Source: Streptomyces halstedii
Lineage (GTDB): Bacteria > Actinomycetota > Actinomycetes > Streptomycetales > Streptomycetaceae
NCBI GenBank assembly: GCA_000720535.1
Contig: JOAZ01000003.1
Location: 1 to 64,000 of the forward strand
DNA length: 64,000 nt
Direction of reading: 5' to 3'
The notes under the pieces were generated by a model that saw only the letters and a program-made list of their open reading frames with translations, was not told where the DNA came from and searched no databases. Below, in pieces: positions 1 through 64,000 of this stretch (position 1 is the first letter of the stretch; each line of letters begins with the position of its first letter). A program made the translations under genes and the position numbers.

Positions 1-4
1 AGAA

Positions 5-241
5 ATGGAGCATGAGTACGAGGAGGACAAAGGCATCCCGTTCGAGCGCTACCAAGTCGTTCTGACTGTGCGGGAATCCAACAGCTCGATGGAGCGGGAA
101 GCAGTCATCTCCCGACAGATCTTCCACGGACTCGCGACTCTGCGACGGTACTGGCTGGTTCTCTTCTTCGACCTCCAGACAGTCATCGACACGGCTGCTC
201 CGCCTGGACAGGAAGCATTCCCCTCTGCCAGAAGAGAATAA
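5..241 (+). CDS. Small hypothetical protein, possibly the 3' end of a longer gene
   Basis: Reads as a 78-residue acidic and hydrophobic-patch protein from ATG at 5. The frame is open to the window edge, so this may be only the C-terminal part of a larger gene. It contains FERYQVVLTVRE and a tryptophan/phenylalanine-rich stretch (RRYWLVLFFDLQ, about residues 47-58), which look like folded-protein sequence rather than random high-GC translation. Codon use is less GC-rich at third positions than in the genes after 1.4 kb, and the following kilobase is gene-poor, so it may belong to an accessory patch. A perfect palindrome starts four bases after its stop and is a likely terminator. I do not recognise a family. 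Confidence 0.45.
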   Translation: MEHEYEEDKGIPFERYQVVLTVRESNSSMEREAVISRQIFHGLATLRRYWLVLFFDLQTVIDTAAPPGQEAFPSARRE

Positions 242-245
242 CGGG

Positions 246-287
246 TGCGGGGGATGGATGGCAGTGCACTGCCATCCATCCCCCGCA
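246..287 (+). terminator. Perfect 42-bp palindrome, probable terminator
   Basis: Bases 246-266 are exactly complementary to 267-287, with centre GCAGTG|CACTGC. In RNA this gives about a 19-bp stem with a minimal tetraloop. It starts just after the stop codon at 241 and has no T tract, as is common for Streptomyces terminators. In DNA it could also extrude as a cruciform. Confidence 0.7.
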
Positions 288-317
288 GAGGGAAATCGTC
301 GTACTCACCAGCACCCG

Positions 318-357
318 TCCTGCCGCTGGTTACCAACCAGCGGCAGGAATTCCTGCC
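318..357. repeat. Two overlapping, mutually exclusive inverted repeats
   Basis: TCCTGCC at 318-324, GGCAGGA at 342-348 and TCCTGCC at 351-357 share complementarity. The first pairing is a 14-bp stem (318-331 with 335-348) with loop ACC. The second is a 16-bp palindrome (342-357). Only one can form at a time. No gene directly downstream gives this an obvious attenuator role. Confidence 0.6.
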
Positions 358-1396
358 CGCCTGGGGGGGAAGACCTCGGCAACGGCTCAGGACAAAGGCC
401 CACTTTTGCCAGCATCAACGTGCACGCGCAGGACACAACTGAAAGATGATCGACGCAGGTCAACGCTGTACAACTGCGCATCGTCGCAGGTCATGGAAGT
501 GCGCGGTGTCTTCCGGGACAACTGACCATCATTGCGGCCGGTTCGAGGACGGCGACGCATTCCACGTGATGCGTCGTCGGAAAGGCGTCAGCTTCCGACG
601 GCAGATTCGAACTTGAGCCTGCTCAAGCAGAGTCAGACTCGCGCCTTGCACTCATCCGCTCGGCGCCAGGCTTCTGCCCTGCCCTCGCAGGCAGTCACTC
701 AACGTGCCCTTGGCAGCGCCTCCGGTGGCATGACGTCCCGTGCCGCCAGGCCCGCCGCAGCGTCACTTCCTGGGGAGAATCTGGGGAGTATCGACGGTCC
801 TGGGGAGCGCGTGGGGAGAATCGACCGCGTAACGCAGCACGATCTCGAAAGACGCTGAAAGACTTATCCGCGCAGGTCAGGGGCGGGTACAGCCGCATCG
901 ATGCAGGTCAGCGCCACCAGGTAGACAACTTCATGACGTAGGTACCGAGATCGTCAGCTGGATCGTGCCGGAGAGCGAGCCGATCTCATACAGAGGCGTG
1001 GACATGACGTGCCGTGATACCTGCGAGCAATCCGGAATCCAAAGGGTGCGCCACACCTCAGCGGGGCCGTCAGAAGCAGAGCGACTGCAGTAATGCGTCT
1101 AATCGCTCACTACCCGAACTCGCACCATGCGAGGACTTTCCAGGAAAGCGTTGGTCGGGCAGGGCAGGCACCAGCAGCCCCCAAATCCCCAGCAATCTGA
1201 TTACGCATCAGTAAGGTCAGCAAAGGGTCAGCAAGTGTTTGATCAGACCTGGTCACAGGTGCCAACACGTGCAAGTGCCGACCGCCCTGGAAATCGACCT
1301 ACCGGAGGCGCAGCCGCGCCCCTCCGCCGTACTGGCGGGGGGGGGGACGCAGCGAGCGCACGCGACAGGGAGCGCCGGAGAGCACATCACTCCAGG

Positions 1397-2362
1397 TCAG
1401 CGCACCCTCCCTCGGGGCTTCAGCGCCACCGGCGGAAGCGCCGGAGCGGGCAGCCTGGCGCCGTCGTAGCCCTTCACCTCGCCGAAGCGCGGGCCCTCCA
1501 GCCAGTCCAGCCGGGCCGCCTCGATCTCCTCGTGGGAACGCCCGATGAAGTTCCACCACATGACGATCTCCTCCTCGAACGGTTCACCGCCCAGGAGCAT
1601 CAGCCCCGCGTCGGACGCCGCGCGCAGAGGCAGTTCGGTGCGGCCGCAGCCGAGGTACAGCATCGAGCCCGGCAGCACCGGGACACCGTCGACCTCGGCC
1701 TCGCCGGACATCGACAGGACGGCGTACTCGAAGTCGGGGTCGAGCGGCAGCCGGGCCTCGGCGTCGCGGGTGAGGGAGAGGTCCGCCCCGACGATCGGGG
1801 TGTACGCGGTGCCGGGTGAGCGGGCGCCGTCCAGTTCGCCCAGGATCACGGTCGCGGTGAGGCCCGGCGCCGTGACGGTGGGCAGGTCGGCGTGATGCTG
1901 GAAGTGAGGTTCCACGGCTCGGTGGGCGTCGGGAAGGGCCACCCAGAGCTGGGCGCCGTGCAGAAACCTGGCGTGCGGCCTCGGGCTCTCCTCGGAGTGG
2001 CTGATGGCCCTGCCCGACGTCATCAGGCCCAGCTCCCTCGGCCGGATCGTCCGCAGGCTGCCCAGGCTGTCGCGGTGCAGGACCTCACCGTCGTGCAGCC
2101 AGCTGACCGTCTGCAGACCCATGTGGGGGTGCGGGGGGACCTGCATCCCCGGCTCTTCCGCGATGTCGTCGGGGCCGTAGTGGTCGACGAAGGCCCAGGC
2201 TCCCACCATGCGCCGGCCCAGGTTGGGCAGCAGTCGGCGGACCTCGGTCGACTCCCCCAGCCGGACGTGGCGCGGGGAGAGTAGCTCCCGCACCGGCTCG
2301 GCGACGACGAAGCCGCGCCCTCCGCAGACGGTGGGTGTGGCCTGGCGATCGAGATTGCTCAT
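1397..2362 (-). CDS. Pirin-family bicupin protein
   Basis: A 321-residue pirin-like protein with the usual two cupin halves: Pirin_N about residues 20-140 and Pirin_C about 195-300. PPHPHMG supplies H78 and H80, and ISHSEE supplies H122 and E124. This is the His2/His-x-Glu iron-binding set of the family. Bacterial pirins are metal-dependent quercetinase-like enzymes or redox-responsive regulators; which applies here cannot be told. ATG at 2362 was chosen because MSNLDRQ begins the conserved region, and the longer in-frame start at 2407 lies in promoter-like DNA. It is divergent from the TPR gene across 121 bp. Confidence 0.9.
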   Translation of the reverse strand: MSNLDRQATPTVCGGRGFVVAEPVRELLSPRHVRLGESTEVRRLLPNLGRRMVGAWAFVDHYGPDDIAEEPGMQVPPHPHMGLQTVSWLHDGEVLHRDSLGSLRTIRPRELGLMTSGRAISHSEESPRPHARFLHGAQLWVALPDAHRAVEPHFQHHADLPTVTAPGLTATVILGELDGARSPGTAYTPIVGADLSLTRDAEARLPLDPDFEYAVLSMSGEAEVDGVPVLPGSMLYLGCGRTELPLRAASDAGLMLLGGEPFEEEIVMWWNFIGRSHEEIEAARLDWLEGPRFGEVKGYDGARLPAPALPPVALKPRGRVR

Positions 2363-2421
2363 GGCTCTCAACCTATTCCCGTGCGGACGCGGAGCGGTGG
2401 TCCCCACGCCGAAAATTTAGT

Positions 2422-2447
2422 GGAATGTTAAACTACCTCGCGGTGTT
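2422..2447 (+). promoter_or_regulatory. SigR-type promoter of the TPR gene
   Basis: GGAAT at 2422-2426 and GTT at 2445-2447 are separated by exactly 18 bases. This matches the Streptomyces SigR consensus GGAAT-N18-GTT for the thiol-oxidative-stress sigma factor. It lies 36 bases upstream of the GTG at 2484 and points towards the TPR gene. Confidence 0.75.
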
Positions 2448-2483
2448 GACACCACCGTGAGCCGTTCCGGTCAAGGAGGAGAA

Positions 2484-2858
2484 GTGGACGAGACCTACTA
2501 CGAGTTCGGTACGCCCGCCGACCGCTGGGACCGGGCGAACCTGTTCTTCGAGGCCAAGGAGTACATGACCGCCGCGCGGATCCTCGGCGGGCTGGTCGAG
2601 GAGATGCCCGAGCAGGTCGCCCCACGCCTGCTGCTGGCGCGCGCCTACTACCACTCCGCGCGCCTCACCAAGGCCGAAGCGGAACTGCGCGCCGTGCTGG
2701 AACGCGACCCCGTCGAGCACTACGCGCGGCTGATGCTCGGCCGCACGCTGGAGCGCCAGGGCCGGAACACCGAGGCGGCCACCCATCTGCGTATGGCCGC
2801 CGCTCTGGCCGGAGACTTCGGCCCGGAACCGTCCGGGTCCGAGCGGACGGCACGGTAG
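2484..2858 (+). CDS. Tetratricopeptide-repeat protein
   Basis: A 124-residue soluble protein built of about three TPR helices pairs (from DRANLFFEAKEY through LGRTLERQGRNTEAATHLRMAAAL), a scaffold for protein-protein contacts. GTG at 2484 was chosen because AAGGAGGA lies just upstream (2473-2480); an earlier in-frame GTG at 2457 has no Shine-Dalgarno. Its promoter has the GGAAT-N18-GTT form, so the gene probably belongs to the disulfide-stress regulon. Partner unknown. It is followed by a tandem-repeat intergenic region and the oppositely oriented PPTase gene. Confidence 0.8.
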   Translation: MDETYYEFGTPADRWDRANLFFEAKEYMTAARILGGLVEEMPEQVAPRLLLARAYYHSARLTKAEAELRAVLERDPVEHYARLMLGRTLERQGRNTEAATHLRMAAALAGDFGPEPSGSERTAR

Positions 2859-2907
2859 GCGGGCGGGTGCGTACGGACCGGCCCGGCGGCTGCCCATGGA
2901 GGCCACC

Positions 2908-2952
2908 GTCACACCGGGTCGCGTCACACCGGGTCGCGTCACACCGGGTCGC
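2908..2952. repeat. Three perfect tandem copies of a 15-bp unit
   Basis: GTCACACCGGGTCGC occurs three times head to tail at 2908-2922, 2923-2937 and 2938-2952, in the gap between two convergent genes. Being a multiple of three, it stays open in several frames but codes for nothing recognisable. Confidence 0.9.
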
Positions 2953-2973
2953 GGCCTGCCGCAGGGCCACGCG

Positions 2974-3642
2974 TCACGTCACGTGGGGCAGTGTCACCGC
3001 CGTCACGACGAAGCCCTTGTCGGCCAGCCACGTCCCCTCGAACACACGCGGCATCCCGGGCGCGGTGCGCAGCAGTTCCGCCGTGAACGTGCCCTCGGTC
3101 GCCGCGTCGTCCTCCCGGTGGAACCTCACGTCGGCTTCCGCGAAGTCCAGTTCGATCCGGGTGAGCGGGAACCACGCCTTGAAGACGCTCTCCTTGGCGC
3201 TGAAGAGGAGCCTGTCCCAGTGCGGCGACGGGGCGTCCGCGTCGGGAGTGATCCGCCGCCGTTCCGAGGGCAGCGACACGGCCGGCCACACGTCGGGCGG
3301 CAGTGTCTCGTCCGGTTCGGCGTCGATACCGAGCCCCCGTATGTCGGACGCCCTCGCCAGGACCGCCGCACGGTAGCCGTCGCAGTGCGTCATGCTGCCC
3401 ACGGTCCCCTCGGGCCACAGAGGCATACCGCGGTGGCCCCGCAGCACGGGCGCCGGAGGCAGCCCGAGGGCGGTCATCGCCCGTCTCGCACAGGCCCGTA
3501 CGGCGGTGAACTCGTGCCGCCGCCGGTCCACGCTGCGCTCGATGAGCGCCGCCTCCTCCGGGTACAGGCCCGCCTCCCCCTCGGCCCCCGTCTCGTGGGT
3601 GTCCGCGCACGCCACGTACGCGGGCAGCAGCCGTTCGATCAC
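2974..3642 (-). CDS. Sfp-type 4'-phosphopantetheinyl transferase
   Basis: A 222-residue Sfp/EntD-type enzyme that loads the phosphopantetheine arm of CoA onto a serine of carrier proteins of polyketide and nonribosomal peptide synthases. GLGIDAEP (about 103-110) carries the Mg-binding D107/E109, and WDRLLFSAKESVFKAW (about 142-157) carries the catalytic E151 and K155. GSMTHCDGY (82-90) is the usual middle motif. The GTG start at 3642 overlaps the TGA of the upstream metallophosphoesterase by four bases, so the two are translationally coupled. No carrier-protein gene lies in the window, so it probably serves clusters elsewhere. Confidence 0.93.
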   Translation of the reverse strand: MIERLLPAYVACADTHETGAEGEAGLYPEEAALIERSVDRRRHEFTAVRACARRAMTALGLPPAPVLRGHRGMPLWPEGTVGSMTHCDGYRAAVLARASDIRGLGIDAEPDETLPPDVWPAVSLPSERRRITPDADAPSPHWDRLLFSAKESVFKAWFPLTRIELDFAEADVRFHREDDAATEGTFTAELLRTAPGMPRVFEGTWLADKGFVVTAVTLPHVT

Positions 3643-4553
3643 GACGCGCCCCCCGTCACGGCCGGGGCCTCCTGCGAGCCGTCGTACGGGAGGATCTGCC
3701 GCAGAAGTCCGCGTGGGTGCCCCCGTTTCCGCCACTCGCGCGGATAGCCGAGGGAGACCTCCTCGAACCGCACGCCGTCGTACCAGGTGGTGCGGGGGAT
3801 GTGGAGGTGGCCGTAGACCACGGCCGCGACGTTGAAACGGCGGTGCCAGTCGGCGGTGAGTTCCGTGCCGCACCACTGGGCGAACTCCGGGTACCACATC
3901 ACCGAGGTGGGTTCACGCACCAACGGCCAGTGCCCCGCGATGACCAGGGGGACCTCGGGATCGTGGGCGGCCAGCCGCCGTTCGGTCAGGGCGACCCGCG
4001 CCCGGCACCAGGCGTCCCGGGACGGGTAGGGGTCGGGGTGGAGCAGGAACTCGTCGGTGCAGACGACGCCCGCCTCGTGCGCGCGGGCCAGGGACTCCTC
4101 CTTGGTGGAGGTGCCCGGCGCCCTGAAGGTGTAGTCGTACAGGAGGAACACGGGGGCGATCGCCACGGGCCCGTCCTCCCCCTCCCCCTGCCAGCGGGGG
4201 TACGGGTCCTCGGGCGTCGTCACACCGAGCTCGCGGCAGACCCGGACGAGGTGTTCGTAGCGCTCTTGTCCGCGCAGGCGTACGGGGTCCTTGTCCAGGG
4301 TCCACAGTTCGTGGTTGCCGGGGGTCCACACCACGTGCGCGAACCGGTCGGCCAGCGTCTCCAGCGCCCGCTCGACCTCTTCGGCCTGCTCCGCCACGTC
4401 GCCCGCCACGATGAGCCAGTCGGCGTCCGACGTCGGGCGCAGCCGGTCCGCGACGGGCTTGTTGTCGGCGATTCCGACGTGCAGGTCGCTCACGGCGAGG
4501 AGCCGGCCCCGTCCGTCGGGAGGCCGGGGGGCGGAAGGGCTCTTCGGACTCAT
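3639..4553 (-). CDS. Calcineurin-type metallophosphoesterase
   Basis: A 304-residue phosphoesterase with all metal-binding motifs in order: SDLH (D23, H25), GDV (D52), GNHE (N80, H81), GHW (H208) and GHLH (H249, H251). These hold two divalent metals and hydrolyse a phosphomonoester or diester; the substrate is unknown. Soluble, with no signal peptide. ATG at 4553 is the only reasonable start. The 3' end overlaps the PPTase gene as GTGA, so both are expected on one mRNA. A role in trimming CoA or carrier-protein phosphopantetheine would be attractive, but that is inference from the pairing only. Confidence 0.9.
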
Positions 4554-4665
4554 AGGCCGAATCTACCGTCCCGTGGCGCCTTGTCGGGGCGGCCTCGAAA
4601 GGTTCCTGTCCATGACCGGGGGGCACACGCTGCCGCAGGCTCGCAAGCGGCGTGCCGCTCGGCCG

Positions 4666-5046
4666 TCATCCGCCTTCGGCGTCCCGGACCTCTTCCGTGC
4701 GCGCCGCCATGAGGGACTCGTAGTACGTGCCCAACCTCCGCAGATAGAAGAGGTCACTCGTGTCGTTGTCGCGTTCGAAGCGGGGTGCCGCCTTGATCTC
4801 GTCCTTGCCGCACCTGACCTTGACCGTTCGCCCGGCCTTGTCCACCTCGGTCACCAGACCCGCCGGAACGACCACGCTCCGGCCGAACTTCCACACGCCC
4901 GCGTCGACCACCAGATGGTCGAACCCGGGGATCCGCGACAGCCTCACCACGGTTCCGAGGCTGCCGTCCTCCGCCTCCACGTCGTACTCGATCACGTCCT
5001 CACCCAGCGCGGATGTCGGGTCTTCCCAGATGCGGACCGTGTCCAT
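4666..5046 (-). CDS. PRC-barrel-like small cytoplasmic protein
   Basis: A 126-residue protein with a beta-rich core ([33 protein letters not shown] in part, then [31 protein letters not shown]). This arrangement resembles PRC-barrel and photosystem-reaction-centre-type domain proteins found next to stress genes in actinobacteria. The C-terminus ([12 protein letters not shown]) is helical. ATG at 5046 is preceded by CACGGAGGACGACG, a good ribosome site. Function unknown. The nearby GlsB-type gene and SigB-type promoter suggest a stress setting. Confidence 0.7.
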
Positions 5047-5417
5047 CGTCGTCCTCCGTGCTCTCGGCTCTCGGCTCTCTGCTTCCCGGTCTCCGGTTCC
5101 GGCCGGCCTCTTCCGGCCCGCTCCCGGTCTGCTTCCGGTGTTTCGGGACCTTCCGTATGCCCAGGAACACGGAACGGAACCGTGTGTCACCGGACCGTGC
5201 GCCGGAGTACCGGGCCGTGCACCGGAGTACCGGGCCGTGCACCCCAAGAAGCGGGCCGTGCGCCGGACAAGCGGCGGGTGGCGGCTCACGGCAGGACGCC
5301 CGCCCGGCTGCCAGGGCCCCGCGGACGGACAGGCGGGGCGTGGCAGCCGGCGGGCCTATGCGTGGCACGAGGCACTGAGGACCGAGGACCCGTCGCCCCT
5401 ACGGGCCGGGTACGGCG
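5047..5417. other. 371-bp intergenic region with 20-bp tandem repeats
   Basis: No gene seen. About 3.8 imperfect copies of a 20-21 bp unit (consensus CGGGCCGTGCACCGGAGTAC) occupy 5191-5268. A simple CTCTCGG/CTTCCGG-rich stretch lies at 5060-5150, next to the start of the PRC-barrel-like gene. Confidence 0.75.
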
Positions 5418-5681
5418 TCAGCTACGGGACTTGAGCCGTTCGAGAGCGGCCACACCGACCACCGCCAGGCCGACCTGGATGGCGAGTTCGATCCAGTCGA
5501 TCCCCTTGGTGTCCGCGACACCGAAGGCGGCCGCGACAGCCGTACCGACGAAGGCCGCGACGATACCGACGACGATGGTCCAGAGCACGCCGATGTGCTG
5601 TCGGCCCGGGAGTACGAGCCGTCCCAGGATGCCGATCACGATGCCGACGACGATCGCGCTGATGATGCCGGAGATCTCCAT
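5418..5681 (-). CDS. GlsB/YeaQ/YmgE-family membrane protein
   Basis: An 87-residue integral membrane protein with three hydrophobic helices: about 3-24, 33-55 and 66-82. The glycine-rich [14 protein letters not shown] segment is typical of the GlsB/YmgE (transglycosylase-associated) family, which is induced in envelope and general stress. ATG at 5681 is preceded by GGAAGAGGGGCACGC. It is divergent from the aldehyde dehydrogenase, whose promoter looks SigB-type. No enzymatic residues are known for the family. Confidence 0.88.
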
Positions 5682-5985
5682 GCGTGCCCCTCTTCCGTGG
5701 CTCTCGGGTGTCTCTCGGGTTGCGCCCCGGGACATGTCCGTTGTCTGCCCCGATCCGACGGAAGCACGCCCGTTCCGGCGGGCCCCCACGGAAAGCCGGG
5801 ACCCTGATCGCATCGCCCCGCCCCCTCCTCCACACCGAAGAACATGTTTTATCCGCGTTCGTACTGTTTTCACCTCTTCACACCGGGTACCACGCAGGGA
5901 GGGCCGAGAGGTCGGAACACATGGTTCCGCGAATTCCTCCCTGCCCCGCAATGCCTGCCGCACCGCCCGTCGTACTGGAGATTCC
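5682..5985. other. 304-bp divergent promoter region
   Basis: Lies between the GlsB-type gene (minus) and the aldehyde dehydrogenase (plus). It contains the SigB-type promoter at 5866-5890 and an AT-richer patch near 5843-5872. No gene is seen; the long open frame running through from 4291 into the dehydrogenase is a high-GC artefact. Confidence 0.7.
5866..5890 (+). promoter_or_regulatory. SigB-type promoter candidate upstream of the aldehyde dehydrogenase
   Basis: GTTT at 5866-5869 and GGGTAC at 5885-5890, spaced by 15 bases, fit the Streptomyces general-stress consensus GNNT-N14-16-GGGTA(C/T). The start codon follows at 5986, giving a leader of about 90 bases. Confidence 0.55.
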
Positions 5986-7401
5986 ATGTCGGATCAGCGC
6001 AAGAGCTCGTTCGCCACCGTCAATCCGTACACCGGGGAAACCCTGGCCACCTTCCCCGCGATCGAGGGCGCGGAGGTCGATTCCGTCCTCGACACCGCAG
6101 GTCAGGCGTTCGACGCCTGGCGGAAGCGGCCGATCGGGGAGCGCGCCGCGGTGATCGGGCGCGCGGCCGAGCTGATGAGGGAGCGCAAGGAGCCACTGGC
6201 ACAGCTGCTCACCCTGGAGATGGGCAAGCTGATCTCCGAGGCACGGGGGGAGGTGGATCTCGCGGCGTCGATCCTCTCCTACTACGCGGAGAACGGTCCC
6301 GCGTTCGCGGAGAACAAGCCGCTCGACGTCGAGGAGGGCGAGGCGTACCTCGTCAGCGAACCGCTCGGTGTCCTGCTGGGCGTCATGCCGTGGAACTTCC
6401 CGTACTACCAGGTGGTGCGCTTCGCGGGGCCGAACCTCGTTCTGGGCAACACCGTCCTGGTCAAGCACGCCGGCATCTGCCCGCAGTCGGCACTTGCCCT
6501 GGAACAGCTGTTCCGCGACGCGGAAGCGCCCAAGGGCGTCTACACCAACCTGTTCGTGAGTCACGACGAGGTCTCGCGCATCATCGACAGCCCGGTCGTA
6601 CGGGGAGCCTCGCTCACCGGCAGCGAGCGGGCGGGCGCCCAGGTCGCCGAACGGGCGGGGCGCAACATGAAGCCCAGCCTCCTGGAGCTGGGCGGCAGCG
6701 ACGTATTCATCGTCCTGGACGGCGAAGGGCTGGAGCGCACGGTCGGCGCCGCGGTGGCCGGCCGGATGTCGAACACCGGGCAGAGCTGCGTGGCGTCGAA
6801 GCGGTTCATCGTGCTGGCCGACGTCTACGAGGCGTTCGTGGACGGGATGCGGCGCGCGTTCGAGACGCTGCGCCCCGGCGACCCGGCGGACGAGTCGACC
6901 ACCCTGGGCCCGCTGTCCTCGGAGCAGGCGGCGTCGAGCCTGGCCGACCAGATCCGCGAGACGGTGGACCAAGGGGCCGAACTGGTCCTCGGCGGCCACC
7001 GGATCGACCGCCCCGGCGCCTTCGTCGAGCCGACGATCCTCACCGGGGTCAAGCCCGGGATGCGCGCCTACGCGGAGGAGCTCTTCGGCCCCGCCGCGGT
7101 GGTCTACCAGGTCGCCGACGAGGACGAGGCCGTCGCCCTCGCCAACGACAGCCAGTACGGCCTCGGCGGCTCCGTCTTCTGTGCCGACGTGGAGCGCGGC
7201 CGCAGGGTCGCCGAGCGGGTGGAGACCGGCATGATCTGGGTCAACCACCCGACCGCGACCCAGGCCGACCTGCCCTTCGGCGGGATCAAACGGTCCGGCT
7301 ACGGGCGTGAGCTCTCGAAGCTCGGCATGCGGGAGTTCGTCAACCGCAAGCTCGTGCGCGTCCTGCCGCCCGACGCCGAACTGCACGGCATCGCCGGCTG
7401 A
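5986..7401 (+). CDS. NAD(P)-dependent aldehyde dehydrogenase (succinate-semialdehyde dehydrogenase type)
   Basis: A 471-residue ALDH-superfamily enzyme that oxidises an aldehyde to an acid. PWNFPYYQ (135-142) includes the oxyanion-hole N137, GSERAG (212-217) is in the cofactor site, LLELGGSD places the general base at E234, and GQSCVASKR places the nucleophile at C268. Length and NPYTGE at the N-terminus fit the GabD-like succinate-semialdehyde group, but the substrate is unproven. ATG at 5986 follows CTGGAG. The open frame upstream to 4291 is not coding. It precedes an aldo/keto reductase on the same strand, and a SigB-type promoter suggests stress induction. Confidence 0.92.
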
Positions 7402-7485
7402 GGACGATCCCACGGCGGCGGCGCCCGGGAGACCCGGGCACCCCGCTGTCCGCCACCAACGACCCCACCAAAGCAAGGAGCCACC

Positions 7486-8313
7486 GTGTCCGCAGTACCC
7501 GACGTCACCCTCAACAACGGCGTGCGCATCCCCCAGCTCGGCTTCGGGACCTTCCAGATCCCGTCGGAGCAGACGCGCGAGACGACCCTGGCGGCGCTGG
7601 AGACCGGCTACCGCCATATCGACACGGCGCAGATGTACGGCAACGAGAAGGAGGTCGGACAGGCGGTCCGGGACTCCGGACTCGACCGTGCGGACGTCTT
7701 CGTGACCAGCAAGCTGGACAACGGCGCCCACGCGTACGACGACGCACTCAAGGCGTTCGACGGGACCATGGACGAGCTGGACCTGGACCACCTGGACCTC
7801 TTCCTCATCCACTGGCCGCTGCCCGGCCGGGGGGACTTCACGGAGACCTGGAGGGCCATGGAGGAGATCTACCGTTCCGGACGGGTCAAGGCCGTCGGAG
7901 TGTCCAACTTCCAGCCCTCGCACCTGCGCCGGCTGCTGGAGGGCGCCGTTGTCGTGCCCGCCATCAACCAGATCGAGGTGCACCCCTACCTCACCCAGGA
8001 CGCCGTCAGGTCCTTCGGGGCCGAGCACGACATCGCCACCGAGGCCTGGTCCCCCATCGCCCAGGGCAAGGTGCTCGGCGATCCGGTGATCGCCGCCGTC
8101 GCCGAGCGGGTCGGCAAGTCGACGGCCCAGGTGACGCTGCGCTGGCACCTCCAGCGCGGGGACATCGTCTTCCCCAAGTCGGTGACGCGCAAGCGCATCG
8201 AGGAGAACTTCGATCTCTTCGACTTCTCGCTCACCGAAGGTGACATGGCCGAGATCTCGGCGCTCAACCGCGACGAGCGGACCGGTCTGGACCCGGACCA
8301 CTTCAACGGCTGA
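7486..8313 (+). CDS. Aldo/keto reductase (AKR5-like)
   Basis: A 275-residue NADPH-dependent oxidoreductase with the full tetrad: D46, Y51 (HIDTAQMYGNE), K76 (TSKLDNG) and H109 (LIHWPLPG). GVSNFQPSHL and PKSVTRKRI (cofactor site) are also present. The family reduces small aldehydes and ketones such as methylglyoxal or 2,5-diketo-gluconate. GTG at 7486 follows AAGGAGCCACC. It is 84 bases behind the aldehyde dehydrogenase and probably cotranscribed as a carbonyl-detoxification pair. The operon ends in a perfect 19-bp hairpin. Confidence 0.93.
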   Translation: MSAVPDVTLNNGVRIPQLGFGTFQIPSEQTRETTLAALETGYRHIDTAQMYGNEKEVGQAVRDSGLDRADVFVTSKLDNGAHAYDDALKAFDGTMDELDLDHLDLFLIHWPLPGRGDFTETWRAMEEIYRSGRVKAVGVSNFQPSHLRRLLEGAVVVPAINQIEVHPYLTQDAVRSFGAEHDIATEAWSPIAQGKVLGDPVIAAVAERVGKSTAQVTLRWHLQRGDIVFPKSVTRKRIEENFDLFDFSLTEGDMAEISALNRDERTGLDPDHFNG

Positions 8314-8330
8314 GCCCCCGTCCGCCGCGT

Positions 8331-8374
8331 ACGGCCGCCTGCCCCGGGAACGTGATCCCGGGGCAGGCGGCCGT
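8331..8374. terminator. Bidirectional terminator, perfect 19-bp stem
   Basis: 8331-8349 pairs without mismatch to 8356-8374 around a 6-base loop. It sits between the convergent aldo/keto reductase and flavoprotein genes and can serve both. Confidence 0.9.
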
Positions 8375-8404
8375 CCGTGTCACCCGGAGCGCGAGACCGC
8401 GGCC

Positions 8405-9844
8405 TCACCCCCGGTACGTCTCCAGCAGCCGCAGCCAGACCTCGCTGATCGTCGGGTACGCCGGGACCGCGTGCCAGAGCCGGTCGAGGGGGACCTCGCC
8501 CGCCACCGCGACCGTCGCGGAGTGCAGCAGCTCACCGATGCCCGGCCCGACGAAGGTGACCCCGCGCAGGATCTCCCGGTCCAGGTCCACGACCATCCGG
8601 GCCCGTCCCCTGTACCCCTGCGCGAAGAGGCCGGAGCCCGCGACGGAGGCCAGGTCGTAGTCGACGGCCCGCACCCGGTGGCCCGCTTCCTCCGCCTCGG
8701 CCAGGGTGAGTCCGACCGAGGCGGCCTCCGGGTCGGTGAAGACGACCTGCGGTACGGCGGCGTGGTCGGCGGTGGCCGCGTACGCGCCCCACGGCTCGGT
8801 CCGCGACAGCGGGTCCCCCTGGGCGCGGGCCGCGATCGCGGCTCCCGCGACGCGGGCCTGGTACTTGCCCTGATGGGTCAGGAGCGCCCGGTGGTTGACG
8901 TCTCCGACGCCGTACAGCCAGTCGCTCCCCGTCACACGGCAGCTGTCGTCCACGTCCAGCCAGGAGCCGGGCTCCAGGCCCACGGTGTCCAGGCCCAGGT
9001 CGTCGGTGCGCGGGGCGCGGCCGGTGGCGAAGAGGATCTCGTCGGCCTCGACACCGGTGCCGTCGTCCAGTTCCACGGTGACGGGACCGTCCGGGCCGGC
9101 CCGGCGTACGGAGACCGCCGACACCCCGGTACGGACACGGGCTCCGGCCTCGGTCAGCGCGTCGGCGACCAGTTCCCCGGCGAAGGGTTCCATCTTGGGC
9201 AACAGCCGCTCGCCGCGGATCAGCATCGTCACCTGGGCGCCGAGCCCTTGCCAGGCGGTGGCCATCTCCACCCCGACCACTCCCCCGCCCACGACGACGA
9301 GCCGGCCGGGGACCTCCTTGGCGCTGGTGGCCTCCCGGCTGGTCCAGGGACGTACGTCGGCGACGCCCGGCAGGGCCGGTACGACGGCCCTGCTGCCGGT
9401 GCACACCGCGACGGCGTGGCGTGCGGTCAGGCGGGTCTCCCGGCCGTCCGGACCGGTGACGGAGACCTCGCGGACCCCGGTCAGCCGCCCCTTGCCTCGG
9501 TAGACGTCCGCGCCGACGCCGTCCAGCCAGGAGACCTGGCCCTCGTCCTTCCAGTGGGAGGCCTCCTCGTCGCGGTAGGCGAGGACGGCGTCCGCGTCGA
9601 GGGGCCCCTGGACGGCTCCGCCCAGACCGGGGACCTTGCGCGCGTCGGCGCGGGCCACGACCGGCCGCAGCAGGGCCTTGCTGGGCATGCAGGCCCAGTA
9701 CGAGCACTCGCCGCCGACGAGTTCGGACTCGACCACCGCGGTGCTCAGCCCGGCGGCCCTGGTGCGGTCCGCGACGTTCTCACCGACGGGCCCGGCGCCG
9801 ATCACCACGACGTCGTACGCGTTGTTCTTCGCTGCGTCAGTCAT
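8405..9844 (-). CDS. Pyridine nucleotide-disulfide oxidoreductase (class I, FAD)
   Basis: A 479-residue flavoprotein of the lipoamide dehydrogenase/mercuric reductase family. GAGPVG (16-21) binds FAD, VVVGGGVVGVEM binds NAD(P), and ATGRAPRTDDLGLD is the second FAD motif. The redox disulfide is GGECSYWACMPSK (C47, C52), where the usual bridge is CLNVGC. The C-terminus keeps the His-Glu dyad in WHAVPAYPTISE. Substrate unknown. It is divergent from a SigR-type thioredoxin gene, which makes a low-molecular-weight disulfide or thioredoxin-like partner plausible. ATG at 9844 begins MTDAAKNN, directly before the conserved domain; the upstream in-frame ATG at 9880 is less likely. Confidence 0.9.
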   Translation of the reverse strand: MTDAAKNNAYDVVVIGAGPVGENVADRTRAAGLSTAVVESELVGGECSYWACMPSKALLRPVVARADARKVPGLGGAVQGPLDADAVLAYRDEEASHWKDEGQVSWLDGVGADVYRGKGRLTGVREVSVTGPDGRETRLTARHAVAVCTGSRAVVPALPGVADVRPWTSREATSAKEVPGRLVVVGGGVVGVEMATAWQGLGAQVTMLIRGERLLPKMEPFAGELVADALTEAGARVRTGVSAVSVRRAGPDGPVTVELDDGTGVEADEILFATGRAPRTDDLGLDTVGLEPGSWLDVDDSCRVTGSDWLYGVGDVNHRALLTHQGKYQARVAGAAIAARAQGDPLSRTEPWGAYAATADHAAVPQVVFTDPEAASVGLTLAEAEEAGHRVRAVDYDLASVAGSGLFAQGYRGRARMVVDLDREILRGVTFVGPGIGELLHSATVAVAGEVPLDRLWHAVPAYPTISEVWLRLLETYRG

Positions 9845-9890
9845 GGGCCCAGTGTGATCGTGGGTGTGGGCGACGGCCACATGGGAAGGC

Positions 9891-9916
9891 GGAATAGCGC
9901 AAGCGACGTCGCCGTT
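9891..9916 (+). promoter_or_regulatory. SigR promoter of the thioredoxin gene
   Basis: GGAAT at 9891-9895, an 18-base spacer, and GTT at 9914-9916 give an exact SigR consensus match, 45 bases before the ATG at 9961. Confidence 0.85.
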
Positions 9917-9960
9917 GTGCGGGAACAGGTCCGAACGGACTCAGGAAGAGGTATCAGCGT

Positions 9961-10344
9961 ATGAGCACCGTAGAGCTCACCAAGGAAAACTTCGATCAGG
10001 TCGTGACCGACAACGACTTCCTGCTGATCGATTTCTGGGCTTCCTGGTGCGGGCCGTGTCGGCAGTTCGCGCCGGTGTACGACGCGGCGTCCGAGCGCCA
10101 CCCCGACCTGGTCTTCGCCAAGGTGGACACCGAGGCGCAGCAGGAGCTCGCGGCCGCCTTCGAGATCCGTTCCATTCCCACGCTGATGATCGTCCGTGAC
10201 AACGTGGCGGTCTTCTCCCAGCCCGGGGCGCTTCCGGAGTCGGCGCTCGAAGACGTCATCGGGCAGGCGCGGAAGCTGGACATGGACGAGGTCCGCGAGT
10301 CGGTCGAGCAGCAGAAGCAGCAGGCACAGCAGGAGAACCCGTAG
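9961..10344 (+). CDS. trxC: Thioredoxin, SigR-controlled
   Basis: A 127-residue thioredoxin with the active-site WCGPC (C30, C33) and the cis-proline motif IRSIPTLMI. It reduces protein disulfides in the cytoplasm using thioredoxin reductase, which is not in the window. A glutamine-rich tail of about 15 residues (EQQKQQAQQENP) extends beyond the usual 105-110-residue fold. The symbol is given because of the exact SigR promoter and the adjacent flavoprotein, an arrangement I recall for S. coelicolor trxC; this is not verified by alignment. ATG at 9961 is preceded by AGGAAGAGG. A hairpin terminator follows. Confidence 0.9.
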   Translation: MSTVELTKENFDQVVTDNDFLLIDFWASWCGPCRQFAPVYDAASERHPDLVFAKVDTEAQQELAAAFEIRSIPTLMIVRDNVAVFSQPGALPESALEDVIGQARKLDMDEVRESVEQQKQQAQQENP

Positions 10345-10368
10345 GTCCACGGATCCGTACGGCGGTCA

Positions 10369-10395
10369 GGGGCCGGACCCGGGAGGTCCGGCCCT
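10369..10395 (+). terminator. Terminator after the thioredoxin gene
   Basis: An 11-bp stem, 10369-10379 with 10385-10395 (one G-T pair), and a 5-base loop, 25 bases after the stop. Confidence 0.8.
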
Positions 10396-10510
10396 GAGAC
10401 TGTCCGGAACCGTTGAACACCGTACGGACACGCACCGGAACGCCCGTACGTCCACGCCCCGCACGCCCACGGCCCCGCGCCCGCCCGGGATCCGCGCGTG
10501 AGACGCGGTC

Positions 10511-10825
10511 TCAGCCCGTCGGCGCGTCCGTGCCCGGGGCGCCGGGGCCGTCTTCCTCCGGCCTCCCTCCGATGTGCTCCGCGATCCGGACCGTGAGGCC
10601 GTAGTCGATCTCCGTGCCGTCCACCAGGAGTGCCTCCACGGTGTGCGTCGCCGGATCGATGTCCGCCTCCACGCCCTCGCCCGTGTAGCGGGGGTAGCCC
10701 GACTCGCCCATGTCGCCGGTGGCCTCGACGACCGCCGAGCGGAGCGCCGTGTCCGGGTCGGGCGTCCTGGTGTCCGCCTCGTGTTCCGGGACCAGCAGGA
10801 TCTCGTAGCTCTGCGGATGGCTCAT
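10511..10825 (-). CDS. Small acidic hypothetical protein
   Basis: 104 residues, acidic and soluble (SYEILLVPEHEADTRTPDPD at the start, then ATHTVEALLVDGTEIDYGL). No signal peptide or membrane segment, and no family recognised. ATG at 10825 is the natural start; longer in-frame starts run into a duplicated 21-bp sequence. It lies 88 bases downstream of the LacI-type gene on the same strand and could share its transcript. Codon use is typical of the window, so it is likely a real gene. Confidence 0.65.
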   Translation of the reverse strand: MSHPQSYEILLVPEHEADTRTPDPDTALRSAVVEATGDMGESGYPRYTGEGVEADIDPATHTVEALLVDGTEIDYGLTVRIAEHIGGRPEEDGPGAPGTDAPTG

Positions 10826-10838
10826 GATGCCGACGCTA

Positions 10839-10893
10839 GACATCCGGCGCCGCCCGCGCACGTCGTGAGCGGGACATCCGGCGCCGCCCGCGC
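10839..10893. repeat. Direct repeat of a 21-bp sequence
   Basis: The 21 bases at 10839-10859, starting GACATCCGGCGCC, recur exactly at 10873-10893, 34 bases apart. They lie between the LacI-type gene and the small gene downstream. Confidence 0.85.
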
Positions 10894-10913
10894 GACGTGA
10901 GGTGACCGGCGCG

Positions 10914-11939
10914 TCAGCCCGACTCACGCGCCACGGTCCGGGCCCGCAGCAGATCGTGGCGCTCCGGTGCCCCGCCGGGATTCCTGACCAGCCGGTCGAT
11001 CATCTCGGCCGGCGGCTGCGCGGTGGCCAGTTCCATGCTGACGCTGCTGAGCCGGGGCCTCAGCAGCCGGCCGAGCATCAGGTCTCCGGCGCCGACCACC
11101 GCGGTCTCGGCGGGCACCTCGACGCCCGCGTCCTGAAGTGCCCTCATCAGCAGCATCGCGTACTCGTCGTCGTAGGCGAAAACGGAGTCCAGTCCCAAGG
11201 TCCGCCAGCGGGCGGCGAGTTCGGCGGCCGATGCCTCCTCGTAGCGCAGTGGCAGCCGCCGGACGCGTGCGCCGGCGCACGCCTCGGCGGCCTGGAGCGC
11301 CCCCGCCAGGCGGGGTTCGGAGAAGAGCGCGAGACCGGGTTCCCGGGGCATGACCACACCGATGCGGCGGCGGCCACGGGACAGCAGGTGCCGTACGGCG
11401 CTGCCGCCGACCTCCCGCTGGTCCAGGACCAGGGCGTGGGCGCCCTCCACCGGCTGCGGGCCGAGCGTGATCACCGCCTTGGCGCCGGACCGCGTCAGCA
11501 TGCCTATGCCGTGCGGGGTGAGCGGCACACCGGCGGGTGCGACGACGGCGACCGGCCGGAGTTCGGCCCAGGCCCTGACGGCCTCGTCGGGGTCGAGTCC
11601 GGCGCTGCCGTACTGCACGACGGTGTAGTCCAGGCGGCGCAGATCCGACTGGAGGTCCGTGAAGAAGCGCCGCTGGAGGAGGCCGGCCGGGAGGTGCGTG
11701 GCGGGCAGCAGCACCATCCGGCTGTGCCCGGCCCGCAGGCTGCGGGCCGCCGCGTGCGGGACGTAACCGAGGTCGAACGCCGCCGCTCTGACGCGGCGTC
11801 GGGTGGCGTCGCTGATCCGCACGGTGGTGTTGTCGTTCAGTACGTAGGACACGGTGGCCCGGGAGACCCCGGCGGCCTGGGCCACGTCGGCGCTGGTCGG
11901 GACGGAGGTGCGAGCGAACTGCTCGGGTAACTGGCTCAT
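10914..11939 (-). CDS. LacI-family transcriptional regulator
   Basis: A 341-residue LacI/GalR regulator. The N-terminal helix-turn-helix is TSADVAQAAGVSRATVSYVLND (about residues 15-36), followed by the hinge helix SDATRRRVRAAAFDLGYVPHAAARSLR. The remainder is a periplasmic-binding-protein-like effector domain. The effector sugar is unknown and no transporter or glycosidase lies beside it. ATG at 11939 follows GGAAG, which itself is part of two overlapping palindromes (CTTCCGGAAG at 11942-11951 and GGAAG-T-CTTCC at 11947-11957) that could be an autoregulatory operator. Confidence 0.92.
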   Translation of the reverse strand: MSQLPEQFARTSVPTSADVAQAAGVSRATVSYVLNDNTTVRISDATRRRVRAAAFDLGYVPHAAARSLRAGHSRMVLLPATHLPAGLLQRRFFTDLQSDLRRLDYTVVQYGSAGLDPDEAVRAWAELRPVAVVAPAGVPLTPHGIGMLTRSGAKAVITLGPQPVEGAHALVLDQREVGGSAVRHLLSRGRRRIGVVMPREPGLALFSEPRLAGALQAAEACAGARVRRLPLRYEEASAAELAARWRTLGLDSVFAYDDEYAMLLMRALQDAGVEVPAETAVVGAGDLMLGRLLRPRLSSVSMELATAQPPAEMIDRLVRNPGGAPERHDLLRARTVARESG

Positions 11940-12136
11940 GGCTTCCGGAAGTCTTCCAGACCCGGGGGGCGGGGTCGTGGACCGGGGCCACCGGTGCCGG
12001 GCCCCGACCCTCACGCTGAAGTGGAGGTCGACGGTTACCTCTCCGGGACGGGCGACGGAGGGTCCGGGCGCGCCCGGGGACCAGGAATCCCGGCCCCGCT
12101 CCGTGGCCGCCGGACCATCCGCTCTACGGTGTTGCG

Positions 12137-12604
12137 ATGACGATTCGCCACCAGGACCACAGCAGCGACAGCTCCACCGACTTCCCCGGCCGGACCGGCC
12201 CCGCGGCCACCGTCGAGGCCGACCCGCTCGACGTGGGCCCCGTCCGCACCTCGTACGCCCCCGACCGCGACGGTGACCCCGACCCCGGGGAGATCGTGTG
12301 GACCTGGGTGCCGTTCGAGGAGAACGACGGGCGGGGCAAGGACCGGCCGGTGCTGGTCGTGGCCCGGGAGGGAGCGGGCACGGTCCTCGCGGTGCAGTTG
12401 TCGAGCAAGCGGCACGACCAGGATCACGAGTGGGTGTCGCTCGGGGCCGGCCCGTGGGACAGCTCGGGGCGGCCGTCCTGGGTGGACCTGGACCGGGTGC
12501 TGCGGGTGCACGAGAACGGCATGCGGCGTGAGGCCTGTGCGCTGGACCGGGGCCGTTTCGACCTGGTCGTGGGACGCCTGCGGGAGCGCTACGGCTGGAA
12601 CTGA
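12137..12604 (+). CDS. PemK/MazF-like family protein, no adjacent antitoxin
   Basis: 155 residues. The C-terminal two-thirds (from PGEIVWTWVPFEENDGRGKDRPVLVV, about residues 50-75, to the end) has the strand order and RPVLVV signature of the PemK/MazF endoribonuclease fold. The first 45 residues are acidic and probably disordered. MazF proteins cut single-stranded RNA. No small antitoxin ORF is seen upstream or downstream, and the usual GD(I/V) opening reads GEIVW, so this may be a solitary, non-toxic paralogue. The last 16 bases overlap the oppositely oriented PARG gene. A ribosome site is weak at 12137. Confidence 0.75.
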   Translation: MTIRHQDHSSDSSTDFPGRTGPAATVEADPLDVGPVRTSYAPDRDGDPDPGEIVWTWVPFEENDGRGKDRPVLVVAREGAGTVLAVQLSSKRHDQDHEWVSLGAGPWDSSGRPSWVDLDRVLRVHENGMRREACALDRGRFDLVVGRLRERYGWN

Positions 12605-13425
12605 GCGGCGAACACCCGGGTGAACGCGTCCCGGACGGGGAACCGGGGGCCGCGCTCCAGGATGCCGAAGACGACCTGCTCGAAGTGGCCGGCGAACCGG
12701 CCCCGGCCGGCCAGCAGGGTGTGGAAGGCCCCGGCCACCTCGGCCGGGTCGTTCCGGAACACCCCGCACCCCCAGGCGCCGAGCACCAGCCGGCGGTAGC
12801 CGCACGCCGCGGCAACTTCGAGGACCCGCTCGGCCCGGCTCGCGAGCGCCGCGGGAACGAGGTGCGCGCGCTCCGGTTCGCGGGCGCGGACGACCCCGGC
12901 GTTCGGCGCGGGCGAGGTGAGGAACCCCGCGGTGAAGGGGGCGTCCAGGAAGCGGCCCCGGTCGTCGCGGAAGACCGGTACCCCGGGCGAGTGGATGACG
13001 TGGTCGCTGTACAGGGCGCTGCGTTCGGCACGGTGGCGGGCGTAGTACTCGGGTGCCCGCAGCAGGGTGGCGTAGAGCGCCGAGCCGCGGCACAGGGCCT
13101 CTTCCTGGGCCTGCGCGCCGTTGAGGTAGCCGCCGCCGGGATTGCGGGCGGAGGCGTAGGTGAGCACCGCCACCGCGCCGGGTGAGGCGGCCGTCATCCG
13201 CCGCGCCGCCCGCAGGCTGCTCTCGCCGGTGACCTCGAAGACCGGGGTGCGGTCGGTGTCCAGCACCGCGACGTCCACCGGCTCGGGACCGTACAGCCGG
13301 GTGCCGGAGAGCGCGGCGGACAGCGCGCGTCCGATCGGCACCTCGCGCCCGTCGGCGGTGCGGTAGCGGCCGGCCGCGACGACGTCCTCCGTCTCGCGCG
13401 CGATCCCGCGCAGTCGTGCGCTCAT
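12589..13425 (-). CDS. Bacterial-type poly(ADP-ribose) glycohydrolase (TIGR02452/DUF2263 macrodomain)
   Basis: 278 residues. NPGGGYLNGAQAQEEALCR contains the PARG signature GGG-x7-QEE (G97-G99, Q107-E109), in which the second Glu is catalytic in the characterised actinobacterial enzyme. LGAWGCGVFRNDP near the C-terminus is the macrodomain phosphate/ribose loop. The predicted activity is removal of ADP-ribose polymers from proteins. ATG at 13425 is preceded by ACGGGGGAGC. The 3' end overlaps the convergent MazF-like gene by 16 bp. No poly(ADP-ribose) polymerase gene is in the window. Confidence 0.88.
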   Translation of the reverse strand: MSARLRGIARETEDVVAAGRYRTADGREVPIGRALSAALSGTRLYGPEPVDVAVLDTDRTPVFEVTGESSLRAARRMTAASPGAVAVLTYASARNPGGGYLNGAQAQEEALCRGSALYATLLRAPEYYARHRAERSALYSDHVIHSPGVPVFRDDRGRFLDAPFTAGFLTSPAPNAGVVRAREPERAHLVPAALASRAERVLEVAAACGYRRLVLGAWGCGVFRNDPAEVAGAFHTLLAGRGRFAGHFEQVVFGILERGPRFPVRDAFTRVFAAQFQP

Positions 13426-13573
13426 CGGCGCTCCCCCGTGTGGTGCATACGGGGCATGCTGGACGTCCGCGCGGCATGGACGCAAGCGGTTTTCCGTCGT
13501 CCGGGGGCACCCTTGTGCGAACTCCCGTTACGGGTTTGGGTGGTAGGGACGCACCCGAAGAGGAGGCCCCAGC

Positions 13574-14875
13574 ATGCCCCTGGACACTCCCGGCGCGCGC
13601 GGTCCGGCCGTCGAGGCCGAGCCCCTCGGCGAGAACGAGGCGGAGGACCGGCTGCGCGGCATATGTTTCAAGACGGGACCGCCCCGGACCGTCGGTGTGG
13701 AGCTCGAATGGCTCATCCACGACCGTGAGCGTCCCGAGGTCGCCGTCTCCCACGAGCGTCTGACCGCCGCCGCCGAAGCCGTGCGCGCGACCCCGCTGGA
13801 CTCGGCCCTGACGTTCGAGCCGGGCGGGCAGCTGGAGCTCAGTTCCCGGCCCGCCGGATCCCTGACGGCCTGCGTCGACGCCGTCGCCGCCGATCTGGCC
13901 GCCGTGCGCGCCGTCCTCGACCGGTCGGGACTCGAACCGGTCGGCCTCGGCGTCGATCCGCGGCACCCGCCCCGCAGACTGCTCCAGGAGCCGCGTTACA
14001 CCGCCATGGAGACGGCGCTCGACCGCTCGGGGAGCGCCGGGCGGGCCATGATGTGCACCTCCGCCTCCGTCCAGGTCTGTGTGGACGCCGGCGAGGAGGA
14101 ACCGGGCCCGCTGGGGTACGGGCGGCGCTGGCAGCTGGCGCATCTGCTGGGCGCGGTGCTCGTGGCCGCGTTCGCCAACTCGCCGTACCGGCAGGGGGTG
14201 CGCACCGGCTGGCGGTCCACCCGGCAGGCGTTGTGGGACGCGCTCGACCCGGCCAGGTCGCTGGCCCCGGCGGGCCGCGGGTCGCCGCGGGACGCCTGGA
14301 CGGCCCATGTGCTGGACACCTCGGTCATGTGCGTCCGCAGCGACGACGGCACGCCCTGGGGCGTCCCCGAGGGGCTGACCTTCCGGGACTGGATCCGCGG
14401 GGGCTCGCCCCGGCCGCCGGTCCTGGCCGATCTCGACTACCACGTGACGACGCTGTTCCCGCCGGTGCGCCCGCGCGGCCACCTGGAACTGCGCATGATC
14501 GACGCCCAGTCGGGACCTGACGGCTGGCTGGTGCCGCTGGCCGTCACCACTGCTCTCTTCGACGACCCGGAGGCGGCCGAGACCGTGTACCGCACCGTGA
14601 AGCCCCTGGCCGAGACGGCGGGCCCGTCTCCGGCGCCCCGCAATCCGTTATGGCGGACCGCCGCCCGCGACGGGCTCGCCGATCCCGAGCTGGCCGCCGC
14701 CGCCGCGGTGTGTTTCGCCGCCGCCGCGCGGGCGCTGCCCCGGCTCGGCGCGAGCGGCCCGGTCCGCGACGCCGTGGCCGCCTTCACCGACCGGTACGTG
14801 GCACGGGGCCGCTGCCCCGCGGACGACCTGCCCGACCCGGCCTCGGCCCGGCACGGAAGGGGCGCGGGCCGATGA
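13574..14875 (+). CDS. egtA: Glutamate-cysteine ligase EgtA (ergothioneine pathway)
   Basis: 433 residues, GCS2-type ATP-dependent ligase that makes gamma-glutamylcysteine, the sulfur donor for ergothioneine. TVGVELEWLIHD (39-50), ALTFEPGGQLELSSRP and RAMMCTSASVQVCVD are the family motifs for ATP, glutamate and metal binding. ATG at 13574 follows GAGGAGG. It is the first gene of a tightly coupled operon; its stop overlaps the start of egtB as ATGA. The order egtA-B-C-D and the four-base overlaps leave little doubt. The C-S lyase EgtE is not present locally. Confidence 0.95.
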   Translation: MPLDTPGARGPAVEAEPLGENEAEDRLRGICFKTGPPRTVGVELEWLIHDRERPEVAVSHERLTAAAEAVRATPLDSALTFEPGGQLELSSRPAGSLTACVDAVAADLAAVRAVLDRSGLEPVGLGVDPRHPPRRLLQEPRYTAMETALDRSGSAGRAMMCTSASVQVCVDAGEEEPGPLGYGRRWQLAHLLGAVLVAAFANSPYRQGVRTGWRSTRQALWDALDPARSLAPAGRGSPRDAWTAHVLDTSVMCVRSDDGTPWGVPEGLTFRDWIRGGSPRPPVLADLDYHVTTLFPPVRPRGHLELRMIDAQSGPDGWLVPLAVTTALFDDPEAAETVYRTVKPLAETAGPSPAPRNPLWRTAARDGLADPELAAAAAVCFAAAARALPRLGASGPVRDAVAAFTDRYVARGRCPADDLPDPASARHGRGAGR

Positions 14876-16218
14876 CCGACACCGCGCCCGGTCTCCCCCA
14901 CGACCGAGAGCTCGACGCCGAGGCCCTGCGCGAGCGTGCCCTCGCGGCGCTGGTCGCCGCCCGCGAGCGCACCGCCCTGCTCACCGACAGCGTCGACGAC
15001 CACGACCTCACCGCCCAGCACTCCCCGCTGATGTCGCCCCTGGTGTGGGACCTGGCGCACATCGGGAACCAGGAGGAGCTGTGGCTGCTGCGGGCCGTGG
15101 GCGGGCGGGAGGCGATGCGCCCGGAGATCGACGGGCTGTACGACGCGTTCGAGCACTCCCGCGCCAGCCGTCCCTCGCTCCCCCTGCTGCCGCCCGCCGA
15201 GGCGCGGGCCTACGCCGCCGAGGTGCGCGGCAGGGCGCTGGACATCCTCGACGGCGCGCCGCTGCACGGGGCGGGCCGCCCGCTCGAACGGGCGGGCTTC
15301 GCCTTCGGCATGATCGCCCAGCACGAACAGCAGCACGACGAGACGATGCTGATCACCCATCAGCTGCGCGCGGGTCCGGCGGTGCTCGGCGCCCCGGAAC
15401 CGCCCCGTCCGACGGACGCGGCCCCGCTTGCCGCCGCCGAAGTGCTGGTCGAGGGCGGCCCGTTCACCATGGGGACGTCCACGGAGCCCTGGGCGCTGGA
15501 CAACGAACGCCCCGCGCACCGCCGGGAGGTGGACGGTTTCTTCATCGACACCGCTCCGGTGACCTGCGGTGCCTACCTGCGGTTCGTCGAGGACGGCGGC
15601 TACCGCGACCCGCGCTGGTGGGAGCCCGCGGGCTGGGCGATGGTCCGCGCACACGAGCTGTCCGCACCGTTGTTCTGGCACCGGGACGCCGGGCAGTGGC
15701 TGCGGCGGCGGTTCGGGGTGACCGAACCGGTGCCCGCCGACGAGCCGGTGCTGCACGTCAGCTGGTACGAGGCCGACGCGTACGCCCGGTGGGCGGGCAG
15801 GCGGCTGCCGACCGAGGCGGAGTGGGAGAAGGCGGCCCGGCACGACCCGGTGGCGGGCCGCTCGCTGCGCTATCCGTGGGGCGACGGCGATCCAACCCCG
15901 GACCACGCCAACCTGGGCCAGCGCCATCTGCGTCCGGCGGCCGCCGGGGCGTATCCGGCGGGCCGGGCGCCCTCGGGCGCCGGTCAGCTGATCGGTGACG
16001 TGTGGGAGTGGACGGCGAGCGACTTCCTGCCCTATCCCGGGTTCGTGGCCTTCCCGTACCGGGAGTACTCGGAGGTGTTCTTCGGGCCGGAGCACAAGGT
16101 GCTGCGCGGGGGGTCGTTCGCGGTGGACCCGGTGGCCTGCCGGGGCACGTTCCGCAACTGGGACCTGCCGGTGCGCCGCCAGATCTTCTCCGGCTTCCGG
16201 ACCGCGAGGGATGCCTGA
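14872..16218 (+). CDS. egtB: Ergothioneine sulfoxide synthase EgtB
   Basis: 448 residues. An N-terminal DinB-like domain with the three-histidine iron site (H63 in DLAHIGNQ; H151 and H155 in HEQQHDE), then a C-type-lectin/FGE-sulfatase domain from about residue 195 to the end (GGPFTMGTS, PTEAEWEKAAR, GDVWEWTASDF). The non-haem iron enzyme joins gamma-glutamylcysteine to hercynine with oxygen. It starts at the ATG in the ATGA overlap with egtA and ends in a TGATG overlap with egtC. Confidence 0.96.
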   Translation: MTDTAPGLPHDRELDAEALRERALAALVAARERTALLTDSVDDHDLTAQHSPLMSPLVWDLAHIGNQEELWLLRAVGGREAMRPEIDGLYDAFEHSRASRPSLPLLPPAEARAYAAEVRGRALDILDGAPLHGAGRPLERAGFAFGMIAQHEQQHDETMLITHQLRAGPAVLGAPEPPRPTDAAPLAAAEVLVEGGPFTMGTSTEPWALDNERPAHRREVDGFFIDTAPVTCGAYLRFVEDGGYRDPRWWEPAGWAMVRAHELSAPLFWHRDAGQWLRRRFGVTEPVPADEPVLHVSWYEADAYARWAGRRLPTEAEWEKAARHDPVAGRSLRYPWGDGDPTPDHANLGQRHLRPAAAGAYPAGRAPSGAGQLIGDVWEWTASDFLPYPGFVAFPYREYSEVFFGPEHKVLRGGSFAVDPVACRGTFRNWDLPVRRQIFSGFRTARDA

Positions 16219-16973
16219 TGTGCCGTCATATCGCCTACCTGGGGCCGCCGGTGGCGCTCGGGGAGATACTCACCGTCCCGGCGCACTCGCTCGTACGCCA
16301 GTCCTGGGAGCCCCGGCGCCAGCGGTCCGGCACGGTCAACGCGGACGGATTCGGGGTCGGCTGGTACGCGGACGGGGACCCGGTGCCAGGCCGCTACCGC
16401 CGGAGCGGGCCCGTCTGGGGCGACGAGACGTTCGCCGATCTGGCCCGGGTGGTGCGCAGTACGGCGCTGCTCGGTGCCGTACGGGACGCCACCCGGGCGG
16501 GCGCGGACAAGGAGGCCGCCGCCGCGCCGTTCGCCTCGGGTCCCCTGCTGTTCAGCCACAACGGGGCGGTAGCGGGCTGGCCCGGTTCGCTGGTGCCACT
16601 GGCCGGCGCCCTGCCGCCCGAACGGCTGCTCGCCCTCGCGGCGCGCAGTGATTCGGCGCTGGTCTGGGCGCTGGTGCTCCACCGGATCGCCGAGGGGGAC
16701 GAGAGCGCCGACGCGGTCGCGGCCACGGTGCTGGACATCGCGGGGGCGGCTCCCGGTTCCCGTCTCAATCTGCTGCTCACCGACGGCGCGGTGATCGTGG
16801 CGACCGCGTGGGGCGACTCGCTCTGGTACCTCCACGAGCCGGGCCTGCGCACGGTGGTGGCCTCCGAGCCGTACGACGACTCCCCGTCGTGGCACGAGGT
16901 CCCCGACCGCACGCTGCTGGCCGCGACCCGCGACGACGTCCTGCTGACCCCGCTCAAGGAGCCCTCCGCGTGA
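16218..16973 (+). CDS. egtC: Class II glutamine amidotransferase EgtC
   Basis: 251 residues with an N-terminal-nucleophile fold. Cys2 (MCRHIAYLG) is the catalytic nucleophile after Met removal, and LLFSHNGAVAGW and NADGFGVGWY are conserved active-site loops. It hydrolyses the gamma-glutamyl group from the EgtB product. ATG at 16218 overlaps the stop of egtB (TGATG), and its own TGA overlaps the GTG of egtD. The in-frame region upstream of 16218 belongs to egtB. Confidence 0.96.
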   Translation: MCRHIAYLGPPVALGEILTVPAHSLVRQSWEPRRQRSGTVNADGFGVGWYADGDPVPGRYRRSGPVWGDETFADLARVVRSTALLGAVRDATRAGADKEAAAAPFASGPLLFSHNGAVAGWPGSLVPLAGALPPERLLALAARSDSALVWALVLHRIAEGDESADAVAATVLDIAGAAPGSRLNLLLTDGAVIVATAWGDSLWYLHEPGLRTVVASEPYDDSPSWHEVPDRTLLAATRDDVLLTPLKEPSA

Positions 16974-17932
16974 GTCCTTTCCTGCTGACCCGCACCCTGC
17001 CCTCGGACGCCACGGACGCGGCGCTGCGCGCCGACGTGCTCGACGGTCTGACCCGGCACCCGAAGTCGCTGCCGCCCAAGTGGTTCTACGACGCCCACGG
17101 CAGCGACCTCTTCGAGGAGATCACCCGACTGGAGGAGTACTACCCGACCCGCGCCGAGCGGGAGATCCTGCTCGCCCGCGCCGGTGACATCGCGGCGGCC
17201 TCCGGGGCCCGGACCCTGATCGAGCTGGGGTCGGGCTCCTCGGAGAAGACCCGGCATCTGCTGGACGCGCTGCCCGGGCTGCACACCTATGTGCCGGTCG
17301 ACGTCAGCGAGAGCGCCCTGACGGGTGCGGCCCAGTCGTTGCTGGCCGAACGCCCGGGACTCTCGGTGCACGCGCTGATCGCCGACTTCACGCACACCCT
17401 GGAGCTGCCGGACAGCCCGGGGCCCCGGCTGGTGGTGTTCCTGGGCGGGACGCTGGGGAACCTGCTGCCGGGCGAGCGCGCCGAGTTCCTGCGGTCGGTA
17501 CGGGCGCGGCTCTCGCCCGGTGACGGTCTGCTGCTGGGTACGGACCTGGTCAAGGACGAGGCGACGCTCGTAGCGGCGTACGACGACGCGGCCGGGGTGA
17601 CGGCGGCGTTCAACAAGAACGTGCTGTCGGTGGTGGACCGCGAACTGGGTGCCGACTTCCAGCTCGACGACTTCGAGCACGTGGCCTTGTGGGACGCGGA
17701 GCACGAGTGGATCGAGATGCGGCTGCGCGCCCGCCGGGCGCTGACGGTGAAGGTCCGGGAGCTGGACCTGGTGGTGCCGTTCGAGGAGGGCGAGGAGCTG
17801 CGGACGGAGATCTCGGCGAAGTTCCGCGAGGAGGGGGTGCGAACGGAGCTGGCCATGGCGGGGCTGCGGCTGGACGAGTGGTGGACGGACCCGGCGGGCC
17901 GGTTCGCCCTGTCCTTGTCCACGGTGCGCTGA
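16970..17932 (+). CDS. egtD: Histidine N-alpha-methyltransferase EgtD
   Basis: 320 residues, SAM-dependent enzyme that trimethylates histidine to hercynine. KWFYDAHGSDLFEEIT (37-52) is the histidine-binding signature, and LIELGSGSSEKT (83-94) is the SAM glycine loop. GTG at 16970 lies in the GTGA overlap with egtC; a start inside egtC is not needed. It is the last gene of the operon and is followed by an 11-bp terminator hairpin. Confidence 0.96.
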   Translation: MSPFLLTRTLPSDATDAALRADVLDGLTRHPKSLPPKWFYDAHGSDLFEEITRLEEYYPTRAEREILLARAGDIAAASGARTLIELGSGSSEKTRHLLDALPGLHTYVPVDVSESALTGAAQSLLAERPGLSVHALIADFTHTLELPDSPGPRLVVFLGGTLGNLLPGERAEFLRSVRARLSPGDGLLLGTDLVKDEATLVAAYDDAAGVTAAFNKNVLSVVDRELGADFQLDDFEHVALWDAEHEWIEMRLRARRALTVKVRELDLVVPFEEGEELRTEISAKFREEGVRTELAMAGLRLDEWWTDPAGRFALSLSTVR

Positions 17933-17956
17933 CCCGGCCCGGGTCCACCCCGCGCC

Positions 17957-17984
17957 GGCCCGCTCCCTCACGCGGGAGCGGGCC
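17957..17984. terminator. Terminator at the end of the egt operon
   Basis: 11-bp perfect stem 17957-17967 with 17974-17984, 6-base loop. It sits between egtD and the convergent binding-protein gene. Confidence 0.85.
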
Positions 17985-18002
17985 GTCCGGGGCCACGCCG
18001 GG

Positions 18003-19256
18003 TCAGCCCGTGATGAGCTTGGCCGTGATGCGCTCGGACGCCTCCTTGGCCTCCTTGGCCGGGTCGGCGCCCTCCAGCACCGCCGTCATGTACGGCTTGA
18101 TCGGGTTGACCGCCTCGACGGCCGCCCAGTGCGGGGAGTTCGGGGTGGCCCGGCCCTGGGCGGCGCCCTCGGCCATCGCCGCGGTGCCCTCCTGCCCGTC
18201 GATGACGTGCGCGAGGGAGGGCTTGTTGGGGACGTAGCTCATCGTGCGGGCCAGCTCCTTCTGCCACTTCTCCCCCGCCAGCGCCTTGACGACCTCGATG
18301 CCCTCGCCGCGCTCCTTGCTCTTCTCCGGGACGATCAGGTCCGAGCCGCCGGTGAAGACGGCCCCCGGCTTGTTCGCGGTCTTGCCGGGGATGGGGAAGA
18401 AGCCGAGCTTGCCCTTGAGCTCCGGGTTCTTCTGTTCGATCGCCGCGGCGTCGCCGGGCGTGCTGATGATCTGGGCGATGTCGCCCCCGGCGAACACATC
18501 GGTCTGCGGAGGCGTCACCTCGTCGGCGTCCTTGGGGCCGTCGCCGTGCTGCTGGAGCTGCTTGTAGAAGTCCATGCCCTTGAGCGCGGCGGGCGTGTCC
18601 AGCGCGCCCTGCCAGTCGCCGCCGCTGTCGTCGGCCAGCTCGCCGCCCTCGTCCCAGACGAAGCCGGACAGGACGTACCAGTTCTGCCCGGCGAGGTAGA
18701 TGCCCTGCTGTCCGGACGTGTTCAGCTTCTCGCTGACGTCCAGCCACTCCTTGCGGGTCTTGGGCGTCTCGGTGATGCCGGCCTGCTCGAAGAGGTCCTT
18801 GTTGTAGATGACGACGCGGTTGGCCGCGTACCAGGGGATTCCGTACTGGCCGCCGTTGACGCTGCCGGGCTGGGCCAGACCGGGCAGCCAGTCCTCGCCG
18901 CCGAGGTCCCGCATCGATTCCAGGGTGAGGTCGCGCAGGGCGCCGCTCTGCGCGTACTGGGCGACCTGGGTGTTGCCGACCTCGATGACGTCCGGCGCGT
19001 CGTTCCCCTTCAGCACCTCCATGACCTTGGGGCCGATGCCGCCCCACTCCTGGATGACGAACTCCAGTTCGACAGAGGGGTGCTCGTCCTCGTACGACGC
19101 GGTGAAGCGGTCCAGGAAGTCCTGGGACACGCTGCCCTTCATCAGCCACACCGTCACCTTGTGGCTGTCACCGCCGAGGCCGGGAAGGTATCCGCAGCCA
19201 CTCAGCGCGAGAGAGGAAACGAGCACGACGGCTCCGGCCAGAATGCGGTTCTTCAT
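18003..19256 (-). CDS. DasA-like sugar ABC transporter substrate-binding lipoprotein
   Basis: 417 residues. A lipoprotein signal peptide ends in LALSGC, with acylated C21. The mature part is a family-1 extracellular sugar-binding protein. Features such as WGGIGPKVMEVL, PDVIEVGNTQ, YLAGQNWYVLSGFVWDEGG and FFPIPGKTANKPGAVFTGGSDL resemble the chitobiose-binding DasA group (from memory). No permease or ATPase genes adjoin it, so it would need a transporter encoded elsewhere. ATG at 19256 follows AAGGTGACCCCC. Its promoter contains a DasR-like operator, supporting an aminosugar substrate. It converges on the egt operon. Confidence 0.85.
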   Translation of the reverse strand: MKNRILAGAVVLVSSLALSGCGYLPGLGGDSHKVTVWLMKGSVSQDFLDRFTASYEDEHPSVELEFVIQEWGGIGPKVMEVLKGNDAPDVIEVGNTQVAQYAQSGALRDLTLESMRDLGGEDWLPGLAQPGSVNGGQYGIPWYAANRVVIYNKDLFEQAGITETPKTRKEWLDVSEKLNTSGQQGIYLAGQNWYVLSGFVWDEGGELADDSGGDWQGALDTPAALKGMDFYKQLQQHGDGPKDADEVTPPQTDVFAGGDIAQIISTPGDAAAIEQKNPELKGKLGFFPIPGKTANKPGAVFTGGSDLIVPEKSKERGEGIEVVKALAGEKWQKELARTMSYVPNKPSLAHVIDGQEGTAAMAEGAAQGRATPNSPHWAAVEAVNPIKPYMTAVLEGADPAKEAKEASERITAKLITG

Positions 19257-19342
19257 GGGGGTCACCTTCTGCGAAACGGCACGACGGAACACAGGACCCG
19301 AGTGGGGGGCTGCGGGCGACGCTCGCACGGGTGTGTGGCTGG

Positions 19343-19371
19343 ATTTTGGTATGGACCAATTGAGAGGTCAA
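19343..19371 (-). promoter_or_regulatory. Promoter with DasR-like operator in its spacer
   Basis: On the minus strand TTGACC (19366-19371) and CAAAAT (19343-19348) are -35 and -10 elements 17 bases apart. The palindrome TTGGTATGGACCAA (19346-19359, plus strand) fills the spacer. Its core TGGTATGGACCA matches the DasR site TGGTCTAGACCA at 9 of 12 bases, with intact TGGT/ACCA arms. Repression by GlcNAc-responsive DasR is the likely reading. Confidence 0.6.
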
Positions 19372-19458
19372 GCCCTGGTCAGCGGCGGTTCGTCCACCCC
19401 GTAGCCTCGCGCGGCGCGGCCGGGTGAGGCACCGTGGAGGGACGAAAGGGGACACGCC

Positions 19459-19674
19459 ATGTCAAACCACACCTACCGGGTCACCGAGATCGTAGGAACC
19501 TCCGAGGAAGGCGTCGACGCGGCGATACGCAACGGCGTCGCAAGGGCCTCCGAAACGTTGCACAATCTCGACTGGTTCGAAATTGTACAAGTGCGGGGGC
19601 ACATCGAGGACGGCCGTATCGCCCACTACCAGGTGGGCCTCAAAGTGGGCTTCCGGCTCGACGGGGACTCCTGA
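19459..19674 (+). CDS. Dodecin
   Basis: 71-residue dodecin: a beta-alpha-beta-beta fold that assembles into a hollow dodecamer storing flavin or CoA in actinobacteria. SNHTYRVTEIVGTSEEGVD opens the protein, LDWFEIVQVRG carries the flavin-stacking tryptophan, and HYQVGLKVGFRL closes it. Length is exactly typical. ATG at 19459 is preceded by GAAAGGGGAC. The gene is followed at 88 bases by the PfpI-like gene on the same strand and may be cotranscribed. Confidence 0.95.
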   Translation: MSNHTYRVTEIVGTSEEGVDAAIRNGVARASETLHNLDWFEIVQVRGHIEDGRIAHYQVGLKVGFRLDGDS

Positions 19675-19762
19675 CGAGGCCCCTGTCACGGGAGGCCGAC
19701 CACACAGGATCCCACAGGACCGCACAGAACAGACAGGTCAGGACGGCGGAAAGGCAGAGACC

Positions 19763-20332
19763 ATGACGGACACCGACCTCAGCGGGCGCCGCGTGCTGGC
19801 GATCGTCACCAACTACGGTGTCGAGCAGGACGAGCTCGTCGTCCCGGTCCGGCACCTGCGGGACGCGGGCGCCACCGTGGACGTGGCGGCCGTGACGGCG
19901 GACGCCGTCCGCACGCTCGTGGGGGACAAGGACCCCGGCGAGACCGTACGGCCCTCCATGGCGCTGTCCGACGCCGACCCCGCGGGCTACGACCTGCTGC
20001 TCGTGCCCGGCGGCACCCTGAACGCCGACACCCTGCGCCTCCAGAACGACGCCCTGGACATCCTCCGGTCCTTCACGTCCTCCGGCCGGCCCGTCGCGGC
20101 GATCTGCCACGGCCCGTGGCTCCTGGTGGAGGCCGGATCCCTCACGGGCAAGACCCTTACCTCGTACGCCTCCCTCCAGACGGACATCCGCAACGCGGGC
20201 GGCACCTGGGTGGACAAGCCGGTCGTCACCGACGACGCGGACGGCTGGCGTCTGATCACCTCACGCGACCCCGGCGACCTGGACGACTTCCTCCGCGAGA
20301 TCGACGCGGTGCTGTCCGCCCGCACCGGCTGA
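19763..20332 (+). CDS. DJ-1/PfpI-family class I amidotransferase-like protein
   Basis: 189 residues with the PfpI/YhbO fold. The nucleophile elbow is AICHGPWLLVEAG, with Cys followed by His, and YDLLLVPGG is the other conserved turn. Members act as glyoxalase III/deglycase-like or chaperone proteins in carbonyl stress. ATG at 19763 follows GGAAAGGCAGAGACC. Its frame is open upstream through dodecin, but that part is a shadow. A strong 18-bp terminator follows. Confidence 0.9.
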   Translation: MTDTDLSGRRVLAIVTNYGVEQDELVVPVRHLRDAGATVDVAAVTADAVRTLVGDKDPGETVRPSMALSDADPAGYDLLLVPGGTLNADTLRLQNDALDILRSFTSSGRPVAAICHGPWLLVEAGSLTGKTLTSYASLQTDIRNAGGTWVDKPVVTDDADGWRLITSRDPGDLDDFLREIDAVLSARTG

Positions 20333-20338
20333 GCGGAC

Positions 20339-20379
20339 GGCGCGGGCCCCCGCCGCGCCGTGCGGCGGGGGCCCGCGCC
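20339..20379. terminator. Terminator, perfect 18-bp stem
   Basis: 20339-20356 pairs with 20362-20379 around the loop GCCGT, between the PfpI-like gene and a convergent small gene. Confidence 0.9.
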
Positions 20380-20395
20380 CGTCCGGCCGGGGCCG

Positions 20396-20674
20396 TCAGC
20401 CGGCCTGCTCGTCCGGCACCGGGTGTTCGGGGTGGGCCCCGGCCTGGCGCGGTTCACCGCGTCCCGCCCCCGACTCGTCCAGGTCGGGCAGGCCGCCCGG
20501 CCCTTCCCCGGCGTCGCGGGCGCCACCGCTCCGTCCGCCGCGCTCCGGCGGGGCGGGCACGTCGAGCGGGTCCTCGCCTTCCCCCACCTGCTGGTCGGGC
20601 ATGTCCCGGGGCAGGGGTGGAGCGGCGTCGTCCGCGCGTGCGGACGCCGTCGTCCCGGGCCGGTGTTCGGTCAT
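20396..20674 (-). CDS. Low-complexity acidic hypothetical protein
   Basis: 92 residues, rich in Gly, Pro, Asp, Glu and Arg, without a predicted fold (MTEHRPGTTASARADDAAPP at the start). The ATG at 20674 is preceded by a strong AGGAGG, which is the main argument that it is translated. It could be an intrinsically disordered, drought/osmotic-type protein, but no function can be assigned. Confidence 0.5.
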   Translation of the reverse strand: MTEHRPGTTASARADDAAPPLPRDMPDQQVGEGEDPLDVPAPPERGGRSGGARDAGEGPGGLPDLDESGAGRGEPRQAGAHPEHPVPDEQAG

Positions 20675-20826
20675 GGCGTGCCTCCTGTGGCCCCGCTGTC
20701 GTGGTCGTCCGTCGCCTACCCGGCGTCGGGGGGCCAAACGTCTCCCGCCAGGGCGTTCGAGATGCAGGCCGGGCACGCCGCTGCTTCGCTGGGTGTGACC
20801 GCTCCCCCACGGATCCAGGAGGGCCC

Positions 20827-21018
20827 ATGAGCGTTGCAGGTGAGTCCGGCGGCCGCGTCCAGCAGATGCGTGCCAAGGCGCGGGAACTGAAGGAGGCCGC
20901 GGAGCAGGCCACCGACCCGGAGCAGCGCCGGCGGCTCCAGGACAAGGCACGCCGCCTGCGGGAGCAGAGCGAGACGGAGAGCGGCATGCGGGACCGGGGC
21001 ATGGACCCGATGGTGTAG
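20827..21018 (+). CDS. Small helical protein (DUF6381-like)
   Basis: 63 residues, almost entirely a charged amphipathic helix (VQQMRAKARELKEAAEQATD, then RRLQDKARRLREQSE), probably a coiled coil. ATG at 20827 follows CCAGGAGGGC. Similar short charged-helix proteins, often annotated DUF6381 or hypothetical, recur in Streptomyces. Function unknown. It stands 113 bases ahead of the UvrA-like gene on the same strand. Confidence 0.7.
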   Translation: MSVAGESGGRVQQMRAKARELKEAAEQATDPEQRRRLQDKARRLREQSETESGMRDRGMDPMV

Positions 21019-21131
21019 GCCGGGTCCGCCCGCTCCGCACTCTGCCGGTGAGCGCCCGCGACCGACGCGTGCGGGATGATCACCGGCAGAGCCGTGTCCG
21101 AACCGCCGATCCGTACGGAGCCGTACCGCCC

Positions 21132-23558
21132 ATGACCCCCACCGACGACCCGTACGTCCGGGTGCGCGGCGCCCGGGAGCACAATCTGCGCGATGTCGAC
21201 GTGGACATCCCCCGCGACGCCCTCGCCGTCTTCACCGGCGTGTCCGGCTCGGGGAAGTCCTCGCTCGCCTTCGGGACGATCTACGCGGAGGCCCAGCGCC
21301 GCTACTTCGAGTCGGTGGCCCCCTACGCCCGGCGGCTGATCCACCAGGTCGGGGCACCGGACGTCGGGGAGATCACCGGCCTGCCGCCCGCGGTGTCCCT
21401 GGAGCAGCGCAGGTCGGCGCCCGGTTCGCGGTCGTCCGTCGGTACGGTGACCACGCTCTCCAACTCGCTGCGCATGCTGTTCTCCCGCGCCGGTGACTAT
21501 CCGCCGGGCGCCGGGCGGCTGGACTCCGACTCCTTCTCGCCGAACACGGCGGCGGGCGCCTGCCCGGAGTGCCACGGGCTGGGGCGGATCCACCGTACGA
21601 CCGAGGAACTGCTCGTCCCCGACCCGTCGTTGTCCGTCCGGGAGGGCGCGGTCGCGGCCTGGCCGGGTGCCTGGCAGGGGAAGAACCTGCGCGATGTGCT
21701 GGACGCCCTCGGGTACGACGTGGACCGTCCGTGGCGGGAGCTGGCCGCCGAGGACCGGGAGTGGATCCTGTTCACCGACGAGCAGCCGGTGGTGACGGTG
21801 CACCCGGTCCGTGAGGCGGGCCGCATCCAGCGCCCGTACCAGGGCACCTACATGAGCGCCCGGCGCTATGTGCTGCACACCTTCGCCGACTCCCGGAGCC
21901 GTACGCTGCGGGCCAAGGCGGAGAGCTTCCTGACCAGCGAGCCGTGCCCGGTGTGCGGGGGCGGGCGGCTGCGGCCGGAGGCCATGGCGGTCACCTTCGC
22001 GGGCCGTACCATCGCCGATCTCGTCGACCTCCCGCTGGCGTCCCTGGCCGAACTGCTGCTCGCCGAGGGCGGGGGCAGCGAGACGGCCCGGGTGCTCACC
22101 GCGGACCTGCTGGCCCGGATCGAGCCGGTCACGGAGCTGGGGCTGGGCTATCTCAGTCTCGGGCGTACGGCGCCGACGCTGTCGTCCGGGGAGTTGCAGC
22201 GGCTCCGCCTCGCCACGCAACTGCGGTCGGGGCTGTTCGGCGTCGTCTACGTGCTGGACGAGCCGTCCGCCGGTCTCCACCCCGCGGACACCGAGTCGCT
22301 GCTCACCGTGCTCGGCGGGCTCAAGGAGGCGGGCAACTCGGTGTTCGTGGTGGAGCACCAGGTGGATGTGATGCGGCGGGCGGACTGGCTGGTGGACGTG
22401 GGGCCGCTGGCCGGTGAGCACGGGGGCCGGGTGCTGTACAGCGGGCCGCCCGCGGAACTCGCCGGGGTGGCGGAGTCGGCGACCCGGCGGTTCCTCTTCG
22501 ACGAGGACCCGGTGCCCGCGCGGGAGCCGCGCACCCCGTCGGGGTGGATCCGGCTGCGCGGGGTCGACCGGCACAATGTGCGCGGGGTGGACGCCGACTT
22601 CCCGCTCGGGGTGCTGACGGCGGTCACCGGTGTGTCCGGGTCCGGCAAGTCGACCCTGGTGGGCCAGGTGCTGGCCGGTGCGCTCGCGGACCGTCAGGCA
22701 CCGGAGACGGCGGAGCCGGACCGGGTGCGGGAGGCGCGGGACTGCGCCTCGGCGGAAGGGCTGGAGACGGTGGACCGGCTGGTGCGGGTCGACCAGAAGC
22801 CGATCGGCCGTACGCCCCGCTCCAACCTGGCCACGTACACCGGGCTGTTCGACGTCGTACGAAAGCTGTTCGCGGCGACGGACGCGGCGCGGTCCCGCCG
22901 CTACCGGGCCGGGCGGTTCTCGTTCAACGTGGTGGGCGGGCGGTGCGAGACGTGCCAGGGCGAGGGGTTCGTCTCGGTGGAGCTGCTCTTCCTGCCCAGT
23001 ACGTACGCGCCCTGCCCGGACTGCCACGGAGCCCGGTACAACCCGCCGACCCTGGAGGTGACGCTCGACGGGCTGAACATCGCGGAGGTGCTGGACCTGA
23101 CGGTGGAGGCGGCGGCCGGCTTCTTCGAGGGGACCCCGGCGGCGGAACGCCCGCTGCGGGCGCTGCTGGACGTGGGGCTGGGCTATCTGCGGCTCGGCCA
23201 GCCGGCGACGGAGCTGTCCGGCGGCGAGGCGCAGCGCATCAAGCTCGCCACGGAGCTCCAGCGCACCCGGCGCGGGCACACCCTGTATCTGCTGGACGAG
23301 CCGACGACGGGGCTGCATCCGGCGGATGTGGAGGTGCTGATGCGGCAGTTGCACGGCCTGGTGGACGCGGGTGACACGGTCGTGGTCGTGGAGCACGACA
23401 TGGCGGTGGTGGCGGGCGCGGACCACGTGATCGACCTGGGGCCGGGCGGTGGTGACCGGGGCGGCCGGATCGTGGCGACGGGGTCCCCCCGCGCGGTGGC
23501 GCGGGCGGCGGGGAGCCGGACGGCCCCGTACCTGGCGAAGGCGCTGCGGGCGGGCTGA
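21132..23558 (+). CDS. Short UvrA paralogue (UvrA2-like, excinuclease ABC subunit A family)
   Basis: 808 residues against about 950-1000 for UvrA. Two ABC ATPase halves are present: Walker [11 protein letters not shown] (36-45) and a second [10 protein letters not shown], signatures LSSGELQRL and LSGGEAQRI, and Walker [12 protein letters not shown] and [11 protein letters not shown]. The zinc motif CETCQGEGF...CPDCHGARY is intact in the second half. The segment between Walker A and signature 1 is short, suggesting loss of the UvrB-binding and insertion domains. Such UvrA2 proteins are linked to tolerance of DNA-binding drugs rather than general repair. ATG at 21132 starts MTPTDDPYV. Confidence 0.88.
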
Positions 23559-23587
23559 CCCGCCGGCCGGGGCACCGGCCGGCGGGT
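23558..23587. terminator. Terminator, perfect 13-bp stem
   Basis: 23558-23570 pairs with 23575-23587, loop GGCA. It starts inside the stop codon of the UvrA-like gene and can also serve the convergent sdh operon. Confidence 0.85.
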
Positions 23588-23668
23588 CGGGGTGGAACGG
23601 CGGTGGATCGGGGGGAGCGGCCGGGGGCCCGGGGAGGGGAACGGCCGGAGGGCGGAGGGAGCGTCGGG

Positions 23669-24411
23669 TCAGCGGCGGACCTTGCGGGTGGCCCGCAGCC
23701 ACTCCTTGTTCATCGCGGCGATCGAGGGCAGCGGGATGCCCTTGGGGCAGGCCGTGGCGCACTCGCCGGTCAGGGTGCAGCCGCCGAATCCCTCGTCGTC
23801 CATGGTGGCGACCATGTCCAGGACCCGTGTCTCCCGTTCGGGCGTGCCCTGCGGGAGCACGTTGAGGTGGTTGACCTTCGCCGAGGTGAAGAGCATCGCG
23901 GAGCCGTTGGGGCAGGCAGCGACGCAGGCGCCGCACCCGATGCACTCGGCGTGCTCGAAGGCGAAGTCGGCGTCCGGCTTGGGCACCGGGGTGGCGTGGG
24001 CGTCGGGTGCGGTGCCGGTGGGGGCGGAGATGTATCCGCCGGACTGGATGATCCGGTCGAAGGCCGAGCGGTCGACGACCAGGTCCTTGACGACGGGGAA
24101 GGCGGAGGCGCGCCACGGTTCGACGTCGATGGTGTCGCCGTCCTGGAAGGAGCGCATGTGGAGCTGGCAGGTGGTGGTGCGTTCCGGGCCGTGGGCGTCG
24201 CCGTTGATGACGAGGCTGCACGCGCCGCAGATGCCCTCGCGGCAGTCGTGATCGAAGGCGACGGGCTCGTCCCCGGCGAGGATGAGCTCCTCGTTGAGGG
24301 TGTCGAGCATCTCCAGGAACGACATGTCCCGCGAGATGCCGTCGACTTCGTAGGTGGCCATGGCGCCGGGCGCTTCGGCGTTCTGCTGGCGCCAGACGCG
24401 CAGGGTGAGCT

Positions 24412-24415
<4 letters not shown>
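23669..24415 (-). CDS. sdhB: Succinate dehydrogenase/fumarate reductase iron-sulfur subunit
   Basis: 248 residues. An N-terminal [2Fe-2S] ferredoxin domain ([18 protein letters not shown], with a further Cys in TTTC) precedes a C-terminal ferredoxin domain. There [12 protein letters not shown] and [16 protein letters not shown] bind the [4Fe-4S] and [3Fe-4S] clusters. It relays electrons from SdhA to quinone at the membrane anchor. Its ATG overlaps the stop of sdhA (ATGA). The subunit order C-A-B and single anchor are those of the three-subunit, type-B enzymes. Confidence 0.95.
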
Positions 24416-26361
<1,946 letters not shown>

Positions 26362-26362
26362 G

Positions 26363-27070
26363 TCAGCTCACCACTCCGGTCATGACGGCGACGGGTACGG
26401 AGACGAAGCCCAGCGTCAGCACCGCGGCGAGCAGGTTGGCCAGGGTCTTCAGGACGCGGTCGCGGGTCGCGTTGCCCACGCCGAGCGTCTGCGCCGCGCT
26501 CCAGAAGCCGTGCTGGACGTGCAGGCCCATCGCGAGCACCGCGACGATGTAGATGACGTTGCCGTACCAGGTGGAGAACGTGTCGACCACGTTCTGGTAC
26601 GGGTGCCCCTCCTGGAAGCCGCCGCTGTGCACGGTGCCGGTCGTCAGGTCGAGGATGTGCCAGACGATGAACAGGGCGAGGATGACGCCGCCCCAGCGCA
26701 TGGTCCGGGTGGCGTAACTGGCACGCGGCTTCGTGTGGACGTACTTCGCCGGGCGCGCCTTGATGTCGCGGCGGCTGAGCTGGTACGCGGAGACCCCGTG
26801 CAGGACGACGGCGGCGACCAGCACCACCCGCACGAGCCACAGGCCCCACGAGTAATGAAGGACGGGGTCGCCCATGGTGCGCAGCCAGTGGGCGTACCGG
26901 TCGAACTCACCGGGCCCGAAGAAGATCTTCAGGTTGCCCACCATGTGGGCCACGAGATACCCGAGCATGATCAGACCGCTCACGGCCATGATCGTCTTCT
27001 TGCCGACGGACGAGTCCCAGAGCGTACGCGTCATCGACGGCCGTCGGTCCGTCCGCGTTGCCAATGCCAT
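26363..27070 (-). CDS. sdhC: Succinate dehydrogenase cytochrome b subunit (single-chain anchor)
   Basis: 235 residues with five membrane helices: roughly 24-45, 70-95, 122-145, 168-190 and 208-232 of this start. Several histidines suitable for ligating two b haems are visible ([38 protein letters not shown]). It anchors SdhAB and passes electrons to menaquinone. ATG at 27070 ([10 protein letters not shown]) is chosen; no good ribosome site is visible, and 27100 or 27034 remain possible. First gene of the operon, divergent from a LysR gene. Confidence 0.9.
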
Positions 27071-27128
27071 GGACACGACGCTAGGGCCGAACGGCACCAT
27101 CAGTCCAAGACATGAATGGTCTCATCTC

Positions 27129-27145
27129 CATAGGCATCGGCTATG
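27129..27145. promoter_or_regulatory. LysR-type box between sdhC and the LysR gene
   Basis: CATAG-N7-CTATG is an interrupted dyad containing T-N11-A (T27131, A27143), the LysR-family motif. It is centred in the 97-bp divergent gap, about 30 bases before the LysR start, so it may control both directions. Confidence 0.6.
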
Positions 27146-27167
27146 ACGATCGGATACCCTGGTCACC

Positions 27168-28115
27168 ATGCACTTCCAGCAGCTCGCCTACTTCGTCGCG
27201 GTCGCCGAGGCGAGGCACTTCACCCGGGCCGCCGAGACCGTGCACGTGTCGCAGCCCTCCCTCTCCCAGCAGATCAAGGCGCTGGAGGGCGAGCTGGGCG
27301 CCGAGCTGTTCAGCCGGGCCCGCGGCAACATCGCGCTCACCGACGCGGGCGAGGCCCTGCTGCCGCTCGCCCGCCGGATCCTCGCGGACGCGGACACCGC
27401 GCGGCACGAGGTGCAGGAGCTGGTGCAGTTGCGCCGGGGGCGGATCCGGCTCGGCGCCACTCCCAGCGTGTGCACCGGTCTGCTGCCCGAGGTGCTGCGC
27501 GCCTTCCACGACCTGCACCCGGGTGTCCAGCTCCTCATCGAGGAGGGCGGCTCCCACGACCTCGTACGGCAGCTGGCCCGGGGCGCGCTCGACCTCGCCC
27601 TGCTGGTGCTGCCGCTGCCCGCCGCCTCCCCGGTCCTGACCACGGTGGAACTGCTCCAGGAGGACCTGGTGGTCCTGTCCTCGACGGCCCGGCCCGCCCC
27701 GGGGACGGGGGGCGTCGTACGGATCGCGGATCTGGCCGACGAGCCGATGGTGATGTTCCGGCACGGCTACGACCTGCGGGAGCTGACGGTGGCCGCCTGC
27801 CGCGCGGAGGGCTTCGAACCGCAGTTCACCGTGGAGGGCGGAGAGATGGACGCCGTGCTCGGCTTCGTCCGGGCGGGCCTGGGCATCGCGGTGATGCCCA
27901 GGATGGTGGCCACCCGGGCCGGCCAGGACCTGCGGATGACCCAGCTGGCCCCACCGGGCCTGCGCCGCACGATCGCGCTGGCGCACCGCGGCGACGTCGC
28001 GCCGCCCCGGGCGGCGCGTGAGCTCCAGCGGTTGCTGCTCGCCCACCGGCCGGACGCCTCCTCGGCGGGCCCGGCCGGGCCCCCGGCCGCCGGCCGGGCC
28101 GGGGCCGGCGGCTGA
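27168..28115 (+). CDS. LysR-family transcriptional regulator
   Basis: 315 residues. The winged helix-turn-helix lies at 1-60 (HFQQLAYFVAVAEARHFTRA, then VSQPSLSQQIKALEGELG), and the periplasmic-binding-like effector domain spans about 90-295. It closes with an Ala/Gly/Pro-rich tail. It reads away from sdhCAB across a LysR box and is the likely regulator of that operon; the co-inducer is unknown. ATG at 27168 is the only suitable start. It ends 12 bp from the convergent cyclic-di-GMP gene. Confidence 0.93.
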   Translation: MHFQQLAYFVAVAEARHFTRAAETVHVSQPSLSQQIKALEGELGAELFSRARGNIALTDAGEALLPLARRILADADTARHEVQELVQLRRGRIRLGATPSVCTGLLPEVLRAFHDLHPGVQLLIEEGGSHDLVRQLARGALDLALLVLPLPAASPVLTTVELLQEDLVVLSSTARPAPGTGGVVRIADLADEPMVMFRHGYDLRELTVAACRAEGFEPQFTVEGGEMDAVLGFVRAGLGIAVMPRMVATRAGQDLRMTQLAPPGLRRTIALAHRGDVAPPRAARELQRLLLAHRPDASSAGPAGPPAAGRAGAGG

Positions 28116-28127
28116 GGGGGCCGTCCT

Positions 28128-30302
28128 TCAGACCGCGTCGGCCAGCAGGAGCGAGTGGATCCGGTCCGGCGCGCCGGGGCGCGCGTAGTACCAGCCCTGC
28201 GCGGTGTCGCAGCCGATCCGCCGGAGCTGCTCGGCCTGGGCACCGGTCTCCACGCCCTCGACCGTGACCGCGAGGTCGAGGCTGTGGGCGAGCGCGACGA
28301 TGCCCTCGACGATCTTCAGGTCGACGGGGTCGGCCGGGTGCTGCTGCATGCCCTGGGTGAAGGAACGATCCAGCTTGAGCACGCTCACCGGCAGCCGGCG
28401 CAGATTGGCCAGATTCGAGTAGCCGGTCCCGAAGTCGTCGAGCGCGATGTCCACGCCCATCTCCGCCAGTTGGCGCAGCGGCTTGAGCAGGTCGTCGTCG
28501 GCGCCGATCAGCGCCGACTCGGTGACCTCCAGGCAAAGGGCGCCCGGCTCCAGCCCCGAGCGCTCCAGCACGTCGACCGTCTCGGCGACCAGCCCGGGAT
28601 GGTGCAGCTGGGTCGGGGAGAGGTTGACGTTGATCCGCAACGGGCCGCCGTCGGTGTGGCGTTCCTGCCAGAAGTTGGCCTGGCGCACCGACTCCTCCAG
28701 CACCCAGCGGCCGAGCGGCACGATCAGCCCGGTGTGCTCGGCGAGCGGGATGAACCGGTCGGGGCCGAGCACCCCGTGCTGCGGATGGCACCAGCGCACC
28801 AGCGCCTCGGCGCCGTGCACGGTGCCGTCGCCGAGGTGGACCAGCGGCTGGTACTCGATGAAGAACTCGCCCCGGTCCAGGGCCGTGGGCAGGGCCGTGG
28901 TCAGCCCGTGCCGGGTGATCGCCCGCGCGTCGGCCGCCGCGTCGGCGAGCGCGAAGCGGTTGCCGCCCGCCGCCTTCGCCCGGTACATCGTGATGTCGGC
29001 GCTACGCAGCACGTCGGCCGCGGTACGCGAGCCCGAGGGCCCTTCGACGACGCCGACGGAGCCCCGTACGGTCAGCTCCCGGCCGTCGAGGCGGACCGGG
29101 GTGGCGAGCGCGGAGAGGATGCGTCCGGCCAGTTCGTGGACCTCCTCCTGGGTGCGCGGCCCGGTCGTCAGGGCCACGAACTCGTCGCCGCCGAGGCGGG
29201 CGACCATCTCCCCCGGCGCGGTCGCGCAGCTCTGCAACCGGTCGGCGACCTCGACGAGCAGCCGGTCGCCCGCCGCGTGCCCCAGGCTGTCGTTGATCGC
29301 CTTGAAGCCGTCGAGGTCGAGGTAGCAGAGCCCGAAGCGCATGTCCTCCCGGAAGGCGAGGGCCTTCTCCAGGCGTTCGAAGAACAGCGTCCGGTTCGGC
29401 AGCCCGGTGAGCGCGTCGTGCGTCGCCTCGTACCGCAGCCGCAGGTTGAGCAGGCGCCGCTCGGTGGTGTCCTCCATGAGGGCCAGTTGGTACTCGGGGC
29501 GGCCCTGCGGGTCACGCAGCAGCGACACCGTGAGGTTGGTCCACAGCACGGTGCCGTCGTTGCGGTAGTACGGCTTCTCGACGCTGTAGTGCTCGCGTTC
29601 GCCGCGCACCAGCTCGTCGTAGTACTTCCACACGTGCGGCGAGTCCTCGGGGTGGACCCACTCGTTGACCTTGTGGCTGCGGACGTGGTTCTCCAGACCG
29701 CCGAACATCCGGGTCAGGGTGTCGTTGATCTCCAGGATGTTGCCGTCGAGGTCGGCTATCCCGATCCCGATCGCCGCGTCCTTGAACACCGCCCGGAAGC
29801 GCTCCTCGGTGGCGTGCAGCGCCTGTTCGGCCTGGGAGCGGGCGGCCAGCGCCGAGCGGGCGATGGCCTCCTGCTCGGCGAGGGTGCGTTCCCGGAGCGC
29901 CTGGGTGAAGCCGCCGGCCAGGGCGTGCTGGATCCGCGCGCAGCGGGCCCGGCTGTCCTCCGTCGACAGCGCCACGGGGCCGTTGCCCCCGCAGTAGAGC
30001 ACCAGGTAGGAGTCCACGACGCCGAGCGAGGAGCTCAGCGCGTCGGGATCCGTGCAGTGCGCGGCGACCAGCGCCGCCCCCACCCGCTGGGCGGGTGCCG
30101 CGTCGAAGGGCCGGGCGTGGAGGATGCCGCTGAGCTCCCGTGCCAGCGGCAGCAGATGTTCCTCGAACTCCGGCCGGGTCATCGACGTCGCCGTGGACGG
30201 GAAGATGGCCCGGCTCCAGATGGTGGCGAATCTTCGGAGCCGGCCCTCGGGGCCGTCCGGTTCCGCGTCCGGCGCGCCGGACGCCTGGGCGGGAATGCTC
30301 AC
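28128..30302 (-). CDS. rmdA: PAS-GGDEF-EAL cyclic-di-GMP turnover protein, probably RmdA
   Basis: 724 residues, soluble. A helical N-terminal domain (about 20-160) is followed by PAS/PAC (165-285), GGDEF (290-455; RLGGDEF at 369-375, intact) and EAL (465-715; EALVR at 499-503, DDFGTGYSNL and EGVET intact). No RxxD inhibitory site precedes GGDEF. It should be able to make and hydrolyse c-di-GMP, the signal that controls Streptomyces sporulation. The RmdA assignment rests on architecture and on neighbouring sdh genes that I recall flanking rmdA in S. coelicolor. GTG at 30302 overlaps the methyltransferase stop (GTGA). Confidence 0.85.
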   Translation of the reverse strand: MSIPAQASGAPDAEPDGPEGRLRRFATIWSRAIFPSTATSMTRPEFEEHLLPLARELSGILHARPFDAAPAQRVGAALVAAHCTDPDALSSSLGVVDSYLVLYCGGNGPVALSTEDSRARCARIQHALAGGFTQALRERTLAEQEAIARSALAARSQAEQALHATEERFRAVFKDAAIGIGIADLDGNILEINDTLTRMFGGLENHVRSHKVNEWVHPEDSPHVWKYYDELVRGEREHYSVEKPYYRNDGTVLWTNLTVSLLRDPQGRPEYQLALMEDTTERRLLNLRLRYEATHDALTGLPNRTLFFERLEKALAFREDMRFGLCYLDLDGFKAINDSLGHAAGDRLLVEVADRLQSCATAPGEMVARLGGDEFVALTTGPRTQEEVHELAGRILSALATPVRLDGRELTVRGSVGVVEGPSGSRTAADVLRSADITMYRAKAAGGNRFALADAAADARAITRHGLTTALPTALDRGEFFIEYQPLVHLGDGTVHGAEALVRWCHPQHGVLGPDRFIPLAEHTGLIVPLGRWVLEESVRQANFWQERHTDGGPLRINVNLSPTQLHHPGLVAETVDVLERSGLEPGALCLEVTESALIGADDDLLKPLRQLAEMGVDIALDDFGTGYSNLANLRRLPVSVLKLDRSFTQGMQQHPADPVDLKIVEGIVALAHSLDLAVTVEGVETGAQAEQLRRIGCDTAQGWYYARPGAPDRIHSLLLADAV

Positions 30303-31117
30303 GCCTTGCGCCCGACCCCGGCGAAACCCGAGAAGGCGTACGGGTCTTCCTGGGCCCTCGCCCCGGCCGCCTCCGGACGCCAGTCGGGCATCGGGACGAG
30401 GCCGGGCTCGACCATCTCGAACCCCTCGAAGAAGCGGCTCGTCTCCGCCCGGGAGCGCATGATCAGCGGGTTGCGGATGGTGCGGTAGACCCCGACCGCT
30501 CCCCCGGCCTCCTCCTGCGGGAGCGGTATCCCCTCGTAGGAGGCGTGGGTGAGGATCAGCAGGCTGCCGGGGGCGAGCGCCTCGCGCAGCTCGGCGACCG
30601 CCGTGCGGGGGTCGTCGGCGTCCTCGATGAAGTGGAGCACCGCGACGAGCAGCAGCGCGACCGGCTTGTCGAGGTCCAGCAGACCGCGGACCTCCTGGTG
30701 CTCCAGGATGCCGCTCGGCCTGCGCAGATCCGCGGTGACGACGGCGGTGCGGTCGTTGCCCTCAAGGACCGAACGGCTGTGCGCGACCGCGACGGGGTCG
30801 TGGTCGACGTAGACGATCCGGGCCCGCGGATCCGCGGCCTGGGCGACCTCGTGCACGTTGCCGAAGGTCGGGATGCCGGAACCGATGTCCAGGAACTGCG
30901 TGACGCCCGAGGTGACCGCGTAGTTCACGGCCCTCCGCATGAACGCGCGATTGGCCTGCATGATCTTGGGAAGTCCCGGCAGGAACTCCATGGCCTTACG
31001 GGCCGCTTCCCTGTCCACCTCGAAATTGTGCGAGCCGCCCAGATAGAAGTCGTACATGCGAGACACGCTCGGCACCGAGATGTCAATGCCCTGCGGGGCC
31101 CAGGCGGGACGCTCCAT
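30299..31117 (-). CDS. SAM-dependent methyltransferase, SAV2177/DUF574 family
   Basis: 272 residues of the actinobacterial Methyltransf_19 family. It shows PSVSRMYDFYLGGSHNFEVD (N-terminal signature), FLDIGSGIPTFGNVHE (SAM loop) and IVYVDHDPVAVAHSR (ribose-binding acidic residue). Members are very abundant in Streptomyces and their substrates are unknown. ATG at 31117 is preceded by TTGGAGACATCG; a TTG at 31132 is possible but less likely. Translationally coupled by GTGA to the downstream cyclic-di-GMP gene, so both probably answer to one promoter. Confidence 0.88.
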   Translation of the reverse strand: MERPAWAPQGIDISVPSVSRMYDFYLGGSHNFEVDREAARKAMEFLPGLPKIMQANRAFMRRAVNYAVTSGVTQFLDIGSGIPTFGNVHEVAQAADPRARIVYVDHDPVAVAHSRSVLEGNDRTAVVTADLRRPSGILEHQEVRGLLDLDKPVALLLVAVLHFIEDADDPRTAVAELREALAPGSLLILTHASYEGIPLPQEEAGGAVGVYRTIRNPLIMRSRAETSRFFEGFEMVEPGLVPMPDWRPEAAGARAQEDPYAFSGFAGVGRKA

Positions 31118-31790
31118 CGATGTCTCCAACAAGTCGCCACGGCGATCCGGCCATGTTCATGGTCAGTGTGGACCAGAGGCTACTGATCGTCCGCCAGGAG
31201 AGCGAGTGGAAACGGAAATTAGAGATCCGTTATTGGTCACACACCAGTGGCATGTGCAATCGTCCGTCGCTGCGTGTGAACGCGGCGCGACGGAACGGCA
31301 CCACGGAGCACCGCCCGCCCTCTCCACGCGCGTTCCGACCGGAAGCCCACCGAACCCGACTGTTCGTCATGTACGCGTGAGGTTCCCGCTGTTGGCGGGC
31401 GCGGAGGCGGTGACGGTCCACTTCCCGGGACGGCCGCCCGCGTCCGCCGAATTCCCCGGTACGGCGAAGACGTTGGTGAAGCGTTAAACAGTTGTGCGCC
31501 TTCTCGGCGTCGATATCAGCGATTTCGGGGCCGCACCGACCGAAAAGTCCGGCGGCCGCCTCCTGTTCACGACTGGAGGCTCTCGTGACGGCCGTTTTCT
31601 GTGCCGAGGCGGCACGGCGCCCGCACCTCTCCGGCCTTCCCCCGGCAGGCCGACCGACCGGAGAGGCGTCCGACCAGGCGTTCGACATCCACCGGCGAGA
31701 GGTTCCGCCCCCGCAAACGCGCATCCCCGGATGTCCCCACCATCAGGCGATTCGGGCCCGGGACCCGCGTGTCGCGCGGCGGCGGGGAAC
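31118..31790. other. 673-bp gap without a convincing gene
   Basis: A relatively AT-rich promoter-like stretch lies at 31150-31260 (upstream of the methyltransferase). It includes the loose dyad TGGTC-N6-GACCA at 31160-31175. A 36-codon ORF from GTG 31377 to the TAA at 31485-31487 has ordinary GC bias but no recognisable sequence. 31490-31790 has open frames on both strands without support. I see no RNA gene. Confidence 0.5.
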
Positions 31791-32330
<540 letters not shown>

Positions 32331-32365
32331 CCCGCGCCCCGCCGCCCACCCCGCGAAGGAGATCC

Positions 32366-33133
32366 ATGTCGGAATGGCTTGTTCTGACCATTGCCATGGC
32401 CTCGGCCTGTGCCGTCGTCCTGACCATCGCCGTCCTCAACAACCGGCGCGTCGGGGAGGACGACGACCCGTCGCAGACACCCGACGTCATCGAGTACATG
32501 ACGATGATGATCGGCGTGGTGTACGCCATCGTGCTCGGCCTGGCGATCGCCGGGGTCTGGGAAGGCCGCAGCGCGGCCCAGGAGTCGGTCCGGCTGGAGG
32601 CCCAGGCCCTCCACGAGGTCAGCGCCCGCTCCGCCGTCTACCCGGCCGCGGTCCGCGACCGTATCCGCGGTGACGTCGACGCGTACGTGGCCCATGTGGT
32701 CGACACGGAGTGGCGGGCCATGACCACCCACGGCGACCTCACCGACGAGGGCGCCCGCCTGCTGGACAAGGTGCGGGCCGACGTCACGGAGTACGAACCG
32801 CGCACCGAGCTCGAAGGGCAGGCGTACCAGCCGCTGGTGGACCAGGTCGCCGCCGCCGACGACGCGCGGGGGTCCCGGGCGCAGAACGCGGGCGCGACCA
32901 TGCCCGGGGTGGTCTGGTTCGGCCTGATCATCGGGGCGCTGGTCACGGTCGGGCTGATCTTCACGCTCCAGATCCGCAGAACCTTCCGCGAACTGCTGCT
33001 GGCGGGTCTCTTCAGCGTCCTCATCGCGTTCCTGCTCTTCCTCATCTGGGACTTCGACGCCCCGTTCGGCCGGGCCATCTCGGCGACCACGGCACCGTTC
33101 ACCGACCTCTTCCCGCACGTCACGGGCGGGTAA
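32366..33133 (+). CDS. DUF4239 membrane protein
   Basis: 255 residues. Two N-terminal helices (about 3-25 and 45-66), a roughly 110-residue soluble domain, and two C-terminal helices (about 182-200 and 208-230) give the usual bestrophin-like DUF4239 layout. The soluble part is helical (VRLEAQALHEVSARSAVYP, LRADVTEYEPRTELEGQAY-like region). Ion transport has been suggested for the fold, but no function is established. ATG at 32366 is preceded by GAAGGAGATCC. It lies 35 bases behind the proline-rich protein gene, so the two are probably cotranscribed. Confidence 0.8.
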   Translation: MSEWLVLTIAMASACAVVLTIAVLNNRRVGEDDDPSQTPDVIEYMTMMIGVVYAIVLGLAIAGVWEGRSAAQESVRLEAQALHEVSARSAVYPAAVRDRIRGDVDAYVAHVVDTEWRAMTTHGDLTDEGARLLDKVRADVTEYEPRTELEGQAYQPLVDQVAAADDARGSRAQNAGATMPGVVWFGLIIGALVTVGLIFTLQIRRTFRELLLAGLFSVLIAFLLFLIWDFDAPFGRAISATTAPFTDLFPHVTGG

Positions 33134-33150
33134 GGGGTCGCCGGGCGGCT

Positions 33151-33176
33151 CCCCCGGCCGGTGCGCCGGTCGGGGG
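33151..33176 (+). terminator. Terminator after the DUF4239 gene
   Basis: 11-bp stem, 33151-33161 with 33166-33176 (one G-T pair), loop TGCG, 18 bases after the stop. Confidence 0.75.
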
Positions 33177-33309
33177 ACACCGCTGCCCCATTCGCCGGGC
33201 CCCGATCGCGGGTGGTATGCGGCACTCCTACCGTTTCGCCCGTCGAGGTGCATGTTCCACGCCCGCGGAACCGTTCCGCGACTGCTCCTCGGGGACCCGG
33301 AGGATTCAC

Positions 33310-33846
33310 ATGCGCGCGATACGTGTCGCACCCGTCGCCCTGCTGGGGGCCGCTCTGTGCGCCGTGGCGGCACCGGCCGCGTCGGCCACCGTACCCACCG
33401 GCGGCACACCCACCTCGTTCACGCCGACCATCACCCCCTCGGCGGTCGCGCCCGGAGGCCAGGTCACCCTCGGCGCGGTGGGGTGCGCCGGCGACGCGAC
33501 CGCGTTCTCGGGCGTGTTCGACACCATCACCATCCCCCAGGGGAGGTCGGCCACCGTCACCGTCGACAAGCAGGCCCGGCGGGGTGCCTCCTACCCGGTG
33601 ACGTTCCGCTGCGGCACCGCCACCAAGACGGCGAACCTCTCCGTCACGGCCGCGCCCACCAGCACGCCGACCACGGTTCCCACCACCAGTTCCACCGTCG
33701 CCCCCCAGGGCGTCCAGGGCGGCCTCGGCGGCAGCGCGGAGGCCATGGACCCCACCGAGATCGCCGCCGGCTCCGCGCTGGTCACCGTCGCGGCCGCCGG
33801 CGCCTTCTACGCGCTGCGCAAGCGGCGCGCCGAGCGCCGCCACTGA
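33310..33846 (+). CDS. Secreted Ig-like protein with QGGLGGS and C-terminal anchor (possible sortase substrate)
   Basis: 178 residues. The signal peptide is 1-26 (ending ASA). A beta-rich domain holds two cysteines (C59, C101) that probably form a disulfide (PSAVAPGGQVTLGAVGC opens it). A Thr/Ser/Pro linker (115-133) leads to QGGLGGS at 136-142. A hydrophobic helix (about 151-168) and RKRRAERRH close the protein. This is the layout of a cell-wall sorting signal without LPXTG. A paralogue with the same motif is convergent, and a class F sortase follows. ATG at 33310 is preceded by CCCGGAGGATTCAC. Confidence 0.8.
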   Translation: MRAIRVAPVALLGAALCAVAAPAASATVPTGGTPTSFTPTITPSAVAPGGQVTLGAVGCAGDATAFSGVFDTITIPQGRSATVTVDKQARRGASYPVTFRCGTATKTANLSVTAAPTSTPTTVPTTSSTVAPQGVQGGLGGSAEAMDPTEIAAGSALVTVAAAGAFYALRKRRAERRH

Positions 33847-33873
33847 CGGCCGCGCGCGTACCCTCGTACGGAA

Positions 33874-33908
33874 GTCGCCCCGGGTCCTGGTCCAGGACTC
33901 GGGGCGAC
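33874..33908. terminator. Bidirectional terminator between the two secreted-protein genes
   Basis: About 15-bp stem, 33874-33888 with 33894-33908 (one G-T pair), 5-base loop, between convergent genes. Confidence 0.8.
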
Positions 33909-33941
33909 GGGCGTATCGGGCCGGACGGAAGGCCGGACGCC

Positions 33942-34553
33942 TCAGGCCGACGCATGGCCGGTCCGGCGCCGGATGACGAGCGCGGCACCGCCGAGCGCCG
34001 CCGCGGCGACGAGACCGCCACCGACGCTCATCTCGGTGGAGCTGGGGCCGATGGAGCCGCCGAGGCCGCCCTGTGCGCCCCGGCCGGGGATCACCGTGAA
34101 GCGCGCGGTCGCGACCGCGTCGTTCCCGCCCTGGTTGCCGCGGTCGCCGCCGTTGCCCCGGTCGCCTTCGTTGCCCCGGTCGCCCTCGTTGCCGCCCCTG
34201 TCCCCGTTCCCGCCGCCGTAGTTGTTGTCGCTCTCGTTGCACTTCACCGACAGGCTGTACTGGCCGGGGGTCGTGTTGTCGCGGATGTGCGCGGTGGCGT
34301 AGCCGACCCGGCCCGGTGAGAGGTTCACCGTCGGGAACGCGTTCGACCAGACCTTGCCGCCGGAACGGCCGCAGCCCTCGGCGCTGACCTGCATGGTGGC
34401 GCCCTGGTGGACGCGGGACGGGTTGACGGTGACATGGGTGGGAACATTGACGGGCTCGGTGCCCGGACCGCCGCCCGCAGCGGCCAGCGGGGCAGCGAGC
34501 CCGACCGCCGCGAAGGCGGTCGCGGTCACCGCGAGAGCGCGTGAAGCACGCAT
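33942..34553 (-). CDS. Secreted Ig-like protein with GDRGN repeats, QGGLGGS and C-terminal anchor
   Basis: 203 residues, paralogue of the convergent gene. It has a signal peptide (1-26) and a two-cysteine beta domain (C61, C105; PSRVHQGATMQVSAEGC). A hydrophilic GDRGNE repeat follows (117-140, three and a half six-residue units), then QGGLGGS at 161-167, a hydrophobic helix (about 176-194) and RRRTGHASA. The shared heptapeptide sits at the same place relative to the helix as in the partner, although the linkers differ completely. That argues for function in the motif. ATG at 34553 is preceded by CTGGAGGTTCACAAG. A class F sortase gene is divergent. Confidence 0.82.
   Translation of the reverse strand: MRASRALAVTATAFAAVGLAAPLAAAGGGPGTEPVNVPTHVTVNPSRVHQGATMQVSAEGCGRSGGKVWSNAFPTVNLSPGRVGYATAHIRDNTTPGQYSLSVKCNESDNNYGGGNGDRGGNEGDRGNEGDRGNGGDRGNQGGNDAVATARFTVIPGRGAQGGLGGSIGPSSTEMSVGGGLVAAAALGGAALVIRRRTGHASA
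34134..34205 (-). repeat. 18-bp tandem repeats encoding GDRGNE units
   Basis: Imperfect 18-base repeats within the secreted protein gene encode successive six-residue Gly-Asp-Arg-Gly-Asn-Glu/Gly units. Such arrays change copy number readily. Confidence 0.75.
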
Positions 34554-34867
34554 CTTGTGAACCTCCAGCGGGAAGCGCCCCGGAGGCCTGTCCTCCGGGA
34601 TCGGTCGATGAGGACGCGTCCCATGACGAACCATCACCAGAGCTGACGTACGCCGCACGTCGGCACTGGTCCACCCCGGTGAGCCGACACGCCGTAGGAG
34701 CGCGCTCGTATCTGACGGAGCCGCAGGTCACGCTCGGTCAGGACTTTTATCCGCTCATTACTCCGAACAGCACGGCCCTGTGGCGGCCGTCCCCCGTTCG
34801 CCCTTCCCTGATCGCCGCCGTCCGGCCCCGCGCCTAGCGTGACGCTGTCGCGACGAAGGGAAGAACC
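34554..34867. other. 314-bp divergent region between secreted protein and sortase
   Basis: No gene seen. An AT-richer patch (34740-34775, with ACTTTTATCCGCTCATTACTC) is promoter-like for the sortase direction. It should hold promoters for both genes. Confidence 0.5.
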
Positions 34868-35536
34868 ATGGGCCGGGACCAGTGGGACACCGTACGGAGC
34901 AGACGGACGCCGTGGGGCGCCATCGCCTTGGTGATGCTCACCGGGCTCGCCCTCATGCGCAACGGCGTGGAGACCTCCGCCGGTCCGCCGCAGCCGGCCG
35001 CGACCGCGGCCGCCTCCGCCGCCGCTCCCCACGACGCGGTGGCCGCCGCCCCCCTCCCCGACGAACCGGTCCAGCCGCTCGCGTACGCCCCCGCCTCCCG
35101 GGTGCGGATCCCGTCGATCCAGGTGGACGCGCCGCTGATCGACGTGAACCTCGACCCGGCGGGCTGGATCGAGGCACCGCCCCCGCAGGACCCGAACCTC
35201 GCCGGCTGGTACCAGAACGGCATCGCCCCGGGCCAGCGGGGGACGGCGGTGGTGGTCGGTCATGTCGACAACCTGGCGGGCCCCGCGGTCTTCTACGGCC
35301 TGGGCTCCCTGGAGAAGGGCCGGCGCGTCGAGGTCACCCGCTACGACGACACCATCGCGGAGTTCGAGATCTACGGGGTCGAGGTCTTCCCCAAGGACGA
35401 CTTCCCCGGCCCCCGGGTGTACGGCGACACCGGCTACGCCGAACTGCGGGTCATCACCTGTGGTGGCGGTTACTCCAAGGCCGGCGGCTACGACGGGAAC
35501 GTGGTGGTCTTCGCCCGGCTCGTCGGGACCCGTTAG
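34868..35536 (+). CDS. Class F sortase
   Basis: 222 residues. One N-terminal membrane helix (about 15-31), an Ala/Pro linker, then the sortase barrel (about 75-222). The catalytic residues are H132 (VVVGHVDN), C198 (RVITCGGGY) and R217 (VVVFARL), in the order and spacing of class F enzymes of actinobacteria. Sortases cut a C-terminal signal of exported proteins and join them to the wall. No LPXTG protein lies in the window; the two adjacent QGGLGGS proteins are the natural candidates. ATG at 34868 follows GAAGGGAAGAACC. Confidence 0.92.
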   Translation: MGRDQWDTVRSRRTPWGAIALVMLTGLALMRNGVETSAGPPQPAATAAASAAAPHDAVAAAPLPDEPVQPLAYAPASRVRIPSIQVDAPLIDVNLDPAGWIEAPPPQDPNLAGWYQNGIAPGQRGTAVVVGHVDNLAGPAVFYGLGSLEKGRRVEVTRYDDTIAEFEIYGVEVFPKDDFPGPRVYGDTGYAELRVITCGGGYSKAGGYDGNVVVFARLVGTR

Positions 35537-35543
35537 GGCGTGC

Positions 35544-35592
35544 CCGCGAAGTCCCCTCAGGGCTGTCCCGTAATCCGGACGGGACTTCGCGG
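35544..35592. terminator. Imperfect terminator/inverted repeat after the sortase gene
   Basis: A 12-bp stem, 35544-35555 with 35581-35592, encloses a 25-base loop that contains a smaller GTCCCG/CGGGAC pairing. It can end both convergent genes. The GGCTGTCCCGTAAT in the loop resembles insertion-sequence ends. Confidence 0.55.
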
Positions 35593-35622
35593 ACACGGCC
35601 GGGCGGCGGCCGCCGCGTGGCG

Positions 35623-36468
35623 TCAGCCGCGGTGCGGCACCGTCGGCCGGTAGCCGTCCTCGATCAGCGACGGCAGATACCTCCGCAGGGCGGCGACACT
35701 CTGCGACCGGTCGCCGCCGGCGTCGTGCGAGAGCACGATCACGCCCGGCGCCGCGCCCTCTTCGACCCGGCGGACGATGGTGTCGGTGCCCGGTGTCGTC
35801 CAGTCCAGGGAGTCGACCGTCCAGGCCAGGGGCTCCATGCCCATCTCGGCCCCGATCTCGAAGGAGTTCCGGTTCCAGGCGCCGTACGGTGCCCGGTACC
35901 AGAGGGGCGCCTGTCCCAGCGTCTCCTCGACCACGTCGCTGGTGCTGCCCAGTTCGTCGCGGATACGGCGCCGGGAGAGCTTCGGGATCAGCGGGTGCGA
36001 CCAGGAGTGGTTGCCGACCACGTGCCCGTCGGCCGCCATCTCACGCAGCAGGTCCCGGTTGCCGTCCGCCATCTCGCCGCAGACGAAGAACATCGCCCGC
36101 ACCTGGTACCTGCGCAGGGTGGCCAGGATGTCCGGCGTGTAGAGCGGGTCCGGGCCGTCGTCGAAGGTCAGCACCATGGCGTCGCGCCCCGGCTCCGGCA
36201 TCTCCTCGAAGGGGCGGGTGCGCACCGGGGGCGGCCCGGGGCTGAAGCGGGGCGGGGCGTGTCCGGTCATGGGCCGCAGCCGGTAGGGCGCGGTGGCGGC
36301 TCCGGCGTGCGCCGAGGGGCCCGCGGCCGGCGGGGCGGGCTCGCCACCCGGCCGGACGGGTGTACCGGCCGGATCGGCGGCGATCAGGCGTACGGCGGTG
36401 GCGGCCCCCAGGCCGAGGGCGAGGCGTAGTGCCGTGCGGCGACTCGCGGAAATCTGATCATCTTTCAT
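35623..36468 (-). CDS. Tat-exported polysaccharide deacetylase (NodB-type)
   Basis: 281 residues. A twin-arginine signal (SRRTALRLALGLGAATAVRL) precedes a proline-rich linker and a carbohydrate esterase 4 domain (about 90-280). Its motifs are TFDDGPDP (catalytic and metal Asp), HSWSHP (metal His pair) and RAPYGAWN; LSHDAGG near the end supplies the last His. It probably removes N-acetyl groups from peptidoglycan or chitin-like polymers outside the cell. ATG at 36468 is chosen because it directly precedes the signal; the open frame further upstream overlaps the next gene's leader. Convergent with the sortase. Confidence 0.9.
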   Translation of the reverse strand: MKDDQISASRRTALRLALGLGAATAVRLIAADPAGTPVRPGGEPAPPAAGPSAHAGAATAPYRLRPMTGHAPPRFSPGPPPVRTRPFEEMPEPGRDAMVLTFDDGPDPLYTPDILATLRRYQVRAMFFVCGEMADGNRDLLREMAADGHVVGNHSWSHPLIPKLSRRRIRDELGSTSDVVEETLGQAPLWYRAPYGAWNRNSFEIGAEMGMEPLAWTVDSLDWTTPGTDTIVRRVEEGAAPGVIVLSHDAGGDRSQSVAALRRYLPSLIEDGYRPTVPHRG

Positions 36469-36605
36469 GACTGACTGCTCGCACGGTTGCCCGCCGACCA
36501 CACCGGGGGACCCACGAGGTGCACCCGATGGATGGAGCACACCGCTGTGTCCTGCGACGACGTACCCGCGCGGCGGGACGGGCCCGGGGCCGGGCGGCCG
36601 GTGGC

Positions 36606-36619
36606 GAGGGGCTACCCTC
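36606..36619 (+). promoter_or_regulatory. Hairpin covering the ribosome site of the universal stress gene
   Basis: GAGGG (36606-36610) pairs with CCCTC (36615-36619), with loop GCTA, ending immediately before the ATG at 36620. The 5' arm is the only visible Shine-Dalgarno sequence, so folding would hide it. Confidence 0.5.
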
Positions 36620-37087
36620 ATGGCCGTGACAGAGCAGCAGCCCCACCGGTTCGAGCGCGGCACGGACGGCCCCAAGGTGATCGTCGTGGGTATCGACGGG
36701 TCCGAGTCCTCGATGCGGGCCGCGGCCTACGCGGCGGGGCTCGCCCGGCGCCAGAACGCCATGCTCACCCTCGTCTACGTGCAGCCGGTGATGGCGGCCG
36801 GTGCGGCCCTGGGCGTCCCCGTCGCCGAGACGACCGGCCAGGTCGCGGAGGGGCTGGTGAACGAGATCAGGACCGCGACCGAGCGGCTCAAGGACATATG
36901 GGACGTCCGCTGGGAGTTCCACACCTTCCACGGGGATCCGTACAACGGCCTGGTGACCGCGGCCGACGACCTCAAGGCGGACGCCGTGGTGGTGGGCGCC
37001 TCCGAGTCCGCGGGGCACCGGTTCATCGGCTCGGTGGCCGTACGCCTGGTCAAGGCCGGGCGCTGGCCGGTCACCGTCGTCCCGTGA
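36620..37087 (+). CDS. Universal stress protein (UspA family)
   Basis: 155 residues, single Usp domain. VIVVGIDGSESSMRAAAYAA (20-39) is the nucleotide-binding N-terminus. ADAVVVGASESAGHRFIGSVAVRLV corresponds to the G-2x-G-9x-G(S/T) loop, here with A/S replacing some glycines, so ATP binding is uncertain. PVTVVP ends the fold. ATG at 36620 is preceded by a hairpin that includes its own ribosome site. It stands alone between divergent and convergent neighbours; partner unknown. Confidence 0.9.
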   Translation: MAVTEQQPHRFERGTDGPKVIVVGIDGSESSMRAAAYAAGLARRQNAMLTLVYVQPVMAAGAALGVPVAETTGQVAEGLVNEIRTATERLKDIWDVRWEFHTFHGDPYNGLVTAADDLKADAVVVGASESAGHRFIGSVAVRLVKAGRWPVTVVP

Positions 37088-37159
37088 CCGTCCCTCGCGA
37101 CCACCCCTCGTGTGACCGTCCGCCCGTGACCGTCGTCCCGCCGCTGCGCGTCCGGCGGG

Positions 37160-38371
37160 TCACCTCCCGAGCAGGAGGCCGTCCTCGGCGGCGCCGCGGC
37201 TGAGGACGACACCGCTGATCCGGTCGCGGATCGCGCGCAGCCGGCCGGTGCCGTCCGCGGGCGGTGCGCCGAGGCCGACGACACGTCCGGCGGAGGGGTC
37301 GTACCACTGGGGGAGGTACTCGGCCTTGGTCACCGTCCAGCGCGCGCCGGGCCGCGCGGGCGGGGCGAACGTGAACCGGGCCATCGAGCTCTCGTTGCCG
37401 CGCGGCTCCCGGGCGCCCTCGTCGTTCACCATGGCGCCGGCGATCTGGTCACCCATGCCGTAGACGACCCAGGTGCCGTTGACCTTCTCGTACGCCTGCG
37501 GGACGTGGGCGTGGGTGCCGATGATCAGGTCGATGTCGGGGCGGCCCCCGGTGGCGGACGCGGTGAGGGTGTGGGCCAGGTCGAGTTGGTCGTCGTCGGG
37601 GGCCTCCTGCCACTCCGTGCCCCAGTGCAGGGAGGCGACGACCACGTCGGCGCCGGCCCGGCGGGCCGCCCGCGCGTCGGCGACGATCGTGTCCTGGTCC
37701 AGCACGGCGACCGCCCAGGGCTGTCCGGCGGGCGGCTCGTCGGCGTTGGTGCCGTAGGTGTACGCGAGGTGGGCGACCTTCGCGGCGTCCTTGGCCTTGC
37801 CGGCCTTCAGCAGGGTGGGGCGGGCCGCCTCGGCGGCGGAGCGGGCGGATCCGGCGTGGGCGACGCCCGCCTCGTCCAGGGCGTCCAGGGTGCGGGCGAT
37901 GCCCGGCGCCCCGTCGTCCAGGGTGTGGTTGGAGGCGGTGGAGCAGGAGTCGTAGCCGGTGGCCCGCAGGGCGGCCGCCACCTCGGGCGGCGACTTGAAG
38001 GACGGGTAGCCCGTGTAGGGGCCGCCCCGCTGTCCGTACACCGTCTCCATGTGACAGATCGCCAGGTCGGCTCCGGAGACCGCGGGGGCGGCGCCCTTGA
38101 GCATGGGGCGGAAGTCGTATCCCCGGCCCCCCGCGTCGTCGGCGGCGCGGTCGATGACCGAGGCGTGCGGCAGGACGTCCCCCGAGGCCAGCAGGGTGAA
38201 GGTGCGGTCGCCGTCCGCTCCCCCGCCGCCCGAGCCCTCCGCCCCGCGCTCGGCGGCCAGTTGGCGCCCGGCGAAACCGGGGGGCGTGGTCTGCGGTACG
38301 GAGCAGGCGGCCGCGGCGGCGAGCAGGCCCGCCGCCGCGATCACCGTGCCGTGTCGGAGGTGCTTCGTCAT
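37160..38371 (-). CDS. CapA-family lipoprotein (PGA_cap metallophosphatase fold)
   Basis: 403 residues. A lipoprotein signal ends in LLAAAAAC. The PGA_cap domain (about 60-330) has LLASGDVLPHASV, CHMETVYG, TASNHTLDDG, LHWGTEWQ and IGTHAHVPQ, which together supply metal-binding Asp, Asn and His residues as in calcineurin-like phosphatases. CapA homologues take part in poly-gamma-glutamate or other surface polymer assembly; a solitary actinobacterial copy may be a surface hydrolase. ATG at 38371 follows CGGGAGCCCCGCAG. A TTGACT/TCTATT promoter lies about 38 bases upstream. Confidence 0.9.
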   Translation of the reverse strand: MTKHLRHGTVIAAAGLLAAAAACSVPQTTPPGFAGRQLAAERGAEGSGGGGADGDRTFTLLASGDVLPHASVIDRAADDAGGRGYDFRPMLKGAAPAVSGADLAICHMETVYGQRGGPYTGYPSFKSPPEVAAALRATGYDSCSTASNHTLDDGAPGIARTLDALDEAGVAHAGSARSAAEAARPTLLKAGKAKDAAKVAHLAYTYGTNADEPPAGQPWAVAVLDQDTIVADARAARRAGADVVVASLHWGTEWQEAPDDDQLDLAHTLTASATGGRPDIDLIIGTHAHVPQAYEKVNGTWVVYGMGDQIAGAMVNDEGAREPRGNESSMARFTFAPPARPGARWTVTKAEYLPQWYDPSAGRVVGLGAPPADGTGRLRAIRDRISGVVLSRGAAEDGLLLGR

Positions 38372-38408
38372 CTGCGGGGCTCCCGGTTCGAACGGTGTCG
38401 ACCCCCCG

Positions 38409-38438
38409 AATAGATATATGTTCATACCGGCGAGTCAA
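38409..38438 (-). promoter_or_regulatory. Vegetative-type promoter of the CapA gene
   Basis: Minus strand: TTGACT (38433-38438), 18-base spacer, TCTATT (38409-38414), in an unusually AT-rich stretch just upstream of the start at 38371. Confidence 0.5.
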
Positions 38439-38468
38439 GGACAAAGGCCACCAAGGGCTCGAAGTACC

Positions 38469-38493
38469 TGAACCGGCCGTATCGTCGCCCGTC
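38469..38493 (+). promoter_or_regulatory. ECF-type promoter candidate (autoregulation)
   Basis: TGAACC at 38469-38474 and CGTC at 38490-38493, 15 bases apart, resemble the (T/G)GAAC-N15-17-CGTC pattern of ECF promoters, about 145 bases before the ECF gene start. Confidence 0.35.
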
Positions 38494-38637
38494 GACCGTT
38501 CACCGCACCACTCGTCGCCCCGTGCGACCGCTCGGCGCACACCTCGGTGAAGCGCCTGTTCCCGCGCGCCCCGATGCGTTCGTATACGCCAGGCGGGAGC
38601 GAGGCGGCAGGGGCCTCCTCGGGAAAGGACGTCCACG

Positions 38638-39207
38638 ATGACCACGGCGACAACCGACGAGCGGACGCTCGCGGAGTTGCAGCGGGAGCACGGTCCGGCG
38701 CTCCTCCACTTCCTGCTGGGGCTGACCTTCGGCGACCGGCAGCGGGCGGAGGACCTGATGCAGGAGACGCTGGTACGCGCCTGGCAGCACCCGGAGGCCT
38801 TCGACGCCCCGTACGAGTCGATGCGCCCCTGGCTCTTCACCGTCGCCCGCCGCCTCGCCATCGACGCCCGCCGGTCCCGCCAGGCCCGGCCCACCGAGGT
38901 CAGTGACGCGGTGCTGGAGAGCGCGCCGGCCCACGAGAACACCGCGGACACGGCGGTCCGGGCCCTCGACGTGCGCCAGGCGGTCAGGACGCTCAGCCCC
39001 GAACACCGGGCGGTGCTGGTGCAGATCTACTTCCGCGGGCTGAGCGTGGGCGAGACGGCCGAGGCGCTCGGCATACCCGCGGGCACGGTCAAGTCCCGTT
39101 CGTACTACGCGCTGCGGCTGCTGTCGCGCCATCTGCCCGGCTACTCCAGCAGGTCCTCCTCGTCGAGCAGTGCCAGCAGGCAGACGGCGTCGGCCACCTC
39201 CACATAG
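38638..39207 (+). CDS. ECF RNA polymerase sigma factor
   Basis: 189 residues. Region 2 (about 20-90: GLTFGDRQRAEDLMQETLVRAW, PWLFTVARRLAIDARR) binds -10 DNA and core. Region 4 (about 115-165: QAVRTLSPEHRAVLVQIYFRG, LSVGETAEALGIPAGTVKSRS) binds -35. The last 25 residues are Ser/Arg-rich low complexity and are exactly the part antisense to the anti-sigma gene. ATG at 38638 follows GGAAAGGACGTCCACG. Its probable partner is the zinc-binding anti-sigma gene on the other strand; the two overlap by 67 bp at their 3' ends. Confidence 0.93.
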   Translation: MTTATTDERTLAELQREHGPALLHFLLGLTFGDRQRAEDLMQETLVRAWQHPEAFDAPYESMRPWLFTVARRLAIDARRSRQARPTEVSDAVLESAPAHENTADTAVRALDVRQAVRTLSPEHRAVLVQIYFRGLSVGETAEALGIPAGTVKSRSYYALRLLSRHLPGYSSRSSSSSSASRQTASATST

Positions 39208-39338
39208 GCGGCGGCGCAGGCGGCGCAGCGCTGGAGGTGCCGGGCGACCGGGCCGCTCTCGGCCGCGGACAGCGCGTCGAGCACGTACGCGCCCAGCAGC
39301 TCCCGCACATGCGGATCGGCACCGCGTTCGGCGGTCAT
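39141..39338 (-). CDS. Zinc-binding anti-sigma factor (ZAS), antisense-overlapping the sigma gene
   Basis: 65 residues with the ZAS motif H34-x3-C38-x2-C41 (ARHLQRCAAC) and an amphipathic C-terminal helix (CLLALLDEEDLLE). No membrane helix follows, so it would be a soluble RsrA-like inhibitor, although RsrA is longer (about 105). ATG at 39338 follows GAGGTGCG. Unusually for sigma/anti-sigma pairs, it is convergent with its presumed sigma and shares 67 bp with it. The two mRNAs would be complementary over that stretch. Confidence 0.8.
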   Translation of the reverse strand: MTAERGADPHVRELLGAYVLDALSAAESGPVARHLQRCAACAAAYVEVADAVCLLALLDEEDLLE

Positions 39339-39451
39339 CGCACCTCGTATCTCCCGACGGATCCTGCCCTTTGGCCCACGCGGGGCGCGCGTCCCCGGTT
39401 CAATGCTGCGTGAAGCCCGGTGTGACCGGTACGAGAAAGAGGCGAGACGGG

Positions 39452-39955
39452 ATGCGTCCCGAAGAACATGACGAGACCGGCGACGGACTGCTGGTCCCGA
39501 TGGCCTGGATGTACGCCGAGTACGTGGCGGACGGGCTGCTGGAGACCGGCGACCTGATGGAGCCGACGACGCTGGAGTACCGGGCCGGCCGCGACGCCCT
39601 CGCCCTGACCCTCTTCCTCTCCGAGGGACCGGTGGCCGGCGCGCTTCCGGCGGCCCGGGTGGACGAACTGCGGCTGCTCACGGCGTCCGGAGCGGCCTGG
39701 CAGCGGTGGGTCGGCTCGCGGCTGGACGCCAGGCGGCGGGCATCGGCGCCCGGCGCGGACCCGGACCTGGCGCTCGCCCGCGCTGCCTGGCGGTGGCTGG
39801 AGGAGACCGAACTGCTGGCCGCCGACCTGGAGGCCCTCGGCGCCGCGCCCCGGGGACAGGCGGGGTACGAGGGCGAGGACGGCGAGAGGCGGGTCTGGAC
39901 GCCCGCCTGGCGGCTGGGGCTGCCGCTGGGGCATCTGGCGATCCACCTGTACTGA
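39452..39955 (+). CDS. Hypothetical protein
   Basis: 167 residues, acidic, soluble and mainly helical (VPMAWMYAEYVADGLLETGD, then RAAWRWLEETELLAADLEALG). No signal peptide, and no family recognised. ATG at 39452 is preceded by GAAAGAGGCGAGACGG; the frame upstream is the antisense shadow of the anti-sigma gene. The end (PAWRLGLPLGHLAIHLY) is distinctive. Standing between the sigma/anti-sigma pair and the kinase operon, it could be a target of either, but nothing in its sequence says so. Confidence 0.7.
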   Translation: MRPEEHDETGDGLLVPMAWMYAEYVADGLLETGDLMEPTTLEYRAGRDALALTLFLSEGPVAGALPAARVDELRLLTASGAAWQRWVGSRLDARRRASAPGADPDLALARAAWRWLEETELLAADLEALGAAPRGQAGYEGEDGERRVWTPAWRLGLPLGHLAIHLY

Positions 39956-39998
39956 CCGGGCGCCGGGCCGGAGGCGACGGCCGGGATTCCGTCCCGGG

Positions 39999-41186
39999 TC
40001 ATGAACCGTGCACGCCCGCACGGTACTTGGGAAGTCTGAGCGTGATCTTCATGCCGGCGCCGACGCCCGTCTCGATGACCAGCCCGTAGGCGTCCCCGTA
40101 CACCTGGCGCAGCCGTTCGTCCACGTTCAGCAGTCCGATGCCGGTCGAGGCGCCTCCCTCGCCGCGCAGGATCGCGCGCAGCCGCTCGGGCTCCATCCCG
40201 ATGCCGTCGTCCTCGATGACGACCTCGGCCTCGGCGCCCGCGTCCAGGGCGCTGATGGTGATGCGGCTGCTGCGTACGGCGCCTTCGAGGCCGTGCTTGA
40301 CGGCGTTCTCGACGAGCGGCTGGAGGCAGAGGAACGGCAGGGCGACGGGCAGCACCTCGGGGGCGACCTGGAGGGTGACGGAGAGGCGTTCACCGAAGCG
40401 GGCCCGCACCAGTGCCAAATACTGGTCGATGGAGTGCAGTTCGTCTGACAGCGTGGTGAACTCGCCGTGCCTGCGGAACGAGTAGCGGGTGAAGTCCGCG
40501 AACTCCAGCAGCAGTTCACGTGCCCGTTCGGGATCGGTGCGGACGAACGAGGCGATGGCGGCCAGTGAGTTGAAGACGAAGTGCGGCGAGATCTGGGCCC
40601 GCAGCGCCTTGATCTCCGCCTCGATCAGCTGTGTCCGGGAGCGGTCCAGCTCCGCGAGTTCCAGTTGGACGCACACCCAGCGGGCCACTTCTCCCGCCGC
40701 TCGCGCCAGCACCGCCGACTCGCGCGGCGCCCAGGCCACCAGCGTGCCGAGGACCCGGTGGTCGACCGTGAGGGGCACCGCGACGGCCCAGCGCAGCGGG
40801 CAGTCCAGGTCGTCGCAGCCGGTGCGGAAGGCGGTGTCCCGGCCGCTGTCCAGCAGCCCCCGGACGTGGTCCATCACGTCCGTGCCGTGGTGGTCGCCCT
40901 CGCCGTCCCAGACCAGTAGCCGGTCACGGTCGGTGAGGCACAGGGCATCGGTGCCGAGCAGCGAGCGCAGTCGGCGGGCCGCCCTGCGGGCGCTCTCCTC
41001 GGTGAGTCCGGCGCGCAGCGGGGGCGCCGCGAGGGACGCGGTGTGCAGGGTCTCGAAGGTGGCGTGCTCGACGGGGGTACCGACGTCGCTGGTGCGCTGG
41101 GGGCGGGCCGCGCGCCCGAGCAGGAAGCCGGTGCCGAGGAGCAGCACGGCGAGCACGGCGATGGCGGCGACCGCGGCCCCGGTCAC
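39999..41186 (-). CDS. LytS/BtsS-type sensor histidine kinase
   Basis: 395 residues. One N-terminal membrane helix (about 5-24), a GAF-like domain (about 60-175), then the His_kinase domain with phospho-acceptor H202 in QISPHFVFNSLAAI. An ATPase domain follows (LVENAVKHGLEG N-box, VIEDDGIGM G1, GIGLLNVDERL G2). GTG at 41186 follows GGGGAGGGCGCG and overlaps the symporter stop (GTGA). The partner is the LytTR regulator three genes upstream in the operon. The kinase probably senses substrate or flux of the co-encoded symporter. Confidence 0.93.
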   Translation of the reverse strand: MTGAAVAAIAVLAVLLLGTGFLLGRAARPQRTSDVGTPVEHATFETLHTASLAAPPLRAGLTEESARRAARRLRSLLGTDALCLTDRDRLLVWDGEGDHHGTDVMDHVRGLLDSGRDTAFRTGCDDLDCPLRWAVAVPLTVDHRVLGTLVAWAPRESAVLARAAGEVARWVCVQLELAELDRSRTQLIEAEIKALRAQISPHFVFNSLAAIASFVRTDPERARELLLEFADFTRYSFRRHGEFTTLSDELHSIDQYLALVRARFGERLSVTLQVAPEVLPVALPFLCLQPLVENAVKHGLEGAVRSSRITISALDAGAEAEVVIEDDGIGMEPERLRAILRGEGGASTGIGLLNVDERLRQVYGDAYGLVIETGVGAGMKITLRLPKYRAGVHGS

Positions 41187-42673
41187 CGCGCCCTCCCCGA
41201 GGTCAGTGTCTCCGGCAGGTGGAAGCGGCTCATGGCGGCGTTGGTGCCCGGCGGGACGCGGCCGGGGGTGGCGAGCGAGACCAGGATCATCGCCAGGAAG
41301 CCGACCGGCACGGACCAGACGGCGGGCCAGGCCAGCAGGGCGTGCGGCCAGCCGGGCGGGCGCACGGCGCCGCTGACGGTGATGGCGACGGAGAGCAGCG
41401 CGGAGCCGCCGCCGAGCAGCAGTCCGGCGAGGGCGCCCGGCGGGGTGAGCCGCCGCCACCAGATGCCGAGGACCAGGAGCGGGCAGAAGGACGAGGCGGA
41501 GACGGCGAAGGCCATGCCGACCGCGTCGGCCACCGGTACCCGGCCGACGACCAGCGAACCGGCGAGCGGTACGGCGATGGCGAGGACGGTGGCGAGCCGG
41601 AAGTGCCGTACCCCGCGCGAGGGGAGCACGTCCTGCGTGATCACCCCGGCGACGGCCATGGTGAGTCCCGAGGCGGTGGAGAGGAACGCGGCGAACGCCC
41701 CGCCCGCGATCAGAGCGCCCAGCAGGTCGCCGCCGAGACCGCCGATGACCCGGGCGGGCAGCAGCAGCACGGCGGCGTCGGCGTCGCCGCCGTGGATCAG
41801 CTCGGGGGCGTACAGCCGGCCCAGCGCCCCGTAGACGGGCGGGAGCAGGTAGAACAGGCCGATCAGGGCGAGGACGGCGACCGTGGTGCGGCGGGCGTCG
41901 CGGCCGTTGGGGCTGGTGTAGAAGCGGACGACGACGTGGGGCAGGCCCATGGTGCCGAGGAAGGTGGCGACGATCAGGCCGTACGTGGCGTACAGCGGGT
42001 GGTCGGCGCGGAAGGCGGAGACCTGCTCGTCGAAGCTGACGCGGGGCGCGCCGTCGCCCTGCCACGCCAGGACCAGGAAGATCGCCGGGACGAGCAGCGC
42101 GGTGAGCTTCAGCCAGTACTGGAAGACCTGGACGAAGGTGATGGAGCGCATGCCGCCGGCCGCGACGGCCAGCACCACGACGGAGGCCACGAGCACGTCG
42201 CCGAACCATCCCGGGGCGCCCGTGAGGATGGTCAGGGTCAGTCCCGCGCCCTGGAGTTGCGGTACGAGGTACACCCATCCGGCGCCGACGACGAAGACGC
42301 TGACGAGGCGGCGCACGTGCCGTGACTCCAGGCGTCCTTCGGCGAAGTCGGGCAGGGTGTACGCGCCCGAGCGGCGCAGCGGGGCGGCGACGAACACGAG
42401 CAGCACAAGGTAGCCGGCGGTGTAGCCGACCGGGTACCAGAGCATGTCGGGGCCGTGGACCAGGACCAGGCCCGCGATGCCGAGGAAGGAGGCGGCGGAG
42501 AGGTACTCGCCGCTGATCGCCGCCGCGTTGAGCCGGGGCCGCACGGCCCGGGAGGCGACGTAGAAGTCCGAGGTGGTGCGGGAGATACGCAGCCCGAAGC
42601 CGCCGACGAGGACGGTGGCGAGCACGACGAGGGCGACCGCCGCCATCGACGCCGGGTGGTCGGGGGTGCTCAC
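41183..42673 (-). CDS. Sodium/solute symporter (ActP/MctC type)
   Basis: 496 residues with about 13 membrane helices. FYVASRAVRPRLNAAAISGEYLSAASFLG (partly, residues about 27-55) is the signature of the acetate/monocarboxylate branch of the solute:sodium symporter family. AFAAFLSTASGLTMAVAGVITQD carries the Na-site serines. It should import acetate, pyruvate or a similar acid. GTG at 42673 overlaps the DUF485 stop by GTGA. Control by the co-encoded LytS/LytTR pair is expected. Confidence 0.92.
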   Translation of the reverse strand: MSTPDHPASMAAVALVVLATVLVGGFGLRISRTTSDFYVASRAVRPRLNAAAISGEYLSAASFLGIAGLVLVHGPDMLWYPVGYTAGYLVLLVFVAAPLRRSGAYTLPDFAEGRLESRHVRRLVSVFVVGAGWVYLVPQLQGAGLTLTILTGAPGWFGDVLVASVVVLAVAAGGMRSITFVQVFQYWLKLTALLVPAIFLVLAWQGDGAPRVSFDEQVSAFRADHPLYATYGLIVATFLGTMGLPHVVVRFYTSPNGRDARRTTVAVLALIGLFYLLPPVYGALGRLYAPELIHGGDADAAVLLLPARVIGGLGGDLLGALIAGGAFAAFLSTASGLTMAVAGVITQDVLPSRGVRHFRLATVLAIAVPLAGSLVVGRVPVADAVGMAFAVSASSFCPLLVLGIWWRRLTPPGALAGLLLGGGSALLSVAITVSGAVRPPGWPHALLAWPAVWSVPVGFLAMILVSLATPGRVPPGTNAAMSRFHLPETLTSGRAR

Positions 42674-43032
42674 GGTGCGGGGCGGCCTTCCACGAGCCGG
42701 GCGAAGTCGCGTTCGTTGCGCTCGGCCCGGCGTACGTACCACCAGGCGGCCAGGGTCAGCGGCGGGTAGGGGGCGAAGCCGAGCACCGCCCAGACGACGG
42801 CGTTGCCGCGCACCGCCTCGAAGACGAGCGGCAGGGTGCCGGCGACCAGGGCGAGTACGGCGAACACCGTGAGCCCGGCCCGCAACTGACTGCGCATCAG
42901 GGAGCGGACGTACGCGCCGCCGAGCGCGGTCTGCTCGTCTATCTCGGACTGGGCGCGGTAGCGCGGCAGCGGCCGTACCCGCCGGGGCTCGCCCGTGACC
43001 ACTTCGCGCCGGGGCGTGCTCTCGTGGGACAT
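42670..43032 (-). CDS. DUF485 membrane protein
   Basis: 120 residues. Two membrane helices (about 50-72 and 78-97) follow a cytoplasmic N-terminus with the conserved RSQLRAGLTVFAVL region. DUF485 proteins nearly always precede ActP-type symporters and are thought to be small accessory subunits. ATG at 43032 is the start; the stop overlaps the symporter GTG. The gene lies 63 bases after the response regulator in the same operon. It is longer than the E. coli YjcH type because of a 40-residue polar N-terminus. Confidence 0.9.
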   Translation of the reverse strand: MSHESTPRREVVTGEPRRVRPLPRYRAQSEIDEQTALGGAYVRSLMRSQLRAGLTVFAVLALVAGTLPLVFEAVRGNAVVWAVLGFAPYPPLTLAAWWYVRRAERNERDFARLVEGRPAP

Positions 43033-43095
43033 GGGCCCGGAGTGTAGGCGGCCGGGGCCCCGGCTGGGAAGGGGGTGTGGGCGGGTAGGCCCAGG

Positions 43096-43848
43096 TCAGC
43101 GGCCGGTCTGCCGCATCAGGAGGTCGCGCAGGGCACGGGTGTGGCGGCGGCTGACGGCGAGTTCGGCGTCCCCGATGCGCACGCTCATGCTGCCGGCGTC
43201 GAGCCGGAGTTCGTCGATCCGCCCCAGGGCGACGAGGTGCCTGCGGTGGATGCGTACGAAGCCCCGGGAGCGCCAGCGTTCCTCCAGGGTGGTCAGCGGG
43301 ATGCGGACGAGGTGGCTGCCGGTGGCGGTGTGCAGCCGGGCGTAGTCGCCCTGGGCCTCGGCGTAGGCGATGTCCTCGACGGGGACGAAGCGGATCACTC
43401 CGCCGAGTTCGACGGCGATCTGGTCGGCCGCCGCGTCGTGGACGGGCGCGGAGCGTTCACCGACCTGCTCGGCGACGCGCCGTACGGCTTCGGCCAGGCG
43501 TTCGCGGCGGACCGGTTTGAGGACGTAGTCGACGGCCTTGAGGTCGAAGGCGTGGACGGCGAAGCCCTCGTGGGCGGTGACGAACACGATGAGCGGGGGC
43601 GCGGCGAAGCCCGCCAGGAGTTGTGCCACGTCGAGCCCGGTCAGGCCCGCCATGTGGATGTCGAGGAAGACGACGTCGATGGCCGAGGGGTCCTCGGGCC
43701 CGGCGTCCACGGCTCCGCCGATGCGGCGCAGCGCCTCGGTGGCCCCGGTGGCTCCTTCGGCGCTGCGGATCCGGGGATCGGCGCGCAGCAGGTAGAGGAG
43801 TTCCTCCAGGGCGGGTTCTTCGTCGTCGACGGCCAGTACGCGCAGCAT
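43096..43848 (-). CDS. LytTR-family response regulator
   Basis: 250 residues. The receiver domain (1-125) has acidic pocket D8/D9, phospho-acceptor D63 (VVFLDIHM) and K (YVLKPVRRERL). The C-terminal LytTR DNA-binding domain spans about 150-248 (VEDIAYAEAQGDYARLHT, FVRIHRRHLVAL). It is the first gene of a four-gene operon with DUF485, symporter and LytS-type kinase. It most likely activates genes for uptake or use of a short-chain acid. ATG at 43848 is the only sensible start. Confidence 0.93.
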   Translation of the reverse strand: MLRVLAVDDEEPALEELLYLLRADPRIRSAEGATGATEALRRIGGAVDAGPEDPSAIDVVFLDIHMAGLTGLDVAQLLAGFAAPPLIVFVTAHEGFAVHAFDLKAVDYVLKPVRRERLAEAVRRVAEQVGERSAPVHDAAADQIAVELGGVIRFVPVEDIAYAEAQGDYARLHTATGSHLVRIPLTTLEERWRSRGFVRIHRRHLVALGRIDELRLDAGSMSVRIGDAELAVSRRHTRALRDLLMRQTGR

Positions 43849-43923
43849 GGCGGGAGTTTAGGTGGTGGCGCGGGCCGAGGGCCGCCTTCCGTTTCTCCGG
43901 ATGCCCGGAGGGCCGGGACGGGG

Positions 43924-44784
43924 CTACTTCAGCAGGCGGGACATGCGCCGGTCGGCCAGCGGCTTGCCGCCGGTCTGACAGGTGGGGCAGTACTGGAGGG
44001 AGGAGTCGCTGAACGACACCTCCAGGATGGTGTCGCCGCACACCGGGCAGGCCTGACCGGCACGGCCGTGCACGCGCAGGTTGCTCTTCTTCTCGGCCTT
44101 GAGGCGGCCGGCGGCCACCCCCCGGGACCGTTCGACGGCGTCCTTGAGGGTGGTGCGCGTAGCCGTGTACAGGTGGGTGATGTCGGTGTCGCTCAGGCTG
44201 GTGGTGAGTTTGAACGGGGACATCTTCGCGACGTGCAGGATCTCGTCGCTGTAGGCGTTGCCGATGCCCGCGATCAGGGACTGGTCGCGCAGGGCGCCCT
44301 TGATCTGCCGCCGCTGCCCTTCGAGCAGGCGGGCGAAGACGTCCCGGTCGAAGTCGTCGGCCAGCGGGTCGGGTCCCAGGCGGGCGACGCCGGGCACGTC
44401 GGCCGGGTCGCGCACCAGGTGGACGGCGAGGCGTTTGGTGGTGCCCATCTCGGTCAGGTCGAAGCCCTGTCCGTCGGTGAGGACGGTACGCAGGGCGAGC
44501 GGCCCCTTGCCCGGCCGTGGCGGGGCGGCGGGGACGCTGTCCTGCCAGCGCAGCCAGCCGGCGCGGGCCAGATGGATGAGCAGGTGGAGGCCGCCCGCGG
44601 TGACGTCGAGGAACTTGCCGTGGCGGCCGACGTCGGTGACGGTGGCGTCCCGCAGGGCGGTGAGCGGCGGGTCGTAGGTCTTCAGGACGCTGATGGCGAC
44701 CGGCAGGACGCGGGCGATCTCCTTGCCGACCAGGTGGTCGCCGAGGAAGTCCCGCAGGGCTTCGACTTCGGGCAGCTCGGGCAT
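43924..44784 (-). CDS. Fpg/Nei-family DNA glycosylase
   Basis: 286 residues. MPELPEVE gives the catalytic N-terminal Pro2 and Glu3. IKGALRDQSLIAGIGNAYSDEILH is the helix-two-turn-helix region, and the C-terminal zinc finger is CPVCGDTILEVSFSDSSLQYC-PTC (Cys4). It excises oxidised bases and nicks the strand by beta/delta elimination. ATG at 44784 must be the start because Pro2 is the nucleophile. Whether it favours oxidised purines or pyrimidines cannot be read from the sequence. It stands alone, downstream of the amidohydrolase gene. Confidence 0.94.
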   Translation of the reverse strand: MPELPEVEALRDFLGDHLVGKEIARVLPVAISVLKTYDPPLTALRDATVTDVGRHGKFLDVTAGGLHLLIHLARAGWLRWQDSVPAAPPRPGKGPLALRTVLTDGQGFDLTEMGTTKRLAVHLVRDPADVPGVARLGPDPLADDFDRDVFARLLEGQRRQIKGALRDQSLIAGIGNAYSDEILHVAKMSPFKLTTSLSDTDITHLYTATRTTLKDAVERSRGVAAGRLKAEKKSNLRVHGRAGQACPVCGDTILEVSFSDSSLQYCPTCQTGGKPLADRRMSRLLK

Positions 44785-44825
44785 GGCTCCAGCCTGCCTC
44801 AACGGCCCGGCGCCTGCCCGCCTCG

Positions 44826-45713
44826 TCAGGCTTCCGGGTCGGCCGGGCCGGCTTCCGGGGCGGCCAGACCGTAGACGCGGCGCGCGGTGGCGCCGAAGAC
44901 GGACCGCCGGTCCTCCTCGTCCAGGTGCGCGGTCAGGGCGCGCGCGGCGTCCACGACGTCGGCGTACGGGGCGGCGAGCCGGCACACCGGCCAGTCCGAG
45001 CCGAACATCAGCCGGTCCGCTCCGAAGGCCTCGACGACGGTGTCCGTGTAGGGGCGCAGGTCCTCCACGCTCCAGGAGCGCGGATCGGCCTCGGTGACCA
45101 GGCCGGAGAGCTTGCAGACGGTGTTGGGCAGCGCGGCCAGGTCCCGCAGCCCACCGGCCCACGGCCGTGTGCGCCGCTGGGCGATCGGTGGTTTTCCGGC
45201 GTGGTCGAGGACGAAGGTCAGTCCGGGCAGCAGGGCGGCGGCGCGGACGGCCGCGGGCAGTTGGTGCGGGCGGACGACCAGGTCGTAGACGAGTCCGGCG
45301 TCCGCGACGGCCGCGAGTCCGCGCAGCACGTCGGGGCGCAGCAGCCAGCCGGGGTCGGGCTCGTCCTGGACCTGGTGGCGGATGCCGACGAGGCGGTCCC
45401 CGCCGGGCAGGGCGGTGAGGGCGGCCAGGCTGTCGGCGACGTCGGGCGCGGTGAGGTCGGTCCATCCCACGACGCCCGCGACGAGACCGGCGCCGGCGGC
45501 GAGCGCGAGGAGTTCGGGCGTCTCCTCGGGGCCGGTGACGGTCTGGACGAGGACGGTGGCGCCGATGCCCGCGGCGCGCGCCTCGGGTTCCAGCTCGGCG
45601 AGTGCGAAGGTGCGGCGGAGCGGGGCGAGTTCCTCGCCGGTGATCCAGTCCTGGTCCCGTACGGAGAGGTCCCACACGTGGTGGTGCGCGTCGACGGCCG
45701 TCGCGGCGGTCAC
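44826..45713 (-). CDS. Amidohydrolase-2 family lactonase-like protein
   Basis: 295 residues, TIM-barrel metal hydrolase. VDAHHHVWDLS (8-18) supplies the HxH metal site, TFVLDHAGKPP a further His, and LMFGSDWPVCRLAAPYADV the conserved Asp. This branch includes L-fuconolactonase and L-rhamnono-lactonase. The GTG start at 45713 overlaps the stop of an aldo/keto reductase (GTGA), which fits a sugar dehydrogenase/lactonase pair. The exact sugar is not shown by the sequence. Confidence 0.87.
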   Translation of the reverse strand: MTAATAVDAHHHVWDLSVRDQDWITGEELAPLRRTFALAELEPEARAAGIGATVLVQTVTGPEETPELLALAAGAGLVAGVVGWTDLTAPDVADSLAALTALPGGDRLVGIRHQVQDEPDPGWLLRPDVLRGLAAVADAGLVYDLVVRPHQLPAAVRAAALLPGLTFVLDHAGKPPIAQRRTRPWAGGLRDLAALPNTVCKLSGLVTEADPRSWSVEDLRPYTDTVVEAFGADRLMFGSDWPVCRLAAPYADVVDAARALTAHLDEEDRRSVFGATARRVYGLAAPEAGPADPEA

Positions 45714-46699
45714 CCCGTCTCCCCCGCCGGCGCGGCCGACAGGCCTTCGGCCCGCAGCTCCTCCCAGAGCGCGTCGGGGACCGGTGTGCGCAGCAGGGCG
45801 GCCGCGTCCCGCACCTCCTCGGGGGAGCGGGCGCCGACGAGGACGCCCGCGACGGCCGGGTGGCCGAGCGGGTAGCGCAGGGCCGCGGCGCGCAGCGGGA
45901 CGCCGTGCCGCCGGGTCACCTCCTCGATGCGCAGGGCCCGTTCCAGGAGGTGGGCGGGGGCCGGAGCGTAGTCGTACGTGGCGCCGGGGCGCGGGTCGGC
46001 CAGGAGCCCGGAGTTGAAGACCCCGCCGACGACGACGGCACGCCCCCGTGCCTCGGCCTCGGGCAGCAGGTCGGCGAGGGCGCTCCGGTCGAGGAGGGTG
46101 AAGCGGCCGGCGCACAGGACGGTGTCGACGTCGGTGTCACGGAGGAACCGGGTGAGCATGGCGGTCTGGTTCATCCCGGCGCCGATCGCGCCGACCATGC
46201 CTTCGGCGCGCAGTCGTTCCAGTGCCGGGTAGCCCTCGCGAAAGGCGGCTTCCTCGTGGTCGTCGGGGTCGTGCAGGTAGACGAGGTCGACGCGGTCGAG
46301 GCCGAGCCGTCCGAGGCTGTCCTCGACGCTCCGGCGGATGCCGTCGGCGCTGAAGTCCCAGCGGCGGCGGTGGGTGTGCGCGACCGCGAACCCCTCGGAC
46401 AGTCCGTGCGCCGGGGCTGTCCCCCAGGGCAGCGGTTCGAGGAGCCGGCCCACTTTGGTGGACACGGTGTACGCGTCGCGGGGGCGGTCGCGCAGGGCCT
46501 CGCCGAGCCTGCGTTCGGACAGGCCGAGGCCGTAGTGCGGGGCGGTGTCGAAGGAGCGGACGCCCTCGTCCCATGCGGCGTCCACGGCGGCGGCCGCCTG
46601 CGCCGGGTCCACCTCGGTGAAGAGGTTGCCGATGGCCGCCGCGCCGAAGGAGAGCTCGGTGATCCCGACCGCGCTCCGTCCGAGCTTGATCCGCCGCAT
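45710..46699 (-). CDS. Aldo/keto reductase (aldose 1-dehydrogenase type)
   Basis: 329 residues. SFDTAPHYGLGLSERRLG holds the catalytic Asp and Tyr, YTVSTKVGRLL the Lys, and DLVYLHDPDDHEEA the His. The PHYG...SE and STKVGR motifs are those of the D-threo-aldose/L-fucose dehydrogenase and pyridoxal dehydrogenase group. It probably oxidises a sugar to a 1,5-lactone that the overlapping amidohydrolase opens. ATG at 46699 begins MRRIKLGRS; longer in-frame starts run into the promoter (-35 at 46787). First gene of a two-gene operon. Confidence 0.9.
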   Translation of the reverse strand: MRRIKLGRSAVGITELSFGAAAIGNLFTEVDPAQAAAAVDAAWDEGVRSFDTAPHYGLGLSERRLGEALRDRPRDAYTVSTKVGRLLEPLPWGTAPAHGLSEGFAVAHTHRRRWDFSADGIRRSVEDSLGRLGLDRVDLVYLHDPDDHEEAAFREGYPALERLRAEGMVGAIGAGMNQTAMLTRFLRDTDVDTVLCAGRFTLLDRSALADLLPEAEARGRAVVVGGVFNSGLLADPRPGATYDYAPAPAHLLERALRIEEVTRRHGVPLRAAALRYPLGHPAVAGVLVGARSPEEVRDAAALLRTPVPDALWEELRAEGLSAAPAGETG

Positions 46700-46762
46700 T
46701 ACCGCTGCCCCTGACGCCGGCCCTGATGATTCGTTTCGGTACCGTGTCGGTCCCGCACAGCG

Positions 46763-46792
46763 AATAGTCATCGGATCACTGAGCCGCGTCAA
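46763..46792 (-). promoter_or_regulatory. Promoter candidate of the aldose dehydrogenase operon
   Basis: Minus strand: TTGACG (46787-46792) and ACTATT (46763-46768), 18 bases apart, about 65 bases before the start codon. The -35 is good and the -10 weak. Confidence 0.4.
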
Positions 46793-46931
46793 CCGTCCCA
46801 GCGGCCCGGAAGCCGGAGAGAGCCGCTCGATCTGTCCGATCTCTCCGGCCATGAAGGCACCTGGGACACCATGGCCGGTTACGGCCACTCAGTAAAGTGA
46901 CGGCCGTTACGACCGCGCGTCGCCGCGGTCC

Positions 46932-48998
46932 TCAGGCACGCTCCGGGATGCCGAATTCGCACCACACGCACTTCCCGCCGCCGCGGGCCTCCACGCCCCA
47001 GACGTCCGCCAGCAGGTCCACGAGCATCAGTCCGCGCCCGGAGACGCCCGACTCCCCCGCGTCCCGGCGCCGGGGCAGCGCGCTGGACCGGTCCTCCACA
47101 TCGACCCTGAGACGCCGTTCGGGCCCGGTCAGCACCCGGATGGTGACGATGGCTCCGCCGTCGGTGTGCATCAGCGCGTTGGTGATCAGCTCGTCGGCGG
47201 CGAGCTCCACCTCGTCCGCCCGCTCCCTGGCGCCCCACGCGCGGACCGCCGCCCTGATCATGTGGCGGCACGAGGTCAGCGCCTCGGGGTCGTTCTGGGA
47301 GACGTGCTGCTGGAGCCTGCCTCCGGGGTGCGGGGCGTGCGCGGCGTCGCGGCGCAGCAGGAGCACCGCCACGTCGTCCTGGCCGCCGCGTTCGTCGACG
47401 ACCTCGCAGAGCCGGTCGGCGAGCCGCTGGAGGTCCTGCGGGCCCTCGCGCACCAGGGACTCCAGCAGCCGCATGCCCTCGTCGAAGTCTGCGCCCGGCA
47501 GCTCCACCAGCCCGTCGGTGTACAGGATCATCGTCTGCCCGGGGTCCAGGTCGATGGTGCTGACCGGATAGTCCAGCTGCCCGAACTCGGCCGAGAGCCC
47601 CAGCGGAAGACCGCCCTCGGACGGCAGCTTGCGGCAGCTGCCGTCGACGCTCCGGACGAGCGGGTCCACATGGCCCGCGCGGACCAGCTGCACCACTCCG
47701 GTGACCGGGTCGACCTCGGCGTAGGAGCAGGTGGCGAAGCGGTCGGTGTCGAGTTCGTGGAGGAAGACGGAGGCGCGGGCCATCACCGTGGACGGCCGGT
47801 GCCCCTCGGCGGCGTACGCGCGCAGCACGATCCGCAGCTGGCCCATGACTGCCGCGGCGTGGGTGTCGTGGCCCTGTACGTCGCCGATGACGGCACCGAC
47901 GCGGCCGCCGGGCAGCGGGATGATGTCGTACCAGTCGCCGCCGATGTCCTGGCCGAGCCGGGCGGAGCGGTAGCGGACGGCGACCTGGGCACCGGGCACC
48001 TCGGGGATCCGGCGGGGCAGCATCGCCTGCTGGAGCCCTTCGGCGAGGTCGTGCTCCTGCTCGTAGAGCATGGCCCGCTGGAGGCTCTGGGCGATGGAGC
48101 TGCCGAGGGCGACCAGCAGGTTCCGCTCGTCCCCGGAGAAGCCCGCCTTGCCCCCGTAGAGCAGGCCGAGCGCGCCGATCGGGCGGGCCTGGGCGATGAG
48201 CGGGAGGTAGGCGGCCGCCGTGATGCCGAGGTGGCTGATGTGCGGCCACAGGATGGGGTACGAGGTCGCGAAGTCCTCGGCGCTCTCGATGAACCGGGGC
48301 TTGAGCGTGCGGATCACCTCGCCCATCGGGTAGGCCTCGTCCACCCGCGTGTAGCGGGTGCCGGCCACGTACGCGCCCTCGGGCCCGTCGGCCACGAGGT
48401 GGATGCGCGTGCCCTCCAGCAGCCCCATGACCAGGCTGGTGGCACCGAGGTGCGCGAGCCCCTGGGAGTTCTTCAGCACGTCCGTGACGTCCTTGACGGT
48501 GCGGGCGTGCGCCAGGGCCGCCGTGGTGCTCTGCACCAGGCTGGTACGGCGGCGGCGCTCCTCGTCGATCGTCCGGCGGGTGACGGAGTCGGCGAGTTCC
48601 TGGGTGGCGTCCCGGACGATGCCGATGATCCGCCGGGGGCGGCCTTCGGCGTCCCGCCGGATGAATCCCTGGGTGTGGGTCCAGCGCAGCGAACCGTCGC
48701 GCCGCTTCCTGCGGAAGTAGGCGCCGTAGTTGTCGCGGCCGCTCTTGAGTGCCTGGGAGACCAGGGCGTCCAGGCGGGTCCCCTCCTCGGCGGGGATACG
48801 GACGACGAGCGATTCGGGACGGTTGTCGTACTCGTCGACACCCAGGTCGAACACGTCGAGCGCGGGCTCGTCCATGTGCATGAGTCCGCTGTCCAGATCC
48901 CAGTCGAAGCTGCCCATTCGGTTCAGGGCGAGGCTGAGGTCCGGGTGGGCGGGCCAGTCGTCCGGGAGTGACAGGGCACCCGCAACCCGATCATCCAT
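46932..48998 (-). CDS. PAS-GAF-PP2C-ATPase multidomain regulator (SpoIIE/RsbU-type phosphatase)
   Basis: 688 residues, soluble. PAS/PAC spans about 20-140 (ALNRMGSFDWDLDSGLMHMD, then IIGIVRDATQE). A GAF domain spans about 160-310. A PP2C/SpoIIE phosphatase spans about 320-535 (RLGQDIGGDWYDIIPLPGG, GDVQGHDTHAAAVM, GGQDDVAVLLLRR). A C-terminal RsbW-like ATPase spans about 555-688 (ELAADELITNALMHTDGG). It combines a phosphatase for anti-anti-sigma proteins with an anti-sigma-like kinase, a layout common in Streptomyces. ATG at 48998 was preferred over GTG at 49007; neither has a strong ribosome site. Divergent from the yndJ-like operon across two palindromic operators. Confidence 0.92.
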   Translation of the reverse strand: MDDRVAGALSLPDDWPAHPDLSLALNRMGSFDWDLDSGLMHMDEPALDVFDLGVDEYDNRPESLVVRIPAEEGTRLDALVSQALKSGRDNYGAYFRRKRRDGSLRWTHTQGFIRRDAEGRPRRIIGIVRDATQELADSVTRRTIDEERRRRTSLVQSTTAALAHARTVKDVTDVLKNSQGLAHLGATSLVMGLLEGTRIHLVADGPEGAYVAGTRYTRVDEAYPMGEVIRTLKPRFIESAEDFATSYPILWPHISHLGITAAAYLPLIAQARPIGALGLLYGGKAGFSGDERNLLVALGSSIAQSLQRAMLYEQEHDLAEGLQQAMLPRRIPEVPGAQVAVRYRSARLGQDIGGDWYDIIPLPGGRVGAVIGDVQGHDTHAAAVMGQLRIVLRAYAAEGHRPSTVMARASVFLHELDTDRFATCSYAEVDPVTGVVQLVRAGHVDPLVRSVDGSCRKLPSEGGLPLGLSAEFGQLDYPVSTIDLDPGQTMILYTDGLVELPGADFDEGMRLLESLVREGPQDLQRLADRLCEVVDERGGQDDVAVLLLRRDAAHAPHPGGRLQQHVSQNDPEALTSCRHMIRAAVRAWGARERADEVELAADELITNALMHTDGGAIVTIRVLTGPERRLRVDVEDRSSALPRRRDAGESGVSGRGLMLVDLLADVWGVEARGGGKCVWCEFGIPERA

Positions 48999-49047
48999 GT
49001 GCGCCACTCTGCCATTATTTGTCCGATTCCTCGACCGAGCAGGCCGT

Positions 49048-49063
49048 CTTGAACGCGTTCAAG
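49048..49063. promoter_or_regulatory. Palindromic operator copy 1
   Basis: CTTGAACGCGTTCAAG is a perfect 16-bp palindrome. The core TTGAACGCGTTCAA recurs 43 bases away. The form suggests a TetR-family dimer site. Confidence 0.75.
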
Positions 49064-49091
49064 AAAAGCCCTACGCTCACCCCACCAGCAA

Positions 49092-49105
49092 TTGAACGCG
49101 TTCAA
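49092..49105. promoter_or_regulatory. Palindromic operator copy 2
   Basis: TTGAACGCGTTCAA, perfect 14-bp palindrome, 24 bases before the YndJ-like start. Centre-to-centre distance to copy 1 is 43 bp, about four helical turns, so bound dimers would lie on the same face. Confidence 0.75.
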
Positions 49106-49128
49106 ATCAGTGGTGGGCCGGAGGCGTG

Positions 49129-49968
49129 ATGTCTGTTCTGGTGGGGCTCGTCGTGATGCTGGGGATGCTCGTGATCGTGCCCGCCGGCCTGGGGCTCGTC
49201 GGGGACCCCGCGCTCGCGCGGATACGCCGCCTGTGGCCGCTGTTCGCGGTGCCGGGCGCCGTGGCCCTGTGGCTGCCACGCGGCACCGCCGCGACCGCGG
49301 CGGCTGCCTGCTACGCCCTGGGGACCCTGCTCCTGGCCGCCCACGCACCCCTGCGCCTGGCACGTACCCGCAGCGTCGCCCCGGCCGAGATCGCCCTGCT
49401 CACCGCGCTGGTCACCCCCTCGGTGGCGGCCCTCGCCCTGGTCGCCGAGCGCTCAGGCCACGAACTCTTCGGCTTCGGACTCGGCATCCTGGCGCTCACC
49501 GTGCCGCACTTCCACTTCGCCGGCTTCGCCGCCGCGCTGGTCGCGGGGCTGGTCTGCCGGGCCGGGGACGACGGCCCGGTGGGCCGGTTCGCCGCGCTGA
49601 GCGTCCCCCTGGGCACGCTGCTCGTGCTGGCCGGTTACTTCATCGGCGACCTGGCCGAACTGGCCGGGGCCGTCGTGCTGACCGCCGGGATGTGGGCGGT
49701 CGCCCTGCTCACCCGGCGCACCGCCCTCGGTCCGGGCCGGGACAGGGTCACCCGGATCCTGCTCACCGCCTCGGCCGCCGTCCTCGTGGCGACCATGGCG
49801 CTCGCGCTGAGCTGGGCACTCGGCGAGGCCACCGGACTGCCCCATCCCAGTCTGACCTGGATGGCCGCCACCCACGGCGTGGGCAACGCACTGGGCTTCG
49901 CCCTCTGCTCACTGCTCGCCCTGCGCCGCCTCCAGCACCCCACCCACCCGGAAGGCAGGACCGCGTGA
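49129..49968 (+). CDS. YndJ-family membrane protein
   Basis: 279 residues with about eight membrane helices. PHFHFAGFAAALVAGLVCR and THGVGNALGFALCSLLALRR, with their membrane-embedded histidines, are the recognisable YndJ features. Function unknown; it regularly neighbours DUF1990 proteins. ATG at 49129 follows CCGGAGGCGTG; the GTG one codon earlier is less likely. It begins a three-gene operon, and its stop overlaps the DUF1990 start (GTGA). Two TTGAACGCGTTCAA palindromes lie in its promoter region. Confidence 0.82.
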   Translation: MSVLVGLVVMLGMLVIVPAGLGLVGDPALARIRRLWPLFAVPGAVALWLPRGTAATAAAACYALGTLLLAAHAPLRLARTRSVAPAEIALLTALVTPSVAALALVAERSGHELFGFGLGILALTVPHFHFAGFAAALVAGLVCRAGDDGPVGRFAALSVPLGTLLVLAGYFIGDLAELAGAVVLTAGMWAVALLTRRTALGPGRDRVTRILLTASAAVLVATMALALSWALGEATGLPHPSLTWMAATHGVGNALGFALCSLLALRRLQHPTHPEGRTA

Positions 49969-50474
49969 CCACCCTGACGTACCCCGAGGTCGGAGCGACC
50001 CGCCATGGGCCGCTGCCGGACGGCTACCACCATCTGCGCCACCGGGCCGCCGTCGGCCGCGGGCGGGCGGACTTCGCCGCGGCGGCGGCCGCCGTCACCG
50101 AATGGCGGATGCACCGGGCCTCCGGAGCCCGGGTGCGCGCCTCCGCCGCGCGGGCCGACGCCCAGGTCACCGTCGCGGTGTCGCTCGGCGTCGGCCCGCT
50201 CCGCTTCACCGCGCACTGCGAGGTCGTCTGGGCCGAGTACGGCGAGACCCGCGCCGGCTTCGCCTACGGGACCACCGCGCGCCACCCGGAACGGGGCGAG
50301 GAGTGCTTCGTGGTGGAACTGGCCGAGGACGGGACCGTGTGGTTCACGGTCATCGCCTTCTCCCGTCCCGCCTCCTGGTACAGCCGGCTCGGCGGCCCCC
50401 TGGTCCCGGTCCTCCAGCGCCTGTACGCGCGACGGCTGGGCGACTCGCTGCGCGGATGCGTGTCCGCGGGCTGA
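49965..50474 (+). CDS. DUF1990 family protein
   Basis: 169 residues of the DUF1990 fold, which is related to START/SRPBCC-type ligand-binding folds. YHHLRHRAAVGRGRADFAAA and CEVVWAEYGETRAGFAYGTTARHPERGEECF are the family signatures. Such proteins occur in plants and actinobacteria without an assigned activity. GTG at 49965 lies in the GTGA overlap with the YndJ-like gene. It is 21 bases ahead of the lipase-maturation-factor gene. Confidence 0.88.
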   Translation: MTTLTYPEVGATRHGPLPDGYHHLRHRAAVGRGRADFAAAAAAVTEWRMHRASGARVRASAARADAQVTVAVSLGVGPLRFTAHCEVVWAEYGETRAGFAYGTTARHPERGEECFVVELAEDGTVWFTVIAFSRPASWYSRLGGPLVPVLQRLYARRLGDSLRGCVSAG

Positions 50475-50495
50475 TCCGGTCCGATACTGGGGGCG

Positions 50496-51935
50496 ATGCA
50501 GTGGTTCACCGCGGACGGGTACGAGCTCAGCCGGACGGTCTTCCAGCGGGCCCTCGCCACCGTCTACCTGGTCGCCTTCCTCTCCGCCGCGCTCCAGTTC
50601 CGGGCGCTGATCGGCACGCGGGGCATGCTTCCCGTGCCCGAACTGCTGCGCCGCACCCCGTGGCGGGCGGCGCCCGGCCTCTTCCGGCTCCACTACTCCG
50701 ACCGCTTCTTCGCGGCGGTCGCCTGGACCGGCACCGCGCTGTCGCTGGCCCTGATCGCGGGCGCCGACGGACACGTCCCGCTCTGGGCCGCGATGCTGCT
50801 GTGGGCGGTGCCCTGGGTGCTCTACCTGTCGATCGTCCAGGTCGGCCAGGTCTGGTACGGCTTCGGCTGGGAATCGCTGCTGCTGGAGACCGGATTCCTC
50901 GCCGTCCTCCTCGGCAACGCGGACACGGCTCCCCCCGTGCTCGTCCTGTGGCTGCTGCGCTGGCTGCTCTTCCGGCTGGAGTTCGGCGCCGGCCTCATCA
51001 AGATGCGGGGTGACGCCTGCTGGCGCCGGCTGACCTGTCTGGATTTCCACCATGAGACTCAGCCGATGCCGGGGCCGCTGAGCTGGTTCTTCCACCATCT
51101 GCCCAAGCCGGTGCACCGGGTGGAGGTGGCGGCCAACCACGTCACCCAGCTCGTGGTGCCCTTCCTGCTCTTCACGCCGCAGCCGGTGGCCGGTGCCGCC
51201 GCCGGCCTGATGGTCCTGACCCAGCTGTGGCTGGTGCTCTCGGGCAACTTCGCCTGGCTGAACTGGCTGACGATCGTCATCGCGCTCTCCGCGATCGACT
51301 GGACCCCGTGGGCCGGTCCGCCGCCCGCGCGGCCCGCGCCACCCCTCTGGTACGAGGTGGTGGTCGTCGCGGCCACCGTGCTCGTGGTCGCCCTCAGCTA
51401 CCGCCCGGCGCGCAACCTCGTCTCCCGCCGCCAGGTGATGAACCGGTCCTTCGACCCGCTGCACCTGGTCAACACCTACGGGGCGTTCGGCAGCATCAGC
51501 CGGACGCGTCTGGAGGTGGTGGTGGAGGGCACGGACGAAGCCGTGATCCACGAGGGGACCCGGTGGCGTGAGTACGGCTTCCGGGGCAAGCCGGGCGATC
51601 CGCGCAGGATGCCGCGCCAGTTCGCGCCGTACCATCTGCGGCTCGACTGGATGATGTGGTTCGCGGCGCTCTCCCCCGCCTACGCGCGGTCCTGGTTCGG
51701 GCCGTTCGTCGAGCGGCTGCTGCGAGGCGACCGGGACACCCTGCGGCTGCTGCGCCACAACCCGTTCCCCAACGGCCCTCCGGCCCATGTCCGCGCCCGG
51801 GTCTTCCGCTACGAGTTCACCGACCGGCACGAGCTGCGGACGACCGGCCGCTGGTGGCGTCGGACCTACGTGCGGGACTTCATGCGCCCGGTGGCCCGGC
51901 CGGTACCGCTCCGGCCTCCGGGGCGGCAGCCCTGA
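50496..51935 (+). CDS. Lipase maturation factor (LMF1) family membrane protein
   Basis: 479 residues. About eight membrane helices fill the first 320 residues. LLFRLEFGAGLIKMRGDACWRRLTCLDFHHETQPMPGPLSWFFHHLPKPVHRVE (about 163-215, quoted here by its key features: R/E-F-GAGLIK, DFHHETQP, HHLP) is the hallmark of the LMF family. The soluble C-terminus has AFGSISRTRLEVVVEG and APYHLRLDWMMWFAAL. In animals LMF1 matures lipases in the ER; the bacterial role is unknown. ATG at 50496 follows CTGGGGGCG. Third gene of the operon, followed by a bidirectional terminator. Confidence 0.9.
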   Translation: MQWFTADGYELSRTVFQRALATVYLVAFLSAALQFRALIGTRGMLPVPELLRRTPWRAAPGLFRLHYSDRFFAAVAWTGTALSLALIAGADGHVPLWAAMLLWAVPWVLYLSIVQVGQVWYGFGWESLLLETGFLAVLLGNADTAPPVLVLWLLRWLLFRLEFGAGLIKMRGDACWRRLTCLDFHHETQPMPGPLSWFFHHLPKPVHRVEVAANHVTQLVVPFLLFTPQPVAGAAAGLMVLTQLWLVLSGNFAWLNWLTIVIALSAIDWTPWAGPPPARPAPPLWYEVVVVAATVLVVALSYRPARNLVSRRQVMNRSFDPLHLVNTYGAFGSISRTRLEVVVEGTDEAVIHEGTRWREYGFRGKPGDPRRMPRQFAPYHLRLDWMMWFAALSPAYARSWFGPFVERLLRGDRDTLRLLRHNPFPNGPPAHVRARVFRYEFTDRHELRTTGRWWRRTYVRDFMRPVARPVPLRPPGRQP

Positions 51936-51945
51936 CACGGCGAGA

Positions 51946-51974
51946 ACCGGACCTCCGTGGAACGGGGGCCCGGT
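51946..51974. terminator. Bidirectional terminator after the LMF gene
   Basis: A 13-pair stem (51946-51958 with 51962-51974, one mismatch and one G-T) closes a 3-base loop, between convergent genes. Confidence 0.7.
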
Positions 51975-52003
51975 CCGCGTGCGGCGGGGAGCGGGGGCGG
52001 CCG

Positions 52004-52177
52004 TCAGTCGATTCCGGGCAGGATGTGCGGCTCGGCCAGGTCGTCCTCGTACCCGGCCAGTCTGATCGGAGCGGACCTGGCCCAGACCTCGATGTTGCGG
52101 AGCTTGTGTGGCTGGGCGGCCGGTTCTCCGGTGGGACCGGCGGGGGGCTGCTCGCTCGTGGTCGTTTCAGGTGTCAC
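52004..52177 (-). CDS. 57-residue orphan peptide, possible RiPP-type precursor
   Basis: Read directly from the complement: GTG at 52177 preceded by AAAAGGAGTCCGCG, stop TGA at 52004. The first 24 residues are Thr/Glu/Pro/Ala-rich and look unstructured (TPETTTSEQPPAGPTGEPAA). The rest is well-formed: KLRNIEVWARSAPIRL, then AGYEDDLAEPHILPGID at the end. The strong ribosome site, terminators on both sides and the non-random C-terminus argue that it is a real, separately transcribed gene. A leader-plus-core layout resembles ribosomally made, modified peptides, but no modifying enzyme adjoins it and I recognise no family. Confidence 0.65.
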   Translation of the reverse strand: MTPETTTSEQPPAGPTGEPAAQPHKLRNIEVWARSAPIRLAGYEDDLAEPHILPGID

Positions 52178-52535
52178 CGCGGACTCCTTTTGTGTCGCGT
52201 AACCCCGGGGCGGTGGCGACGCTGCGGCTGTGGGAACCGTGTCGACCGCCCCTGCGGGGCAGGGGCAGAAACAGTTCGGTCGCGGTGGCGCCGTTACGGG
52301 GCGGGACGGCCGGCCTGCTTGAAGACCTGTCCCAGGACGGCCGAGGAAGTTTCGTGGATTCCTTGGTGGCGTCCGTTCGCTTCAGCGTAACCAAATGAGC
52401 GCCGTCCCGCTCGACAGAACGTGTGGCCTGGGTCACTTTCAGCCAACGAGCGGGGGGCCGGGCGTGAAGAACGGCGGCGCGCCCGGGGGTGGTCCGGGCG
52501 CGCCGCCGTGGCGCCGTGGTATGCGGGGGCGCCGG
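52178..52535. other. 358-bp region upstream of the peptide gene
   Basis: Holds the terminator of the SDR gene (52471-52509), a GTG-N6-GTCAC dyad (52423-52436) of the Streptomyces Crp-site form, and a perfect 8-bp hairpin with a GGG loop (52248-52266) inside the presumed peptide mRNA leader. No other gene is convincing. Confidence 0.5.
52471..52509 (-). terminator. Terminator of the SDR-like gene, perfect 16-bp stem
   Basis: 52471-52486 pairs with 52494-52509 around a 7-base loop, 27 bases past the stop of the SDR-like gene. It separates that gene from the peptide gene. Confidence 0.9.
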
Positions 52536-54026
52536 TCACCAGCCTGCGGGCGCGTAGTCCTTCAGGAAGCAGCCGTACAGCTCCTCGCCGGCCTCACCGC
52601 GCACGATGGGGTCGTAGACGCGGGCGGCGCCGTCGATCAGGTCGAGCGGGGCGTGGAAGCCCTCCTCGGCGAGGCGCATCTTGTCGGGGTGGGGCCGCTC
52701 GTCCGTGATCCAGCCGGTGTCCACGGCCGTCATCAGGATGCGGTCCTTCTCGAACATCTCCTGGGCACTGGTGCGGGTGAGCATGTTCAGGGCGGCCTTG
52801 GCCATGTTGGTGTGCGGGTGGCCCGCCCCCTTGTAGCCGCGGCCGAAGACGCCCTCCATGGCGGAGACGTTCACCACGTAGGCGCGCTTCGAGGCGGTCG
52901 CCGCCATCGCGGGACGGAGCCGGCTGATGAGGATGAACGGGGCCGTGGAGTTGCAGAGCTGGACTTCGAGGAGCTCGATCGGCTCGACCTCCTCGACGGT
53001 CTGGATCCAGCTGTTGGTGTCGTGCAGGTCGGGCACCAGGCCGCCCGCGTCGATCGCCGTGCCGGCGGCGATGCGGGCCGGGGAGGCGGACCCGGTGACC
53101 AGGGCGAGGTCGGTGACGTCGTTCGCCGTCAGGCCCCGGCTCTCCGTGCGGGCGGCGGGAATGGCGGCGACCCGGTCGACGGTGCCGCTGTTGAACGTGC
53201 CGATCACCTCGGCGGCGGGCAGCGCGCCGGCCGGCAGCGGGGCGGACTCGGCGTTCACCAGCTCGCCGTAGGCCTGCGGGGAGCGGCGCACCGTCTGGGC
53301 GGCGTTGTTGATCAGGATGTCCAGCGGTCCTTCGGCGGCGACCGAGTCGGCGAGCGCGACGACCTGGGCGGGGTCACGCAGGTCGATGCCGATGATCTTC
53401 AGCCGGTGGATCCACTCGTCGCTGTCCGGCATCGCCTTGAAGCGGCGGATCGCGTCGTTGGGGAACCGGGTGGTGACGGTGGTGTGCGCGCCGTCGCGGA
53501 GCAGCCGCAGCGCGATGTACATGCCGATCTTGGCGCGGCCCCCGGTGAGCAGGGCGCGGCGGCCGGTGAGGTCGGTGCGGGCGTCGCGGCGGGCGCGGTT
53601 CTCGGCGGCGCAGCTCTGGCAGAGCTGGTGGTAGAAGGCGTCCACCTCGACGTACCGGGTCTTGCAGATGTAGCAGGACCTCGGGCGCCGGAGGATGCCG
53701 GCGATCTCGGCGGTCGCCGAGGAGGAGGGGAGCACGCCCTGCGTCTCGTCGTCGATGCGCTCGGCGGAGCCGGTCGCGGTGGCCTCGGTGACGGCCTTGT
53801 CGTGCGCGGTCTTGGCGGCCCGGCGCTCCTGGCGGCGGCGCTGCTTGACCGTGCGGTAGATACCGGCGGTGGCCCTGCGTACGGCGATGGCGTCGGGGTG
53901 GTCGATCTCGATGGAGTCGAGCTCGTCCAGCACGCTCAGGCAGACGGCCAGCCGCTCGGGGTCGACGCCGGGACCGAACTCGTCGGTCCCGGGAGCGGAC
54001 TCCGGGCTGTCCTTGGTCACCGTCAT
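52536..54026 (-). CDS. SDR-fold protein with N-terminal zinc finger
   Basis: 496 residues. A helical, basic N-terminus (20-90) is followed by a Cys4 motif (C118-x2-C121, C136-x2-C139: SCYICKTRY, QLCQSCA). A Rossmann SDR domain follows from about 155 (LLTGGRAKIGMYIALRLLRDGA, NNAAQTVRRSP, VVNVSAMEGVFG). Where SDR enzymes have YxxxK, this has HTNMAKAALNM, so the Lys is kept but the catalytic Tyr is replaced by Thr. It may not be a dehydrogenase, or it may use another acid. The central insert (about 260-360) is longer than usual. ATG at 54026 is used. Confidence 0.82.
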   Translation of the reverse strand: MTVTKDSPESAPGTDEFGPGVDPERLAVCLSVLDELDSIEIDHPDAIAVRRATAGIYRTVKQRRRQERRAAKTAHDKAVTEATATGSAERIDDETQGVLPSSSATAEIAGILRRPRSCYICKTRYVEVDAFYHQLCQSCAAENRARRDARTDLTGRRALLTGGRAKIGMYIALRLLRDGAHTTVTTRFPNDAIRRFKAMPDSDEWIHRLKIIGIDLRDPAQVVALADSVAAEGPLDILINNAAQTVRRSPQAYGELVNAESAPLPAGALPAAEVIGTFNSGTVDRVAAIPAARTESRGLTANDVTDLALVTGSASPARIAAGTAIDAGGLVPDLHDTNSWIQTVEEVEPIELLEVQLCNSTAPFILISRLRPAMAATASKRAYVVNVSAMEGVFGRGYKGAGHPHTNMAKAALNMLTRTSAQEMFEKDRILMTAVDTGWITDERPHPDKMRLAEEGFHAPLDLIDGAARVYDPIVRGEAGEELYGCFLKDYAPAGW

Positions 54027-54458
54027 GGCCGTTCCTCTGTCACTCGTCGCTCATGCCGCTTGTCGGGCTTCGGTGGGAAGGAGTCCGGCCGGGAGCCGGC
54101 GAGGGCAGGCGCACACGGGCCGGATGCCCCGGTCAAGTCTGCCACGAGTCCGGCGTCGCCCTGTTCGAGCCGGTCAGGCGTCCTCCTTCCCGGCGGAGAG
54201 CGCCGCGGCGCCGCCGCTCAGGGGCTCCCCTCCGGCGCTTCACGGAACGTCCACAGGCGCCCGGAGCGAGAGGTGGCTCACACGTCCGCAGCCTCTCTCT
54301 CGGACAAATCAATACGATAAGTGATGAAGCGTTACATCTGCCGGCCGCTCGCGGACGGTGAACGAGCCCCGCCGGAGAACAGCTCGACATCCGGGGGCAT
54401 GACTTCGGCGAGGGCGGGAAGGTGCCGGTCGATACACCGGATCCAAGGGAGGGTGACC
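54027..54458. other. 432-bp divergent region between SDR-like and sigma genes
   Basis: No gene seen. The sigma frame stays open upstream to 54321 but lacks a ribosome site there. An AT-richer patch at 54300-54335 is promoter-like. No SigB-type sequence was found for autoregulation. Confidence 0.5.
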
Positions 54459-55355
54459 ATGACGGCCATGTCAGTGCGGACCACCGAAGCGATCGGCACC
54501 GCGGCACAGCGGCGCGACGAGGCGGACGCGGGTTCCCACGAGGCCGTGCTCCCATGGATCGAGGACGCCGGGAAGGTGGCCCCCCAGGATGCCCGAGCGA
54601 TGTCGAAGCTCTTCTTCGACCGGCTCCGGACCCTCGAAGAGGGCACCCACGACTACCAGTACGCGCGCAACACCCTGATCGAGATGAATCTCTCACTGGT
54701 GCGCTTCGCCGCGTCCCGGTTCCGCAACCGGGGTGGGGACGACACCGAGGACATCATCCAGGTCGGCACGATCGGCCTGATCAAGGCGATCGACCGGTTC
54801 GACCTCTCGCGCGAGGTCGAGTTCGCCACCTTCGCGGTGCCGTACATCGTCGGTGAGATCAAGCGGTTCTTCCGCGACACCACATGGTCCGTCCATGTGC
54901 CGCGCCGGCTCCAGGAGTTGCGGGTGGAGCTCGCGAAGGCGAAGGAGGCCCTGTCGGCCGACCTCGACCGCGATCCGACGGTCGCCGAGCTGGCCGCGCG
55001 TCTGGATCTCTCCGAGGAGGAGATCATCGAAGGCCTGGTCGCCGCCAACGGCTACTCCGCGGGCTCGCTCGACACCCCGAGCGCCGACAGCGAGTCCGGC
55101 AACGAGCAGCGGGCGTACGCGGATCTGCTCGGCGAGGACGACCCGGGCATGGAGAGTGTCGAGAACCTGCACGCGCTGGCCCCCCTGCTACGGCAGCTGG
55201 ACGACCGCGAGCGGGCCATCGTGCGGATGCGGTTCGGCCAGGAGATGACCCAGGCCCAGATCGGCGCGGAGCTCGGCGTCTCGCAGATGCACGTCTCGCG
55301 GCTGCTCAGCAGGATCGTGCGGCGGCTGCGCACGGGGATGTGCGTCGAGGCCTGA
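54459..55355 (+). CDS. SigB/SigF-family RNA polymerase sigma factor
   Basis: 298 residues. Region 2 is ARNTLIEMNLSLVRFAASRF with EDIIQVGTIGLIKAIDRFDL and VEFATFAVPYIVGEIKRFFRD. Region 3 is VPRRLQELRVELAKAKEALSA. Region 4 is LDDRERAIVRMRFGQEMTQAQIGAELGVSQMHVSRLLSRIVRRL. This is the SigB/F/G group of partner-switch-controlled sigma factors, which act in osmotic stress and sporulation. ATG at 54459 follows AAGGGAGGGTGACC. An anti-sigma ATPase and a PP2C phosphatase lie downstream in the same block. Confidence 0.94.
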   Translation: MTAMSVRTTEAIGTAAQRRDEADAGSHEAVLPWIEDAGKVAPQDARAMSKLFFDRLRTLEEGTHDYQYARNTLIEMNLSLVRFAASRFRNRGGDDTEDIIQVGTIGLIKAIDRFDLSREVEFATFAVPYIVGEIKRFFRDTTWSVHVPRRLQELRVELAKAKEALSADLDRDPTVAELAARLDLSEEEIIEGLVAANGYSAGSLDTPSADSESGNEQRAYADLLGEDDPGMESVENLHALAPLLRQLDDRERAIVRMRFGQEMTQAQIGAELGVSQMHVSRLLSRIVRRLRTGMCVEA

Positions 55356-55380
55356 GCGGGAAAGGTCACGTACCGGAAAG

Positions 55381-55409
55381 CTGATGCCCGGCGTACTGCC
55401 GGGCATCAG
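55381..55409 (+). terminator. Terminator after the sigma gene
   Basis: Perfect 12-bp stem 55381-55392 with 55398-55409, loop GTACT, 26 bases past the stop. It separates the sigma gene from the receiver-phosphatase operon. Confidence 0.9.
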
Positions 55410-55478
55410 TCACATATGCTTCCAGGCGAAACGGCACGGGGTGTCCCCGTGCCGTCCGTCCGTCGGAGGGGATCGAGC

Positions 55479-56735
55479 GTGATCGAGCTGCCGTTGGGCG
55501 CGTCCGCGCGTCTGATGGGGCCCACCGGGATCCCGGCGCAGAACGCGGGCTCCGCCATCGCCGATTCCTCCGTGTGGGATCTCGGCGCGGCCATCCTCCT
55601 GGTCGAGGACGACGCCGGGGACGCCCTGCTCGTCGAGGAGATGCTGGCCGACAGCGAGGTGGACTCCACCCTCACCTGGTGCAAGACGCTGGCGGAGGCA
55701 CGGCGGTTCCTGCGTACGAACAGCACTCCCGTGTGCGTCCTGCTGGACCTGCACCTGCCCGACGTGCACGGCCTCGACGCCGTCCGCCAGCTCGTCGATT
55801 CGGCGCCGGACGCCGCCGTCGTCGTCCTGACCGGTCTGGCCGAGGCGGAGACCGGCCTGTCCGCGGTGGCGCACGGCGCCCAGGACTACCTGGTGAAGGA
55901 CCGGATCGATCCCGAGTCGCTGGGACGCGCGGTCCGCTACGCCCTCCAGCGCAAGAACGCCGAGCGGGTGGCGTCGGCGATCCGGACCAGCCAGCTCATA
56001 GCCCAGGAGAACGCCCGGCTGGAGCGCGCGCTGCTGCCGATCCCGCTGCTGCACGACGACGGGTTCGGCGTCGCCGCGCGGTACGAGGCCGGCCGGGCCC
56101 ACGGGCTGCTGAGCGGGGACTTCTACGACGTCGTGGAGACCGCCGACGGCGCGGTGCACGCCGTGATCGGCGACGTGTCGGGGCACGGTGCGGCGGAGGC
56201 GGCGCTCGGCGTCTGCCTGCGGGTGGCCTGGCGGACCGCGGTGCTGACCGGTGTCACGCAGTTGGAGAAGATCGGTCTCCTGGAGGAGATACTCGTCGCC
56301 GAGCGGTCCGATCCCCATGTCTTCGCCACCGTGACCACGCTCGTCTTCCCGCCGGAGCGGGACCGGGTCCGGGTCGCGCGGGCCGGGCATCCCGGCATGC
56401 TGCTGCGGCGCGGTACGGACGTCAGCTGGGTGGAGCCCGACACGGGCATGGCCCTGGGGCTGATGCCCGGACTCGGCCGCTGGACGCTCACCGACCTGGA
56501 GCTGCACCCGGACAGCGAACTCGTCCTGTTCACCGACGGGCTGTTCGAGGGCCGCACCGGTCCGCAGACGCGGCTGGGCGAGGAAGGGCTGCTGGAGATG
56601 GCCGCCCGGCACGGATCGCTGGAGCCCCGCGCGTTCGTCGACACGCTGGTCGCCGAGGCCACCGAGAGGGCCTCGCCGTACGGAGGGCTGGCGGACGACG
56701 TGGCCGTCCTCCATCTGGGCTGGCGGAACGCATGA
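55479..56735 (+). CDS. Receiver-PP2C phosphatase (RsbU/RssB-like response regulator)
   Basis: 418 residues. The receiver domain (about 38-155) has AILLVEDDAGDALLVEEML and phospho-acceptor VCVLLDLHLPDVHG; YLVKDRIDPESLGRAVRYAL links to a short coiled coil. A PP2C/SpoIIE phosphatase (about 195-415) has HGLLSGDFYDVVETADG, IGDVSGHGAAEAALG, FTDGLFEGR and GLADDVAVLHLG. Phosphorylation should switch dephosphorylation of an anti-anti-sigma factor. GTG at 55479 follows CGGAGGGGATCGAGC. Its stop overlaps the kinase start (ATGA). Confidence 0.93.
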   Translation: MIELPLGASARLMGPTGIPAQNAGSAIADSSVWDLGAAILLVEDDAGDALLVEEMLADSEVDSTLTWCKTLAEARRFLRTNSTPVCVLLDLHLPDVHGLDAVRQLVDSAPDAAVVVLTGLAEAETGLSAVAHGAQDYLVKDRIDPESLGRAVRYALQRKNAERVASAIRTSQLIAQENARLERALLPIPLLHDDGFGVAARYEAGRAHGLLSGDFYDVVETADGAVHAVIGDVSGHGAAEAALGVCLRVAWRTAVLTGVTQLEKIGLLEEILVAERSDPHVFATVTTLVFPPERDRVRVARAGHPGMLLRRGTDVSWVEPDTGMALGLMPGLGRWTLTDLELHPDSELVLFTDGLFEGRTGPQTRLGEEGLLEMAARHGSLEPRAFVDTLVAEATERASPYGGLADDVAVLHLGWRNA

Positions 56736-58363
56736 GCGACCTGAACACCGCGGACACCACCGAACGGCCCGGCCTCGCGTCCTGGCTGTCCGTGCAGAAC
56801 TGGGTCCATCTGATCCTGGCCGGCTTCGTGCTGGTGGTCTGCGGCTGCGTCGTCGTCGGCGGAGTCGTCCTGTCCCGTATGTCCGACCGGACGACGGAGC
56901 TGGTCGACCGTATCCAGCCCGCCCGCTCCTCGTCGTTCCAGTTGCAGACCTCGCTGCTGGACCAGGAGACAGGGGTGCGCGGGTACGCGCTCACCGGGGA
57001 CGCCTCCTTCCTGGAACCGTACGAGGCGGGGATGGCGGCCGAGCGGCTCAGGCTGGGCCGGGTGCGCGAGCTGGTCGGGGACGAGCAGCCGTTCGCCGAC
57101 GACCTGGACCGGATCGAGGAGGCCGCCGACGAGTGGCGGGCCCGGCACGCCGGTCCGCTGATCGCCTCGGTGGGCGAGAACGGTCCGGCCCGTGAGTCGT
57201 CGGCCCCCATCGGCCGCAGCAAGACGGAGTTCGACACACTGCGGCAGCTGAACACGACGTTGCAGACCCATCTGGACACGGCACGCGACCAGGCCCGCAC
57301 GGAGCTCGACGCCGCCCGCGCCACCCGCGACCGGGTGCTGTGGGCACTGGTGGCCGGCTCGGTGCTGGCCGTCGTGGTGCTCAGCCTGCTGCTCCACCGG
57401 ATGGTGGGCCGGCCGCTGAACGCCCTGGCCGCCGCGTCCGGCTCGGTGCGGTCGGGCGCCTTCGGGAACCGCATCGAGGTACGCGGTCCCTCGGACGTCC
57501 GGGCGGTCGCGGCCGCCGTCGAGGACATGCGCCGCCGCCTGGCCGCGGAACTCGCCGAATCCCAGGAGCGGGAGACCCTGCTGGCCGAGCAGACCGGGGA
57601 GCTGCGCCGCTCCAACTCGGAGCTGGAGCAGTTCGCGTACGTCGCCTCGCACGACCTCCAGGAGCCGCTGCGCAAGGTGGCCTCCTTCTGCCAGTTGCTG
57701 GAGAAGCGGTACGGCACGGAACTGGACGATCGCGGCAAGCAGTACATCGCCTTCGCGGTCGACGGCGCCAAGCGCATGCAGGTGCTCATCAACGATCTGC
57801 TGACCTTCTCCCGGGTGGGGCGGGTCCAGGAGAGCTGGAAGCCGGTGGACCTCGACCGCTCCCTGGACCGGGCCCTGGGCAATCTCACCCTGGCCGTCGA
57901 GGACGCGGAGGCCACCGTCGTACGCGAGAACCCGCTTCCGGAGCTGCTGGGCGACGCCACCACGCTGGCGATGGTCTGGCAGAACCTGATCGGCAACGCG
58001 ATCAAGTTCCGCCGCCCCGACGTGCCCTGCCGGATCACCGTCGGGTGTGTGCGGGAGGGCGAGGACTGGCACCTCACGGTCGCCGACAACGGGATCGGCA
58101 TCGCCCCGGAGTTCTCGGACAAGGTGTTCGTCATCTTCCAGCGCCTGCACGCCCGCGACGAGTACGAGGGCACCGGCATCGGCCTCTCCCTCTGCCGGAA
58201 GATCATCGAGTTCCACGGTGGCCGGATCTGGCTGGATCCGGAGCCGGCCGAAGGCACACTGATCCACTTCACCCTGCCCGTCCGCCCCGACGCGCCCACG
58301 CACACCACAGCCGAGCTCCTCTCACCCGCCCCGCTCACCCCTCAGTCGGGAGACACCCCGTGA
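56732..58363 (+). CDS. CHASE3-HAMP sensor histidine kinase
   Basis: 543 residues. Membrane helices at about 25-48 and 203-222 flank a CHASE3 sensor ([26 protein letters not shown]). HAMP (222-275) and a coiled coil follow. HisKA has H307 ([20 protein letters not shown]), then HATPase ([35 protein letters not shown]). This kinase form pairs with small stand-alone receivers. It overlaps the receiver-PP2C gene (ATGA) and the downstream response regulator (GTGA), so the three are one translationally coupled signalling unit. Confidence 0.94.
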
Positions 58364-58803
58364 ACGACCCGGTACAGCCCATCGAGGTCCTGCTCGTCGA
58401 GGACGACCCGGGCGACGAGCTGATGACGCGTGAGGCGTTCGAGGACAACAAGATCCGCAACACGCTGCACGTGGTGCGTGACGGCCAGGAGGCGCTGGAC
58501 TTCCTCTACCGCCAGGGCGAGCACACCGACGCCCCTCGGCCTGATCTGGTCCTCCTCGACCTCAACCTGCCCAGGTACGACGGGCGGCAGGTGCTGGAGA
58601 AGATCAAGACCGACCCGGAACTGGCGCTCATCCCCGTCGTGGTGCTCACCACCTCCTCCGCCGAGGAGGACATCCTGCGCAGCTACAAACTGCACGCCAA
58701 CGCCTATGTCACCAAGCCGGTCGACCTGGAGCAGTTCATCGGCGCGGTGCGGCAGATCGACGACTTCTTCGTCAGCGTGGTGCGGCTCCCCGGCCGTGCG
58801 TAA
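58360..58803 (+). CDS. Single-domain response regulator (Rcp1/CheY-like)
   Basis: 147 residues, receiver only. [20 protein letters not shown] gives the acidic pocket, [12 protein letters not shown] the phospho-acceptor D67, and [12 protein letters not shown] the Lys. It has no output domain and probably acts as a phosphate sink or carrier between the CHASE3 kinase and the receiver-PP2C protein. GTG at 58360 overlaps the kinase stop (GTGA). A 9-bp hairpin follows the gene. Confidence 0.93.
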
Positions 58804-58809
58804 GATCTC

Positions 58810-58834
58810 AGAGATCCCCCGGAGTGGGATCTCT
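58810..58834 (+). terminator. Hairpin between response regulator and anti-sigma genes
   Basis: AGAGATCCC (58810-58818) pairs with GGGATCTCT (58826-58834), 7-base loop, 7 bases past the stop. It could be a terminator or an attenuator, and it overlaps a SigB-like promoter candidate. Confidence 0.65.
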
Positions 58835-58846
58835 CGACGCGGGTAG
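58822..58846 (+). promoter_or_regulatory. SigB-like promoter candidate of the anti-sigma gene
   Basis: GAGT (58822-58825), 15-base spacer, GGGTAG (58841-58846) fits GNNT-N14-16-GGGTA except for the last base. It lies 62 bases before the anti-sigma ATG at 58908. Confidence 0.4.
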
Positions 58847-58907
58847 ACGAACGGCGAGAAAGAGGTCGACGACGCGGCCTCATCCTGCGGCGCCTTGGGT
58901 GGAGCAC

Positions 58908-59363
58908 ATGAACGAACAGGCCACCACACGGCCGGACGACCCCGTACGGGCAGCGCCGTCCCTGGATGTTCTGCTCACCGCCGAGGTCTTCGACGGTGAG
59001 CCGGGATGCATCGCGCAGGCCCGCGCGCTGGCCGACCGCTTCCTGACCCGCCTCGTGGCGGAGTGGCTGGCGGTTCTCGGCGATCACACCCGCAGCGATC
59101 TGATGCTGGCGGTGAGCGAGCTGATCACCAACGCCGACCGCTACAGCCACGGCCCGTACATGCTGGAGCTGGAGGGCAACGCGCAGCGCATCAGCGTCAC
59201 CGTCTACGACAGCAGCACGGCGCTCCCGGTCCTCTACTCCCCCGACCCGGCGCGGTTGGGCGGGCACGGCATGGAGATCGTGGTCGCGCTCTGCGACCGC
59301 GTGACGGCGGAGCGCGTGCCGGTGGGCAAGCGCATCCGCGCGGAGTTCGAACTCAGCACCTGA
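58908..59363 (+). CDS. RsbW-like anti-sigma factor / ATP-binding protein
   Basis: 151 residues, single HATPase_c_2 domain. LAVSELITNADRYSHGP (68-82 region; E71, N75) is the N-box that binds Mg-ATP, and RLGGHGMEIVVALCDRVT is the G-box with reduced glycines. Such proteins bind SigB/F-type sigma factors or phosphorylate anti-anti-sigma proteins. Location behind the sigma/phosphatase/kinase genes makes it the likely inhibitor of the sigma at 54459. No STAS-domain antagonist is encoded locally. ATG at 58908 follows GGTGGAGCAC. Confidence 0.9.
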   Translation: MNEQATTRPDDPVRAAPSLDVLLTAEVFDGEPGCIAQARALADRFLTRLVAEWLAVLGDHTRSDLMLAVSELITNADRYSHGPYMLELEGNAQRISVTVYDSSTALPVLYSPDPARLGGHGMEIVVALCDRVTAERVPVGKRIRAEFELST

Positions 59364-59390
59364 GTCCTCCTCGCACCACGGACGGCCTCG

Positions 59391-59437
59391 CGGCGCCCGT
59401 TCCCGGACCACGTCACGGTCCCCGGGGGCGGGCGCCG
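59391..59437 (+). terminator. Terminator after the anti-sigma gene
   Basis: CGGCGCCCG (59391-59399) pairs with CGGGCGCCG (59429-59437). The stem continues inwards through about eight more pairs, two of them G-T. Confidence 0.8.
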
Positions 59438-59460
59438 TCGTGTGAGTCGCGTCCGCGCCG

Positions 59461-59522
59461 GTGGATATCTCATGGTCCGGCGGTCCGCGCCGTGGATACC
59501 TCATGGTCCGGCGGTCCGCCGC
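59461..59522. repeat. Tandem duplication of a 31-bp unit
   Basis: 59461-59491 and 59492-59522 match at 28 of 31 positions; the differences are at unit positions 8, 29 and 31. Unit: GTGGATATCTCATGGTCCGG plus CGGTCCGCGCC. It lies upstream of the leader ORF and transporter. Confidence 0.9.
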
Positions 59523-59570
59523 GATGAGCGTCGGGAGGGGAGGTACTACGGTCAGGAAGAGGACGTGGAA

Positions 59571-59656
59571 ATGATGGACGTACTACTGGAGCAGTACGCG
59601 AAATCGCCGCCTCAAGGACGACGACGCGGAGGCTCCGACGGGACATCGTGGTGTAC

Positions 59657-59660
<4 letters not shown>
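59571..59660 (+). CDS. Short leader ORF coupled to the transporter gene
   Basis: 29 codons from ATG at 59571 to TGA at 59658-59660, ending ...GSDGTSWCT. Its stop overlaps an ATG at 59657 in the transporter frame (ATGA). GTA and CTA codons near its start are rare for this genome. The transporter has no ribosome site of its own at 59657, so reinitiation from this ORF may drive it. Evidence for translation is positional only. Confidence 0.4.
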
Positions 59661-62261
<2,601 letters not shown>

Positions 62262-62262
62262 C

Positions 62263-62268
62263 TATAAA
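62263..62268 (+). promoter_or_regulatory. -10 element giving a probably leaderless mRNA
   Basis: TATAAA ends eight bases before the ATG at 62276, which is where transcription would start. There is no room for, and no sign of, a ribosome site. Confidence 0.55.
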
Positions 62269-62275
62269 TGCGCTC

Positions 62276-63388
62276 ATGACGGATGCTCTGCGATCGGACG
62301 GTGCCGCGCCCACACTGGAGGACGTGGCGCGGGCCGCGGGTGTCTCCCGTGCCACGGTCTCCCGGGTCGTCAACGGGGTGCGCAACGTGGATCCGGCGAT
62401 CCAGGAGACCGTCCGGCAGGCCGTTTCCGTCACGGGCTACAGGCCCAACCGCGCGGCCCGCTCCCTGGTCACCCGCCGCACGGACGCGGTCGCCCTCGTG
62501 GTGTCGGGTACGGGGGTGGAACCGGCGGCCGGTGGGGGCGGGGAGGCGGAGAGGCCCGGGGAGGGTGACGCGGCGGGACGGGGCGGCGAGGGGTCGTTCA
62601 CCGCGCGCGTGTTCGCGGACCCGTTCTTCGGGCGGGTGGTGACGGGCGTCGTCGACTACCTGCGCCCGCGCGGGATACACCCGGTGCTGATGTTCGCCGA
62701 GGCCTCCTGGGCCCGGGACGACGTGGTGTCGTACCTGCGCCAGGGCAGCGCCGACGGGGCACTGATCGTGTCCACCCACGCCGAGGACCCGTTGCCCGCC
62801 CTGGTCGCGGAGGCCGGGCTGCCCGCCGTGCTGTACGCGCGCCCCGCCCGGCCCGCGCGCATCAGCTACGTCGACCTGGCGCACCGGGACGGGGCCCGGC
62901 TGGCGGCCGAACACCTGCTGGCCCGCGGCTGCCGCCGGATCGCCACGATCAGTGGTCCGTTGGACATACCGGCGGGAGCGGACCGGCTCGCGGGGTTCCA
63001 GGAGACGATGGCGCGGCACGGCCATCCGTACATCCCGGTCGCCGAGGGCGGATTCACCCAGGAGAGCGGCGAGGCCGCGATGGAGCGGTTGCTGGCCGCG
63101 CATCCCGGCCTGGACGGGGTGTTCGCGGGGAACGACCTGATGGCGACGGGCGCCTGCCACGTGCTGCGGGAACACGGCAGGCGGGTGCCGGAGGACGTCG
63201 CCGTCGTCGGCTTCGACGACAGCGGGGTCGCCGCCGCGTGCCGGCCGCCGCTCACGACGGTGCGCCAGCCGGTGGAGGACATGGCCGCGGAGATGGCACG
63301 GCTGCTGCTCGACAGGCTGGCGGAGCCGGAGCGGCCGGCCACGTCCGTGATCTTCGAGCCGACGCTGGTGGTACGGGCGTCGGCGTAG
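62276..63388 (+). CDS. LacI-family transcriptional regulator
   Basis: 370 residues. The helix-turn-helix is PTLEDVARAAGVSRATVSRVVNG (about 12-34) and the hinge is YRPNRAARSLVTRR. A Gly/Glu-rich insert (about 80-105) lies between hinge and effector domain and is unusual. The effector domain has FFGRVVTGVVDYLRPRGIHP, GVFAGNDLMATGACHVL and VAVVGFDDSGVAAACRPPLTTVRQP, as in sugar-responsive members. ATG at 62276 is fixed by MTDALRSDG and by the promoter, which suggests leaderless translation. It converges on a ROK gene, so the regulated sugar genes may continue past the window. Confidence 0.93.
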   Translation: MTDALRSDGAAPTLEDVARAAGVSRATVSRVVNGVRNVDPAIQETVRQAVSVTGYRPNRAARSLVTRRTDAVALVVSGTGVEPAAGGGGEAERPGEGDAAGRGGEGSFTARVFADPFFGRVVTGVVDYLRPRGIHPVLMFAEASWARDDVVSYLRQGSADGALIVSTHAEDPLPALVAEAGLPAVLYARPARPARISYVDLAHRDGARLAAEHLLARGCRRIATISGPLDIPAGADRLAGFQETMARHGHPYIPVAEGGFTQESGEAAMERLLAAHPGLDGVFAGNDLMATGACHVLREHGRRVPEDVAVVGFDDSGVAAACRPPLTTVRQPVEDMAAEMARLLLDRLAEPERPATSVIFEPTLVVRASA

Positions 63389-63498
63389 GACTCCGGGCGC
63401 CTTGCTGGAACCGGCGCCCTGAGACCGGCGCCCTGGGGCCTCGTTCGGGTGGGCCGCCGCCGTGTGGCGCCGGGGACACCGTGTGGCGCCGCCCCCCC

Positions 63499-64000
63499 TC
63501 AGCCGGTCGCGGCGCGGCTGTAGTTGTGGGCGGGCAGGCGTCCCGGGCCGGGCCTGGTGCCGGCGCGCGGGTCCGGTGCGGGGCGGGTACCTCCCCGTGC
63601 CAGGAAGTCCGAGAGGGGCAGGGTCGCCGCACCGACCGTCACCGCGTCCGGCCCCAGGTGGCCGAGGTCGATCGACGTGCGGGCCGCCGCGTGCCCGAGG
63701 GCGTACTCCTGGGCGTACCGCCGGATCTCCGGGAGCAGGTGAGGGCCGATCAGCAGGCCCGCCCAGCCGCCGAGCAGGATGCGTTCGGGCAGGAAGAGGT
63801 TGATGAGGTCGGCCAGGGCGGCCCCCAGGCACTCGGCCGTCTCGTCCAGGATCGCGGCCGCCACCGGGTCCGGGCCGGGACCGTCGGGTCCGGGCCTGGC
63901 GGCCTCCAGGAGGGCGGCGAGGGCGGTCTCGTCGTCGGTGTCCTCGGGCAGCGGTCCCCCGGCCTCGTACCACCGCTCGCGCATGGCCTCCGCGCCGGCG
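63499..64000 (-). CDS. ROK-family protein, C-terminal part (truncated by window edge)
   Basis: About 166 residues of the C-terminal half of a ROK (repressor/ORF/kinase) protein. DETAECLGAALADLINLFLPERILLGGWAGLL is the conserved late-domain sequence (cited by its key parts ALADLINLF and LLGGWAG). The frame is open to base 64000, so the N-terminal glucokinase-like or DNA-binding half lies outside. Whether it is a sugar kinase or a NagC/XylR-type repressor cannot be decided here. Neighbour to a LacI regulator, which suggests a carbohydrate locus. Confidence 0.85.
   Translation of the reverse strand, partial: AGAEAMRERWYEAGGPLPEDTDDETALAALLEAARPGPDGPGPDPVAAAILDETAECLGAALADLINLFLPERILLGGWAGLLIGPHLLPEIRRYAQEYALGHAAARTSIDLGHLGPDAVTVGAATLPLSDFLARGGTRPAPDPRAGTRPGPGRLPAHNYSRAATG

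Follow-up and report, generated by a model that had tools for sequence, protein, structure and literature searches.

A class F sortase of Cutibacterium acnes is said to have been characterised by Di Girolamo in 2019. This enzyme, the single class F sortase so far characterised, is reported to use LPXTG (PMC13257024), and the roles of class F sortases are still called unknown in other papers (PMC13251363, PMC6998099). Asn has been reported in place of the catalytic Arg in actinobacterial class F enzymes (PMC6998099); class E sortases keep the Arg, which has been modelled as touching the substrate backbone (PMC5148588). Possible class F substrates have been named in Actinoplanes missouriensis, where AMIS_11010 and AMIS_36440 lie beside srtF1 and srtF4; the authors set them aside because none of six listed pentapeptides was present, and knocking out four class F sortase genes together in Actinoplanes produced no visible phenotype (PMC13251363). 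Additionally, one NCBIfam model, NF058571 (GVDTG_CTERM), carries the name 'GVDTG sorting domain-containing protein'.

The window analysed here, a stretch of 64,000 nucleotides from Streptomyces halstedii, encodes two exported proteins, A and B, next to a class F sortase. A and B are likely to be dedicated substrates of this adjoining sortase, with tails that act as class-F-specific sorting signals. Genes A and B are convergent, and gene B and the sortase gene are divergent in the open reading frame (ORF) map:

33310..33846, plus strand: protein A, 178 aa, proposed substrate (ORF; orthologues in the window's clade), with signal peptide, Ig-like two-Cys beta domain, Thr/Pro linker, sorting signal, helix and basic tail
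33709..33735, plus strand: proposed sorting signal of A, GVQGGLGGS, residues 134-142 (the NF058571 match starts at 33709)
33760..33843, plus strand: hydrophobic helix of A (residues 151-169) and basic tail RKRRAERRH (from the sequence)
33942..34553, minus strand: protein B, 203 aa, proposed substrate (ORF; orthologues), with signal peptide, two-Cys domain, GDRGNE-repeat linker, sorting signal, helix and basic tail
34053..34079, minus strand: proposed sorting signal of B, GAQGGLGGS, residues 159-167 (alignment A2; NF058571 match 33963-34079)
33945..34028, minus strand: hydrophobic helix of B and basic tail RRRTGHASA (from the sequence)
34868..35536, plus strand: class F sortase, 222 aa, with an N-terminal hydrophobic segment as membrane anchor (NF033748, PF04203)
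35261..35263, plus strand: catalytic His132, invariant in alignments
35459..35461, plus strand: catalytic Cys198, invariant in alignments
35498..35500, plus strand: Asn211, in the alignment column of other sortases' catalytic Arg

The initial annotation described two convergent secreted proteins built to one plan, and this is borne out by the ORFs, the domain order and the predicted fold of A; signal peptides were called by a simple script rather than a trained predictor. In the predicted model of A, the two-Cys domain has seven strands (residues 38-112; pLDDT block means 95-97 over residues 41-110), and a C-terminal helix spans residues 148-175 at low confidence. A fold search with the substrates returned weak matches only, many of them Ig-like (best E 0.007), a PDB sequence search with A and B gave nothing useful, and promoter and terminator scans found nothing. 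Both C-termini read G[V/A]QGGLGGS, then a helix, then a basic tail, and this arrangement, in which an exported protein has a pentapeptide, then a hydrophobic helix and lastly a basic tail, is that of an LPXTG-type signal. The pentapeptides themselves, GVQGG in A and GAQGG in B, are not of the LPXTG, LAXTG or NPXTN type.

By description, AMIS_11010 and AMIS_36440 resemble A and B in their signal peptide, transmembrane region, basic tail and class F neighbour (PMC13251363). The Streptomyces chaplins of the class E/LAXTG system are also similar in export, pentapeptide, helix and basic tail (PMC5148588), but that system has a different pentapeptide, and a V-x-[T/A/S/G]-G tail occurs at 1/30 class E loci. 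The window sortase and the C. acnes class F enzyme share their family, His and Cys, whereas the latter is reported to use LPXTG (PMC13257024) and the former has Asn211 for Arg and no LPXTG partner at its locus. The earlier statement that no LPXTG protein is present holds for the locus; elsewhere in the genome, however, there are LAETG and LAATG proteins.

The sortase scores 204.5 bits against NF033748 (class_F_sortase; cut-off 166) and 77.5 bits against PF04203, and a PDB sequence search with the sortase profile found one chain, 4d70, a 'sortase family protein'. Its predicted structure is poor (mean pLDDT 56.7), and therefore no argument is made from the pocket. The active site had been described as an intact H132/C198/R217 set. 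His132 and Cys198 are indeed invariant, but R217 is nearly invariant in the window's own clade only, and the column of the catalytic Arg holds Asn211. This column is Asn in 209/218 class F domains (seven have Arg and two are unaligned) and in 72/73 partner-bearing sortases of the tree set, the remaining one having a gap. Because Asn has been reported for actinobacterial class F enzymes (PMC6998099), Asn211 is no bar to class F membership.

The A and B tails belong to a pattern that is widespread in actinobacteria, V-x-[T/A/S/G]-G ahead of a membrane helix, and this pattern is probably the tag, so far missing, by which class F sortases recognise their substrates. No proposal of a class F signal of this kind was found in the partial texts of the literature on class F sortases and sorting signals. 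In the genome that holds the window, 6/6 class F sortases adjoin a protein with a signal peptide, helix and basic tail. Across the phylum, 73 places matched class F with at least 64 bits and 69 of them were used (omitted were G013:C790, G094:C36 and G006:C214, all three at contig ends, and G006:C19), and the controls were the 30 best-scoring class E loci, one per genome, from 60 genomes. An ORF with signal peptide, helix and basic tail lies within 1.5 kb of 56/69 class F sortases versus 5/30 class E loci, the class E flanks of 1.5 kb per side being shorter than those of most class F loci. A tail neighbour with a scored V-x-[T/A/S/G]-G ahead of the helix was found for 50/69 class F sortases, in 47 cases with a signal peptide detected as well; shuffles gave a mean of 1.4 (maximum 3), and 1/30 class E loci matched. 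The figure of 50/69 is optimistic, because some of these loci had served to train the scoring matrix and a VNTG rule was added after viewing them, and the held-out figures given below are the clean ones. With the strict regular expression plus a signal peptide, the counts are 38/69 for class F and 1/30 for class E. The genomic link between motif and class F sortases, whose absence the initial annotation had named as refuting its reading, is thus present; it is strong and more than chance.

Scored partners accompany 50/62 Asn-type sortases (12/62 in this set have none) and 0/7 Arg-type sortases, the latter group being three genomes of one family. The payloads differ from partner to partner and are unrelated to one another (ice-binding-like, DUF4397, CHRD, AMIN-like and Ig-like), and therefore the tail is what the partners have in common. 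Apparent 4-base overlaps between partner and sortase were discarded, as these are distances between stop-to-stop frames rather than between genes. At the class E locus L103, the strict rule matched one ORF, which runs antisense within the sortase gene, and the scored motif also matched once. The ORF behind the single class E match may not be a true gene, and another class E locus, L116, has a canonical LPLTG neighbour.

Unsupervised EM on 99 non-redundant neighbours yielded GGVx[A/T/G/S]GxGG, with 43/99 above the 99.9% shuffle level, and EM on the 33 non-Streptomyces neighbours alone yielded [G/R]Vx[T/A]G. The signal usually continues x-G-G and lies a median of about 12 residues before the hydrophobic helix, which is followed by the basic tail. 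The regular expression [VMIA]x[TAG]GxGG matched 34/61 Streptomyces tails (shuffles: mean 1.4, maximum 7) and 12/38 tails from other genera (mean 0.7, maximum 3), and LPxTG or LAxTG occurred in 1/61 and 1/38 of these survey tails, respectively. The loosest expression, [VMIA]x[TASG]G, was weak (51/61; shuffled mean 33.2), and when reversed it still came out above the shuffles in Streptomyces (46/61 versus 33.1), though not in other genera (19/38 versus 19.8). Therefore, the stricter forms were relied on. A 7-wide EM trained on Streptomyces tails was also set aside; its register stopped short of the constant Gly, and 3/38 other tails reached the 99% level. Overall, the sorting-signal reading is supported, but the motif first proposed, QGGLGGS, needs widening and a new register, G-V-x-[T/A/S/G]-G.

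The held-out loci, 64 from other genera selected from a longer list, agree with the motif more weakly than the survey does. Vx[TAS]G was present in 32/64 (shuffles: mean 9.0, maximum 18), a rule fixed beforehand matched 27/64 (mean 13.3, maximum 21), and LPxTG and LAxTG were absent (0/64). The fixed rule failed at 37/64 loci, 13 of which lack an exported neighbour with a tail; the failures include clear variants (SVNAG, VKAGTGG, RAPHAGGGG), and at least four (L312, L316, L318 and L328) have a tail without such a motif. The residue at the fourth position tracks the sortase tree, with 14 changes versus a shuffled mean of 29.8 (0/500 as low), in a tree of 95/218 domains from which near-duplicates had been removed and in which the fragment L184_2987 was retained on a long branch. 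This congruence reflects in part the co-inheritance of linked genes.

Against the NF058571 model (cut-off 29 bits), the protein sequences of A and B score 26.7 and 16.4 bits, and the genome search gives 29.9 and 19.8, respectively. The sorting signal had been called unrecognised, and it is indeed not LPXTG; however, NF058571 gives A a score close to its cut-off and B a weak match, and the signal is therefore not entirely unrecognised. The model, known here by its name and scores, and the A/B-type tails are alike in C-terminal anatomy and pentapeptide core, but its curated cut-off catches a minority of class F partner tails: among ten partners, one passed, four fell below the cut-off and five gave no match at E<=0.01. 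In a genome search that scored part of the large genomes' candidates, the cut-off was exceeded at a minimum of nine places in 119 genomes, and matches at E<=1e-4 occurred in at least 11/119 genomes, all 11 of them within the 25 that have a class F match of 64 bits or more (p = 4e-9).

Within the window's clade, complete A and B ORFs were collected at 81 loci by the beta domain alone, the motif not being used, and GG-x-GG-[S/T] stands ahead of the helix in 154/156; of the two exceptions, one is masked sequence (L269) and the other looks like a fragment (L258). Linkers vary freely among homologues that keep GG-x-GG-[S/T]. As first described, the linkers of A and B are divergent and both proteins carry QGGLGGS, but the heptapeptide is not fixed, its Q being variable across homologues (Q/R/L/E/K and others). 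Similarly, the first G of the nonapeptide is P in L247, L261, L263 and L267; in alignment A2 the A and B rows were chosen by a motif regular expression, so that its invariance there is built in and that conservation circular. At L039 the A-B-sortase layout is kept and the signal of A reads GVHAGEGGS instead of the window's GVQGGLGGS, a bridge between the Gly form and the Ala form, which is the common one. Both motif-bearing paralogues are present at 72/81 clade loci, and, across 35 Streptomyces genomes, about 89/105 places with an A/B-family match have a class F sortase no more than 3 kb away, a figure that is approximate because the sortases are those among the matches listed and some of the 105 places are pieces of one gene. 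These counts support the dedicated sortase-substrate group originally suggested. Three Streptomyces genomes with class F sortases (G128, G134 and G145) gave no A/B-family match, and a fourth Streptomyces genome (G214) has neither.

If A and B were ordinary tail-anchored proteins, then the Gly-rich segment would be a spacer, alike through duplication, and the sortase would act elsewhere. The segment is Gly-rich and both proteins have a plausible membrane anchor, but the motif recurs beside class F sortases on unrelated payloads, exceeds composition-matched shuffles, is found at a single class E locus of 30 and is kept in the clade despite the freely varying linkers. Recent duplication, the alternative offered by the initial annotation, fails on identity to window A (29-35% for B proteins versus 46-76% for A proteins) and on the presence of both genes at most clade loci. 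This explanation is therefore quite unlikely.

The tail could also be a sorting signal for another enzyme, such as a rhomboid-like or exosortase-like protease, with the sortase a mere neighbour. GlyGly-containing C-terminal signals exist in other systems, and GlyGly-CTERM works with rhombosortase. However, 12 of at least 14 NF058571 matches in the 119 genomes adjoin a class F sortase (compared by eye), and a different enzyme is highly improbable. It is unlikely, too, that the sortase cuts the tail and then hydrolyses it, or passes it to a non-peptidoglycan acceptor in release or polymerisation; Asn for Arg together with a relaxed fourth position could conceivably alter the second step, and two linked substrates would permit cross-linking, but the anatomy of A and B is the same as that of wall-anchored substrates.

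The preferred reading is that A and B are sorted by the adjoining enzyme through an LPXTG-like pentapeptide, G-V-x-T-G, in which the fourth position is relaxed and, in the window's clade, is occupied by Gly. We infer cleavage, scissile bond and acceptor from the analogy with LPXTG sortases: both proteins would be exported and retained in the membrane by their tails, and C198, with H132 and with N211 for the usual Arg, would cut after the fourth residue of the proposed pentapeptides (G134-V135-Q136-G137-G138 in A and G-A-Q-G-G in B). The proteins would then be passed, by way of a thioacyl intermediate, to a peptidoglycan precursor. Because the fourth residue is Gly in the Streptomyces clade, the predicted scissile bond is that between the last two residues of G-[V/A]-x-G-G (in A, between G137 and G138). 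Sortases do not usually cut at Gly, which counts against this explanation, as do the LPXTG use reported for the C. acnes enzyme (PMC13257024), the Actinoplanes knockout (PMC13251363), the Asn-type sortases that have no scored partner and the held-out loci at which the fixed rule failed.

Class F sortases abound in Streptomyces genomes, with at least 2-8 in each at E<=1e-20 among the matches listed (31 genomes). On balance, we lean towards the view that Asn-type class F sortases form a separate actinobacterial sorting branch, in which the Arg is replaced, the signal is G-V-x-[T/A/S/G]-G and not LPXTG, any small residue may serve at the scissile position, enzymes and substrates form private pairs, surface payloads are diverse, and one Streptomyces clade would cut between two Gly residues. 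Such a signal would explain why substrate searches with a few pentapeptides missed neighbours of this kind. A defined signal together with a gene-pair rule allows a direct test and names candidate substrates across many genera. If true, a sortase that takes Gly or Ala at the scissile position without the catalytic Arg would have implications for the mechanism of sortases and for tools used in protein ligation.

The window comes from a Streptomyces genome of 7.74 Mb in 105 contigs. Three of its genes are central:

33310-33846, plus strand: protein A, convergent with protein B
33942-34553, minus strand: protein B, divergent from the class F sortase gene
34868-35536, plus strand: class F sortase, 204.5 bits to the class F sortase model NF033748

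These ORFs and this score agree with the initial annotation of two convergent genes with a common plan beside a class F sortase. Among named strains, Streptomyces sp. NRRL WC-3549 (86%) and SirexAA-E (85%) have the most similar sortases. Both A and B open with a signal-peptide-like stretch, followed by a two-cysteine domain and a linker. A Gly-rich nonapeptide, which reads GVQGGLGGS in A and GAQGGLGGS in B, then precedes the hydrophobic helix and the basic tail. Structure prediction gives the A domain seven strands over residues 38-112 (pLDDT block means 95-97, residues 41-110), and its fold matches are weak, many being Ig-like. Upstream of A, beyond a Bestrophin-like gene, lies a proline-rich exported protein (31494-32330, plus strand) that has two cysteines near its start, one helix, and the basic end LRPRSSR; it lacks V-x-[TASG]-G and had no match in a Pfam search. 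A protein at locus L039 (7138-8244, minus strand) appears to resemble it.

The same genome encodes six class F sortases, each with an exported tail-anchored neighbour. The corresponding pentapeptides are GVQGG and GAQGG in the window (contig C3), HVRTG (C4), GVHAG (C8), PVRAG (C9), AVPAG (C14), and GVDAG (C23). The earlier statement that no LPXTG protein is present needs qualification, since LAETG/LAATG proteins exist elsewhere in the genome. Across 119 genomes of the phylum, 73 class F places of at least 64 bits were found in 25 genomes, and 69 of these sortases, in 66 loci, were examined. An ORF with a signal peptide, C-terminal helix, and basic tail was present within 1.5 kb of 56/69 class F sortases and in 5/30 class E control loci, for which no more than 1.5 kb was available on each side. 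A tail neighbour with a scored motif accompanied 50/69 class F sortases (47 with a detected signal peptide), against at most 3 in shuffled segments (mean 1.4, 60 rounds) and 1/30 class E loci; a strict regular expression plus signal peptide gave 38/69 versus 1/30. The proposed co-occurrence of the tail motif with class F sortases was thus found. Of the 50 sortases, 44 have their nearest loose-motif neighbour upstream in the same orientation, 5 have it upstream on the opposite strand, and 1 has it downstream. At L074, L075, and L095, class F sortase genes are in tandem.

Unsupervised EM on 99 non-redundant neighbours returned G-G-V-x-[A.50/T.33/G.11/S.03]-G-x-G-G. Information was highest at the V (2.4 bits) and at the following G (2.3 bits). 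Of the 99 neighbours, some of them spurious ORFs, 43 exceeded the 99.9% shuffle level. EM on 33 same-strand neighbours of other genera alone gave [G/R]-V-x-[T/A]-G, which reads as the GVDTG of the NCBIfam model NF058571 (GVDTG_CTERM), arrived at independently. Compared with composition-preserving shuffles, [VMIA]x[TAG]GxGG occurred in 34/61 Streptomyces tails (shuffles mean 1.4, maximum 7 in 400) and 12/38 other tails (mean 0.7, maximum 3); LPxTG/LAxTG occurred in 1/61 and 1/38, respectively. Other genera of the same class, kept out of motif building, supplied 64 further sortases, and 51 of these lie beside a gene for an exported tail protein. Among these 64, the fixed strict rule was matched in 27 (shuffled mean 13.3, maximum 21 of 500), Vx[TAS]G in 32 (mean 9.0, maximum 18), a reversed control in 16 (mean 12.9), and LPxTG/LAxTG in none. 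Therefore, the motif is confirmed, yet it is not universal.

In some held-out partners, Pro takes the place of the V (RAPHAGGGG and RGPGTGGGG; L340, L343, L339), which fits alignment of the pentapeptide with L-P-x-T-G; these partners look intermediate between LPXTG and GVxTG. At L312, L316, L318, and L328, the class F sortase has a neighbour with a different tail, possibly another signal, and three of the four have PSNAAEAAA...GRRGLINGSVGGSL in common. One partner (L049, 4696-6327, minus strand) ends in RGGAQTGGGGMAGR with no helix past the motif, and may be truncated, frameshifted, or differently anchored.

For a non-circular check of conservation, A/B homologues in the 81 loci of the window's Streptomyces sortase clade were chosen on the beta domain alone. 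G-x-x-GG-[LIV]-GG is present in 145 of 156 complete ORFs, and nine further homologues have GG-x-GG-S but differ at position 1 or 6. Of the QGGLGGS initially described as shared, the GG-x-GG-[S/T] core is therefore retained (154/156; the exceptions are a masked stretch at L269 and an apparent fragment at L258), but the Q differs among orthologues. Both motif-bearing genes occur in 72 of the 81 loci, one in 7, and none in 2; three of these last nine loci sit near contig ends. In S. griseus NCTC13033 the sortase is present on two contigs (L206, L207), and no intact tail partners were seen beside the L206 copy, perhaps through assembly frame errors.

A motif common to two neighbouring proteins could have been kept through recent duplication, as the initial annotation allowed. 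The A and B linkers are, as it reported, completely different. Other A proteins are 46-76% identical to window A, B proteins only 29-35%, and a BLASTP comparison between the window's own A and B gives E = 0.15; the pair is therefore old, and recent duplication does not account for it. Shared descent of whole proteins would be a broader explanation. However, a Pfam scan of 20 partners placed unrelated domains beside different class F sortases:

L045, L059, L060, L066 (four other-genera loci): ice-binding-like PF11999 with a class F tail
L056, L058, L072, L085: DUF4397
L057, L067: CHRD
L051: AMIN-like
A and B: Ig-like domain

The remaining partners had no Pfam match worth naming. Because the domains are unrelated, the common tail is best read as a signal rather than as shared descent of whole proteins. 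Conversely, the A/B family keeps company with the sortase. Of its 105 match places at E<=1e-8 across 35 Streptomyces genomes, 89 are no more than 3 kb from one of the class F sortases listed, and that list is incomplete.

The fourth position of the motif varies with the sortase. Of the 95 non-redundant sortase domains placed on a tree, 74 have a scored partner (A 36, T 30, G 5, S 3). Along this tree the fourth-position residue changes 14 times, compared with a mean of 29.8 and a minimum of 24 in 500 shuffles, a congruence that linkage alone would partly give. One clade holds four of the five Gly-labelled sortases, and the fifth (L132) lies among Ala forms in the same nine-row group. The L039 sortase is sister to these four, and its locus is arranged like the A-B-sortase group of the window. 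The L039 A protein, which shares 38% identity with window A, carries GVHAGEGGS and the L039 B protein GVRGGLGGS, so one sortase appears to serve both Ala and Gly substrates. The alignment of the two A proteins spans the motif, and the window motif matches the L039 Ala form position by position as the same putative signal.

His132 and Cys198 were correctly assigned as catalytic residues. In contrast, R217 is not the catalytic Arg: it is near-invariant solely in the close clade, and Asn211 occupies the Arg column of other sortases. In the phylum set, a scored partner accompanies 50/62 sortases with Asn at this column versus 0/7 with Arg, the seven being a single clade from three genomes of one family. 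PMC6998099 (citing Malik and Kim 2019) had already described the Arg-to-Asn change for class F enzymes of actinobacteria; the open literature on class F sortases and sorting signals yielded no report tying Arg or Asn to partner type. For SrtE1, PMC5148588 models this Arg as the hydrogen-bond donor to the P3 carbonyl, and by analogy its loss in class F might go with an altered signal. Automatic alignment places Ser, Thr, or Asp at this column in held-out loci L288, L290, L297, L319, L324, L326, and L328.

By established sortase chemistry, A and B would be exported and retained by their tails, C198 would attack the carbonyl of the fourth residue (G137 in A), the tail beginning at G138 would be released, and an amine, most likely one on a peptidoglycan precursor, would receive the protein. 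The adjacent sortase quite probably has A and B as its substrates through this signal; that the cut in A falls between the glycines G137 and G138 is somewhat less assured, though still favoured.

NF058571 (the 'GVDTG sorting domain') clearly describes the same kind of tail; its curated cut-off is reached at just nine places in the 119 genomes. At E<=1e-4 it matches in 11 genomes, all within the 25 with class F sortases of at least 64 bits (Fisher p 4e-9); 12 of 14 matches adjoin a class F sortase, and the other two lie <600 bases from a contig start. In Actinoplanes, PMC13251363 (mBio 2026) reports that deleting its complete set of four class F sortases gave no visible phenotype; two exported tail proteins encoded next to such sortases were set aside there as no listed pentapeptide was found, and its authors allow them as possible class F substrates. 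The tail model and the Arg-to-Asn change were thus known already, and no proposal of a class F signal of this type was found in the open literature, subscription journals being mostly beyond the search. The QGGLGGS observation is real and exceeds chance, and the heptapeptide is best interpreted as the Gly variant of a putative class F sorting signal that is phylum-wide, but not universal.
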